DNA of 58,367 bases, from assembly GCF_001429045.1 (NCBI RefSeq), contig NZ_LMHY01000007.1:54750-113116 (forward strand), read 5' to 3'. This DNA is from Pseudomonas sp. Root71 (GTDB taxonomy: Bacteria > Pseudomonadota > Gammaproteobacteria > Pseudomonadales > Pseudomonadaceae). Shown in pieces: positions 1 to 58,367 of the stretch (position 1 is its first letter; each line of letters begins with the position of its first letter). Both the position numbers and the translations under genes were made by a program. Under the pieces are notes generated by a model. That model saw only the letters and a list, made by a program, of their open reading frames with translations, did not search any database and was not told where the DNA came from.

Positions 1-82
1 GAGCTTGCTCGCGATGGCGGTGGGTCAATCAATATCAATGCTGGCTGTAATGACGTCATCGCGAGCAAGCTCGCTCCCACAG
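1..82. repeat. REP doublet (family A), cut by window edge
   Basis: Two inverted copies of the GAGCTTGCTCGCGAT palindrome face each other across a spacer of about 40 bases; the outer part of the left arm is outside the window. The spacer resembles the one in the doublet at 126-216, so the two are related mobile REPIN-type units rather than random palindromes. Confidence 0.8.
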
Positions 83-125
83 GGGTTAGTGGGTGAACGC
101 AACATCTGCGAACAACCGGGATTAC

Positions 126-216
126 TGTGGGAGCGAGCTTGCTCGCGATAGCGGTAAGTCAGCCAGCATCAATGTTGAATGTGCTGGCATCATCGCGAGC
201 AGGCTCGCTCCCACAG
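126..216. repeat. REP doublet (family A)
   Basis: Left arm TGTGGGAGCGAGCTTGCTCG and right arm CGAGCAGGCTCGCTCCCACA are inverted. The right arm carries one A-to-G change. The spacer contains the CAGC-ATCAATG-TG text also found in the doublet at the window start. It lies 3' of the convergent cysteine hydrolase gene. Confidence 0.85.
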
Positions 217-231
217 GGAAACAGGGTGGGT

Positions 232-765
232 TCAGAAGTGGATGTCCTTGGCCGGGACCACATCGATCCGCGCCACGGAACCGGTGAGGTGCGCCAGGTC
301 CTTGTTGTGCTCGGCGATGATGTCTTCGGCGGTCAGGTTGCCGTTGTCGACGGTGGAATGCGCGTCGCCCGCCAGCACCACGTCGTAACCCAGTTTCAGG
401 GCCTGGCGCACGGTGGCGTTGACGCAATAGTCGGTCTGCAGGCCACAGATGACCAGGCGCTCGAAGTCCTCCTTCGGCAACAGTTTTTGCAGGTTGGTCT
501 GGTAGAACGAATCCCCGGTGGTCTTGCGTACGCGGTGGTCCTTGGGCGTGGTTTCCAGCCCGTCGGCCAGTTGCCAGCCGGCAGCCTCATGCGCCAGCGG
601 GCTGCCCGCTTCTTCGTGCTGGATCAGCACCACGGGCACGCCCGCCTTGCGCGCCCGGGCAGAAAGGTCGTTGATGGTGTTGATGACCCGTCCAATCTCG
701 AAGCACTCGTATTCACCGGAACACAAAGCCTGTTGGACGTCGATGATTAACAACGCAGTGGTCAT
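232..765 (-). CDS. Isochorismatase-family cysteine hydrolase
   Basis: A 177-residue cytoplasmic hydrolase of the isochorismatase-like superfamily, which hydrolyses amides or related bonds through a Cys-Asp-Lys triad. All three are in the expected places: Asp9 in the N-terminal strand LLIIDVQ, Lys81 after RVR, and Cys114 in CGLQTDYCVNATVRQA. The length is normal for the family. Nearest relatives by feel are nicotinamidase or peroxyureidoacrylate/YcaC-type hydrolases, but the substrate cannot be read from sequence. The gene stands alone between a REP doublet and ggt, transcribed in the same direction as ggt. Confidence 0.85.
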   Translation of the reverse strand: MTTALLIIDVQQALCSGEYECFEIGRVINTINDLSARARKAGVPVVLIQHEEAGSPLAHEAAGWQLADGLETTPKDHRVRKTTGDSFYQTNLQKLLPKEDFERLVICGLQTDYCVNATVRQALKLGYDVVLAGDAHSTVDNGNLTAEDIIAEHNKDLAHLTGSVARIDVVPAKDIHF

Positions 766-834
766 GATTTCCTTCCTTGAATTGTCGATGGATCAGGGGA
801 CGAACATAAGCCCGTCCCCCTCCGGACACAACCC

Positions 835-2562
835 TCAATAACCCAGCGACAACCCGGTGTTACGCCGTGGGTCGTTCGCCCCGTAGAAACGGTTCTTGCC
901 TACCGGCTTGCCACCCAGGGACGGCGCGCCGACCAGGATCGCCGCCAAGTGGTTGGCATCCTGTGGACCGGCGAACTTGTGGCCCCAGCTCTCGAGGATT
1001 TTCACCGTGTCCGGGCTGGTGGTGAAGGCTTCCAGGTTGGTTTCCTCCGGCAGCCACTGCTGGTGGAAACGCGGCGCATCCACCGCTTCCTGGATGTTCA
1101 TGCCGTAGTCGATCACATTGAGCATGGTCAACAAGGTCGCGGTAATGATGCGGCTGCCACCCGGAGTGCCGACCACCATCACCACTTTGCCGTCCTTGGT
1201 GACGATGGTCGGGCTCATGGACGACAGCGGCGCCTTGCCGGGCGCGATGGCGTTGGCCTCGCCCTGCACCAGGCCGTACATGTTCGGTACGCCGATCTTC
1301 GAGGTGAAGTCGTCCATTTCATCGTTGAGGATGACTCCGGTCTTGCTCGCCATCACGCCGGCACCGAACCAGTCGTTGAGGGTGTAGGTCACCGACACCG
1401 CGTTGCCCCACTTGTCGACGATGGAGTAATGGGTGGTGTTGTTGCCTTCATGGGGCGCTACACCGGGCTTGAGTTCGCTGGATATCGCGGCTTTTTGTGG
1501 CTTGATCGCGTCGCGCAGCTTGGTCGCGTAGTTTTTATCCAGCAGGTGGGCAATCGGGTTCTTCACGAAGTCCGGGTCGCCCAGGTAGCTGTTGCGGTCC
1601 ACATAGGCGTGGCGCATCGCCTCGATCTGATAGTGCATGCCCTGGGCCGAGTGGTAGCCCAGGTCCTTCATCGGATAGCCTTCGAGGATGTTCATGATCT
1701 CGCAGATCACCACGCCGCCGGAGCTCGGTGGCGGTGCGGAAACCACGTGGTAGCCACGGTAGTCACACTCGATGGGCGCCAGTTCACGGGTCTTGTATTT
1801 GTCGAGGTCGGCCTGGGTGATGATGCCCTTGTTGGCCTGGCTAGAGGTGACGATGGCGTCCGCCACCCAACCTTTATAGAAACCGTCGGCGCCTTTCTCG
1901 GAGATCTCCCGCAAGGTCTTGCTCAGGTCCTTTTGCACCAGTTTCTGGCCGACCTGCATCGGCTCGCCTTTGCTCAGGAAGATCGCGCCGGAATCCTTGA
2001 TGTCCTTCTTGAACATGTCGGTGGCGTAGTCCAGCAGATCGACATCCCCCTGCTCCAGCACGAAACCGTCTTCGGCCAGCTTGATGGCCGGGGCGATGAT
2101 TTCCTTGCGCGGCTTGGTGCCGTACTTGGACAGCGCCAGTTCCATGCCCGACACGGTGCCCGGCACGCCCACGGCCAGGTGGCCACGGGTACTCAGGTCG
2201 GGAACGACGTTGCCCTCCTTGTCCAGGTACATGTTGGCGGTAGCGGCCAGCGGCGCTTTTTCACGGAAGTCGAGGAAGGTCTTGCGTCCGTCCGCCAGTT
2301 GAATGGTCATGAAACCACCGCCGCCGAGGTTGCCTGCCGCGGGGTACACCACCGCCAGCGCATAGCCGACCGCGACCGCCGCATCCACGGCGTTGCCGCC
2401 GTTCTTGAGCACATCCACGCCCACATGGCTGGCCAGGTGCTGGGCCGTGACCACCATGCCGTTTTCCCCGGTAGCCGGGGCCACCGAGGCGGCATGGGCG
2501 GTCAGGCAGCTGAGCGCCAACGAGGTCGCAATCAGCGATTTGGCAAAAGGTTCGTACTTCAT
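835..2562 (-). CDS. ggt: Gamma-glutamyltransferase / glutathione hydrolase precursor
   Basis: A 575-residue periplasmic Ntn-hydrolase that cleaves glutathione and transfers gamma-glutamyl groups. It begins with a signal peptide (about 24 residues, ending LTAHAA). The proenzyme cuts itself before Thr376 in the motif NNTTHYSIVD, giving large and small subunits. The small subunit keeps SPTIV and the oxyanion-region VGTPGGSRI. I chose the start MKYEPF because it is followed directly by the signal peptide and preceded by GAAGAGA; an upstream in-frame start would add 18 residues without improving the signal. Downstream is the cysteine hydrolase on the same strand. Confidence 0.95.
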   Translation of the reverse strand: MKYEPFAKSLIATSLALSCLTAHAASVAPATGENGMVVTAQHLASHVGVDVLKNGGNAVDAAVAVGYALAVVYPAAGNLGGGGFMTIQLADGRKTFLDFREKAPLAATANMYLDKEGNVVPDLSTRGHLAVGVPGTVSGMELALSKYGTKPRKEIIAPAIKLAEDGFVLEQGDVDLLDYATDMFKKDIKDSGAIFLSKGEPMQVGQKLVQKDLSKTLREISEKGADGFYKGWVADAIVTSSQANKGIITQADLDKYKTRELAPIECDYRGYHVVSAPPPSSGGVVICEIMNILEGYPMKDLGYHSAQGMHYQIEAMRHAYVDRNSYLGDPDFVKNPIAHLLDKNYATKLRDAIKPQKAAISSELKPGVAPHEGNNTTHYSIVDKWGNAVSVTYTLNDWFGAGVMASKTGVILNDEMDDFTSKIGVPNMYGLVQGEANAIAPGKAPLSSMSPTIVTKDGKVVMVVGTPGGSRIITATLLTMLNVIDYGMNIQEAVDAPRFHQQWLPEETNLEAFTTSPDTVKILESWGHKFAGPQDANHLAAILVGAPSLGGKPVGKNRFYGANDPRRNTGLSLGY

Positions 2563-2698
2563 GAGTCGGTCTCTTCTTGTCATTAAACAGGGGAACGTTT
2601 CAAAAGCCGTAGCCAAGTATGGTCGGGATTACGTATTGCGCCTCCCCGTCGAGGCAGTATCCTTAACACCTGTTCAGCAATTTTGCGCGAGCCCTGGC

Positions 2699-3211
2699 AT
2701 GACCTATACCTGCACCACCGTGGATTCACCCGTGGGCCAGTTGAAGCTGGTCGCGAACGGTTCACGACTGGCGGCCATCCTCTGGGAAAACGACAAACCC
2801 GGGCGAGTGCGCCTGGGGCCGATGAGCGAAGCGCCGGACAACCCGATCCTGGTGCGCACGGCTGCGCAGTTGCGCGAGTATTTTTCCGGCAGTCGCGATC
2901 GCTTCGAACTGGAGCTGGATTTTGCCGGTACGCAATTCCAGAAGAAGGTCTGGGCGGCGCTGCTGACCATCCCGTTCGGCGAGACCCGCAGCTACAGCCA
3001 GATCGCCGAACAGATCGGCAACCCGGCGGCGGTCAGGGCAGTGGGTGCGGCGAATGGCAAGAACCCGATTTCGATCGTGGCGCCCTGTCATCGGGTGATA
3101 GGCGCGTCGGGCAAGCTCACCGGGTTTGCCGGCGGGCTTGAGGCGAAGGCGTTGTTGCTCACACTTGAAGGTGGGCAAAGGCCTGGCACCGCACGGTTCC
3201 CAGGCTTTTGA
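2699..3211 (+). CDS. ogt: Methylated-DNA-protein cysteine methyltransferase
   Basis: A 170-residue suicide DNA-repair protein that takes the alkyl group from O6-alkylguanine (or O4-alkylthymine) in DNA. The acceptor is Cys130 in PCHRVIG. The helix-turn-helix with the arginine finger (SYSQIAEQIG...AVRAVGAANGKNP) precedes it. The N-terminal RNase-H-like domain starts MTYTCTTVDSPVGQLKL. The open frame extends upstream to about 2393 over ggt, but the family length and the conserved N terminus fix the start at 2699. The gene is divergent from ggt and is followed immediately by a REP doublet. It could equally be named ada-C-like; ogt is the better fit by length. Confidence 0.92.
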   Translation: MTYTCTTVDSPVGQLKLVANGSRLAAILWENDKPGRVRLGPMSEAPDNPILVRTAAQLREYFSGSRDRFELELDFAGTQFQKKVWAALLTIPFGETRSYSQIAEQIGNPAAVRAVGAANGKNPISIVAPCHRVIGASGKLTGFAGGLEAKALLLTLEGGQRPGTARFPGF

Positions 3212-3215
3212 TCTT

Positions 3216-3298
3216 GTAGGAGCTGCCGCAGGCTGCGATCTTTTGACTGTGCTTTTCAAAAGCAAGATCAAAAGATCGCAGCCTGCGGCAGCTCCTAC
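3216..3298. repeat. REP doublet (family B)
   Basis: Two inverted arms of the form TGTAGGAGCTGCCGCAGGCT followed by GCGATCTTTTGA flank a short AT-rich spacer. It lies between two convergent genes (ogt and the NUDIX gene) where it could also work as a transcript-end hairpin. Confidence 0.88.
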
Positions 3299-3310
3299 GG
3301 GAGATTGCGT

Positions 3311-3898
3311 TTAATTGAAGAGGTTTTTCATCGCCGCATACTGCAACAACATGATGGTCTTTGCATCGCAGATTTCGCCGCGGTAAAACGCTTCGAGCGC
3401 GTCGTCGAACGCCCACTCCAGCACTTCCAGTTCTTCGGTTTCCGACTCCAGGCCGCCACCGTCGCTGACTTTCGACTTCGCATCGTATTCGGCAATGAAG
3501 AAGTGCAGTTTTTCCGTCACCGACCCGGGGCTCATGTATGCCTCGAAGACCTTCTGCACATGGTGCACACGGTAACCCGTCTCTTCCTCGGCCTCATCGC
3601 GGATGCGGTCTTCAGGCGCCGCGCCTTCCAGCAGGCCCGCCGCGACTTCGATCAACAGCCCATCGTGACCGTTGACGAACACCGGCAAGCGAAATTGCCG
3701 GGTCAGTACCACGGTTTTATTTTCGCGGTTGTACAGGAGAATCGCCGCGCCATTGCCTCGGTCGTAGACCTCGCGGACCTGGCGTTGCCATTCGCCGTTG
3801 TTGCGTTGGTAATCGAAGGTGATTTTCTTGAGCAGGTACCAGTCGTGGGACAACACCTGAGACTCCAGGATATTGACCCGCTCGGCCGTGTTCGACAT
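3311..3898 (-). CDS. nudK: NUDIX pyrophosphatase, GDP-mannose type (NudK-like)
   Basis: A 195-residue NUDIX hydrolase. The NUDIX box runs from about residue 88 (GLLEGAAPEDRIRDEAEEET) to Tyr109 and has the EEETG core, with Asp at the usual Arg position, as tolerated in the GDP-mannose/ADP-ribose branch. The long N-terminal strand region (ILESQVLSHDWYLLKK) and the dimer-type layout match GDP-mannose pyrophosphatase NudK. The start MSNTAERVNI was chosen over an upstream one because it aligns with the family N terminus. It is a single gene. ADP-ribose or another nucleoside diphosphate sugar remains possible as substrate. Confidence 0.85.
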   Translation of the reverse strand: MSNTAERVNILESQVLSHDWYLLKKITFDYQRNNGEWQRQVREVYDRGNGAAILLYNRENKTVVLTRQFRLPVFVNGHDGLLIEVAAGLLEGAAPEDRIRDEAEEETGYRVHHVQKVFEAYMSPGSVTEKLHFFIAEYDAKSKVSDGGGLESETEELEVLEWAFDDALEAFYRGEICDAKTIMLLQYAAMKNLFN

Positions 3899-3963
3899 GA
3901 CAACGCGTCCTGTTATTTGTCTGAGGGTCCACATGTTAAGTGAAAACGCACAGCCTTTCCCCC

Positions 3964-4401
3964 TCAGTCAAGTTGCGCCTTGTACTCCTTCTCGTATTGT
4001 CCGGCCAACGACTCTTTCTGTTTGTCGTCGAGCAGTTTGCCAGCCATCTGGAAGAACTTCTGCTCTTCTTCCTCAAGGTGGTGATGCACCTTCTCCGAGA
4101 GTTTCTTCGCGGTCACGAGCCAAGCCGGACTGGACATCTCGGTGTCATCCAGCGCCTCCATCATTTCGTCCATTTCGTGATGTTCGGCGATGCCATGACG
4201 ACTGAGGTCGACACCGTTGTCGAACTCCATCAACGGGATGTAGAAATACCGCTCTTCGGCCGTGGCGTGAGCTTGCAATTCAGACTTGAGTTGCTTGTAG
4301 GCCTCGACGCGTTCGGGGCTGTCGCCGCTGGTGTGGATCAGGGCTTTGGCGTAAGTACGTTGACGTTCATGGCTTTCGCGCAGGGCTTCGAAGATATTCA
4401 C
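3964..4401 (-). CDS. Hemerythrin-like HHE domain protein
   Basis: A 145-residue four-helix-bundle protein. Metal ligands of a di-iron hemerythrin site are visible: His11 (ESHERQ), His45 and Glu49 (AHATAEE), His74/His75/Glu76 (AEHHEMDEM) and His106-108 with Glu111 (KVHHHLEEEE). Proteins of this kind bind oxygen or nitric oxide or act in iron and redox stress. Which applies here cannot be said. The gene lies downstream of, and divergent from, the acetyltransferase gene at 4548, and it has its own start with MNIFEAL. Confidence 0.88.
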   Translation of the reverse strand: MNIFEALRESHERQRTYAKALIHTSGDSPERVEAYKQLKSELQAHATAEERYFYIPLMEFDNGVDLSRHGIAEHHEMDEMMEALDDTEMSSPAWLVTAKKLSEKVHHHLEEEEQKFFQMAGKLLDDKQKESLAGQYEKEYKAQLD

Positions 4402-4547
4402 GGCGTGTCCTCATCGGTCGCACTCTGGAATGACGCGTACTAATGAGTGACATCTGCGCGCAGGCGACGGTTCAACCTGCTTTGTGCTGATGGAACATTG
4501 GCGGCGACCACGCTAGGCTGCGGTTTCACTGCCATAAGGATATAGCC

Positions 4548-4973
4548 ATGAACCTGCGTATCGAATTGTCGCAAAACCCCACGGATGAACAACGCCAGGC
4601 CATCCTCAAACCCTTGCGCGCCTACAATGGCTCGAGGGCCGAAGGTAACGTGCCCGAGCACATCGCCTTGCTGGTGCGCGACGACAACGACGAGATCCTC
4701 GGTGGCCTGCATGGCCGATTGTTTTACCAGTGGCTGTACATCGACTTGCTGGTGGTGCCGGAACAGGCGCGGGGACAGGGCCTGGGTTCGAAACTGATGC
4801 AGATGGCCGAAGACCTGGCGCGGGAACGGCGTTGCGTCGGGCTGTGGCTCGACACCTTTGAATTCCAGGCGCCTGGGTTCTACAAGAAATGCGGCTACAG
4901 CGAGATCGGGCACATTGCCGATTACCCGCCGGGCCACAAGCACTTCTTCTTCCAGAAGCGCCTGAGCTACTGA
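4548..4973 (+). CDS. GNAT-family N-acetyltransferase
   Basis: A 141-residue acetyl-CoA-dependent acetyltransferase. The acetyl-CoA pyrophosphate loop is QARGQGLGSKL (about residues 73-83), preceded by the strand YIDLLVVPE and followed by the C-terminal GFYKKCGYSEIG motif. Length and layout are those of small single-domain GNAT proteins. The acceptor substrate is unknown. An AAGGATA ribosome-binding site lies ahead of the start. The gene stands alone and ends just before a REP doublet. Confidence 0.88.
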   Translation: MNLRIELSQNPTDEQRQAILKPLRAYNGSRAEGNVPEHIALLVRDDNDEILGGLHGRLFYQWLYIDLLVVPEQARGQGLGSKLMQMAEDLARERRCVGLWLDTFEFQAPGFYKKCGYSEIGHIADYPPGHKHFFFQKRLSY

Positions 4974-4989
4974 TCAAAACAAAAACCAA

Positions 4990-5095
4990 TGTGGGAGCGG
5001 CGGCGCGGCGATCCGGCTTGCTCACGAAAGCGGTGGGTCAGTCGACATCAATACTGACTGACCAGTCGCCTTCGCGAGCAAGCCCGCTCCCACAA
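4990..5095. repeat. REP doublet (family A, diverged)
   Basis: Left arm TGTGGGAGCGG...GGCTTGCTCACGAAAGCGG carries extra bases (CGGCGCGGCGATC) compared with the other family A copies. The right arm CGCGAGCAAGCCCGCTCCCA is normal. The spacer has the GGTCAGTCGACAT text also seen at 15181-15286, so these two belong to one sublineage. Confidence 0.78.
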
Positions 5096-5117
5096 GGGAC
5101 TTGCGTTAGCCTTCAAA

Positions 5118-5468
5118 TCACAGGCAAGTCGCCAACGCCGCCAACCGGCGCTTGGCCACGAAATCGTCTTTCTGTGCGTAGTAGCTCAACACCGTGCCCG
5201 AGGCATCGGTGGTCACATCGACGAAGGACTCCGCCGAACGGGTGTAAACGGTCGTGCCGCCCTTCTCCCCCGGTTGCAGATAGGCAGCGGCATCGACGCC
5301 GAACACGGCTTCGTCCTGCCAGGAAAACTGCACGCACTGGGCGACGTCTTTTCCCGGTTTTTCCGAGTTCAGGGTCTTGTACGGGGCCTTGGTGCGGGCC
5401 TCGTTCATTGCCGAGCCGGCGCATCCGGCCAGCAACGTCACGGCCAGCGCCACCATCAGAATTCGCAT
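5118..5468 (-). CDS. Small lipoprotein of unknown function
   Basis: A 116-residue exported protein. The first 20 residues are a lipoprotein signal with lipobox LLAGCA, so the mature protein starts at the Cys and is membrane-anchored (the +2 residue is Ala, which favours the outer membrane by the usual rule). The mature part of about 100 residues has an even mix of charged and polar residues and two further Cys (one in VAQCVQF, one near the end in ATCL) that could form a disulfide. I recognise no domain. A GTG three codons upstream is an alternative start and would not change the signal peptide. Confidence 0.72.
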   Translation of the reverse strand: MRILMVALAVTLLAGCAGSAMNEARTKAPYKTLNSEKPGKDVAQCVQFSWQDEAVFGVDAAAYLQPGEKGGTTVYTRSAESFVDVTTDASGTVLSYYAQKDDFVAKRRLAALATCL

Positions 5469-5616
5469 TGCATTCACTCATCGGGAAAAAGCGGACTTTA
5501 TCACCCCGGCAGCCCGTATCGTTCTGCTTTACTGCATTTATACCGCGACAGCACGCAACGATTCGCGCACCCTGTCGCGCCAATAACGCTCCATCGCACC
5601 CCTGACTGGAAACCTG

Positions 5617-5865
5617 ATGACACCTAATGCCGAGTTCTACAAACCGAGCACTGAATATGCTGACAAGCTGATCAGCCAGATCGGTCAAACGCCTTCCTGG
5701 ATTGCCAAGCGAATCGGCGTCACCGACAAGCGGATTCGCTACATCCTCGATGGCGAAAGAACCGTCAAAGGCGAAACCACGCCGATCCAGATGACCTACA
5801 CCGAACAGTTTGCCCTCGAATGCCTGGCGGCAGCGGCCAAGGCTGGCAAGAAGCAATCCTCGTAA
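5617..5865 (+). CDS. Small putative helix-turn-helix protein
   Basis: An 82-residue protein. Residues about 27-45 (SWIAKRIGVTDKRIRYILDG) read like a Cro/XRE-style helix-turn-helix, where the second helix would contact DNA. I recognise no other domain. A basic tail (KAGKKQSS) ends the protein. It starts 20 bases ahead of a second small gene at 5886 and the two may be one transcript. DNA binding is an inference from the local pattern only. Confidence 0.7.
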   Translation: MTPNAEFYKPSTEYADKLISQIGQTPSWIAKRIGVTDKRIRYILDGERTVKGETTPIQMTYTEQFALECLAAAAKAGKKQSS

Positions 5866-5885
5866 TCCGTTCTCAAGGAGCGACC

Positions 5886-6215
5886 ATGGCGGCAACCGAA
5901 CTGCAGCATGAGCAAGCACTCAAGAGGTTTCTCGATGAGCGCCCCGAGTTGCGCGAAGAACTCGACCACCTCAACCCGCTGTTGGCTCAGGCCAAGGGTG
6001 AATCGGCGGCTCAGTATCGCGAGGAACGGCTGCACGAAGCGTTTGAAGCCGAAGCAGAACGCCAGCAGTTGTTCGCCTGGGAATTGACGTTGCAGTTAAC
6101 CACCACCACACCCCAGGAGTACGAAGCGCAGCGCCTGGAAGTGCACCGGGAAGTAGCGGAAATGGCCGGCATGGACTGGCTGGAATATTGCGAGTTGAAT
6201 GGGATAAAACCCTAA
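5886..6215 (+). CDS. Small conserved-type hypothetical protein
   Basis: A 109-residue, mostly helical and acidic protein with heptad-like Leu/Glu stretches in its first half (ERPELREELDHLNPLLAQ) and a C-terminal MAGMDWLEYCELNGIKP. I recognise no family. The start was chosen at ATGGCGGCA because AAGGAGCGACC, a strong ribosome-binding site, precedes it. An earlier in-frame start would overlap the upstream gene. The two small genes 5617 and 5886 are probably cotranscribed. Confidence 0.72.
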   Translation: MAATELQHEQALKRFLDERPELREELDHLNPLLAQAKGESAAQYREERLHEAFEAEAERQQLFAWELTLQLTTTTPQEYEAQRLEVHREVAEMAGMDWLEYCELNGIKP

Positions 6216-6240
6216 GCACTGTTCAAGGATACCGTCGCCG

Positions 6241-6945
6241 ATGCTACCCAACACCGCCAGGACCCACGCCAGCCCCGGTCACTTGCACACGCAGAAATGG
6301 CGCGGACGCATAGGCCTGAGCCTGGTGGCCATGCTCTCGGTGCTCGCCGGCATGACCGACGCCATCGGCTTCATGGCCAGCGGCGACTTCGTCTCGTTCA
6401 TGAGTGGCAATACCACCCGGATGGCGGTCGCCATCAGTGCTGGCGACCTTGGGTTGACCCTGCGCCTGATGATCCTCGTCGCCACCTTCATCGTCGGTAA
6501 CGCGCTGGGCATTATCGTCAGCCGCCTAGGCAGACGCCGGGCCCTGCCCTTGTTGCTGTGCATTACCGCCCTGCTGTGCGCCGCCGCAGCCTGGCCTTAT
6601 GACGAGCAACTGCCGGCCCTGCTGGCCGCGATCATCGCAATGGGCATGCTCAACGCCGCGGTGGAAGAAGTGAACGGCCTGCCGGTTGGCCTGACTTACG
6701 TCACCGGCGCCCTGTCGCGTTTCGGCCGCGGGCTGGGCCGCTGGATGCTCGGCGAGCGCCGTAACGGCTGGCGCGTGCAACTGATCCCCTGGACCGGCAT
6801 GTTCGCCGGCGCGGTACTCGGTGCCGTGCTGGAACATCACCTGGGGCTCAAGGCGTTGTATGCCAGCGGCCTGCTGGCTGCCGGGCTCGCGGTGTTGTCG
6901 TTGAAGATCCCGCGGCGCTGGCAGTTGGGGTATATGCCGCGCTGA
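6241..6945 (+). CDS. DUF1275 (YoaK-type) integral membrane protein
   Basis: A 234-residue inner-membrane protein with about six hydrophobic segments, for example LVAMLSVLAGMTDAIGF near residues 28-44 and the MSGNTTRMAV segment that marks the DUF1275/YoaK family. Near the C terminus LIPWTGMFAGAVLGAVLEHH gives another membrane segment. Family function is not established. It follows the two small genes with only 25 bases between and may be in the same transcript. It ends before a REP pair. Confidence 0.85.
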   Translation: MLPNTARTHASPGHLHTQKWRGRIGLSLVAMLSVLAGMTDAIGFMASGDFVSFMSGNTTRMAVAISAGDLGLTLRLMILVATFIVGNALGIIVSRLGRRRALPLLLCITALLCAAAAWPYDEQLPALLAAIIAMGMLNAAVEEVNGLPVGLTYVTGALSRFGRGLGRWMLGERRNGWRVQLIPWTGMFAGAVLGAVLEHHLGLKALYASGLLAAGLAVLSLKIPRRWQLGYMPR

Positions 6946-6970
6946 GCTTGGCGGTGCCTATGCGGCCCTC

Positions 6971-7065
6971 ATCGCGAGCAAGCTCGCTCCCACAGGGGAT
7001 CGGTGTCGAATACAAAATTGAAATCCACCACGAAACAATTGTGGGAGCGAGCTTGCTCGCGATGG
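6971..7065. repeat. REP pair (family A, tail-out orientation)
   Basis: ATCGCGAGCAAGCTCGCTCC is followed about 45 bases later by TGTGGGAGCGAGCTTGCTCG. The arms are in the reverse order compared with the doublets at 1-82 and 15181-15286, so the spacer here is a different sequence. This may be two adjacent singlets or an inverted REPIN. Confidence 0.78.
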
Positions 7066-7145
7066 GGCCAGAATAGACAACATCGATTTAGCTGCCCCGC
7101 CGATAAAGCTTTATCATGGCCGCAGTTTCGCTGATCGAGTGCACC

Positions 7146-7538
7146 ATGAAGTTCGCCATCGCCGTATTTTCCGCCGCCCATGCGCCCTCCTCGCGCCGCG
7201 CCCTGTTGTTCGCCCAAGCCGCGCTGGCCGGCAGGCACGAGATTGTCCGGCTGTTTTTCTATCAGGACGGCGTCTACAACGCGTCCGCCAGCGTGGTCAC
7301 GCCCCAGGATGAATTGGACTTGCCCAGGCAATGGCACGCCTTTGTCAGCGACCATCAACTCGATGGCGTGGTATGCATCGCCGCTGCCCTGCGTCGTGGC
7401 GTGTTGAACGAGGAAGAAGCCCGGCGCTATCAGCGCGAGGCGGTTGCCGTCGGCGCGCCGTGGGAATTGTCCGGCCTCGGCCAGTTGCATGACGCCGCGC
7501 AGGATGCCGACCGTCTGATCTGTTTCGGAGGCGCATGA
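7146..7538 (+). CDS. tusD: Sulfurtransferase complex subunit TusD
   Basis: A 130-residue DsrE-like subunit of the TusBCD complex, which takes persulfide sulfur from TusA and passes it to TusE for 2-thiolation of wobble uridine (mnm5s2U) in tRNA. The sulfur-carrying Cys77 sits in LDGVVCIAAALRRG, matching the catalytic Cys of the family. The start MKFAIAVFS is the conserved N terminus; an earlier in-frame ATG adds ten residues without support. First gene of the tusDCBE operon. mnmA, the enzyme that uses this sulfur, is at 29602 in the same window. Confidence 0.92.
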   Translation: MKFAIAVFSAAHAPSSRRALLFAQAALAGRHEIVRLFFYQDGVYNASASVVTPQDELDLPRQWHAFVSDHQLDGVVCIAAALRRGVLNEEEARRYQREAVAVGAPWELSGLGQLHDAAQDADRLICFGGA

Positions 7539-7539
7539 C

Positions 7540-7902
7540 ATGGCCAAATCCATATTGATCATCAGCCGCCAGTCGCCCTGGTCCGGCCCGGGCGCGCGGG
7601 AAGCGCTGGATATCGTGCTGGCCGGGGGCGCCTTCGACCTGCCGATCGGCCTGCTGTTTCTCGATGACGGCGTGTTCCAGCTGGCCGTCAGCCAGGACGC
7701 CAAGGCCCTGCAACAGAAAGACCTGAGCGCCAACCTGCAAGCCCTGCCGATGTTCGGTGTCGAGGAATTGTTTGCCTGCGGCGACAGCATTACCCAGCGC
7801 GGCCTGGACCCGAGCGGCCTGTCACTGCAAGAAGCCCAGGTGTTGGCCGCCCACGAAATCACCGCCCTCATTGACCGTTACGACCAGGTGATCACCCTCT
7901 GA
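7540..7902 (+). CDS. tusC: Sulfurtransferase complex subunit TusC
   Basis: A 120-residue DsrF-like subunit of the TusBCD hexamer. Typical features are the N-terminal strand KSILIISRQSPW, the GAREALDIVLAGGAFD helix, the FLDDGVFQL segment and the C-terminal VLAAHEITALIDRYDQVITL. It starts one base after the tusD stop and its own stop overlaps the tusB start, so translation is coupled. TusC has a structural role beside TusD. Confidence 0.92.
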   Translation: MAKSILIISRQSPWSGPGAREALDIVLAGGAFDLPIGLLFLDDGVFQLAVSQDAKALQQKDLSANLQALPMFGVEELFACGDSITQRGLDPSGLSLQEAQVLAAHEITALIDRYDQVITL

Positions 7903-8195
7903 TGTCGACTTTGCATGTGTTGTCTCATTCCCCGTTCGGCGACGAACGCCTGACCAGTTGCCTGCGCGTGATCGGCGCCAACGACGGGTTGCTGTTGTCC
8001 GGTGATGCCGCCTACGCGTTGCAGCCAGGCACCGCGCCGTTCACGGCGCTCAGCGCACGCGGCCTGAAGCTGTTCGTGCTGGCTGAAGATGCCCAGGCCC
8101 GTGCGCTTGCGGTTCCAGACTGGGCCAAAGCTATCGATTACCCGGCCTTCGTCGAACTGTCGATCCACTACGACAAGGTCAACAGTTGGCTATGA
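7902..8195 (+). CDS. tusB: Sulfurtransferase complex subunit TusB
   Basis: A 97-residue DsrH-like subunit of the TusBCD complex, starting MSTLHVLSHSPFGDERL and carrying the GDAAYAL segment typical of DsrH/TusB. Start and stop overlap tusC and tusE by one and four bases, so the operon is tightly coupled. Confidence 0.9.
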   Translation: MSTLHVLSHSPFGDERLTSCLRVIGANDGLLLSGDAAYALQPGTAPFTALSARGLKLFVLAEDAQARALAVPDWAKAIDYPAFVELSIHYDKVNSWL

Positions 8196-8527
8196 ATGCA
8201 TTGACGGTCGGCGCCCGCGCCATCGAACTGGACAAGGACGGTTTCCTGGTCGAACTGAGTGACTGGTCCGCCGACGTGGCCAGTGCCCTGGCGGCGGCCG
8301 AAGACATCGAGTTGACGCCCGAACACTGGGAAGTCCTCGAACTGCTGCGCAGTTTCTACGCCGAATTCCAGCTGTCACCGGCCACCCGCCCGTTGATCAA
8401 GTACACCGCCCTGAAACTCGGCCCGGAAAAAGGCAACAGCCTGCACCTGAACCGACTGTTCAAAGGCACTCCCGCCAAACTCGCCGCGAAACTGGCGGGC
8501 CTGCCCAAACCGACGAATTGCTTATGA
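8192..8527 (+). CDS. tusE: Sulfurtransferase TusE (DsrC family)
   Basis: A 111-residue DsrC-family protein that accepts sulfur from TusD and hands it to MnmA. The catalytic Cys110 is the penultimate residue (KPTNCL at the end). The helix-rich core LTPEHWEVLELLRSFY and the RPLIKYT segment are family hallmarks. The ATG at 8192 overlaps the tusB stop (ATGA). A TTG two codons earlier is not needed. The stop overlaps the next gene in the same way. Confidence 0.93.
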   Translation: MNALTVGARAIELDKDGFLVELSDWSADVASALAAAEDIELTPEHWEVLELLRSFYAEFQLSPATRPLIKYTALKLGPEKGNSLHLNRLFKGTPAKLAAKLAGLPKPTNCL

Positions 8528-9525
8528 CCGACTACCCAGCACTGACACTCGAAACGCCCGCCGAGCACCCGTTCGCCCAGTTCGTGCGGATCCTTGGCAA
8601 AGGCAAGCGCGGCGCCCGTGACCTGACCCGGGTCGAGGCCCGCGAGGCCATGGGCCTGGTGCTCGATGAAAAAGTCGAGGAAACCCAGCTCGGCGCATTC
8701 CTGATGCTGTTGCGGCACAAGGAAGAAAGCGCGCAAGAGATGGCGGGCTTCACCGAAGCCTTGCGCGAACGCCTGAATCCTCCGGCGCTGGCGGTGGATC
8801 TGGACTGGCCGACCTATGCCGGCAAGAAACGCCATCTGCCGTGGTATCTGCTGGCAGCCAAGTGCCTGGCGCAAAACGGCGTGCGGATTTTCATGCACGG
8901 CGGCGGCGCCCACACGGCCGGTCGCTTGTACAGCGAGCAACTGCTGGGCGAATTGAACATCCCGCTGTGCCGCAACTGGCAACAGGTGGGTTCGGCACTG
9001 GATAACGGCGGCCTGGCCTTCATGCCTTTGATGGACTGGGCGCCACAGCTGCAACGGATGATCGACCTGCGCAACACCCTGGGCCTGCGCTCGCCGATCC
9101 ACTCCCTGGCGCGGATTCTCAATCCGCTGGGCGCCCGCTGCGGCCTGCAGAGCATTTTCCACCCGGGTTACCAGGCCGTGCATCGCGATGCCAGTGGCCT
9201 GCTGGGTGACACTGCCATCGTCGTCAAAGGCGATGGCGGCGAGATCGAGATCAACCCGGACGCCGACAGTCACCTGTATGGCACCACCGGGGGCGAGAGC
9301 TGGGACGAGGAATGGCCGCAGTTGTCGGCGCAGCGTCACGTCAAGCCTGCCTCGCTTGATCCTGAACATTTGAAAGCGGTCTGGCGTGGCGATGTGGTCG
9401 ACAGCTACCCGCAAATGGCCCTGATCTCGACCATGGCACTGGCCCTGCGCGGCCTGGGACAGAGCCGCGAACAGGCCTTCGAAACCGCTGAAAAATACTG
9501 GGCGGCGCGGGACAAATCGATTTAA
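8524..9525 (+). CDS. YbiB/TrpD2-like glycosyltransferase-family protein
   Basis: A 333-residue protein with the fold of anthranilate phosphoribosyltransferase: an N-terminal helical region (KRGARDLTRVEAREAM) followed by a glycine-containing segment (FMHGGGAHTAGRL) and QSIFHPGYQAV. TrpD itself belongs to a trp operon and has the diphosphate loop GTGGD, absent here. The E. coli relative YbiB binds nucleic acid and lacks the TrpD reaction. It overlaps tusE by four bases, so it is expressed with the tRNA-thiolation genes, which fits a nucleic-acid role better than tryptophan synthesis. That role is inference. Confidence 0.85.
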   Translation: MTDYPALTLETPAEHPFAQFVRILGKGKRGARDLTRVEAREAMGLVLDEKVEETQLGAFLMLLRHKEESAQEMAGFTEALRERLNPPALAVDLDWPTYAGKKRHLPWYLLAAKCLAQNGVRIFMHGGGAHTAGRLYSEQLLGELNIPLCRNWQQVGSALDNGGLAFMPLMDWAPQLQRMIDLRNTLGLRSPIHSLARILNPLGARCGLQSIFHPGYQAVHRDASGLLGDTAIVVKGDGGEIEINPDADSHLYGTTGGESWDEEWPQLSAQRHVKPASLDPEHLKAVWRGDVVDSYPQMALISTMALALRGLGQSREQAFETAEKYWAARDKSI

Positions 9526-9616
9526 TCGATCATTCGCGCCCGATCTTTGCGCTTTTTGTTCGAACTCATCGGAATAGACTCGACTCCATCGATTATGGGT
9601 TTCAGGAGTCTTGAAC

Positions 9617-10618
9617 ATGGGTTTATTAGTGGATGGCCGCTGGCAGGACAAGTGGTACGAAAGCAGCAAGGACGGTGCGTTCCAGCGTGAACAGGCGCAG
9701 CGTCGCAACTGGTTGACCGCAGACGGCAAGCCGGGACCGACCGGCGTCGGCGGTTTTGCGGCCGAGCCCGGGCGCTATCACCTGTACGTGTCCCTGGCCT
9801 GCCCGTGGGCTCATCGCACTTTAATCCTGCGCAAACTCAAAGGCCTGGAAAACCTGATCGACGTTTCGGTGGTCAGTTGGTTGATGCTGGAAAACGGCTG
9901 GACTTTCGACCAGACCCTCGGTTCGACCGGCGACAGGCTCGATCACTTCGACTTCATGCACCAGCGCTATACCGCCGACACCGCCGACTACACCGGCCGC
10001 GTCACCGTACCGGTACTGTGGGACAAACAGCACAAGCGCATCGTCAACAATGAATCATCGGAAATCATCCGCATGTTCAATGGCGCCTTCGACGATCTGA
10101 CCGGTAACGACCTGGACTTCTACCCGGCGCCGCTGCGCGGCGAGATCGATGCGTTGAACGAGCGGATCTACCCGGCCGTCAATAATGGCGTGTACCGCGC
10201 CGGGTTTGCCACCTCGCAGCAGGCTTATGAACAAGCCTTCGATGAAGTGTTTGCCGAGCTCAATCATCTGGAACAGTTACTGAGTGCCAACCGCTACCTG
10301 GCTGGCGAGTACCTGACCGAAGCGGACATCCGCCTGTTCACCACGCTGATTCGCTTCGATGCGGTGTACTACGGGCACTTCAAGTGCAACCTGCGGCGGA
10401 TCGCGGATTATCCGAACCTGTCGAACTGGCTGCGGGAGATTTATCAGTGGCCGGGAATCGCCGAGACGGTGGACTTCACCCACATCAAGAACCACTACTA
10501 CGCCAGCCACCGCACCATCAACCCGACGGGTGTGGTGCCCAAAGGTCCGGCGCAGGACTTCACCGCGCCCCATGATCGGGAGCGGTTGAGCGGGAAATGG
10601 GTTTGGAAAAAGCGTTAA
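9617..10618 (+). CDS. yqjG: Glutathionyl-hydroquinone reductase (Xi-class GST)
   Basis: A 333-residue Xi-class glutathione transferase that reduces glutathionyl-hydroquinones. The active Cys62 lies in LACPWAHRTL. The long N-terminal arm (MGLLVDGRWQDKWYES) and the C-terminal FTHIKNHYYASH with INPTGVVPKGP are specific to this class. The start follows AGGAGTCTTGAAC. It is a single gene, ended by a family B REP pair. Confidence 0.92.
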   Translation: MGLLVDGRWQDKWYESSKDGAFQREQAQRRNWLTADGKPGPTGVGGFAAEPGRYHLYVSLACPWAHRTLILRKLKGLENLIDVSVVSWLMLENGWTFDQTLGSTGDRLDHFDFMHQRYTADTADYTGRVTVPVLWDKQHKRIVNNESSEIIRMFNGAFDDLTGNDLDFYPAPLRGEIDALNERIYPAVNNGVYRAGFATSQQAYEQAFDEVFAELNHLEQLLSANRYLAGEYLTEADIRLFTTLIRFDAVYYGHFKCNLRRIADYPNLSNWLREIYQWPGIAETVDFTHIKNHYYASHRTINPTGVVPKGPAQDFTAPHDRERLSGKWVWKKR

Positions 10619-10623
10619 AAAGC

Positions 10624-10715
10624 AAAAGATCGTCCGAACGCGGCCCGAACCTTCGGCAGCTCCTACAGGGTGTACACCTTACCTCTGTAGGAGCTGCCGA
10701 AGGCTGCGATCTTTT
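10624..10715. repeat. REP pair (family B, one arm degraded)
   Basis: The right arm TGTAGGAGCTGCCGAAGGCT plus GCGATCTTTT is intact. The left arm AAAGATCGTCCGAACGCGGCCCGAACCTTCGGCAG is altered between the ATCG and CTTCGGCAGCTCCTACA parts. It lies between the convergent yqjG and cysG genes. Confidence 0.75.
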
Positions 10716-10735
10716 TGCAACAGCCAACGCAGTAA

Positions 10736-12130
10736 TCAGACCTGCCCCTGAGCCCCTTCAAACCACGCCAGTTTCTCGCGCAGTTGCACCACTTCACCGA
10801 CGATCACCAAGGTCGGCGCATGCACTTCATGCTCCGCCACCAGTCGTGGCAGGTCCGCCAGGGTGCCGGTAAACACTCGCTGGTTGACTGTGGTGCCCTG
10901 CTGGATCAGTGCCGCCGGGGTATCGGCGGCGCGACCATGCTTGATCAACTGCTCGCAGATGATCGGCAAGCCCACCAGGCCCATGTAGAACACCAGGGTC
11001 TGTGCCGGGGCCACCAGATCGGCCCATGGCAAATCGCTGGAGCCGTCCTTGAGGTGGCCGGTGATGAAGCGCACCGACTGCGCATAATCGCGGTGGGTCA
11101 GCGGAATCCCGGCATAGGCCGCGCAACCACTGGCCGCCGTGATACCCGGCACGACCTGGAACGGGATGCCATGGGCCGCCAGTTCTTCGATCTCCTCACC
11201 ACCACGACCGAAGATGAACGGATCGCCGCCCTTCAACCGCACCACGCGCTTGCCTTGCTTGGCCAGGTCCACCAATTGCTGGTTGATCTGGTCCTGCGGC
11301 ACCGCGTGATCGGCTCGGCGCTTGCCGACGTAGACCCGCTCGGCGTCGCGACGGCACAGTTCGAGAATCGCCGGTGCGACCAAACGGTCGTACAGCACTA
11401 CGTCGGCTTGCTGCATCAGACGCAATGCCTTGAACGTCAGCAGATCGGGATCACCCGGACCGGCGCCCACCAGATAGACCTCACCGGTCGCCACTGGCGC
11501 TTCGCCATCGATTTTCGCCTGGAGCAAGCGCTCGGCTTCACCGCCCTGCCCGGCCAATTGCCGGTCGGCAATAGGTCCCTGGAAAACATCTTCCCAGAAC
11601 GCCCGACGCTGCTGCACATCCGGAAACAGGCCTTTGACCTGATGGCGGAATCGCGCCGCAAGCCCGGCCAGGTGACCGTAGGTGGAAGGAATCCAGGTTT
11701 CGATCTTGGCGCGGATCAAACGCGCCAGCACCGGTGCATCGCCGCCGCTGGACACGGCAATGATCAACGGAGAACGGTCGACAATGGCCGGGAAGATCAC
11801 GCTGCACAGGGCTGGCGCGTCTACCACGTTGACCGGCACGCAACGCCGATGGGCGTCGGCGGAGACTTGTGCGTTCAGCGTTTCGTCATCGGTGGCGGCA
11901 ATGATCAGCCCGCAACCGTCCAGATCCGCCTCGGCGTAGCCACGTAGCAGGCACTCGCCACCGCTGCCGGTAACCAGCTCGCGCAATTGCGCTTCGATTT
12001 CAGGTGCAACCACCCGCAGCAGCGCACCGGCATCGGCCAGCAGGCGGGACTTGCGCAAGGCAATCTCCCCCCCGCCGACGACCAACACACGACTGCCGCG
12101 CAGGTTATGGAACAGCGGCAGATAGTTCAT
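10736..12130 (-). CDS. cysG: Siroheme synthase (trifunctional CysG)
   Basis: A 464-residue fusion. The N-terminal half (CysG-B) is the precorrin-2 dehydrogenase/sirohydrochlorin ferrochelatase with the NAD site [13 protein letters not shown] (about residues 17-29). The C-terminal half, from about residue 216, is the SAM-dependent uroporphyrinogen III methyltransferase with [15 protein letters not shown] and [14 protein letters not shown]. It makes siroheme for sulfite and nitrite reductases. The start ATG directly abuts the serS stop codon, so serS and cysG are cotranscribed. Confidence 0.96.
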
Positions 12131-13801
<1,671 letters not shown>

Positions 13802-13802
<1 letters not shown>

Positions 13803-15124
13803 TATTTTCTCCGCTGCCTTGGGCTTAAACGGTCGAGTTTCGCCAGGTGATTGAGTTTTTCGCCGATCTTCAACTCCAGGCCACGGGGCACGGGCTGATA
13901 GAACGGGATTGGGTCGAGTTCTTCCGGGAAATAGTCTTCGCCAGCGGCATAGGCGTCCGGCTCATCATGGGCATAACGGTATTCATCGCCGTAGCCCAGT
14001 TGTTTCATAAGTTTGGTCGGCGCGTTACGCAGGTGCAGCGGCACTTCCAGAGAACCGTGCTCGGCGGCGGCGCGCAATGCGGTCTTGAAGCCCATGTAGA
14101 CCGCATTGCTCTTTGGCGCACAAGCCAGGTAGGTGATGGCCTGGGCCACCGCCAGTTCGCCTTCGGGGCTGCCGAGGCGCTCCTGCACCTCCCAGGCCGC
14201 CAGGCACAGGCTCAGGGCGCGGGGGTCGGCATTGCCGATGTCTTCGCTGGCCATGCGCACCACGCGCCGGGCGAGGTAGAGGGGGTCGCAACCGCCGTCG
14301 ATCATCCGTGCAAACCAATACAAGGCGCCGTCAGGGTTGGAGCCGCGCACCGATTTATGCAGCGCGGATATCTGGTCGTAGAACGCTTCGCCGCCCTTGT
14401 CGAACCGCCGGCGGGTATCGCCGAGCAGGCTTTGCAGGAGATCGGTGCCGATCTCGCTGTTGTCTTCCGCCAGGTCCGAGGCGTTTTCCAGCAGGTTGAG
14501 CAGGCGCCGGCCATCACCATCGGCGGCCGACAGCAGCATCTGGAAGCCTTCGTCGCTGAGGGTCAGGTTGCGCTTGCCCAGGCCACGCTCTTCGGTCAGC
14601 GCGCGCTGCACCAGTTTGCGCAGGGCCGCTTCGTCGAGGCTTTTGAGCACGTAGACCCGCGCCCGTGACAGCAAGGCGTTGTTGAGTTCGAAGGAGGGGT
14701 TTTCCGTGGTCGCGCCGATGAAAATCAGCGTGCCGTCCTCGACATAGGGCAGGAACGCATCCTGCTGGGATTTGTTGAAGCGATGCACCTCGTCGACGAA
14801 CAGGATGGTGCGGCGCCCGTACTGCGCGGCCTGCTGCTTGGCGATTTCCACCGACTGGCGGATCTCCTTGACCCCGGCCAGCACCGCCGAGACCGTTTCG
14901 AAGTGCGCATCCGAGACTTCCGCGAGCAATCGCGCCAGGGTGGTTTTGCCCACGCCCGGCGGTCCCCAGAAAATCATCGAATGCAGGGCACCCTGCTCCA
15001 GCGCTTCGCGCAGGGGTTTGCCGCGAGCGAGCACGTGTTCCTGACCGACGTACTCGTCCAGATTGGCCGCACGCAGGCGGGCGGCCAAGGGCTGGGCGAT
15101 GGGGGCGCTGCGAAACAGATCCAT
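13802..15124 (-). CDS. rarA: Replication-associated recombination protein A
   Basis: A 440-residue AAA+ ATPase (RarA/MgsA) acting at stalled replication forks. Walker A is WGPPGVGKT (residues 53-61), Walker B is [16 protein letters not shown], sensor 1 is [14 protein letters not shown], and the C-terminal tetramerisation region contains [21 protein letters not shown]. Separated from lolA upstream by about 170 bases that hold a REP doublet, so it may have its own promoter or be partly insulated from lolA. Confidence 0.95.
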
Positions 15125-15180
15125 GGTTACCTAAAAAACCTCACTGCCTATCAGCCAAATCATTAAACACCGCAAGCCCC

Positions 15181-15286
15181 TGTGGGAGCGAGCTTGCTCC
15201 GGGCGGCGTTCCGACGATAGCGTCAGGTCAGTCGACATTGCTGTTGAATGTTATGCCGCCATCGCGAGCAAGCTCGCTCCCACAGG
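15181..15286. repeat. REP doublet (family A) between lolA and rarA
   Basis: Left arm TGTGGGAGCGAGCTTGCTCC and right arm CGCGAGCAAGCTCGCTCCCA, inverted, with a spacer starting GGGCGGCGTTCCGACGA that is also found at 34590-34612 and a GGTCAGTCGACATT stretch shared with 4990-5095. It sits between cotranscribed-direction genes and could trim or partly end the lolA message. Confidence 0.85.
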
Positions 15287-15295
15287 TTATCTGTC

Positions 15296-15919
15296 TTATT
15301 CCTGAATTACGTCAGCCCCTTTCGGGATATCGAACTTGAACTTGGACGCCGGGATCGGTTCGTTGGCCTTCACCCCGGTGAACAGGATATTGGTGCGCTG
15401 ACCAACGCTGTCGATCAGTTGCATATCATTGACCAGGCCATTGCGGAACGACAGGCGCAGGCTGTCGAACAGGGTGTCCTTGGTTTTCGGCTTGAGAGTG
15501 AAGTCGATCACCCCACCGGCTTCCTTGGCGCTGATGTCGAAGCTCTGGCTGATCTTGGACACGTCACCGGACAACAGCAAGGCCGGGGTCTGGGTCAGGC
15601 GCTGGTCGAGGTTCTTGATGGTGGCCTGTTCCAGGTCCGGGTCCCACAGGGTGACTTTCTTGCCATCGGAGATCATGGTCTGTTCGGCTGGCGCATCGGT
15701 GTGCCAGTAGAACAGGCCAGGACGCTGCAGCGACATCTCACCAGCAGTTTCCTGCAACTGGGTGCCGGTGCCATCGAGGGTCAGTTGCGAGAAACGTGCG
15801 GTCAGGGTCTGGGATTTTTCCAGCAGTTGGGTCAGGCGCGCCACGTCCTTGTCATCGGCGTTAGCCTGGAGCGTGGTCAAGGCCAGTACCGGCAGCAACA
15901 GCATGCGGATCAGACGCAT
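15296..15919 (-). CDS. lolA: Outer-membrane lipoprotein carrier protein LolA
   Basis: A 207-residue periplasmic chaperone that carries lipoproteins from the LolCDE transporter to LolB. The signal peptide is about 20 residues ([21 protein letters not shown]). The mature part shows the half-barrel strands ([34 protein letters not shown]). I place the start at the second Met because GAGGACTCCC sits at ribosome-binding distance before it; the first ATG four codons upstream is possible. It lies downstream of ftsK in the same direction. Confidence 0.93.
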
Positions 15920-15985
15920 GGGAGTCCTCATAACATTCGTGGGAGTGCGGGCGGCGCCAAAGGCACCACCCTTTTCATACTCGGG

Positions 15986-18397
15986 TCAGTCGCGCACCGG
16001 GCCCGGGGCCAGGACTTCACGCGAACCGTTGGTGTTCATGGACGTCACGACCCCGGCCATTTCCATGGCTTCGATCATGCGCGCGGCGCGGTTGTAGCCG
16101 ATCTTCAGTTTGCGCTGAACCGCGGAAATGGAGGCGCGACGGCTTTCCAGCACGAACTGCACGGCTTCGTCGTACAGCGCGTCGGCCTCGGGATCGTCAC
16201 CGTCGCCGCCACCACTGCTGCCTTCAAAGCCGCTGCCCGCCTCTTCGACGCCATTGAGGATGTCGTCGTTGTATTCCGGCGCGCCCCGCAGCTTCCAGGC
16301 TTCCACCACGCGGTGAACCTCATCGTCGGACACGAAAGCACCGTGAACACGAATCGGCAGGCTGGTGCCCGGTGGCATGTAGAGCATGTCACCGTGGCCG
16401 AGCAGTTGTTCGGCGCCGCCCTGGTCGATGATGGTCCGCGAGTCGATCTTGCTCGATACCTGGAACGCCATGCGGGTCGGGATGTTGGCCTTGATCAGAC
16501 CGGTGATCACATCCACCGACGGACGCTGGGTCGCCAGGATCAAGTGAATACCGGCCGCACGCGCCTTTTGCGCGATACGGGCAATCAGTTCTTCAACCTT
16601 CTTGCCGACGATCATCATCATGTCGGCAAATTCGTCGACCACCACCACGATGGTCGGCAGCTTGCTCAGCAGCGGCGCTTCGTCGTGGATGCTTTCGCGC
16701 TTGTACAGCGGATCGCTCAACGGCTCGCCGGCGTCCTGGGCTTCCTTGACCTTGGCGTTGAAGCCCGACAGGTTTCGCACACCCATCTTGGCCATCAGCT
16801 TGTAGCGTCGCTCCATCTCGGCAACGCTCCAGCGCAGGGCGTTGGCGGCGTCCTTCATGTCGGTGACCACCGGGCACAGCAGGTGCGGAATGCCTTCGTA
16901 GATCGACAGCTCAAGCATTTTCGGGTCGATCATGATCAGCTTGGCGTCTTCCGGGCCGGACTTGAACAGGATCGACAGGATCATCGCGTTCACACCCACC
17001 GACTTACCGGAACCGGTGGTACCGGCCACCAGCAGGTGCGGCATCTTCGCCAGGTCAGTGATCACCGGCTTGCCGCCGATGTCGTGGCCCAGGGCCAGGG
17101 TGACCGGGGATTTGAAGTTGTCGTACTCGGGGGTCGACAACACCTCGGAGAAACGCACGATCTGCCGGTCTTCGTTGGGAATCTCGATACCGACCGTGGT
17201 CTTGCCCGGAATCACTTCCACCACGCGCACGCTGGTCACGGCCAGGGAGCGGGCAAGGTCTTTGGCCAGGTTTGAAATACGGCTGACCTTGACCCCGGCC
17301 GCCGGCTGGATCTCGTAACGGGTGATCACCGGGCCCGGGTGAATCGAATCCACCGTGACTTCGACGCCGAATTCCTTGAGCTTGATTTCCAGCAGGTGGC
17401 CAACCGCAGCCAGGGATTCAGGCGAGTAATTGAGCTGTTTCTTTTCCGCCGGGTCGAGAATCGAGATCGGCGGCAAGGTGCCTTCCACGGCGCTGTCGAC
17501 GAACAGCGGCGCCTGCTTCTCTTTCTCGACGCGCTTGCTCGGCGCGGCGGGCTTTGGCGGCGCGGGCGCAATCACCGGCGGCACCTGCTTCTCACGCTCG
17601 GACATGTGCTTGCTCAGGGCTTGCTCACGTTCGATCAGGCGTTCCTTGACCTTGGCCTGCTCGCGCTTGTCGGTGACGGTCGGCGCGACCACTTCATCCA
17701 TACGATCATCGACTTCACGCAACCGGGCAACCAGTTGTTTGCGCTCGGTACGGGCAGCCCACCAGCGATTGGCGGCGCCCTGGAACAGCTCGAACAGGTC
17801 GAGGGTGATTTTGCCGGTGATGTCCATCACCTTGAACCACGACAGATCGGTAAACACAGTCAGGCCGAACAGGAACAAGGCAATGAACAACAGCGTGCTG
17901 CCCTGGATATTCAGGGCGTTCCTGGCCAGTTCGCCGAGGCTTTCCCCCAGCGCGCCACCCGCACCGGCCGGCAGACCGGTCGCGGCATGAAAATGGATAT
18001 GGGCCAGCGCGGCCCCCGACAGCACCAGGAACACCAGGCCGATCAGGCGCCAGGAGAACAGCCAACCGCTCCACTGCCACGGTTCGTGACGCTGGCGGAA
18101 GATCTGGTACGCCTTGACGGCCAGCAGCAACGGGAAGATGTAGGCGAAGTAACCCAGCACCATGAACAGGATATCGGCGCTGTAGGAGCCCGCTGGCCCG
18201 CCGAAGTTCTGCACATCGTCGATCTTGCTGTTATGACTCCAGCCCGGATCGTCCTTGCCGTAGGTCAACAAGGCCATCATCAAGAACAGGCACAAGGCAC
18301 CGATGGCGATCAGCGCACCTTCCTTGAGTCGGTAGTGCAAGTGCTGGCGCCAGAGCGGTACGACGGCTGGTTTAGGTGCTGCGGTGGATTTCTTCAA
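15986..18397 (-). CDS. ftsK: DNA translocase FtsK
   Basis: An 803-residue septal DNA pump. Residues about 20-200 contain four membrane segments (for example [20 protein letters not shown]), a short charged linker follows to about 300, then the RecA-like motor with Walker A GTTGSGKS (Lys465) and Walker [12 protein letters not shown], and a C-terminal gamma winged-helix domain ([20 protein letters not shown]) that reads KOPS sites. The start is a TTG (TTGAAGAAATCC); no in-frame ATG precedes the conserved MKKSTAAP. The linker is short compared with E. coli FtsK, as usual in pseudomonads. It is the first gene of the minus-strand string ending in cysG. Confidence 0.95.
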
Positions 18398-19663
<1,266 letters not shown>

Positions 19664-19725
19664 AGGCAAACTTTATGGCGGGCCAACACCCGCCACTGCC
19701 CTCCCCTTCTGCAAGCCTGGATGCC

Positions 19726-20406
19726 ATGCTGACTTGGTTACAACGCAACACCTTGCATTTCCCACCGCTGGAAAAGGCCATGCGCGACCCCAACGGGCTT
19801 CTGGCTGCCGGTGGTGATCTGTCTGCCGATCGGCTGATCTCGGCTTATCGCCACGGCTGCTTCCCATGGTTTTCCGAAGGCCAGCCGATCCTCTGGTGGT
19901 CGCCGGACCCGCGTACCGTGCTGTTTCCCGACGAATTGCACATCTCGCGCAGTCTGAACAAACTGCTGCGCCAGCAACGCTATCAAGTGACCTTTGACCA
20001 GGACTTCGCTGCCGTCATCCGCGCCTGTGCAGCCCCCCGGGAGTACGCTGACGGCACGTGGATTACCGAGGCCATGCAGGACGCCTACATCGAGCTGCAC
20101 AGGCGTGGACACGCGCACTCGGTGGAAGTGTGGGACGGGGACGAACTCGTGGGCGGGCTCTACGGCCTGGCAATGGGCCAGCTGTTTTTCGGCGAATCCA
20201 TGTTCAGCCTCGCCGACAACGCCTCGAAATTCGGCTTTGCCACACTGGTGCGGCATCTGAAAGACTCGGGTTTTGTACTGATCGATTGCCAGATGCCCAC
20301 CGACCACCTGCACAGCCTGGGCGCACGCGCCATTCCTCGCCGTGAATTTGCCAGCTATCTGGCCAGGCACCTGGACCAAGCCAACACCGCCACCTGGGTT
20401 TGCTGA
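19726..20406 (+). CDS. aat: Leucyl/phenylalanyl-tRNA-protein transferase
   Basis: A 226-residue enzyme that adds Leu or Phe from tRNA to N-terminal Lys or Arg of proteins, making them ClpS/ClpA substrates. The hallmarks [24 protein letters not shown] and GESMFS are present. I chose the start MLTWLQRN by family length. An in-frame ATG at 19675 with AAAGG ahead of it would give 17 more residues and is a real alternative. The gene sits directly downstream of trxB and 57 bases before ate. Confidence 0.94.
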
Positions 20407-20463
20407 GCGACTTTCTCCCGTGTGGCTTACACTTATTCAAAAGCATTATCCCGAGGGTTGATC

Positions 20464-21171
20464 ATGACCGAGTTGGCGCGTTTGAAGTTCTATGCCACTC
20501 AGCCGCACTCTTGCAGTTATCTGCCCGAGGAGCAGGCCACAACCCTGTTTCTCGACCCTAGTCAGCCCATGGATGTGCATGTCTATGCAGACCTGTCGGA
20601 AATGGGGTTTCGTCGCAGTGGCGATCATCTCTATCGGCCGCATTGCCAGAATTGCAATGCCTGCGTTCCGGCGCGCATTCCCGTGGGGCAGTTCACGCCC
20701 AACCGGCAACAGAAACGCATCTTCAAGCGCAACGTGGATTTGCAGGTGCGCCCGGCCAGGCCCGGCTTCAATGAAGAGTACTTCGACCTTTACCAGCGCT
20801 ATATCGAACAGCGTCACGCCGATGGCGACATGTATCCGCCGAGTCGCGACCAGTTCTCGACATTCCTGGTGCGGGACCTGCCGTTTTCCCGATTTTACGA
20901 GTTCCGCCTGAACGGCCAGCTTCTGGCCGTCGCCGTCACCGATTTACTGCCGAACGGTCTTTCGGCGGTCTACACCTTCTACGAACCGGCCGAAGAGCGC
21001 CGCAGCCTTGGGCGCTATGCAATCCTCTGGCAAATCGCCGAGGCCAGGCGGCTGGGGCTGGATGCGGTCTACCTCGGCTACTGGATCAAAAACTGCAAAA
21101 AAATGAACTACAAGACTCAATATCGCCCTATTGAGTTGCTGATTAATCAGCGCTGGGTGGTTCTAAACTAG
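20464..21171 (+). CDS. ate: Bacterial arginyl/aspartate-leucyl transferase (Ate/Bpt)
   Basis: A 235-residue aminoacyl-tRNA-protein transferase. In bacteria this family (Bpt) usually adds Leu to N-terminal Asp or Glu. The N-terminal Cys-rich motif is visible (SCSYLP near the start and [14 protein letters not shown]) along with [27 protein letters not shown] and the C-terminal [15 protein letters not shown]. Start at ATGACCGAGTTG, preceded by CGAGGGTTGATC. Together with aat, clpS and clpA it completes an N-degron pathway in this window. Confidence 0.93.
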
Positions 21172-21188
21172 AGCCGGCCCTAAACCCC

Positions 21189-21218
21189 TTGGCTTAAACC
21201 CCACTTTTCGGGCACAAT
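21189..21218 (+). promoter_or_regulatory. Candidate sigma-70 promoter of infA
   Basis: TTGGCT (21189-21194) and CACAAT (21213-21218) are separated by 18 bases and lie 65 bases before infA. Moderate match to the consensus and in the right place; not tested. Confidence 0.45.
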
Positions 21219-21282
21219 GCACGCCGCTTTTGCCTGGCGCAGTTGCACCGGGCCATTCATTGGACACCGAGGGCTTTACTGC

Positions 21283-21501
21283 ATGTCGAAAGAAGACAGC
21301 TTCGAAATGGAAGGCACTGTCGTCGACACCCTGCCCAACACCATGTTTCGTGTGGAGTTGGAAAATGGGCACGTCGTAACCGCGCACATCTCCGGCAAGA
21401 TGCGCAAGAACTACATCCGTATTCTTACCGGCGACAAAGTGCGCGTAGAGCTGACTCCCTATGACTTGAGCAAAGGGCGCATCACTTACCGCGCCCGTTA
21501 A
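21283..21501 (+). CDS. infA: Translation initiation factor IF-1
   Basis: A 72-residue single OB-fold protein that binds the 30S A site with IF-2 and IF-3. Sequence features: [34 protein letters not shown] and [10 protein letters not shown] at the end, full family length. Its own promoter and a strong terminator surround it, so it is a single-gene unit. Confidence 0.97.
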
Positions 21502-21516
21502 TCAAGTCAATACAAG

Positions 21517-21544
21517 ACGCCCGGCTCATGCCGGGCGTTTTTGT
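21517..21544 (+). terminator. Intrinsic terminator of infA
   Basis: ACGCCCGGC-TCAT-GCCGGGCGT stem followed by TTTTTGTTT, 15 bases after the infA stop. Confidence 0.9.
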
Positions 21545-21576
21545 TTGCCTGCGATTTAGCTGCCGCACGCTGCCCT

Positions 21577-21655
21577 TGTAGGAGCTGCCGAAGGCTGCGA
21601 TCTTTTGATCTTAAAAACAAAATCAAAAGATCGCAGCCTTCGGCAGCTCCTACAG
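21577..21655. repeat. REP doublet (family B)
   Basis: Two near-perfect inverted arms TGTAGGAGCTGCCGAAGGCT plus GCGATCTTTTGATCTT meet at an A-rich centre, so the whole unit can fold into one long hairpin. It lies between the infA and clpA terminators of two convergent genes. Confidence 0.9.
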
Positions 21656-21660
21656 ACAGC

Positions 21661-21686
21661 AAAAAGGCGCCAATTGGCGCCTTTTT
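21661..21686 (-). terminator. Perfectly palindromic bidirectional terminator of clpA
   Basis: AAAAAGGCGCC-AATT-GGCGCCTTTTT is a perfect 26-base palindrome with U-runs in both directions, 20 bases beyond the clpA stop. Confidence 0.88.
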
Positions 21687-21705
21687 GCTTTATTGCGGTT
21701 TAACG

Positions 21706-23976
21706 TCAGGCCATCTCGGCCGTGGTCTCGAACTCGAAGGTCAGCTCACCATCCTTGATGTCGATGTGTACCACACCGCCATGCTCGGCCAGTTCGCCAA
21801 AGAGAATCTCCTCCGCCAGCGGACGCTTGATCTTGTCCTGGATCAGGCGAGCCATTGGGCGAGCCCCCATCGCCGCGTCATAGCCACCTTCGGCCAGCCA
21901 GTTGCGGGCTGCATCGGTGACCTCCAGCAACACACGCTTGTCTTCCAGTTGCGCCTGAAGCTCGGTAAGGAACTTGTCCACCACGCTCTTGATGACCTCA
22001 TGACTGAGGCGACCAAACTGGATGATGGTGTCCAGACGATTGCGGAATTCCGGCGTGAAGCTCTTCTTGATCACTTCCATCGCATCGGACGAGTGATCCT
22101 GATAGGTGAAACCGATCGAAGCGCGGGCTGCGGTCTCGGCACCGGCGTTGGTCGTCATGATGACGATCACGTTGCGGAAATCCGCCTTGCGCCCGTTGTT
22201 ATCGGTCAGCGTACCGTGGTCCATGACCTGCAGCAGCAGGTTGAAGACTTCCGGATGCGCCTTCTCGATCTCATCGAGCAACAGCACGCAGTGTGGCTGC
22301 TTGGTGATGGCTTCGGTCAGCAGACCGCCCTGATCGAACCCGACATAGCCTGGAGGCGCACCGATCAGACGCGATACGGTGTGGCGCTCCATGTACTCGG
22401 ACATGTCGAAACGAATCAGCTCGACACCCAGGGCCTTGGCCAACTGACGCGCCGCTTCGGTTTTACCGACACCGGTAGGCCCTGCGAACAGGAACGAACC
22501 GACAGGCTTGTCAGGGGACTTGAGGCCGGCACGGGACAGCTTGATCGCGGTAGCCAGCGAGTCGATCGCGGCGTCCTGACCGAACACGGTCAACTTCAGG
22601 TCACGCTCGAGGTTACGCAGCAGTTCCTTGTCGGAGCTGGTGACGTGTTTTGGCGGAATCCGCGCGATTTTCGCGACGATATCCTCGACTTGCGGCACTT
22701 CGATGCGCTTCACACGCTTCTCGACCGGTTGCAGGCGCTGGTAGGCACCCGCCTCGTCGATGACGTCGATGGCCTTGTCCGGCATGTGACGGTCATTGAT
22801 GTAGCGCGAAGCCAGTTCGGCAGCCGCGCGCAGGGCTTCATCACTGTATTCGATATTGTGATGGCTTTCGAAACGCCCTTTCAGGCCACGCAGAATGCCA
22901 ATGGTGTCTTCCACCGAAGGCTCCGACACATCGACCTTCTGGAAGCGCCGGGCCAAGGCACGGTCCTTCTCGAAGATGCCGCGGAATTCCTGGAAGGTGG
23001 TCGAACCGATGCAACGGATATCACCGGACGACAGCAGCGGCTTGAGCAGGTTCGAGGCATCCATGACGCCACCGGACGCGGCACCCGCACCAATGATGGT
23101 GTGGATCTCGTCGATGAACAGGATCGCCTGCGGACGTTTTTTCAGTTCATTGAGCAACGCCTTGAAGCGCTTCTCGAAATCGCCACGGTACTTGGTACCG
23201 GCCAGCAAGGCACCCAGGTCGAGGGAGTAAACCACACTGTTGGCCAGCAGGTCCGGCACCTGGTTGTCGACAATGCGCTTGGCCAGGCCTTCGGCAATCG
23301 CGGTTTTACCCACGCCCGCCTCGCCCACCAGCAGCGGATTGTTCTTGCGGCGACGCGCCAGGATCTGCGCGACACGCTCGACTTCCAGCTCACGACCTAC
23401 CAACGGATCGATGCGACCCTGGCGCGCGAGTTCGTTGAGGTTGCTGGCATAAGCATCCAGGGGATTGCCCGAGGAAGAAGACTCACCGCCCTCGTCGTCC
23501 TGCATATCTTGCTCACCTTCAGAGTGATCGCCATGCCCCGGCACCTTGGAAATGCCATGGGCGATGTAGTTGACGACATCTATACGGGCAACGCTCTGCT
23601 GTTTCAGCAGGAACACCGCCTGACTCTCTTGCTCACTGAAGATCGCGACCAGCACATTGGCACCAGTCACTTCGCGTTTGCCCGAGCTCTGTACGTGAAA
23701 CACAGCACGTTGCAGTACACGCTGGAAGCCCAGGGTTGGCTGGGTTTCGCGATCCTCGTCATGCACGGGAATCAATGGCGTGGTGGAGTCGATGAACTCC
23801 TGCAGGTCATGCTTGAGTTTGTCGAGGTTTGCGCCGCACGCACGCAGAACGGTGGCGGCAGCCTCATTGTCCAATAGGGCCAGCAAGAGGTGTTCGACAG
23901 TCATGAACTCATGACGCTTCGAACGAGCTTCCTTGAAGGCAAGATTGAGGGTGACTTCGAGCTCGCGGTTTAACAT
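21706..23976 (-). CDS. clpA: ATP-dependent Clp protease ATP-binding subunit ClpA
   Basis: A 756-residue AAA+ unfoldase that feeds ClpP. The N domain (residues 1-145) binds the ClpS adaptor. Two ATPase modules follow: Walker A GEAGVGKT (218-225) with [12 protein letters not shown], and a second Walker A GPTGVGKT ending near residue 506 with [13 protein letters not shown]. The segment [20 protein letters not shown] holds the IGF-type loop that docks onto ClpP. An acidic linker (about 152-170) separates N domain and D1. It lies 30 bases downstream of clpS. Confidence 0.97.
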
Positions 23977-24006
23977 AGCTTCACCTCATACCCAAGTGGT
24001 CGGCGA

Positions 24007-24390
24007 TTAACCGTCCTTCTCGATTTCACAGAGTAGCGGATGCTGGCTTTCCCTGGCGTACTGGTTGACCTGCATGGCCTTGGTCTCGGCGATGTCGCGG
24101 GTAAACACTCCACATACTGCCCGTCCTTCTGTATGGACGGCCAGCATGACCTTGGTCGCCAGCTCGCGATTCAGGTTAAAAAACACCTCGAGCACTTCGA
24201 CGACGAAATCCATCGGTGTGTAGTCATCATTGAACAAAACCACCTTGTACATCGGCGGCGCCTGTAGTGCAGGCTTTGCCTCCTGAACAGCAATGCCTGC
24301 GGAATCGTCGTCGTGTGCCCCCGGCTGATCTTTTTGAAGAACCGGGCGATCCTGATTGAATGTTAGTCGAATCTGGCTGATTGCATGCAT
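24007..24390 (-). CDS. clpS: ClpA adaptor ClpS
   Basis: A 127-residue adaptor that delivers proteins with Leu, Phe, Tyr or Trp at the N terminus to ClpAP. The recognition core is [21 protein letters not shown], with the Asn-Asp pair of the N-degron pocket, then the helix with [18 protein letters not shown] text (here [22 protein letters not shown]). The N-terminal tail of about 45 residues is longer than in E. coli, with a GAHDDDSAG stretch. It is upstream of clpA and divergent from cspD. Confidence 0.96.
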
Positions 24391-24577
24391 GGAAAGAAAG
24401 GTTCGTCAGTTGTTCAAATACAGTGGTGGGGGCGGCTATCAGCGATTTCAACTCCGACTGCCGGGTCAGCTTGACTATCGGCAAAAGGGTGTTACAACCA
24501 ATAGAGCCCACAGTGGGTAAAAAAGGTCCGCGGAGTCAATCTTATTTACAGATTCGACTGCGGATGTACTGGATGAT

Positions 24578-24593
24578 ACTCCAGTGATGGAGT
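24578..24593 (+). promoter_or_regulatory. Small hairpin in the cspD leader
   Basis: ACTCCA-GTGA-TGGAGT can fold into a 6-bp stem just before the GCAGAGGGAG ribosome-binding region of cspD. Leader hairpins are common in cold-shock-family genes; its effect here is unknown. Confidence 0.4.
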
Positions 24594-24614
24594 CTGTTGC
24601 AGAGGGAGTTGGGT

Positions 24615-24869
24615 ATGGCTGTCGGCAAGGTGAAGTGGTTCAACAATGCCAAGGGTTACGGATTCATCAACGAGGAAGGCAAGACAGAAGATCTGTTTGC
24701 CCACTACTCAGCCATTAAAATGGATGGTTATAAAACCCTGAAAGCCGGGCAAGCTGTCGTATTCGATATCATCCAGGGCCCCAAGGGCCTGCACGCGGTC
24801 AACATCGGGAACCCGGTGGACGCTTCAAAAGCGACGGAATCCACCCCGCAACAGACCGTTACAGTGTAA
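24615..24869 (+). CDS. cspD: Cold-shock-domain protein CspD
   Basis: An 84-residue single-strand nucleic-acid-binding protein. RNP1 is KGYGFIN and RNP2 is LFAHYSAI. The C-terminal extension of about 15 residues beyond the domain ([15 protein letters not shown]) and the place next to clpS/clpA mark it as CspD, which in E. coli inhibits replication in stationary phase, rather than CspA. The start is ATGGCTGTCGGC; a longer frame upstream is not needed. Confidence 0.94.
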
Positions 24870-24892
24870 GCCCACACCGTCATTGCGACATA

Positions 24893-24934
24893 AAAAAACC
24901 GCCTGGTTCAATCTCTCGAATCAGGCGGTTTTTT
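24893..24934. terminator. Bidirectional terminator shared by cspD and icd
   Basis: AAAAAACCGCCTG...CAGGCGGTTTTTT forms a stem with U-runs on both strands between the convergent cspD and icd genes. Confidence 0.88.
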
Positions 24935-24950
24935 GTGTGCCAGCGTTTTC

Positions 24951-26207
24951 TTACATGTGCGAGATCAGCGCATCGCCGAAGCCGGAAGACGACACCAACT
25001 TGGCACCTTCCATCAGGCGCTCGAAGTCATAGGTCACGGTCTTGGCGGAAATCGCGCCGTTGGTGCCCTTGATGATCAGGTCGGCCGCTTCGGTCCAGCC
25101 CATGTGGCGCAGCATCATTTCAGCGGACAGGATCAGCGAACCCGGGTTGACCTGGTCCTTGCCTGCGTACTTCGGCGCAGTACCGTGGGTGGCTTCGAAC
25201 ATGGCCACGGTGTCGGACAGGTTGGCACCCGGCGCGATACCGATACCGCCCACTTCCGCCGCCAGGGCGTCGGAGAGGTAGTCGCCGTTCAGGTTCAGGG
25301 TCGCGATCACATCGTACTCGGCCGGGCGCAACAGGATCTGCTGGAGCATGGCGTCGGCGATGGCATCCTTGACGATGACGTTCTTGCCGGTTTTCGGGTT
25401 CTTGAACTGCATCCACGGACCGCCGTCGAGCAGGGTCGCGCCGAACTCTTCAGCCGCCACTTCGTAGGCCCATTCCTTGAAGGCACCTTCGGTGAACTTC
25501 ATGATGTTGCCTTTGTGCACGATGGTCAGCGAATCGCGATCATTATCGACCACATATTGCAGGGCCTTGCGTGCCAGACGCTTGGTGCCTTGCAGGGACA
25601 CCGGCTTGACGCCGATACCGCAGTTCTCGTCGAAACGGATCTTGGTAACGCCCATTTCTTCTTTCAGGAACTTGATGACCTTGGTGGCTTCCGGCGTACC
25701 GGCCTTCCACTCGATGCCCGCGTAGATGTCTTCGGAGTTCTCGCGGAAAATGGTCATGTCGACATCGCCAGGCTTTTTCACCGGGCTAGGCACGCCTTCG
25801 AACCAGCGCACCGGGCGCAGGCAGACGTACAGGTCGAGTTGCTGGCGCAGGGCCACGTTCAGGGAACGGATGCCGCCACCGACCGGAGTGGTCAGCGGGC
25901 CCTTGATGGAAACCACGTAATCCTTGACCGCGTCCAGGGTTTCCTGAGGCAGCCAGGTGTCCTGATCGTAAACCTGAGTCGCTTTCTCCCCGGCGTACAC
26001 CTCCATCCAGGAAATCTTGCGCTCGCCGCCGTAAGCCTTCTTAACGGCAGCATCGACAACCTTGATCATGACCGGGCTGATGTCGACGCCAATGCCGTCG
26101 CCTTCGATGAAGGGGATGATCGGGTTATTAGGAACATTGAGAGAATGGTCTGCATTGACGGTGATTTTGTCGCCGACGGCTGGAACCTGAATCTTCTTGT
26201 AACCCAT
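24951..26207 (-). CDS. icd: Isocitrate dehydrogenase (NADP), dimeric type
   Basis: A 418-residue homodimeric TCA-cycle enzyme converting isocitrate to 2-oxoglutarate. The substrate-binding region includes [14 protein letters not shown], whose first Ser in the RENSED context is the residue phosphorylated by AceK in E. coli. Other features are EGDGIGVDI and [18 protein letters not shown]. The start [13 protein letters not shown] fits the family. It is divergent from the unrelated monomeric isoenzyme at 26701 and lies near isocitrate lyase (35984), so the glyoxylate branch control is local. Confidence 0.96.
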
Positions 26208-28926
<2,719 letters not shown>

Positions 28927-28944
28927 GGTTGTAAGGGAACACCA

Positions 28945-28971
28945 CAAACCCCGGCCCTGTGCCGGGGTTTG
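28945..28971 (+). terminator. Intrinsic terminator of idh
   Basis: CAAACCCCGGC-CCTGT-GCCGGGGTTTG stem, 19 bases after the idh stop; the U-run is short (TTTGTGTTT). Confidence 0.8.
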
Positions 28972-28984
28972 TGTTTCTGGCGAC

Positions 28985-29054
28985 GATCAAAAGATCGCAG
29001 CCTTCGGCAGCTCCTACACCGATCCTTGTAGGAGCTGCCGAAGGCTGCGATCTT
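28985..29054. repeat. REP doublet (family B)
   Basis: ATCAAAAGATCGCAGCCTTC...GGCAGCTCCTACA faces TGTAGGAGCTGCCGAAGGCT...GCGATCTT, with only about 10 bases between; arms are in the order opposite to 21577-21655. It lies between idh and nudJ. Confidence 0.87.
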
Positions 29055-29095
29055 GGCAATTCCGAATACACCGAAGACCTTACCGAGGAAAACTG

Positions 29096-29542
29096 ATGGA
29101 CTGGAAACCCCACATCACCGTCGCCACCATCGTCGAGGACAACGGCCGCTTCCTGATGGTCGAAGAACACAAGGCCGGTCGCAACGTGCTCAACCAGCCT
29201 GCAGGTCATCTGGACCCGAACGAGACCCTGATTGAAGCCGCCGTGCGCGAAACCCTCGAGGAAACCGGCTGGGACGTCGAGCCCACCGGCGTGCTGGGGA
29301 TTTATCTGTATACCGCCCCGAGCAACGGCGTGACCTACCAGCGGGTCTGCTTTATCGCCAAACCACTGAAACACCACCCGGATTATCAACTGGACGACGG
29401 CATCGTCGGCGCCAAGTGGTTGACCCGCGAGGAATTAATCGAGCAACGCGACAACTGGCGCAGCGAGCTGATCATCCGTTGCATCGACGACTATCTGGCA
29501 GGCCAACACTTCGACCTCGAATTGATCCGACCTTCTCTTTAG
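29096..29542 (+). CDS. nudJ: NUDIX hydrolase, NudJ-type phosphatase
   Basis: A 148-residue NUDIX enzyme. The NUDIX box starts at Gly37 (GHLDPNETLIEAAVRETLEE, then TGW) and is fully standard. The start MDWKPHITVATIVEDNGRFL and the position directly upstream of mnmA and hflD are the NudJ pattern; E. coli NudJ hydrolyses HMP-PP and nucleoside di- and triphosphates. The longer upstream frame runs through the REP doublet and was not accepted. Ribosome-binding site CCGAGGAAA. Confidence 0.92.
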   Translation: MDWKPHITVATIVEDNGRFLMVEEHKAGRNVLNQPAGHLDPNETLIEAAVRETLEETGWDVEPTGVLGIYLYTAPSNGVTYQRVCFIAKPLKHHPDYQLDDGIVGAKWLTREELIEQRDNWRSELIIRCIDDYLAGQHFDLELIRPSL

Positions 29543-29562
29543 CCATGCAGGCCCGAGCCTGA

Positions 29563-29568
29563 TAGAAT
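29563..29568 (+). promoter_or_regulatory. Candidate minus-10 box ahead of mnmA
   Basis: TAGAAT lies 34 bases before the mnmA start with no convincing minus-35. It suggests that mnmA-hflD can be read apart from nudJ. Confidence 0.3.
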
Positions 29569-29601
29569 CGCGTCCTTTTTCAAGACACTCATTGAATCCC
29601 T

Positions 29602-30735
29602 ATGCGTGATCCAGCCCCTTCTGACACACAAAAGAAGCGCGTCATTGTCGGCATGTCCGGCGGCGTGGACTCTTCCGTTTCCGCCCTCCTGCTGATCGAG
29701 CAAGGCTATGAGGTGGAAGGCCTGTTCATGAAGAACTGGGAAGAAGACGATGGAACGGAATATTGCACCGCCATGGATGACCTGGCGGACGCCCAGGCCG
29801 TGTGCGACAAGATTGGCATCAAGCTGCACACCGCCAACTTCGCCGCCGAGTACTGGGACAACGTGTTCGAGCATTTCCTGGCCGAATACAAGGCCGGACG
29901 CACGCCGAACCCGGACATCCTGTGCAACCGCGAAATCAAGTTCAAGGCGTTCCTCGACTACGCCATGGTGCTTGGCGCCGACCTGATCGCCACCGGCCAC
30001 TACGTGCGTCGCCGCGACATCGATGGCCGCACCGAACTGCTCAAGGGCCTGGACCCGAACAAGGACCAGAGCTACTTCCTGCACGCCGTCGGCGGTGAAC
30101 AGATCGCCAAGACCCTGTTCCCGGTCGGCGAACTGGAAAAACCACAAGTGCGCGCCATTGCCGAGAAATACGAGCTGGCGACCGCGAAGAAAAAGGACTC
30201 CACCGGGATCTGCTTTATCGGCGAACGCCGCTTCAGCGACTTCCTCAAGCAGTACCTGCCGGCGCAACCGGGCGAGATCAAAACCACCGAAGGTGAAATC
30301 ATCGGCCGCCACCACGGCCTGATGTACCACACCATCGGTCAGCGTCAGGGCCTGGGTATTGGCGGCCTGAAAGACGCCAGCGATGAGCCGTGGTACGTGC
30401 TGATCAAGGACCTGGAACACAACGAGCTGATCGTTGGCCAAGGCAATGATCACCCGTGGCTGTTCTCCCGCGCCCTGCTCGCTTCCGATATCTACTGGGT
30501 CAACCCGGTCGACCTGAGCCAGCCACGCAAGCTGACCGCCAAGGTTCGTTATCGCCAGAGCGACCAGCCGTGCACCCTGGAAAAAACCGCCACCGGTTAT
30601 CGCGCGACCTTCGATGATCCGCAGCGCGCGGTCACCCCAGGCCAGTCCGTGGTGTTCTACGACGGTGAAATCTGCCTCGGCGGCGGCGTGATTGAAGTAG
30701 CCGAGCCGTGGACGAGCAAGGGCCAGGCCCTATGA
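29602..30735 (+). CDS. mnmA: tRNA-specific 2-thiouridylase MnmA
   Basis: A 377-residue enzyme that adenylates and thiolates U34 of Lys, Glu and Gln tRNAs using sulfur delivered by TusE. The PP-loop SGGVDSS is at residues 19-25. The catalytic cysteines are in [12 protein letters not shown] and [13 protein letters not shown]. The C-terminal beta-barrel domains are complete. Its stop overlaps the hflD start (ATGA). The tusDCBE operon that feeds it is at 7146-8527. Confidence 0.96.
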
Positions 30736-31355
30736 ACCCGATTCAGGAGCAACTGACGGCACTGGGCGGCGTGTTTCTCGCCGCGGTGCTGGTGGACAGG
30801 ATCGCCAAGACCGGCCAGACCAACGAAGCCGGCCTGACCTGCATGCTCGGCAGCCTGCTGATCCGCGACCCCAAGGACACCCTGGAAGTCTACGGCGGCG
30901 ACGACATCAACCTGCGTGAAGGTTACCGCGCACTGATCGGCGCCCTCGAACGCGACCCAAGTGCCCTGCAGCGCGAGCCATTGCGTTATGCCCTGGCCAT
31001 GCTCGGCCTTGAGCGCCAGCTGGCCAAGCGCAACGACATGCTCGACGTGATCGGCAAGCGCCTGCCGCAGATCCAGTCCCAGGTCGAACACTTCGGCCCG
31101 GCCCACGAAAACGTGGTCGCCGCCTGCGGCGCGCTGTATCAGGACACCCTGAGCACCCTGCGCCAACGCATCCAGGTGCACGGCGACATGCGCAACCTGC
31201 AACAACCGAGCAATGCCTCGAAAATTCGTGCCCTGCTGCTGGCAGGCATTCGTTCGGCGCGCCTTTGGCGGCAATTGGGCGGTCATCGCTGGCAGCTGGT
31301 GATCAGTCGCCGCAAATTGCTCAAAGAGCTTTACCCCTTGATGCGTAACGAATAA
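30732..31355 (+). CDS. hflD: High-frequency lysogenization protein HflD homolog
   Basis: A 207-residue, largely helical membrane-associated protein. Family features are [25 protein letters not shown] at the N terminus and the [14 protein letters not shown] segment. In E. coli it binds lambda CII; its role outside phage infection is unclear. Four-base overlap with mnmA, as in most gammaproteobacteria. The start at 30732 is set by that overlap. Confidence 0.93.
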
Positions 31356-31392
31356 CCCGCATCGACAGATACGAACTCAGCAATACGCGTAA

Positions 31393-32850
<1,458 letters not shown>

Positions 32851-32872
32851 TCGACCGCTAGACCCTTTATAA

Positions 32873-32900
32873 GACGCCCGGCCGCGCCGGGCGTTTTTAT
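32873..32900 (+). terminator. Intrinsic terminator of purB
   Basis: ACGCCCGGC-CGC-GCCGGGCGT stem followed by TTTTA. Nearly the same hairpin as the infA terminator. Confidence 0.88.
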
Positions 32901-32937
32901 TCCCGTCTGAAAAGTGCATTTTTTCAATAGGTTACAC

Positions 32938-34107
32938 ATGAATCCTGATATTCCTCTTCAACTTCTGGGCGGCATCACGGCACGGGAATTCCTGCGCGAC
33001 TACTGGCAGAAAAAGCCGCTGCTGATCCGTCAGGCCATTCCTGATTTCGAAAGCCCGATCGACGCCGACGAACTGGCCGGCCTGGCGCTGGAAGAAGAAG
33101 TCGAATCGCGACTGATCATCGAGAATGGCGAGCGTCCGTGGGAACTGCGTCGCGGCCCGTTCGCCGAAGATGAATTCAGCAAGCTGCCTGAAACTGACTG
33201 GACCCTGCTGGTTCAAGCCGTGGATCAGTTCGTCCCGGAAGTCAGCGAACTGCTGGAAAATTTCCGCTTTCTGCCAAGCTGGCGCATCGACGACGTGATG
33301 ATCAGCTACGCCGCACCGGGTGGCAGCGTCGGTCCGCACTTCGACAACTACGACGTGTTCCTGCTGCAAGGCCACGGCAAGCGCAACTGGAAGATCGGCC
33401 AGATGTGCAACACCGAGAGCCCGATGCTGGCCCACGCCGACCTGCGCATCCTCTCCGAATTCGAAGCCACCGATGAATGGGTGCTGGAACCGGGCGACAT
33501 GCTCTACCTGCCACCGCGCCTGGCCCATTGCGGCGTTGCCGTTGATGAATGCATGACCTACTCGGTCGGCTTCCGCGCACCGAGCGCCGCTGAAGTGCTG
33601 ACCCACTTCACCGACTTCCTCAGCCAGTTCCTGTCGGACGAAGAACGCTACACCGACGCCGACGCCTTGCCGACTGCCGACCCTCACCAGATCCAGCGTG
33701 ACGCACTCGACCGCCTCAAAGGCTTGCTGGCCGAGCACATGAGCGACGAGCGCCTGCTGCTGACCTGGTTCGGCCAGTTCATGACCGAGCCACGCTACCC
33801 GGAACTGGTGGTGGGCCCGGAAGAGGTCGAAGAAGAAGACTTCATGTCCGCCCTGGAACAAGGCGCGATCCTGATTCGCAACCCGAGCGCACGCCTGGCG
33901 TGGTCTGAAGTCGATGACGACCTGCTGCTGTTCGCCAGCGGCCAAAGCCGTTACCTGCCGGGCAAACTGCGCGAACTGCTGAAGATGATCTGCGCCGCCG
34001 ACGCGCTGCACGCCGACAACCTTGGCGACTGGCTAAGCGACGAAGACGGTCGTGGCCTGCTGTGCGAACTGGTCAAGCAAGGAAGCCTGGGGTTTGCCGA
34101 TGAATAA
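32938..34107 (+). CDS. roxA: Cupin 2-oxoglutarate oxygenase, ribosomal L16 arginine hydroxylase type
   Basis: A 389-residue JmjC-type iron/2-oxoglutarate dioxygenase of the YcfD/RoxA family, which hydroxylates an arginine of ribosomal protein uL16. The metal triad is visible as HFDNYDVF (His and Asp) and the distal His in LAHCGVAVD. The N-terminal YWQKKPLLIRQAIP motif and the C-terminal winged-helix-like part fit. The start at 32938 lies after the purB terminator. It overlaps the acetyltransferase gene by eight bases. Confidence 0.9.
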   Translation: MNPDIPLQLLGGITAREFLRDYWQKKPLLIRQAIPDFESPIDADELAGLALEEEVESRLIIENGERPWELRRGPFAEDEFSKLPETDWTLLVQAVDQFVPEVSELLENFRFLPSWRIDDVMISYAAPGGSVGPHFDNYDVFLLQGHGKRNWKIGQMCNTESPMLAHADLRILSEFEATDEWVLEPGDMLYLPPRLAHCGVAVDECMTYSVGFRAPSAAEVLTHFTDFLSQFLSDEERYTDADALPTADPHQIQRDALDRLKGLLAEHMSDERLLLTWFGQFMTEPRYPELVVGPEEVEEEDFMSALEQGAILIRNPSARLAWSEVDDDLLLFASGQSRYLPGKLRELLKMICAADALHADNLGDWLSDEDGRGLLCELVKQGSLGFADE

Positions 34108-34525
34108 GATTCACGTACGTGTCGCAGACTGGCAAAAGGACAACGCCGAGATCCGGCGCATTCGTGAGACGGTTTTCGTTGCCGAGCAATCCGTTCCGCC
34201 AGAACTGGAATGGGACGCCGATGACATTGATGCAGTGCATTTCCTCGCTTACGAAGGCGACTTTCCAATCGGCACCGCCCGCCTGCTGCCCGACGGCCAC
34301 GTCGGCCGGGTGTCGGTACTCAAGGACTGGCGCGGCCTGAAAGTCGGTGATGCACTGATGCAAGCGGTCATCGCAGAGGCCGAAGAGCGCGGACTCAAGC
34401 AGCAGATGCTCAGCGCTCAGGTACAAGCCACGGCATTCTATGAGCGCCTGGGCTTTCACCTGGTCAGTGAGGAGTTCCTTGAAGCCGGGATTCCGCATGT
34501 GGACATGGTCCGCCATTCGGCCTGA
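34100..34525 (+). CDS. GNAT-family N-acetyltransferase
   Basis: A 141-residue acetyltransferase. The N-terminal VFVAEQSVPPELEWDADD segment is typical of the ElaA/YjcF-like branch of the family, and GRVSVLKDWRGLKVGDALMQ (about residues 69-88) carries the acetyl-CoA loop. FYERLGF closes the fold. It is translationally coupled to roxA by an eight-base overlap, which suggests a related role (for example ribosome or RNA modification), but the substrate is unknown. Confidence 0.88.
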   Translation: MNKIHVRVADWQKDNAEIRRIRETVFVAEQSVPPELEWDADDIDAVHFLAYEGDFPIGTARLLPDGHVGRVSVLKDWRGLKVGDALMQAVIAEAEERGLKQQMLSAQVQATAFYERLGFHLVSEEFLEAGIPHVDMVRHSA

Positions 34526-34536
34526 GAGGTGCCCCT

Positions 34537-34600
34537 TTCGCGAGCAAGCCCGCTCCCACAAGGTTCACGCTGAACCTGTGGGAGCGGGCTTGCTCCGGGC
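34537..34600. repeat. REP pair (family A)
   Basis: CGCGAGCAAGCCCGCTCCCA and TGTGGGAGCGGGCTTGCTCC are separated by a short inverted repeat of their own (GGTTCACGCTGAACC). The right side continues into GGGCGGCGTTCCGACGA, the same spacer text as at 15181-15286. Confidence 0.83.
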
Positions 34601-34634
34601 GGCGTTCCGACGAAGAGGCCAGAAAGCACGCCAC

Positions 34635-34670
34635 AAAACGCCCCGACATCGCACGATGCCGGGGCGTTTT
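34635..34670 (+). terminator. Terminator-like hairpin after the acetyltransferase gene
   Basis: AAAACGCCCCG-ACATCG...-CGGGGCGTTTT can end transcription in both directions. Confidence 0.75.
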
Positions 34671-34748
34671 GCTGTCTACGATTCAACTAGCGCCACGCCA
34701 GGCCGACAAACTGGCAATATCAAGCTTCAGAACGCGGAGATAACGGAC

Positions 34749-35510
34749 ATGTCCCTACGCACCCTGCTCACCACCTTGCTGCTCGGTTGCAGTTTTTCGG
34801 TGATGGCAGCCACAGAAATTGTGCCCCTCAAGTACCACACCAGCGCCGACCTGCTGCCGGTGGCGCAGGACTTCATCGGCAAGGACGGACAGGTCAGCGC
34901 CTACGGCAATCAACTCATCGTCAACGCCGATCAGCGCAAGATCGACGAACTTAAAGCCCTTCTTTCGCAACTCGACACCGCACCCAAGCGCCTGCTGATC
35001 ACCGTCGACACCAGCGACAACAACTTCCAGGGTGACCAGGGTCATTCGGTGAACGGCGCCAAGCCAAGCCAGGCCCGCATCATCAACTACAGCACCGACA
35101 GCCGCGACGGCGGCATCCAGCAAGTGCAGGCCAGCGAAGGCGCACCGGCGCTGATCCAGGTCGGCCAGAGCGTGCCGCTGACCAGTGCGCAGACCGACTC
35201 CTACGGCGACCTGCGCAGCCAGACCGAATACCGCAACGTCACCCAGGGCTTCTACGTCACGGCAAACGTCACCGGCGACATCGTTCACCTGTCGATCAGC
35301 ACCAACCGTGACCGCATGAGCCAGGAACGTCCTGATGTAGTGAACGTACAAAGCACCGACACAACCGTCACCGGCCACCTCGGTGAATGGATCCTGCTGG
35401 CCGGGGTCAACGGCCAGACCCAGGCCGACAAACAGGGCCAGACCCGCAGCTACTCGACCCAGAGCCGCAACGACATGACATTGCGGGTGAAAGTCGACAC
35501 CCTGGACTAA
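34749..35510 (+). CDS. Periplasmic secretin-N-domain-like protein
   Basis: A 253-residue exported protein. A signal peptide of about 20 residues (LLTTLLLGCSFSVMAATE) leads into EIVPLKYHTSADLLPVAQDF, a copy of the short N1-type domain of type II/III secretins, including NQLIVNADQRKIDELKALLS. The middle and end resemble the beta-rich part of secretins (ASEGAPALIQVGQSVPL) but no membrane-spanning secretin barrel follows, so it cannot form the channel. Single gene; the partner system is unknown. The frame extends 5' over a REP but the signal peptide sets the start. Confidence 0.85.
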   Translation: MSLRTLLTTLLLGCSFSVMAATEIVPLKYHTSADLLPVAQDFIGKDGQVSAYGNQLIVNADQRKIDELKALLSQLDTAPKRLLITVDTSDNNFQGDQGHSVNGAKPSQARIINYSTDSRDGGIQQVQASEGAPALIQVGQSVPLTSAQTDSYGDLRSQTEYRNVTQGFYVTANVTGDIVHLSISTNRDRMSQERPDVVNVQSTDTTVTGHLGEWILLAGVNGQTQADKQGQTRSYSTQSRNDMTLRVKVDTLD

Positions 35511-35983
35511 AGCACCAAAAACTGACTGACGAGTCGTATTAGACCAAAGATGTAGTGCCTGAAAAAAAGCACTACAAAACGTTTGACGAGCCAAAAAAGC
35601 AAAGGCATGATGGCCTCGCTCCCGCTAATCAGAGGCCCTGGCAAGGGCCTTCGAGGCGATGTTCGCACCTACCCCGCGAACCGCTTCGTGTCTGTACCGC
35701 CCACAAGGTGTGTTTGACGAGGTTGTCGACTGGAACGAAGTTGTCCCGAGGGACGGAAGCGTAATAGGTAACCCGGCACCACACTGATGTTCGCACCAAG
35801 GCCCACGACGCCCGAATGCGCCCGCAGTCCGCCTTTACCTGCTCACTTCCCCTCGAGCCGATCGTTCATCCCGTCGCCCTCCCCGCCGAACCCGACTTGA
35901 CCGCTTAAGCTTCTGGTCAGCGAGCGCAGGAATTTTCCACCGCAGAACAACTTTTCATAAAGACGCGACGAGGTTTATCTCCC
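35511..35983. other. Long aceA upstream region
   Basis: About 470 bases without a supported gene. TGTAGTGC-CTGAAAAAAA-GCACTACA at 35551-35576 is a clean 8-bp stem after the secretin-like gene, lacking a U-run. GTCCC-GA-GGGAC near 35740 is a small stem. The last 20 bases (GACGCGACGAGGTTTATCTC) hold the aceA ribosome-binding site. A promoter and long leader for aceA are expected here, but I cannot point to the boxes. Confidence 0.5.
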
Positions 35984-37309
35984 ATGGCACTGACACGCGA
36001 ACAGCAAATTGCAGCCCTCGAAAAAGACTGGGCTGAAAACCCGCGCTGGAAAGGCGTGACACGCACTTACTCCGCTGCTGACGTCGTCCGCCTGCGTGGC
36101 TCGGTTCAACCTGAGCACACCTTTGCAAAAATGGGCGCCGAGAAGCTGTGGAACCTGGTGACCCAGGGTGCCAAGCCAGCCTTCCGTCCTGAGAAAGATT
36201 TCGTCAACTGCATGGGCGCCCTGACCGGCGGCCAGGCTGTACAACAAGTCAAGGCCGGCATCCAGGCGATCTACCTGTCTGGCTGGCAAGTGGCTGCGGA
36301 CAACAACTCCGCCGAATCGATGTACCCGGACCAGTCGCTGTACCCGGTGGACTCGGTTCCAACCGTGGTCAAGCGCATCAACAACTCGTTCCGTCGTGCC
36401 GACCAGATCCAGTGGAAAGCCGGCAAGAACCCGGGCGACGACGGCTACATCGACTACTTCGCGCCTATCGTTGCTGACGCCGAAGCCGGTTTCGGCGGCG
36501 TACTGAACGCTTACGAGTTGATGAAGAGCATGATCGAAGCAGGCGCCGCCGGCGTTCACTTCGAAGACCAACTGGCTTCCGTGAAAAAATGCGGCCACAT
36601 GGGCGGCAAGGTACTGGTTCCTACCCAGGAAGCCGTACAGAAGCTGACCGCTGCCCGCCTGGCTGCTGACGTTGCCGGTACTCCGACCATCATCCTGGCC
36701 CGTACCGACGCTAACGCAGCTGACCTGCTGACTTCGGACTGCGACCCGTACGACCAGCCATTCGTGACTGGCGAACGTACCCAGGAAGGCTTCTACAAAG
36801 TGCGCGCCGGTCTGGACCAGGCCATCGCTCGCGGCCTGGCCTACGCTCCGTACGCCGACCTGATCTGGTGCGAAACCGCCAAGCCGGACCTGGACGAAGC
36901 TCGTCGCTTCGCCGAAGCGATCAAGAAGGAATACCCGGACCAACTGCTGTCGTACAACTGCTCGCCTTCCTTCAACTGGAAGAAAAACCTGGACGACGCG
37001 ACCATCGCCAAGTTCCAGCGCGAACTGTCCGCCATGGGTTACAAGCACCAGTTCATCACCCTGGCCGGCATTCACAACATGTGGCACAGCATGTTCAACC
37101 TGGCGCACGACTACGCCCGCAACGACATGACTGCCTACGTGAAGCTGCAAGAGCAGGAATTCGCTGACGCTTCGAAGGGCTACACCTTCGTGGCTCACCA
37201 GCAGGAAGTGGGCACCGGCTACTTCGACGACATGACCACCGTGATCCAGGGTGGCTCGTCCTCGGTAACCGCACTGACCGGTTCGACCGAAGAAGAACAG
37301 TTCCACTGA
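35984..37309 (+). CDS. aceA: Isocitrate lyase
   Basis: A 441-residue glyoxylate-shunt enzyme that splits isocitrate into glyoxylate and succinate. The signature KKCGHMGGK has catalytic Cys203. Other marks are [35 protein letters not shown] and [14 protein letters not shown]. Length matches the short (E. coli-like) class. It has its own long leader and terminator. The substrate is shared with icd and idh about 7-11 kb upstream. Confidence 0.97.
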
Positions 37310-37371
37310 TCTGCTTCGCCTGAGTCAACGGCCGTTGCGGACTGATTAGAAACCGCAACGCCGCCCATCTG

Positions 37372-37400
37372 ACGCCCCGACTGGTTCGGGGCGTTTTTTT
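37372..37400 (+). terminator. Intrinsic terminator of aceA
   Basis: ACGCCCCGA-CTGG-TTCGGGGCGT followed by TTTTTTT, 62 bases after the stop. A second stem, GTTGCGG...CCGCAAC (37334-37360), precedes it. Confidence 0.9.
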
Positions 37401-37430
37401 GTGCGCGTTTTCCCAAACACCGCCACCCCC

Positions 37431-37519
37431 TGTAGGAGCTGACGAGTGAAACGAGGCTGCGATCTTTCAAAGGCAAGATCAAAAGATCGCAGCCTCGTTT
37501 CACTCGTCAGCTCCTACAG
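37431..37519. repeat. REP doublet, unusual family B variant
   Basis: Outer ends TGTAGGAGCTG and the inner GGCTGCGATCTTT are those of family B, but the loop part GCCGAAGG is replaced by ACGAGTGAAACGAGG, and the same change is present, inverted, in the other arm. The two arms are fully complementary, so the unit is a recent or gene-converted copy of a different sublineage. Confidence 0.85.
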
Positions 37520-37584
37520 TAACGCGCATATAAGGCAACTTTCTGCGCACTTGCGGAATAAACAGTTTAAAAACCACCACAAAC

Positions 37585-37603
37585 AATATTGATTATCATT
37601 TAG
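37585..37603. promoter_or_regulatory. Candidate Fur box
   Basis: AATATTGATTATCATTTAG matches the classical 19-base Fur consensus at 13 positions by my count. It overlaps the candidate promoter at 37589-37616, a layout expected for iron-dependent repression. Located about 250 bases before nuoA. Confidence 0.4.
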
Positions 37604-37616
37604 CATCAACTATGTT
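37589..37616 (+). promoter_or_regulatory. Candidate promoter upstream of nuoA
   Basis: TTGATT (37589-37594), 16-base spacer, TATGTT (37611-37616). Fair match. A second candidate, TATAAT at 37713-37718 with TTGAGG 19 bases upstream, is closer to nuoA. Which drives nuo is not known. Confidence 0.35.
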
Positions 37617-37710
37617 CGTTACATTCCCTACAAAACATAATTGACGAAATGCCGGCTAATGCCCACGGGCCAAGGGCCACAGGGCTTTTGAGGCTCGCTA
37701 TGTCCTTATT

Positions 37711-37733
37711 CCTATAATAAATTTCGCTATAGG
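37711..37733. promoter_or_regulatory. Inverted repeat around a minus-10-like box before nuoA
   Basis: CCTATA-ATAAATTTCGC-TATAGG is a perfect 6-bp inverted repeat that includes a TATAAT hexamer. It may be an operator at a nuo promoter. The remaining 37520-37853 gap shows no gene. Confidence 0.35.
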
Positions 37734-37853
37734 AATTTTACTTGCCGGGTGTTTAGCCATAAAATCAGCGGGATTGATTGCTGCGACATATCGTCACTGC
37801 TTTTGTTTCTTTTCAAGCTCAGAGACCTTTGCTCTCTGTTAAGGATTACCAGC

Positions 37854-38267
37854 ATGCCCGAAGCGACAGGACTCATGGCCCATAACTGGGGCTTTGCCAT
37901 TTTCCTTCTAGGCGTCGTCGGCCTCTGTGCCTTCATGCTGGGCGTCTCCAGCCTCCTCGGGTCAAAAGCCTGGGGCCGCAGCAAAAACGAACCGTTCGAG
38001 TCCGGCATGCTACCTACAGGTGGCGCCCGCTTGCGGCTCTCAGCCAAATTCTATCTGGTCGCGATGTTGTTCGTGATCTTCGATATTGAAGCCCTCTTTC
38101 TCTTTGCATGGTCTGTGTCCGTCCGCGAAAGCGGCTGGACCGGATTCGTCGAAGCTCTCGTTTTCATAGCAATTCTGTTGGCAGGTCTTGTCTACCTATT
38201 CCGAGTGGGCGCCCTTGACTGGGCTCCGGAAGCTCGGCGCAAGCGGCAAGCGAAGCTGAAACAATGA
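37854..38267 (+). CDS. nuoA: NADH-quinone oxidoreductase subunit A
   Basis: A 137-residue membrane subunit of complex I with three transmembrane helices ([39 protein letters not shown] with the conserved [27 protein letters not shown]). First gene of the 13-gene nuo operon. The start [11 protein letters not shown] follows AAGGATTACCAGC. Confidence 0.95.
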
Positions 38268-38277
38268 GGCTTTGGCA

Positions 38278-38952
38278 ATGCAATACAATCTCACCAGGAT
38301 CGACCCCGATGCTCCTAACGAGCAGTATCCGATTGGCCAGCGGGAAACCGTTTCCGATCCGTTAGAAGATCAAGTCCACAAAAACATTTTCATGGGCAAG
38401 CTCGAAGACGTGCTTAACGGCACGATCAACTGGGGGCGCAAGAACTCCCTGTGGCCGTATAACTTCGGTCTTTCGTGCTGCTACGTGGAAATGACCACCG
38501 CCTTCACGGCGCCCCACGACATCGCGCGCTTTGGCGCCGAGGTTATCCGGGCATCGCCGCGCCAGGCGGATTTCATGGTTATCGCCGGTACCTGCTTCAT
38601 CAAGATGGCGCCGATCATTCAGCGTCTCTACGAGCAAATGCTCGAACCTAAATGGGTCATTTCCATGGGTTCGTGCGCCAACTCCGGTGGCATGTACGAC
38701 ATCTACTCCGTCGTTCAAGGGGTGGACAAGTTCCTGCCCGTGGACGTCTACGTGCCTGGCTGCCCGCCCCGCCCTGAGGCTTTCCTGCAAGGCTTGATGC
38801 TGTTGCAGGAGTCGATTGGCCAGGAGCGTCGTCCACTTTCCTGGGTCGTTGGTGATCAAGGCGTGTATCGCGCCGAGATGCCTTCCGAAAAGGAAAAGCG
38901 CCGCGAACAGCGTATTCAGGTAACCAACCTGCGCAGCCCCGACGAAGTCTGA
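38278..38952 (+). CDS. nuoB: NADH-quinone oxidoreductase subunit B
   Basis: A 224-residue peripheral-arm subunit that carries cluster N2, the last iron-sulfur centre before quinone. The tandem cysteines ([10 protein letters not shown]), then [19 protein letters not shown] and [11 protein letters not shown] supply the ligands. Ten bases after nuoA. Confidence 0.97.
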
Positions 38953-38974
38953 TCCAGACCTGCTTCTTTAATAG

Positions 38975-40810
<1,836 letters not shown>

Positions 40811-40812
40811 GC

Positions 40813-41310
40813 ATGAACAGCACGCTTATCCAGACAGACCGTTTCACCTTGAGTGAAACCGAGCGCTCGGCCATCGAGCACGAGCTGCATCACTACGAAG
40901 ACCCGCGCGCGGCGTCGATCGAAGCCCTGAAGATCGTCCAGAAGGAACGTGGCTGGGTGCCGGACGGCGCCTTGTACGCCATCGGCGAGATCCTCGGCAT
41001 CCCGGCCAGCGACGTTGAAGGCGTGGCTACTTTCTATAGCCAGATCTTCCGTCAGCCGGTTGGCCGTCACATCATTCGCGTCTGCGACAGCATGGTCTGC
41101 TACATCGGCGGCCACGAGTCCGTGGTCAGCGAAATCCAGAGCAAGCTGGGCATCGGCCTGGGTCAGACCACCGCCGACGGTCGTTTCACCCTGCTGCCGG
41201 TCTGCTGCCTCGGCAACTGCGACAAGGCGCCGGCGTTGATGATCGACGACGACACTTTCGGTGATGTGCAGCCAGCAGGCGTTGCCAATTTGCTCGAGGG
41301 CTACGTATGA
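40813..41310 (+). CDS. nuoE: NADH-quinone oxidoreductase subunit E
   Basis: A 165-residue thioredoxin-fold subunit carrying 2Fe-2S cluster N1a. Ligand cysteines are in [11 protein letters not shown] and [14 protein letters not shown]. It follows nuoC/D by two bases and overlaps nuoF by four (GTATGA). Confidence 0.96.
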
Positions 41311-42662
41311 CCCTGACTTCTTTCGGTCCGGCCAACCTCATCAAGCGTTCGGCCGAGACTCACCCGCTGACCTGGCGCCTGCGTGACGACGGCGAAGCCG
41401 TATGGCTCGACGAGTACCAGGCCAAGAACGGTTACGCCGCTGCGCGCAAGGCCTTCGCCGACATGGCCCAGGACGACATCGTCCAGACCGTGAAAGACTC
41501 CGGCCTCAAGGGTCGCGGCGGTGCTGGCTTCCCCACTGGTGTTAAGTGGGGCCTGATGCCAAAGGACGAATCCATCAACATCCGCTACCTGCTGTGCAAC
41601 GCGGATGAAATGGAGCCCAACACCTGGAAAGACCGCATGCTGATGGAGCAACTGCCCCATCTGCTGATCGAAGGCATGCTGATCAGTGCCCGCGCGCTGA
41701 AAACCTACCGTGGCTACATCTTCCTGCGTGGCGAGTACACCACCGCCGCCAAGCACCTCAACCGTGCCGTGGAAGAAGCCAAGGCAGCCGGCCTGCTGGG
41801 CAAGAACATCCTGGGCTCGGGTTTTGATTTCGAGCTGTTCGTCCACACCGGCGCCGGGCGTTACATCTGCGGTGAAGAAACCGCGCTGATCAACTCCCTC
41901 GAAGGCCGCCGCGCCAACCCGCGCTCCAAGCCGCCCTTCCCTGCCGCCGTTGGCGTATGGGGCAAGCCGACTTGCGTGAACAACGTCGAGACCCTGTGCA
42001 ACGTGCCGGCGATCATCGCTGACGGCGTGGACTGGTACAAATCGTTGGCCCGCGAAGGCAGCGAAGACATGGGCACCAAGCTCATGGGCTTCTCCGGCAA
42101 GGTCAAGAACCCTGGCCTGTGGGAACTGCCGTTCGGCGTTACCGGTCGCGAGCTATTCGAAGACTACGCCGGCGGCATGCGCGACGGTTACAAGCTCAAG
42201 TGCTGGCAGCCTGGCGGCGCCGGTACCGGCTTCCTGTTGCCGGAACACCTGGACGCACAAATGTACGCCGGCGGCATCGCCAAAGTGGGCACCCGCATGG
42301 GTACCGGCCTGGCCATGGCGGTGGACGACAGCGTCAACATGGTGTCCCTGCTGCGCAACATGGAGCAGTTCTTCGCCCGCGAGTCCTGTGGCTTCTGCAC
42401 CCCGTGCCGCGATGGCTTGCCATGGAGCGTCAAGCTCCTGATGGCCATCGAGAACGGTGAAGGCCAGCCAGGCGACATCGAGACCCTGCTGGGTCTGGTC
42501 GGCTTCCTCGGCCCAGGCAAGACCTTCTGTGCTCACGCACCGGGCGCCGTGGAGCCGTTGGGCAGCGCAATCAAATACTTCCGTCCAGAGTTCGAAGCCG
42601 GTATCGCGCCTGTCAGCGCCGCCGTCCCGCCCCTGGCAAGGCCGATCGTAGTCGGCGCGTAA
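41307..42662 (+). CDS. nuoF: NADH-quinone oxidoreductase subunit F
   Basis: A 451-residue subunit with the NADH and FMN sites and cluster N3. Glycine-rich [17 protein letters not shown] binds [23 protein letters not shown] binds FMN, and the cluster ligands lie in [12 protein letters not shown] with a distant Cys in [11 protein letters not shown]. Followed by the hairpin-containing gap before nuoG. Confidence 0.97.
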
Positions 42663-42670
42663 ACGCTTAA

Positions 42671-42700
42671 AAAAGCGAAGGGTCCGTGCCCTTCGCTTTT
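42671..42700. terminator. Perfect hairpin inside the nuo operon (nuoF-nuoG gap)
   Basis: AAAAGCGAAGGG-TCCGTG-CCCTTCGCTTTT is a perfect 12-bp stem just after the nuoF stop, in the only long gap (136 bases) of the operon. The U-run is within the stem, so it may be a weak terminator, an RNase-processing or a stability element. Confidence 0.6.
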
Positions 42701-42798
42701 CGTGTGATGACGCCTTTAACGGCTGTGTTGATTCACGCGGATAACAAGATTCCATTAGCCACGCCCGCTGACACCGGGCCAACGAAGAACTTTGAACC

Positions 42799-45513
42799 AT
42801 GGCCACTATCCACGTAGACGGCAAAGCGCTCGAAGTCGATGGGGCAGACAACCTGTTACAGGCATGTCTGTCTCTGGGCCTCGATATTCCGTATTTCTGC
42901 TGGCACCCTGCCCTCGGCAGCGTTGGCGCTTGTCGCCAGTGCGCGGTCAAGCAGTACACCGACGAGAACGACACCCGTGGTCGTATCGTCATGTCCTGCA
43001 TGACCCCTGCCACCGACAACACCTGGATCTCCATCGAAGATGAAGAATCCAAGGCCTTCCGCGCCAGTGTTGTTGAATGGTTGATGACCAACCACCCCCA
43101 CGACTGCCCGGTCTGTGAGGAAGGCGGTCACTGCCACCTGCAAGACATGACGGTAATGACCGGCCACAACGAGCGCCGTTACCGCTTCACCAAGCGTACC
43201 CACCAGAACCAGCAACTGGGCCCGTTCATTTCCCACGAGATGAACCGCTGCATCGCTTGCTACCGCTGCGTGCGCTTCTATAAAGACTACGCTGGCGGCA
43301 CCGACCTCGGTGTGTTTGGCGCCCACGACAACGTGTACTTCGGACGTGTAGAAGACGGCACCCTGGAAAGCGAGTTCTCCGGCAACCTCACCGAGGTCTG
43401 CCCGACCGGTGTGTTCACCGACAAGACTCACTCCGAGCGCTACAACCGCAAGTGGGACATGCAGTTCTCGCCGAGCATCTGCCATGGCTGCTCCAGCGGT
43501 TGCAACATTTCCCCGGGCGAACGTTACGGCGAACTGCGTCGTATCGAAAACCGTTTCAACGGTTCGGTGAACCAGTACTTCCTGTGCGACCGTGGCCGTT
43601 TCGGCTATGGCTACGTCAACCGCGAAGACCGCCCACGCCAGCCGCTGCTGGCCAACGGCACCAAGCTGAGCCTCGACGAAGCGCTGGATAAAGCCGCCGA
43701 CCTGCTGCGCGGTCGCAACATCGTCGGTATCGGTTCGCCACGTGCCAGCCTCGAAAGCAACTACGCGTTGCGCGAACTGGTCGGCGCCGAGCACTTCTAC
43801 TCGGGTATCGAAGCTGCCGAGCTGGAGCGCATCCGCCTGGTCCTGCAAGTGCTCAAAGACAGCCCGCTGCCAGTGCCGAACATGCGCGACATCGAAGACC
43901 ACGACGCCGTGTTCGTCCTCGGTGAAGACCTGACCCAGACGGCTGCGCGCATGGCCCTGTCCCTGCGTCAATCGGTCAAGGGCAAGGCCGAAGACATGGC
44001 CGACGCCATGCGCGTCCAGCCTTGGCTCGACGCCGCCGTGAAGAACATCGGTCAGCACGCGCTGAACCCGCTGTTCATCGCCAGCCTGGCTGAAACCAAG
44101 CTCGACGACATCGCCGAAGAGTGCGTTCACGCCGCTCCAGACGACCTGGCCCGCATCGGTTTCGCCGTGGCTCACGCCCTCGACGCCAGCGCTCCGGCCG
44201 TTGAAGGCCTGGACGCTGAAGCCCTCGAACTGGCCAAGCGCATCGCCGACGCCCTGCTCGCAGCCAAGCGTCCGCTGATCATCGCCGGCACTTCCCTGGG
44301 CTCCAAAGCCCTGATCGAAGCCGCCGCGAACATCGCCAAAGCCTTGAAGCTGCGCGAGAAGAACGGTTCCATCAGCCTGATCGTGCCAGAGGCCAACAGC
44401 CTCGGCCTGGCCATGCTCGGTGGCGAATCGGTTGACGCCGCGCTGCAAGCGGTGATCGATGGTAAAGCCGACGCCATCGTCGTGCTGGAAAACGATCTGT
44501 ACACCCGTACCGACAAGGCCAAGGTCGATGCTGCCCTGACCGCCGCCAAAGTGCTGATCGTGGCCGACCATCAGAAGACTGCCACCAGCGATCGCGCGCA
44601 CCTGGTTCTGCCAGCCGCCAGCTTCGCTGAAGGCGACGGTACCCTGGTCAGCCAGGAAGGCCGCGCCCAGCGCTTCTTCCAGGTCTTCGATCCGAAGTAC
44701 ATGGACGCGAGCATCCTGGTTCACGAAGGCTGGCGCTGGCTGCATGCCCTGCGCGCAACCCTGTTGAACCAGCCGATCGACTGGACCCAACTGGACCACG
44801 CCACCGCCGCCGTCGCTTCCAGCACCTCGATCCTGAACCGCATCGTCGATGCCGCGCCGTCCGCCGCGTTCCGCATCAAGGGCATGAAACTGGCCCGTGA
44901 ACCGTTGCGTTACTCCGGTCGTACCGCCATGCGTGCCGACATCAACGTGCACGAACCGCGTACTCCGCAAGACAACGACACCGCGTTCAACTTCTCGATG
45001 GAAGGTTACTCGGGCTCGGTCGAACCGCGTCAGCAAGTGCCATTCGCCTGGTCTCCGGGCTGGAACTCGCCGCAAGCCTGGAACAAGTTCCAGGACGAAG
45101 TCGGTGGTCACATCCGCGCTGGCGACCCGGGCACCCGCCTGATCGAAAGCACCGGTGACTCGCTGAACTGGTTCGCCAGCGCTCCGCGTGCGTTCAACCC
45201 AGCTCCTGGTACCTGGCAGGCCGTGCCGTTCTTCCACCTGTTCGGCAGCGAAGAGAACTCTTCGAAAGCCGCTCCGGTTCAGGAACGCATTCCGGCTGCT
45301 TATGTTGCACTGGCCAAGTCCGAAGCCGACCGCCTGGGCGTCAACGACGGTGCCATGCTGAGCCTGAACGTGGCTGGCCAGACCCTGCGTCTGCCGCTGC
45401 GTATCAACGAAGAGCTGGGCGCTGGCCTGGTGGCACTGCCTGCGGGCATCGCCGGCATTCCGCCAGCAATTTTCGGTAAATCCGTTGACGGTCTGCAGGA
45501 GGCAGCTCAATGA
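42799..45513 (+). CDS. nuoG: NADH-quinone oxidoreductase subunit G
   Basis: A 904-residue subunit with a ferredoxin-type N terminus. 2Fe-2S ligands are in [17 protein letters not shown]; the His-ligated N5 site is [13 protein letters not shown]4 uses [11 protein letters not shown]. Extra cysteines [13 protein letters not shown] with a later [12 protein letters not shown] bind the N7 cluster found in only some bacteria. The rest has the molybdopterin-oxidoreductase fold without the cofactor. The stop overlaps nuoH. Confidence 0.97.
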
Positions 45514-46517
45514 CCTTGTTCACTCCTGAAGTGATCGATGTGATCATCGCGGTCCTCAAGGCCGTGGTGATTCTGCTCGCCGTGGTGGTTTGCGGCGCAC
45601 TGCTGAGCTGGGTCGAGCGTCGTTTGCTCGCCCTCTGGCAGGACCGTTACGGTCCGAACCGCGTCGGTCCGTTCGGCGCGTTCCAGATCGCTGCCGACAT
45701 GATCAAGATGTTCTTCAAGGAAGACTGGACGCCTCCATTCGCCGACAAGATGATCTTCACCCTGGCACCAGTCGTGGCCATGAGCGCCCTGCTGATTGCC
45801 TTCGCGATCATCCCGATCACCCCGACCTGGGGCGTGGCGGACATCAACATCGGCATCCTGTTCTTCTTCGCCATGGCTGGCCTGTCGGTCTACGCGGTAC
45901 TGTTCGCCGGCTGGTCGAGCAACAACAAGTTCGCCCTGCTGGGCAGCTTGCGTGCCTCGGCGCAGACCGTGTCGTACGAAGTGTTCATGGGCCTGTCGCT
46001 GATGGGCATCGTGATCCAGGTCGGCTCGTTCAACATGCGCGACATCGTTGAATATCAAGCGCAGAACCTGTGGTTCATCATTCCACAGATCTTCGGTTTC
46101 CTGACCTTCTTCATCGCTGGCGTGGCCGTGACTCACCGTCACCCGTTCGACCAGCCGGAAGCGGAACAGGAACTGGCTGACGGTTACCACATTGAATACG
46201 CCGGCATGAAATGGGGCATGTTCTTCGTCGGCGAGTACATCGGCATCGTGCTGATCTCGGCGCTGCTGGTGACCTTGTTCTTCGGTGGCTGGCACGGTCC
46301 GTTCGGCATCCTGCCGCAGATCCCGTTCATCTGGTTCGCACTGAAAACCGCGTTCTTCATCATGATCTTCATTCTGTTGCGCGCCTCGATTCCGCGCCCA
46401 CGGTATGACCAAGTGATGGATTTCAGCTGGAAGTTCTGCTTGCCGCTGACCCTCGTCAACATGCTGGTGACCGCTGCGATCGTGTTGCTCAACACGCCCG
46501 CCGTCGCGGCTCAGTGA
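45510..46517 (+). CDS. nuoH: NADH-quinone oxidoreductase subunit H
   Basis: A 335-residue membrane subunit next to the quinone site. About eight transmembrane helices; conserved charged loops include [20 protein letters not shown] near the N terminus and [18 protein letters not shown]. Four-base overlap with nuoG. Confidence 0.97.
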
Positions 46518-46529
46518 GGATAGAGAATC

Positions 46530-47075
46530 ATGAAGTACATATTTGACATCGTGCATGGCTTCTACACCCAGCTTCGCAGCCTGGTGATGATTTTCGGCCA
46601 CGCCTTCCGCAAGCGCGACACGCTGCAGTACCCGGAAGAACCGGTCTACCTGCCGCCGCGCTACCGTGGCCGTATCGTCCTGACCCGCGACCCCGACGGC
46701 GAAGAGCGATGTGTAGCCTGCAACCTGTGCGCCGTGGCGTGCCCGGTCGGTTGCATCTCGCTGCAGAAAGCTGAAACCGAAGACGGTCGCTGGTACCCGG
46801 ACTTCTTCCGCATCAACTTCTCGCGCTGCATTTTCTGCGGCCTCTGCGAGGAAGCCTGCCCGACCACCGCGATCCAGCTGACACCGGATTTCGAAATGGC
46901 CGAGTTCAAACGTCAGGACCTGGTTTACGAGAAAGAAGATCTGCTGATCTCCGGCCCCGGCAAAAACCCTGATTACAACTTCTATCGTGTTGCAGGTATG
47001 GCGATTGCCGGGAAGCCGAAAGGCTCCGCGCAGAATGAAGCCCAGCCGATCAACGTGAAGAGCTTGCTGCCTTAA
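46530..47075 (+). CDS. nuoI: NADH-quinone oxidoreductase subunit I
   Basis: A 181-residue ferredoxin-like subunit with two 4Fe-4S clusters (N6a, N6b): [15 protein letters not shown] and [15 protein letters not shown]. It passes electrons to NuoB. Ribosome-binding site GAGGATAGAGAATC. Confidence 0.97.
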
Positions 47076-47084
47076 GGAAGAAAG

Positions 47085-47588
47085 ATGGAATTCGCTTTCT
47101 ATTTCGCATCGGGTATCGCTGTGGTGTCCACGCTTCGCGTGATCACCAACACCAACCCTGTGCATGCCCTGCTCTACCTGATCATTTCGCTGATCGCCGT
47201 GGCCATGACGTTCTTCGCCCTCGGCGCACCGTTTGCCGGTGTCCTGGAAGTGATCGCCTACGCTGGCGCCATCATGGTGCTGTTCGTGTTCGTGGTGATG
47301 ATGCTGAACCTGGGCCCGGCCTCGGTTCAGCAAGAGCGCGTCTGGCTCAAGCCCGGTATCTGGGGCGGCCCGGTCCTCCTCGCCGCGCTGCTGCTGGTGG
47401 AACTGCTGTACGTGCTGTTCTCCCACCAGACCGGTGAAGCCATCGGCCACACCACCGTAGACGCCAAGGCCGTGGGCATCAGCCTGTTCGGTCCTTACCT
47501 GCTGGTGGTCGAACTCGCCTCGATGCTGCTGCTCGCCGCAGCTGTCACGGCGTTCCACTTGGGCCGCAACGAAGCCAAGGAGCAATGA
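47085..47588 (+). CDS. nuoJ: NADH-quinone oxidoreductase subunit J
   Basis: A 167-residue membrane subunit with five predicted helices. The third, [19 protein letters not shown], contains the conserved pi-bulge region that couples redox state to proton movement. Starts after AAGGAAGAAAG. Confidence 0.96.
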
Positions 47589-47590
47589 CG

Positions 47591-47899
47591 ATGCCTGCTA
47601 TCCCCATGGAGCATGGTCTGGCGGTCGCCGGCATCCTGTTCTGCCTCGGTCTGGTCGGCCTGATGGTCCGCCGCAACATCCTTTTCGTGCTGATGAGCCT
47701 GGAGGTCATGATGAATGCCTCCGCGCTGGCGTTCATCGTTGCCGGTAGCCGCTGGGCGCAGCCGGATGGACAGATCATGTTCATCCTGGTGATCAGCCTC
47801 GCAGCCGCCGAGGCCAGTATTGGCCTGGCGATCCTGCTGCAACTGTATCGCCGCTTCCACACGCTCGATATCGACGCTGCCAGTGAGATGCGCGGATGA
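47591..47899 (+). CDS. nuoK: NADH-quinone oxidoreductase subunit K
   Basis: A 102-residue, three-helix membrane subunit related to MrpC. Conserved Glu residues lie in [10 protein letters not shown] and [13 protein letters not shown]. The second ATG (47591) fits the family start [11 protein letters not shown] and the AAGGAG spacing better than the one two codons upstream. Overlaps nuoL by four bases. Confidence 0.95.
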
Positions 47900-49749
47900 A
47901 CCTACTCTTTCTGACTTTCGTATTCCCTCTCATTGGTTTCCTGCTGCTGTCGTTCTCACGCGGCCGCATTTCGGAAAACCTGGCCGCGCTGATCGGCGTG
48001 GGCTCCATCGGTCTGTCTGCGATCGTTACCGCCTACGTGATCTGGCAATTCAACGTCGCCCCGCCGGAAGGCGGCCACTACACCCAGGTGTTGTGGCAGT
48101 GGATGGCGGTGGAAGGCTTCACGCCGAACTTCGCCCTGTATCTGGACGGCCTGTCGCTGACCATGCTCGGTGTGGTCGTCGGCGTCGGCTTCCTGATCCA
48201 CCTGTTCGCGTCCTGGTACATGCGCGGTGAAGACGGCTACTCGCGCTTCTTCGCCTACACCAACCTGTTTATCGCCAGCATGCTGTTCCTGGTGCTGGGC
48301 GATAACCTGTTGTTCCTGTACTTCGGCTGGGAAGGCGTGGGCCTGTGCTCGTACCTGTTGATCGGTTTCTACTACAGCAACCGCAACAACGGTAACGCCG
48401 CACTCAAGGCCTTCATCGTGACCCGTATCGGTGATGTGTTCATGGCCATCGGCCTGTTCATTCTGTTTGCCCAACTGGGCACGCTGAACGTTCAGGAACT
48501 GCTGGTGCTGGCTCCACAGAAATTCCAGTCCGGCGACTTCTGGATGGTCATGGCCACCCTGATGCTGCTCGGTGGCGCTGTCGGTAAATCCGCGCAGTTG
48601 CCGCTGCAAACCTGGCTGGCGGACGCGATGGCCGGCCCGACTCCGGTTTCGGCACTGATCCACGCTGCAACCATGGTGACCGCGGGCGTCTACCTGATCG
48701 CCCGTACCCACGGCTTGTTCACCCTGGCGCCGGAAATCCTGCACCTGGTGGGCATCGTTGGCGGTGTGACTCTGGTACTGGCTGGTTTCGCAGCCCTGGT
48801 CCAGACCGACATCAAGCGTATCCTCGCCTATTCGACCATGAGCCAGATCGGCTACATGTTCCTGGCCCTGGGCGTTGGTGCCTGGGACGGCGCGATCTTC
48901 CACCTGATGACCCACGCCTTCTTCAAGGCCCTGCTGTTCCTTGCGTCCGGTGCGGTGATCGTTGCCTGCCACCACGAGCAGAACATCTTCAAGATGGGTG
49001 GTCTGTGGAAGAAACTGCCACTGGCCTACGCCAGCTTCATCGTCGGCGGCGCGGCCCTGGCGGCCTTGCCACTGGTAACCGCAGGCTTCTACTCCAAGGA
49101 CGAAATCCTCTGGGAAGCCTTCGCCAGCGGCAACAACGGTCTGCTCTACGCCGGTCTGGTCGGTGCGTTCATGACTTCGCTGTACACCTTCCGCCTGATC
49201 TTCATCGCGTTCCACGGTGAAGTGAAGACCGAAGCCCACGCCGGTCATGGCATTGCGCACTGGCTGCCACTGTCGGTGCTGATCGTATTGTCGACCTTCA
49301 TCGGCGCGATGATCGTTCCACCGCTGCACGGCGTGCTGCCGCAAAGCGTCGGCCATGCCGGCGGCGAAGCCAAGCACAGCCTGGAAATCGCCTCGGGCGC
49401 CATCGCCCTGGCCGGTATCCTGCTGGCCGCGCTGCTGTTCCTCGGCAAGCGTCGCTTCGTCACCGCCGTCGCCAACAGCGGCATCGGCCGTTTCCTCTCG
49501 GCCTGGTGGTTCGCTGCCTGGGGCTTCGACTGGATCTACGACAAACTGTTCGTCAAGCCGTACCTGGCGATCAGCCACATCCTGCGCAAAGACCCGCTCG
49601 ACCAGACCATCGGTCTGATCCCGCGCATGGCCAAAGGCGGTCACACCGCCCTGAGCCGTACCGAGACCGGTCAACTGCGTTGGTACGCCGCCTCGATGGC
49701 TGCTGGTGCCGTGCTGGTAATCGGCGCCGTCGTGCTGGTAGCGGTCTGA
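47896..49749 (+). CDS. nuoL: NADH-quinone oxidoreductase subunit L
   Basis: A 617-residue antiporter-like proton pump subunit at the far end of the membrane arm, with about 16 helices and the long lateral helix at the C terminus. Conserved proton-path segments [33 protein letters not shown] and [18 protein letters not shown] are intact. Confidence 0.97.
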
Positions 49750-49788
49750 TATGAACCTTGCGAATTTGCGAAAGGAAACGAACCCGTC

Positions 49789-51321
49789 ATGATTCTGCCT
49801 TGGCTAATCCTGATCCCCTTCATCGGCGGCCTGCTGTGCTGGATGGGTGAGCGCTTCGGCGCCACCCTCCCCCGCTGGATTGCGCTGATCACCATGTCCC
49901 TGTTGCTCTCCCTCGGCCTCTGGCTGTGGGCCAACGGTGATTATTCATTTGCACCAAAGCCTGGCGCCGATCCGACCTGGGCGCTTGAGTTCAAGCAAGT
50001 CTGGATCCAGCGCTTCGGCATCAACGTGCACCTGGCCCTCGACGGCCTGTCGCTGTTGATGATCATGCTGACCGGTCTGCTGGGTGTGCTCTCGGTACTC
50101 TGCTCGTGGAAAGAAATCCAGCGTCACGTGGGCTTCTTCCACCTGAACCTGATGTGGATCCTGGGCGGTGTCGTCGGCGTGTTCCTCGCCCTCGACCTGT
50201 TCATGTTCTTCTTCTTCTGGGAAATGATGCTGGTGCCGATGTACTTCCTCATCGCGCTCTGGGGTCACAGTTCTTCGGACGGCAAGAAAACCCGGATCTA
50301 CGCGGCGACCAAGTTCTTCATCTTCACTCAGGCTTCCGGCCTGATCATGCTGGTGGCGATCCTGGGCCTGGTACTGGTCAACTTCAACGACACCGGCGTG
50401 ATTACCTTCAACTACGCCGACCTGTTGAAGACCAAGATGTCGATGACCACCGAGTACATCCTGATGCTCGGCTTCTTCATCGCCTTCGCGGTCAAGCTGC
50501 CGGTCGTGCCGTTCCACTCCTGGTTGCCTGATGCTCACGCCCAGGCGCCGACCGCAGGTTCCGTCGACCTCGCCGGTATCTTGCTGAAGACCGCTGCCTA
50601 CGGCCTGCTGCGCTTCGCCCTGCCGCTGTTCCCGAATGCTTCGGCCGAGTTCGCGCCGTTTGCGATGGCCCTGGGCCTGATCGGGATCTTCTACGGTGCG
50701 TTCCTGGCGTTCGCGCAAACCGACATCAAGCGTCTGATTGCCTTCTCGTCCGTTTCCCACATGGGCTTCGTACTGATCGGCATCTACTCCGGCAGCCAAC
50801 TGGCGCTGCAGGGCGCGGTGATGCAGATGCTGGCTCACGGTCTGTCGGCCGCGGCACTCTTTATCCTCTCCGGTCAGCTGTACGAGCGCACCCACACCCG
50901 CGACATGCGTGAAATGGGTGGCCTGTGGTCGAAGATCGCTTACCTGCCGGCCCTCAGCCTGTTCTTTGCAGCGGCATCCCTGGGCTTGCCGGGTACCGGT
51001 AACTTCGTCGGAGAGTTCCTGATCCTGATCGGCACCTTCCCGATCGCCCCATGGGTGACCATCATCGCGACGTCCGGCCTGGTGTTCGGTTCGGTCTACT
51101 CGCTGATCATGATCCACCGTGCGTACTTCGGCCCGGCCAAATCGGACGCGGTGCTGCATGGCATGGACGGTCGCGAAATGATCATGGTGGTCGGTCTGGC
51201 CGCACTGCTGATCTACATCGGCGTGTACCCACAACCGTTCCTCGATACCTCTGCCGCGACGATGCATGGCGTGCAGCAGTGGCTCGGCACCGCCTTCACT
51301 CAACTCGCTTCGGCCCGGTAA
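49789..51321 (+). CDS. nuoM: NADH-quinone oxidoreductase subunit M
   Basis: A 510-residue antiporter-like proton pump subunit. Features include [19 protein letters not shown], the [20 protein letters not shown] motif with the key Lys, and [20 protein letters not shown]. Thirty-nine bases after nuoL with GAAAGGAAAC upstream. Confidence 0.97.
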
Positions 51322-51328
51322 GAGCGCT

Positions 51329-52792
51329 ATGGAATTCACGACCCAACACTTTATCGCGCTAGCGCCGCTGTTGATCACCAGCGCCACGATCATCGTGGTG
51401 ATGCTGGCGATCGCCTGGCGCCGCAACCACTCGCAGACCTTCCTGATTTCCGTGGCGGGTTTGAACCTGGCACTGTTGTCGATCCTGCCTGCCTTGAAAG
51501 TCGCGCCCCTGGCCGTGACGCCCTTGCTGCAGATCGACAGCTTCGCCTGTCTGTACATGGCGCTGATCCTGGTCGCCACCCTCGCCTGTGTCACCCTCGC
51601 CCACGCCTACCTCGGCGATGGCGGCACGGGTTACCCGGGCAACCGTGAAGAACTGTACCTGCTGATCCTGATGGCCGCCGCCGGTGGCCTGGTTCTGGTC
51701 AGCGCGCAGCACCTGGCCGGGTTGTTCATCGGTCTGGAACTGCTGTCGGTACCGGTCTACGGTCTGGTGGCTTATGCCTTCTTCAACAAGCGCTCGCTGG
51801 AAGCCGGCATCAAGTACATGGTGCTGTCGGCGGCCGGTTCCGCGTTCCTGTTGTTCGGCATGGCCCTGCTCTACGCTGACTCCGGCTCCCTGAGCTTCGT
51901 CGGCATCGGTCAGGCACTGGCGGCTACCGGCCTGCCAAGCTCGCTGGCACAACTGGGCCTGGGCATGATGCTGATCGGCCTGGCGTTCAAGCTGTCGCTG
52001 GTGCCGTTCCACCTCTGGACTCCGGACGTTTACGAGGGTGCTCCGGCGCCGGTCGCAGCGTTCCTGGCGACCGCTTCCAAAGTGGCTGTGTTCGCCGTGA
52101 TGGTGCGTCTGTTCCAGATCTCGCCAGCGGCGAGCAGCGGTGTCCTGAGCGACGTGCTGACCATCATTGCCATCGCGTCGATCCTGTTCGGTAACCTGCT
52201 GGCACTGACCCAGAGCAACCTCAAGCGTCTGCTGGGTTACTCGTCCATCGCCCACTTCGGTTACCTGCTGATCGCCCTGGTGGCAAGCAAGGGCCTGGCC
52301 GTGGAAGCCATCGGCGTGTACCTGGTCACCTACGTGATCACCAGCCTCGGTGCTTTCGGTGTGATCACCCTGATGTCCTCGCCGTACAAAGGCCGTGACG
52401 CGGACGCCCTGTACGAATACCGCGGCCTGTTCTGGCGCCGTCCGTACCTGACCGCTGTCCTGACCGTGATGATGCTGTCCCTGGCCGGTATCCCGCTGAC
52501 CGCGGGCTTCATCGGCAAGTTCTACATCATCGCCACCGGTGTCGAGTCCCATCAGTGGTGGCTGGTCGGCTCGCTGGTACTGGGCAGCGCCATTGGCGTC
52601 TTCTACTACCTGCGCGTGATGGTCACCCTGTACCTGATCGAACCGAACCTGCGTCGCGTCGATGCGCAACTGCACTGGGAACAGAAGGCAGGTGGCGTGA
52701 TGCTGCTGGCCATCGCCCTGGTCGCGTTCTTCCTCGGCGTCTACCCACAACCGCTGCTGAACCTGGTTCAGCAATCGGGCCTGGTGGGTTGA
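51329..52792 (+). CDS. nuoN: NADH-quinone oxidoreductase subunit N
   Basis: A 487-residue antiporter-like proton pump subunit and last gene of the operon. [36 protein letters not shown] and [19 protein letters not shown] are the conserved proton-path regions. Start at ATGGAATTCACG, seven bases after the nuoM stop. Confidence 0.97.
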
Positions 52793-52820
52793 TCGCTTAA
52801 GCGACACTCGGTAGAAAACA

Positions 52821-52846
52821 CAAACGGCACCTTCGGGTGCCGTTTG
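52821..52846 (+). terminator. Terminator of the nuo operon
   Basis: CAAACGGCACC-TTCG-GGTGCCGTTTG, 28 bases after nuoN. A 22-base core of this hairpin recurs at 56637-56658 on the far side of the RiPP genes. Confidence 0.8.
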
Positions 52847-52867
52847 CATTGGCGCCTGAAAAATAGT

Positions 52868-53212
52868 TCAGAGCCTCCCCTGCCGTCGGATGTGTGAGAG
52901 TTTTTCGATCGCTATAGGAAAACTCACCATACGCACCAGCCGAAAACCGGCCAGTTTCTCCCAGCGTAATTTTTGATCCACCTCTTTCTGAAAGATCCGA
53001 CACACAACGACTACAAAACCTGGAAAGCGGCGCCCGGATATACCGGGAATCCGAATATATAAGTATCCACTTTCGTTTATCGCCCCCCACGCAAGCCCCT
53101 GCCTCTCTGCATTCAACTCTTGAAATGCGGCGACATCTATTGGAAAACAAATAACAAACCAAAATTGATGTGTACATATTTCATCGGCGCCGACAGCCAA
53201 GAACTGCAACAT
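52868..53212 (-). CDS. Possible small protein divergent from the RiPP operon
   Basis: An open frame of 114 residues if it starts at ATG 53212, or 137 if at ATG 53281. The text reads like protein, with mixed hydrophobic strands (RFPGFVVVVCRIF, GYLYIRIPGISG) and a charged end (KLRWEKLAGFRLVRMVSF). I know no family. Neither start has a good ribosome-binding site, and the longer form would overlap the promoter of the peptide gene. It could be an immunity or regulatory protein of the island, or spurious. A second long frame on the same strand (to 52797) runs through the nuo terminator and was rejected. Confidence 0.35.
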   Translation of the reverse strand: MLQFLAVGADEICTHQFWFVICFPIDVAAFQELNAERQGLAWGAINESGYLYIRIPGISGRRFPGFVVVVCRIFQKEVDQKLRWEKLAGFRLVRMVSFPIAIEKLSHIRRQGRL

Positions 53213-53222
53213 CTGCACACTT

Positions 53223-53250
53223 TTGACCCAAATACCCCTTTGATTATAGA
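53223..53250 (+). promoter_or_regulatory. Promoter of the RiPP operon
   Basis: TTGACC (53223-53228), 16-base spacer, TATAGA (53245-53250), giving a start near 53257 and a leader of about 48 bases before the peptide gene. The best sigma-70 match seen in the window. Confidence 0.6.
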
Positions 53251-53258
53251 TTCGACTC

Positions 53259-53274
53259 GTGCTGAAAACAGCAC
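53259..53274. promoter_or_regulatory. Palindrome at the RiPP transcription start
   Basis: GTGCTG-AAAA-CAGCAC is perfect and begins nine bases after the minus-10 box. It is either an operator for a repressor or a 5' hairpin protecting the message. No regulator gene is present beside it. Confidence 0.5.
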
Positions 53275-53304
53275 ACTCCATTTCTAATCAAAGGAAACTT
53301 CCCA

Positions 53305-53445
53305 ATGGGTTATATGGTCAGCGGCTGGAATGCCAACAAAATCACGGATATCGAGCAACAGGAAACACCTACGCCTGAGCAGATCGAAGCATTGCAATTG
53401 ACCGAAGCTGAATTGGCGGAACTTGTAGAACAAGACGTCGAGTAA
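53305..53445 (+). CDS. Putative RiPP precursor peptide (46 residues)
   Basis: A 46-residue peptide starting MGYMVSGWNANKITDIEQQ and ending in an acidic, helix-prone stretch (TPEQIEALQLTEAELAELVE, then QDVE). AAGGA lies nine bases before the ATG. LTEAELAELVE resembles the recognition helices of RiPP leaders, but it is at the C terminus with only four residues after it, so a normal leader-core order leaves no core. The uncharged N-terminal part (Gly, Tyr, Met, Val, Ser, Trp, Asn) is the better core candidate. It has no Cys; one Ser (6) and four Thr (14, 21, 23, 33). The next gene is a YcaO enzyme. Too short for usual gene finding, so probably unannotated. The peptide role is inferred from position, size and composition. 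Confidence 0.75.
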   Translation: MGYMVSGWNANKITDIEQQETPTPEQIEALQLTEAELAELVEQDVE

Positions 53446-53451
53446 CAATAC

Positions 53452-53476
53452 GAACGGGGGACAGGTTCCCCCGTTC
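53452..53476 (+). promoter_or_regulatory. GC-rich hairpin between precursor and ycaO genes
   Basis: GAACGGGGG-ACAGGTT-CCCCCGTTC is a perfect 9-bp stem starting seven bases after the peptide stop and not followed by a U-run. It suits a stabiliser or partial attenuator that yields more peptide mRNA than enzyme mRNA. Confidence 0.65.
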
Positions 53477-53491
53477 TCACGAGGAAAAACA

Positions 53492-54727
53492 ATGGACAGG
53501 ACAAGGATTGCCGAACGGGAACTGTCAGCGGACGAGGCACAAAAGCGCATTCTCGCCGAACTGCGCTTTTTGGGGCTCGAACCCAGCATCCGCACACTAG
53601 GACGTAAAGTTGTCTCGGTGTTGGCCAGTCTCGGTAGCAACACGCATGAACCGATCTGTGGCGCCGGCAAAGGCTATCCGGACCAGGCTCGGATCGGCGC
53701 ACTCTATGAAGCCCTCGAGCACTATTGGACGGAAGATCTGAGCGCTAAAGACATTCACTTTGCAACTGCGCAATACTTTACGGAAACAAAGCTTTTTAAC
53801 GATGACTCAGTACTGCAGCTTGTTTGCGACCAAAAAGACACCCGGATCGCTTGCCGAACTTATAAATGCCCCTTGCAAGACACTCACTTTCACTACCCGA
53901 TAGCACTGACTCTGCCAGGTTATCCAGAGCGGGCATTTGAACAGGACAATGCCAACTATTGTGCCCTGCGCCGATATTCAAGTAACAGTGGTACGGCGAT
54001 CGGAGCGAGTTACAACGAAGCATTACTCCATGCCACCAACGAATGCATTGAACGGGATGCCGTTTCTTTATTTTTGCTGAACCACTTTTATTATGAAAAT
54101 CATCCACCTCAGCGACGGGTTGCACGCCTGCGTCAAAGCGATATCCTCGGCCGTTTGTGGACCGATGCCGAAAGGGAGATTGGCGCAGAAATCGTGTTGC
54201 TGGAAATCAGCAATGAATTCCAGGCACGAACATTCCTGGCTTTCCCAGCAACGCCAGACACCCACATCAGCCTGTACGGTACGGGTTGTTCCCTTGACCC
54301 ACGGCATGGTGCCTGGCGTGCGCTGACCGAACTGGTACAACTGCATCACGCCGTGTCGCAGTCGCAGTCGCAATATCGGCAACACCTGATCAATGCACAG
54401 CGACATTTACAGCGCTTTCCCCGTCTGTTGCGCTGCTCGCAGTTCCATACCCCGTCGCTACTGTCTCCCCAACATAGCGTGGTGCTGCCCGACGCGTGGG
54501 ATGAACGACCATTGACCGAGCAAATCGACCAGTTGCTGCAAGACCTGCAACGTCACGGACGGACATTAGGTGTAACTACTCTTCATCAAACAGCTTTGGG
54601 CACCACACTGGTCAACGTAGTCATTCCCGGTCTGGAGCGCTTTTTCATTGTTTCCAGCGGCAATGTTGTTATCCCCCAGTCCCGGGGTCGACGCCTGGAA
54701 AAAAACCGGCAGGCGACATGCGCATGA
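53492..54727 (+). CDS. Stand-alone YcaO-family cyclodehydratase
   Basis: A 411-residue YcaO enzyme, which uses ATP to activate a backbone amide of a precursor peptide (azoline, thioamide or macroamidine formation). ATP/Mg motifs are in order: GKGYPDQARIGALYEALEHY (59-78), GTAIGASYNEALLHATNECI then ERD (167-189), GTGCSLDPRHGAWRALTELV (263-282) and VVIPGLERF (376-384). The C terminus ends RRLEKNRQATCA, lacking the PxPxP tail of azoline-type YcaOs. No E1-like/ocin-ThiF partner, dehydrogenase or TfuA gene is near, so it acts alone or with an unlinked partner. Ribosome-binding site GAGGAAAAAC. Stop overlaps the methyltransferase start. Confidence 0.88.
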   Translation: MDRTRIAERELSADEAQKRILAELRFLGLEPSIRTLGRKVVSVLASLGSNTHEPICGAGKGYPDQARIGALYEALEHYWTEDLSAKDIHFATAQYFTETKLFNDDSVLQLVCDQKDTRIACRTYKCPLQDTHFHYPIALTLPGYPERAFEQDNANYCALRRYSSNSGTAIGASYNEALLHATNECIERDAVSLFLLNHFYYENHPPQRRVARLRQSDILGRLWTDAEREIGAEIVLLEISNEFQARTFLAFPATPDTHISLYGTGCSLDPRHGAWRALTELVQLHHAVSQSQSQYRQHLINAQRHLQRFPRLLRCSQFHTPSLLSPQHSVVLPDAWDERPLTEQIDQLLQDLQRHGRTLGVTTLHQTALGTTLVNVVIPGLERFFIVSSGNVVIPQSRGRRLEKNRQATCA

Positions 54728-55683
54728 ATACTCCAACGGTGGTTACTCCCGACCGAGAGGTGGCATTGGCTCAAGGCCTGGCCAGGCACGTCATCCAATC
54801 CGGTACCATGGGTTGCTACGTCGAGCCTGCGGGCGCCAGCCTGAATCATCTATTTTTTCTACGAGTGAAAGGTCGTGACTGGGTTGGCCGAAAGACCCTG
54901 CAACGTGACGCACACCAGCGGTTGCACCTGAGCAGTGTGCTCACCCCTTTCATGTTGCTTGGGCCTCTCGTCCAGTGGCAGTGGAGTAACGAAGGTGTAT
55001 CAATTTACTTTCGAACAGCGACCCTGGCTGAAAAAACCAAGGCCTTCGACACCGCACTGGCGCTATCTGATAGCGAGGTTAACTTCCCGTTTCCGTTATG
55101 TGACGACTCGAATCAGGAAGCGGTCTGTCCTGACGAGTTCTGGCAGTGCAACGAGGTCCTCGCCACACAACTGAACGCAGACGAAGCGCATTTTCGCGAC
55201 CATTGCGTCCAACTGCTCAAGACAATGCCAATGAAGGGGCAAGTAATTTACGACCCGGCCTGCTCCACCGGCGAGTTCATATCCCATCTGGCCCGGGAAC
55301 TCACCGACTATCGCTTTCTGGCATCCGATCGCTCGGCCTCGATGATTGCGTATGCAAAAAACCGCCACGTGACATCGCCAGTCGAATTTCGCCTGCTCGA
55401 CTCCAGCGACGCCGCCATTTGCGGCATTCAATGCGACGTCCTTATCCTTCGATTTCTTAATGCCGAAGTTCTGACCCGCAGCGACGCTCACACCGCTTTC
55501 CGCTCCCTGGTGCACTGCGTAAAGCCCGGCGGCAACCTCCTGATCTTCGGTCATACCCCTGTTCTGATTCCTGTACCCTGGCTGGCCCAGCAGTACCACC
55601 TGCATTTGTTGTCCAGCGTGGCGGCACGCTCCGGCCAGACAGAACTGTTCCAGTTCTATCGTTTGCTGGTCCCGACTTCATGA
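54718..55683 (+). CDS. Class I SAM-dependent methyltransferase of the RiPP cluster
   Basis: A 321-residue protein. The C-terminal half is a Rossmann methyltransferase: motif I VIYDPACSTGEFISHLA (177-193), acidic end of strand 2 at Asp204 (ASDRS), and post-motif VKPGGNLLIFG (268-278). The first 140 residues (VIQSGTMGCYVEPAGASLNH, VGRKTLQRDAHQRLHLSSVL) are no methyltransferase part I know and may bind the peptide. Start at 54718 or, with a classic ATGA overlap, at 54724. Likely methylates the modified peptide; the atom is unknown. Confidence 0.82.
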   Translation: MRMNTPTVVTPDREVALAQGLARHVIQSGTMGCYVEPAGASLNHLFFLRVKGRDWVGRKTLQRDAHQRLHLSSVLTPFMLLGPLVQWQWSNEGVSIYFRTATLAEKTKAFDTALALSDSEVNFPFPLCDDSNQEAVCPDEFWQCNEVLATQLNADEAHFRDHCVQLLKTMPMKGQVIYDPACSTGEFISHLARELTDYRFLASDRSASMIAYAKNRHVTSPVEFRLLDSSDAAICGIQCDVLILRFLNAEVLTRSDAHTAFRSLVHCVKPGGNLLIFGHTPVLIPVPWLAQQYHLHLLSSVAARSGQTELFQFYRLLVPTS

Positions 55684-56558
55684 CCGGCACTCTCCAAACA
55701 AACGGATACTACCCAACCGGCGACGGCCATCAACTGTATTGGGAGCGTCACGGAACACCGGGAGCCGAACCGGTATTTTTCCTCCACGGCGGCCCAGGCG
55801 GTCGCTGCCGGCATGAACACCTTGAGTTTTTCGACCTGGAGTGCTTCGACGTCGTTCTCTTCGATCAACGCGGGTGTGGACGCTCCCTCCCCCATGGCGA
55901 GCTCCGCGATAACACCTGCGGACTGTCAGTAGAAGACATCGATGGGTTACGTCAGCATCTGGACTTCGAAAAAATCAGTCTGCTGGGGGTTTCCTGGGGC
56001 AGCTGGCTGGCAATTCAGTACCAGCAGCGCTATCGCGACACCCTGCTGAAAACCACACTGGTCTCGGTTTTCGTGCCTTTCGCCGATAATGTCAGTGCCT
56101 ACGAACAAATGCTTAACCACGGACTGTCGACACTCACTGGCTGCCATGCAAGCCATTCCCTACGCGACATCTTCCGGATACTCTGCGAGGGCTGTCCGCT
56201 ACAGCAGCGCCACGCGGCCATTCAATGGTTACAAGCCCTTTTGCAACAGACAGGACAATCCATTGGCCGGAACACCCTTGAGGATTTCGTCGACGACGAA
56301 GCCATTCGCGCCATACGCCTGGAGCTGCATTACCACATGCAGCAATACTGCTTCACACCAGCCAACGAAGAGTTGACCCTGGATAGAAACACTTTGCTGA
56401 TGCAGGGAGTCAGGGACGCCTTCGGCATGGCCAGTGTGCGCTGGCTACGACAGCGTTTGAATCTTGATTGCCGACTGCTGTATGCCGGGCACAACGCGTT
56501 CGCCCCCCCCATGCTCAAGGCTGTGCGATATGCGCTCAAGCGTGTTGCCCGAGACTGA
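55680..56558 (+). CDS. Alpha/beta hydrolase, prolyl-iminopeptidase-like
   Basis: A 292-residue alpha/beta hydrolase close to proline iminopeptidases. Oxyanion motif HGGPGG (36-41), DQRGCGRS (62-69), nucleophile Ser105 in GVSWG, Asp246 in QGVRDAF and His271 in AGHNAF form a full triad. It is about 20-25 residues shorter than usual proline iminopeptidases, mostly in the cap. ATGA overlap with the methyltransferase gene ties it to the cluster, so it may trim the modified peptide. The bottromycin epimerase BotH has the same fold but without a working triad, so this is more likely a true peptidase. Confidence 0.85.
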   Translation: MTGTLQTNGYYPTGDGHQLYWERHGTPGAEPVFFLHGGPGGRCRHEHLEFFDLECFDVVLFDQRGCGRSLPHGELRDNTCGLSVEDIDGLRQHLDFEKISLLGVSWGSWLAIQYQQRYRDTLLKTTLVSVFVPFADNVSAYEQMLNHGLSTLTGCHASHSLRDIFRILCEGCPLQQRHAAIQWLQALLQQTGQSIGRNTLEDFVDDEAIRAIRLELHYHMQQYCFTPANEELTLDRNTLLMQGVRDAFGMASVRWLRQRLNLDCRLLYAGHNAFAPPMLKAVRYALKRVARD

Positions 56559-56594
56559 ATCAGCGGTAGCCGAACAGTCTGCCCGGAGGACTCG

Positions 56595-56624
56595 ATCTCT
56601 TGAGCTTTGTCTGGATCAAGAGAT
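56595..56624. repeat. Inverted repeat after the peptidase gene
   Basis: ATCTCTTGA-GCTTTGTCTGGA-TCAAGAGAT, a perfect 9-bp stem directly before the terminator. Function unknown; may add to transcript-end stability. Confidence 0.55.
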
Positions 56625-56630
56625 ACCACC

Positions 56631-56660
56631 AAAAGACGGCACCTTCGGGTGCCGTTTTTG
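56631..56660 (+). terminator. Terminator of the RiPP operon
   Basis: ACGGCACC-TTCG-GGTGCCGT followed by TTTTG. The core is identical to the nuo terminator at 52821-52846. The following stretch to 56853 has no gene; a promoter for oprD is expected but not clearly visible. Confidence 0.82.
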
Positions 56661-56853
56661 CGTTTGGGGGATTTTGCCTTGCCTTACTGAGTCCGCCTGC
56701 CCACATGACGAAATTGTAATTCCCCCATCACCTTGGCGTTATCCGCAGCTTGCAACGATGTCACTCGGCGACCATGCCGGCGGGCCTTCTCCGTCGAACA
56801 ATAAAACCCACGCCGACGCACGTTCCCGTTCTGCCGAACCCCAGGAGTGATAA

Positions 56854-58179
56854 ATGGTTAACAATTTAAAAATGTCGATGGCCGCTTTAGCGGTGGCGGT
56901 CGTCTCCGGACCGTCCATGGTGTTTGCGCAAGATAAGGCCGAGGGCTTTATCGAGGGCAGCAGCCTGACGGTGCTCAACCGCAACTTCTACTTCAATCGT
57001 GATTACCGCAAAGGCCAGTCCAGCCCCACCGGCAATGGATACTCCGAAACCTGGGCGCACGCGATCATCAGCAAATTCGAATCCGGGTACACCCAAGGCA
57101 CCGTCGGGGTGGGCGTCGATGCATTTGCGATGATCGGCGTGAAACTCGATACCGGCGACGGTCGCAACGGTGGCCGAAGCTCCTTCGACATGCTGCCAGT
57201 CAATAGTGACGGCGAGGCGCAGGGCGAATACACCAAGATCGGTGGCGCCGCCAAAGTGCGCGCCTTCGACACGGAGATAAAAGTCGGCGATGTGTTCCCG
57301 TCCACCCCGGTCGTCGCAGCGGGAGATTCCAGGCTGTTGCCCGAAAGCTTCCAGGGCATCACCGCGACCAACAGCAGCATCGACGGGTTGACGGTACAGG
57401 GTGGACGCCTGCACGCGATGAGCCAGCCGGTTTCCAGCGACATGAACGAGAATTTCGAGACCTTCTATGGCGGCCCGGTCAATTCACCCTGGATCGCCTA
57501 CTTTGGCGGCGACTATGAACTGAACAAAAACCTCAGCTTCAGCCTGTACTCCAGCCGCCTCAAGGATGTCTGGAATCAGTACTACGCAGGTACCGCATGG
57601 ACTTACCCGCTGACGGACGACCTGTCGCTGTTTGGTGGTCTGAACTATTACAAGGCGGTAGACGAAGGGAAACAACTACTCGGCGAGTTCGACAACAATA
57701 TCTGGAGCGGTCGGGTGGGTGTAAAACTGGGAGCGCACTCCATTGCGCTGTCGCACCAGCAAAACAACGGCAACGACGACTTCGATTATCTGCGTCAGTC
57801 CGATTCGATCTTCCTCGACAACTCCATCCAGTACAGCGATTTCAACGCGCCCAAGGAGCGCTCCTGGATGGCGCGCTACGACCTCGACATGACCACCTAC
57901 GGCGTTCCGGGCCTGTCGTTCATGACCCGTTACGCCCGTGGCAGCGAAGCCGACTATTCCAACGCCAACTCGGTGTACATGCGCCGCGATGCCGATGGCA
58001 ACCCTTTGACCGATCAGAAACGTTGGGAGCGCGACATCGAAGTCAAATACGTGGTGCAGACCGGCTCGCTGAAAGATCTGTCGCTGCGCCTGCGCCAGGC
58101 CACTACCCGCGCCACAGCGTTCGAATCGGACCTGGATGAAGTCCGGCTGATTGTCGAGTATCCGTTGGCCGTTCTCTAA
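56854..58179 (+). CDS. OprD-family outer-membrane porin
   Basis: A 441-residue 18-strand porin of the OprD family, which takes up basic amino acids, dipeptides or aromatic acids. Signal peptide of about 25 residues (SMAALAVAVVSGPSMVFA). Mature features: FIEGSSLTVLNRNFYFNRD, SRLLPESFQGITATN, and the C-terminal strand DEVRLIVEYPLAVL. A possible link with the RiPP cluster is only positional. The family member (OccD or OccK type) cannot be decided. AGGAGTGATAA precedes the start. Confidence 0.92.
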   Translation: MVNNLKMSMAALAVAVVSGPSMVFAQDKAEGFIEGSSLTVLNRNFYFNRDYRKGQSSPTGNGYSETWAHAIISKFESGYTQGTVGVGVDAFAMIGVKLDTGDGRNGGRSSFDMLPVNSDGEAQGEYTKIGGAAKVRAFDTEIKVGDVFPSTPVVAAGDSRLLPESFQGITATNSSIDGLTVQGGRLHAMSQPVSSDMNENFETFYGGPVNSPWIAYFGGDYELNKNLSFSLYSSRLKDVWNQYYAGTAWTYPLTDDLSLFGGLNYYKAVDEGKQLLGEFDNNIWSGRVGVKLGAHSIALSHQQNNGNDDFDYLRQSDSIFLDNSIQYSDFNAPKERSWMARYDLDMTTYGVPGLSFMTRYARGSEADYSNANSVYMRRDADGNPLTDQKRWERDIEVKYVVQTGSLKDLSLRLRQATTRATAFESDLDEVRLIVEYPLAVL

Positions 58180-58241
58180 CCTGGCACTGCCCCTATTCAC
58201 CTTTAGAAGCTCCTTGCTCCTTTGGTAAAAGGTGAATCTTT

Positions 58242-58268
58242 TGGCGTCCTTCGGGACGCCTTTTTTTG
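58242..58268 (+). terminator. Terminator of the porin gene
   Basis: GGCGTCC-TTCG-GGACGCC followed by TTTTTTT. Confidence 0.9.
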
Positions 58269-58301
58269 GTTCTTCACGCAATTCCGGGGAACACCGATAC
58301 C

Positions 58302-58330
58302 TGTAGGAGACGGCTTGCTGGCGATGGCGG
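58302..58330. repeat. Partial REP-like sequence at window end
   Basis: TGTAGGAGACGGCTTGCTGG followed by CGATGGCGG mixes a family B start with a family A-like end. The partner arm is not within the window. Confidence 0.5.
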
Positions 58331-58367
58331 CCTCCTGGCTGGAGTATTTTATTGGTGGTGTACATAT

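Follow-up and report, generated by a model that had tools for sequence, protein, structure and literature searches.

A four-gene operon in the stretch of Pseudomonas sp. Root71 DNA analysed here (the window, 58,367 nucleotides) is likely a new RiPP variant. At a probability of roughly 0.5, its genes make a small modified ribosomal peptide in which a YcaO enzyme forms an amidine at Gly-Tyr, a homologue of isonocardicin synthase places a 3-amino-3-carboxypropyl (ACP) group on Tyr3, and a hydrolase trims the product. No description of an operon joining an MGY peptide, a YcaO and this third gene was found in the open-access library searched (subscription journals may hold one), and nothing there joins 3-amino-3-carboxypropyl with RiPP and YcaO, or aminocarboxypropyl with Pseudomonas YcaO.

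Operon layout and conserved precursor

A preliminary description of this DNA had proposed a compact RiPP-type operon, a reading that the recurring gene order and the conserved precursor across loci bear out. On re-reading the open reading frames, all four genes are found where it had placed them. The peptide and YcaO genes are separated by 46 nt, while the YcaO and third genes overlap by 10 nt and the third gene and hydrolase by 4 nt. No exporter is seen among the operon genes, as had been noted. The features are as follows.

53172..53182, forward: upstream box, GTACATATTTC, consensus GTACGTATTTC, conserved in the alignment of 22 upstream regions
53223..53252, forward: likely sigma-70-type promoter, TTGACC, 18 nt, TAGATT (motif scan and alignment)
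53259..53274, forward: inverted repeat GTGCT / AGCAC just 3′ of the -10 box, also conserved in the 22-region alignment
53305..53445, forward: peptide gene, 46 aa; predicted RiPP precursor with N-terminal core MGYMVSGW, NAN motif and acidic C-terminal follower (orthologues, dN/dS)
53452..53476, forward: intercistronic hairpin between precursor and YcaO genes, 10 pairs (folding of loci)
53492..54727, forward: stand-alone YcaO, 411 aa (PF02624, Pfam E 2.1e-34)
54718..55683, forward: isonocardicin-synthase (Nat) homologue, 321 aa, earlier called a methyltransferase (profile and fold match)
55680..56558, forward: proline-iminopeptidase-like alpha/beta hydrolase, 292 aa (profile match 1azw, E 7.4e-46)
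about 56636-56660, forward: likely intrinsic terminator, ACGGCACC TTCG GGTGCCGT TTTTG

The single promoter proposed earlier receives no support from its scan score, since one site is found where 2.7 are expected from shuffles, but a -35/-10 pair arranged in this way can be made out in all of the 22 aligned upstream regions except L082 and L083, which deviate. The inverted repeat that follows it is a candidate operator or 5′ leader hairpin. The likely terminator, a hairpin followed by TTTTT, is read from the sequence and from overlapping scan hits. The intercistronic hairpin was missing from the earlier list. It is compact in 22 of the 26 loci folded, takes the form of longer repeats in two and is absent from two; both sides have changed at 8 of 9 pairs (19 sequences). 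Such a structure would likely hold the level of the precursor above that of the enzymes.

The small precursor gene is co-located with tailoring enzymes and recurs next to YcaO in pseudomonads, as predicted, at 27 distinct loci that yield 25 distinct orthologous peptides; the database holds 70 precursor homologues. Median dN/dS is 0.20 (256 usable of 351 pairs) and no pair exceeds 1, and judged by these ratios the precursor is under purifying selection. An unconserved peptide beside a conserved YcaO, the outcome named beforehand as speaking against a RiPP operon, is thus not what was observed, and a chance frame is ruled out by the 25 orthologues, the dN/dS value and the recurring gene order. 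The MGY start is invariant, the NAN motif is usual, and a variable stretch separates the two. Together with the acidic and conserved C-terminal half, this anatomy suggests an N-terminal core with a follower, the N-terminus (MGY...) being most likely, from the alignment, the part that is modified. Tyr3 is present in all 25 distinct precursors.

The YcaO and its probable product

The YcaO shows profile and predicted-fold matches to solved YcaOs, its presumed ATP-site residues are identical in 15 of 17 sequences, and it is predicted to be an ATP-dependent enzyme that modifies backbone amides. It was correctly described as a lone YcaO: the operon combines a single-domain YcaO with three other genes, and no E1-like, ThiF-like, Ocin-ThiF-like or TfuA gene occurs among them. 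The accompanying view that this is unusual needs qualifying for this genus, where a related YcaO is not rare: 53 of 398 genomes have a match at E<=0.001 (a few of them fragmentary or within long frames).

The E1-like or Ocin-ThiF-like partner by which TOMM clusters are recognised is lacking in the operon, as is, among its proteins, the TfuA that stands beside YcaO in thioamitide clusters. Heterocyclisable residues are not constant either. No precursor contains Cys, and residues 1-13 are devoid of Cys, Ser and Thr in 4 of the 25 distinct peptides, which makes an azoline unlikely as the common product. The best guess for the product is an N-terminal amidine. That the YcaO instead forms an oxazoline (or thioamide) within the core, with the ACP step unchanged, is improbable, though an oxazoline is conceivable in most precursors, because their cores carry Ser or Thr; 17 of the 25 have Ser at column six of the alignment, the window's own peptide has Ser6, and azolines are, in an excerpt of PMC8442711, the commonest YcaO products. 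It is opposed by the four precursors without a suitable residue, whose YcaOs are intact, and by the missing E1-like, ThiF-like and TfuA genes.

Bottromycin, already named as the best-known case of a YcaO without such a partner, has the nearest layout. In both systems a YcaO stands without partner protein, the N-terminal amine is the likely nucleophile and an alpha/beta hydrolase belongs to the cluster; the bottromycin precursor has a Met-Gly core and a follower. Here the lone YcaO is read directly, while the core, predicted to start with Met-Gly, and the C-terminal follower are deduced from conservation. The differences are two YcaOs there and one here, the ACP transferase homologue found here, and unrelated core sequences. 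According to an excerpt of PMC7136475, the bottromycin cluster contains two YcaOs, C-methyltransferases, a P450, an amidohydrolase and a transporter; the operon contains no second YcaO, radical-SAM C-methyltransferase, P450, amidohydrolase or transporter. An amidine between residues 1 and 2, as predicted here, also recalls the six-membered N-terminal amidines of streptamidine and klebsazolicin, which differ by their leader peptides and YcaO partner proteins, neither of which is found here.

The third enzyme, the hydrolase and the proposed pathway

Isonocardicin synthase is a SAM-dependent ACP transferase that acts on a phenol in nocardicin biosynthesis. Against PDB profiles, the third protein matches it (8zhu) at positions 42-316 of the 319 in the profile, N-terminal region included, with E 1.6e-47, whereas the second-best PDB protein reaches 1e-8 in the SAM domain only. 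Isonocardicin synthase accounts for the best four fold matches, whose TM is 0.73-0.77 by query and 0.82-0.85 by target, and the other 46 matches listed have TM <=0.43 by query. Both proteins share the SAM motif D-x-A-C-S-T-G, also present in nine of nine distant homologues read. Near-full-length homology of this kind makes transfer of 3-amino-3-carboxypropyl more likely than transfer of methyl. The third protein, as far as profiles and predicted fold indicate, is probably not a methyltransferase, and it is predicted to be a SAM:Tyr 3-amino-3-carboxypropyl transferase. Since isonocardicin synthase acts on a phenol, Tyr3 is the likely acceptor, although its presence in every precursor is suggestive only.

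The preliminary description had this gene encode a methyltransferase that caps or esterifies the peptide. Pfam indeed gives methyltransferase domains only and most database names agree, but a plain SAM methyltransferase is a doubtful reading, and not the best one, of a protein whose closest relative in sequence and fold is by far isonocardicin synthase and whose family carries the unusual SAM motif of that enzyme. Compared with isonocardicin synthase itself, the operon enzyme keeps a phenol in its presumed substrate and differs in that this would be a putative ribosomal peptide, with a link to YcaO, instead of a beta-lactam. Microcin C, which receives an aminopropyl group via MccD/MccE, is another ribosomal peptide with an ACP group derived from SAM, the type of modification predicted here, but ACP is added there onto a phosphate, and without YcaO. 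According to an excerpt of PMC10491745, MccD and isonocardicin synthase share no homology.

The hydrolase was rightly called prolyl-iminopeptidase-like as to family, given its 1azw match and its triad. S105, D246 and H271 are identical in 14 of 14 sequences, as is E215, presumably the N-terminus-binding Glu of proline iminopeptidase, whose IENHYF motif is kept as LELHYH. It is nevertheless shorter than proline iminopeptidase, has a divergent cap region and scores 134.2 bits against the NCBIfam equivalog TIGR01249, below the cut-off of 259.75. It is predicted to trim the product. It is not a constant member of the cluster, since 17 of the 22 clusters have it as a neighbour and five do not.

In the proposed pathway, Met1 would be removed by the general methionine aminopeptidase, as suggested by the Gly that comes next, and the acidic half of the precursor would serve as the follower to which the enzymes bind. 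The YcaO would activate a backbone amide with ATP for attack by the free Gly amine, giving the N-terminal Gly-Tyr amidine, and the isonocardicin-synthase homologue would attach the SAM-derived ACP group to the Tyr3 hydroxyl. A cut near NAN would free the product, to be trimmed by the hydrolase. An amidine consumes the N-terminus that the peptidase needs free, so the two are compatible only with a peptidase that works before the amidine forms or at another place. Against this pathway stand the five clusters with a non-adjacent hydrolase and two cases without the third gene: L034, which keeps peptide and YcaO in a genome without a full-length third gene, and G092, where the peptide is truncated and the YcaO bears an E187G change.

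It is quite improbable that the YcaO cuts core from follower as a MusD-like ATP-dependent peptidase and forms no ring. MusD (7u58, titled a YcaO with ATP-dependent peptidase activity) appears among the sequence and fold matches and no other follower protease is evident, but several other YcaOs match just as well and, to our knowledge, most known YcaOs make rings or thioamides.

Distribution and a plasmid-borne form

Among the 27 distinct loci, all 24 with the third gene also have YcaO and the MGY peptide. In samples of 398 same-genus genomes the third gene occurs in 22, always with this YcaO, and only one of the 23 genomes with this YcaO is without it. At 28 other lone-YcaO loci, a peptide starting with MG lies upstream of YcaO in 26, and none of these 26 peptides has Tyr3; of the 27 same-genus genomes with such loci, 26 are without the MGY cluster and none of the 26 has the third gene.

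A full-length third gene was found only in the window's own genome among 398 genomes of a phylum sample, a negative that is weak for distant forms because at most five candidates were scored per genome. With the Pantoea protein as query, more than a SAM-domain match was obtained in its own genome only (class sample, 369 genomes), and IMG/VR contigs gave no third-gene match. Homologues from Streptomyces, Nitratireductor and Paraburkholderia exist as database proteins. A plasmid search returned three records with a distant copy; on the Pantoea and Acinetobacter plasmids it is 27.6% identical and accompanied by YcaO and an MGY...NANK peptide, by sequence an independent copy of the pairing between the third enzyme, YcaO and MGY peptide. 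The Pantoea plasmid has no annotated hydrolase within 6 kb, and a gene 222 nt downstream in the plasmid form encodes a FeeM-like N-acyl amino acid synthase.

That the small frame is a leader or regulatory peptide and the enzymes use another substrate, conceivable while the product of the operon is not known, is very improbable given its dN/dS, its conserved ends around a variable stretch, the MG-starting peptides of the other loci, and the recurrence of the YcaO-peptide pair on distant plasmids, where the peptide still has MGY and NANK.

Tentatively, the modified peptide might define a new RiPP class, in which a Tyr O-homoseryl ether, made by the nocardicin-type ACP transferase, and a Gly-Tyr amidine, made by the lone YcaO, yield a very small peptide that bears an additional amino-acid head; in the plasmid form, acylation of this head by the FeeM-like synthase would make the product a relative of acyl-homoserine signals carried on a peptide. 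The biological role may be that of a signal, a metal ligand or an antibacterial. If the proposal is true, tyrosine O-aminocarboxypropylation would be added to the modifications of ribosomal peptides, and an enzyme family so far named for a beta-lactam pathway would now be found in a three- to four-gene cassette. This cassette would be a minimal system for YcaO action without partner protein and for follower guidance of N-terminal chemistry. Its hosts are easily handled bacteria, and the predicted mass shifts of +101 and -18 Da are directly testable.

A TonB receptor adjoins four divergent loci (L085, L086, L087 and L088), but it is ruled out as a part of the cluster: a search of 35 other same-genus genomes found receptors with 63-76% identity to the L088 one in 23, and none of these 23 has the window's YcaO subfamily. 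Two more families of lone YcaO, also with peptides that start with MG, occur in the same genus, so this may be a general pattern.

The operon, its recurrence and its predicted precursor

The four genes lie near the end of the window, which coincides with the end of the contig, and the frames of the last three (YcaO, SAM enzyme and hydrolase) overlap.

53305-56558, + strand: four-gene operon (46-aa peptide, 411-aa YcaO, 321-aa SAM enzyme, 292-aa alpha/beta hydrolase)

The operon of the preliminary description stands as an observation, and it recurs. Under one sampling rule, the third gene (SAM enzyme) was found in 22 of 398 same-genus genomes (E<=3e-60) and the YcaO subfamily in 23 of 398 (E<=9e-82). 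All 22 fall within the 23; the sole exception, G092, was searched directly for the third gene and has none. Fisher's test of this coupling treats both 398-genome samples as the same genomes and ignores kinship. The 22 sampled loci, L088 (from G092), L089 (from G074) and the named contigs L034, L035 and L036 make 27 distinct loci, L031-L033 being duplicates of L067, L068 and L079. The third gene is present at 24 of the 27, always with YcaO and the precursor, or MGY peptide (24/24), and nuoN, the window's upstream neighbour, lies within the fetched stretch at 13. The YcaO search also gave six relatives with organism names, all of them Pseudomonas.

The 27 loci yield 25 distinct peptides, in which Met1 and Tyr3 are invariant, with Gly2 kept in 24 and the second Asn of NAN in 23. 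The stretch that separates Tyr3 from NAN varies in sequence and length. An acidic C-terminal half is conserved (L-Q-L-T-x-x-E-x-A-E-L). The frame, whose conservation had been proposed as the check on the peptide, is indeed conserved, with a median dN/dS (Nei-Gojobori) of 0.20 that never exceeds 1 (256 usable of 351 pairs). Fourteen peptides used as queries against 5.8 billion proteins returned 70 homologues, all from Pseudomonas where an organism is named and all called 'hypothetical protein', save one labelled as an oxidoreductase subunit. A conserved follower behind an N-terminal core is also the layout of bottromycin, as described in excerpts of PMC7136475.

The third gene and its predicted acceptor

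The RiPP interpretation stands in outline, as a predicted follower-type, lone-YcaO operon with a nocardicin-type 3-amino-3-carboxypropyl (ACP) transferase; what changes is the third step, described earlier as methylation. In the third protein Pfam shows nothing but methyltransferase domains; its best match in both sequence and fold is isonocardicin synthase. A 15-member profile retrieves this enzyme from the PDB with E 1.6e-47 (profile positions 42-316 of 319 aligned); the protein ranked second reaches 1e-8, through the SAM domain only. The best fold matches of the AlphaFold2 model (pLDDT 86.7, pTM 0.86) are four isonocardicin synthase chains (TM 0.73-0.77 by query), the remaining 46 matches listed having TM <=0.43. 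The SAM motif D-x-A-C-S-T-G is common to the family, isonocardicin synthase and 9/9 distant homologues read; that of methyltransferases is usually D-x-G-C-G-T-G, of which one example was seen in the PDB profile comparison. The source name 'isonocardicin synthase' is carried by 6 of 95 homologues. On these grounds ACP transfer, rather than methylation, is predicted. According to a review (PMC10491745), NAS, CntL and MccD have no homology to isonocardicin synthase.

The title of structure 8zhv gives nocardicin G as the substrate of isonocardicin synthase. The sole invariant phenol of the precursors is Tyr3 (two have a second Tyr), onto which the ACP group would be transferred. In nocardicin G it is the phenol that isonocardicin synthase modifies.

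A distant copy is plasmid-borne. A search of 72,556 plasmid records with the third protein gave three matches, covering 93% of the protein at 27.6% identity: two of the plasmids are from Pantoea and one is from Acinetobacter. In all three a YcaO gene precedes the third gene, its product sharing 31% identity with the window YcaO. The copies differ by one base over 3.4 kb (L179 versus the other two) and therefore count as one case. The plasmid peptide, MGYLNSGISNSNSENANKAVLTIEEEEVLASASQADEESQSED, keeps MGY and NANK and differs in the remainder. The plasmid third protein matches the family profile at 1e-47, and its sole PDB match at E<=0.001 is isonocardicin synthase. The plasmid cluster is an independent case of the trio. 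On the Pantoea plasmid L179, the next gene, 222 nt past the YcaO-ACP transferase pair (8109-8897), encodes a FeeM-like N-acyl amino acid synthase (PF21926, E 2.8e-26).

The YcaO and the hydrolase

The window YcaO has one YcaO domain and no other in Pfam. Its model (pLDDT 85.1, pTM 0.88) matches LynD, two archaeal YcaOs, E. coli YcaO, MusD, TruD and McbD. The presumed ATP-site residues (K60, E73, E76, S164, E176, N183, E184, E187, E280 and Q283) are identical in 15 of 17 YcaOs, the exceptions being E184Q in L087 and E187G in L088. Removal of Met1 would make the near-invariant Gly and Tyr residues 1 and 2, at which the YcaO would form an amidine. This N-terminal amidine is inferred from that position and from precedents: bottromycin YcaOs work partnerless and one closes an N-terminal macroamidine (excerpts of PMC7136475 and PMC4603692), and streptamidine has a six-membered amidine of residues 1 and 2 (part of PMC8442711). 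Oxazoline formation and a MusD-like peptidase activity, MusD being among the fold matches, are both live rivals to the amidine. An azoline is unlikely as the common product, since none of the 25 precursors contains Cys and four lack Cys, Ser and Thr throughout residues 1-13.

The hydrolase was rightly described as prolyl-iminopeptidase-like: its profile matches proline iminopeptidase 1azw (E 7.4e-46), and S105, D246, H271 and E215 are identical in 14/14. In the alignment E215 falls on the Glu of IENHYF, the residue that binds the substrate N-terminus in proline iminopeptidases. The gene adjoins 17 of 22 sampled clusters, lying upstream of the peptide in L085. Among the other five, G106 has an orthologue on a different contig and G196 a 50-residue remnant; in G047, G107 and G332 the search gave general N-terminal-half matches only. 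The step taken by the hydrolase is the least certain of the pathway.

Regulation, deviant loci and other lone-YcaO families

An upstream box, the -35/-10 elements and an inverted repeat are conserved in 22 aligned upstream regions (L084, L085, L087 and L088, which were too distant, and L086, which lacked sequence, are not among the 22), the promoter deviating in L082 and L083.

53172-53182, window: conserved upstream box (22-region alignment)
53259-53274, window: inverted repeat by the promoter (22-region alignment)

This arrangement suggests a specific regulator. Between peptide and YcaO, a compact hairpin is found at 22 of the 26 loci folded (all but L088), and is lacking in the folded gaps of L034 and L089. 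In 19 of these 22 (without L075, L078 and L079), 8 of 9 pairs changed on both sides, and the covariation score was reached by 0/500 shuffles. Intercistronic hairpins of this kind may hold precursor transcript in excess. In L080 and L081, long inverted repeats, perhaps REP-type insertions, widen the gap to 145-154 nt.

Several loci deviate and count against the reading. L034 has a precursor extended to 54 aa and a YcaO, with no hairpin and no full-length third gene in a search of its genome; L088 combines a short peptide with the E187G YcaO, L089 has a YcaO fragment, and the L082 third gene has a TGA inside the matched span. A PqqU/YncD-like TonB receptor gene adjoins the four divergent clusters L085-L088; genomes of the genus that lack the MGY cluster often have an orthologue of it.

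As a contrast to Tyr3 of the MGY precursors, 28 other lone-YcaO loci were compared, of which 27 belong to the same genus and one to another family. At 26 of them a peptide starting with MG is encoded upstream of the YcaO, and none was found at L021 and L137; 22 read MG-x-x-R-[ST]-E-[IV] and four MG-[KM]-x-CCMYINEF, and Tyr3 occurs in 0/26. The query of the 398-genome search found no third gene in 26 of the 27 genomes of the genus that hold these loci; G348, the exception, has an MGY cluster (L084) as well.

These peptides mark two further lone-YcaO families. The first occupies 22 same-genus loci (L012-L020, L128-L136, L138, L139, L142, L143) and a Vibrio plasmid (L183, 4830-7621; peptide starting MGKKRSEINS), an ABC transporter gene coming next in L012 and on the plasmid. 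The other comprises L010, L011, L140 and L141, with a Cys/Met-metabolism PLP enzyme gene next in L011. On a Streptomyces plasmid (L181, 5743-8932), a YcaO lies between an upstream 53-aa peptide that starts with MG and a downstream SagB-type dehydrogenase. In Nonomuraea (L182, 5622-7110), the 38-aa frame just upstream of a YcaO frame, MGNVVDYVSVASLDRWSQHLTEAELARLEELTAGDGEE, ends in a stretch resembling the follower of the window's precursor.
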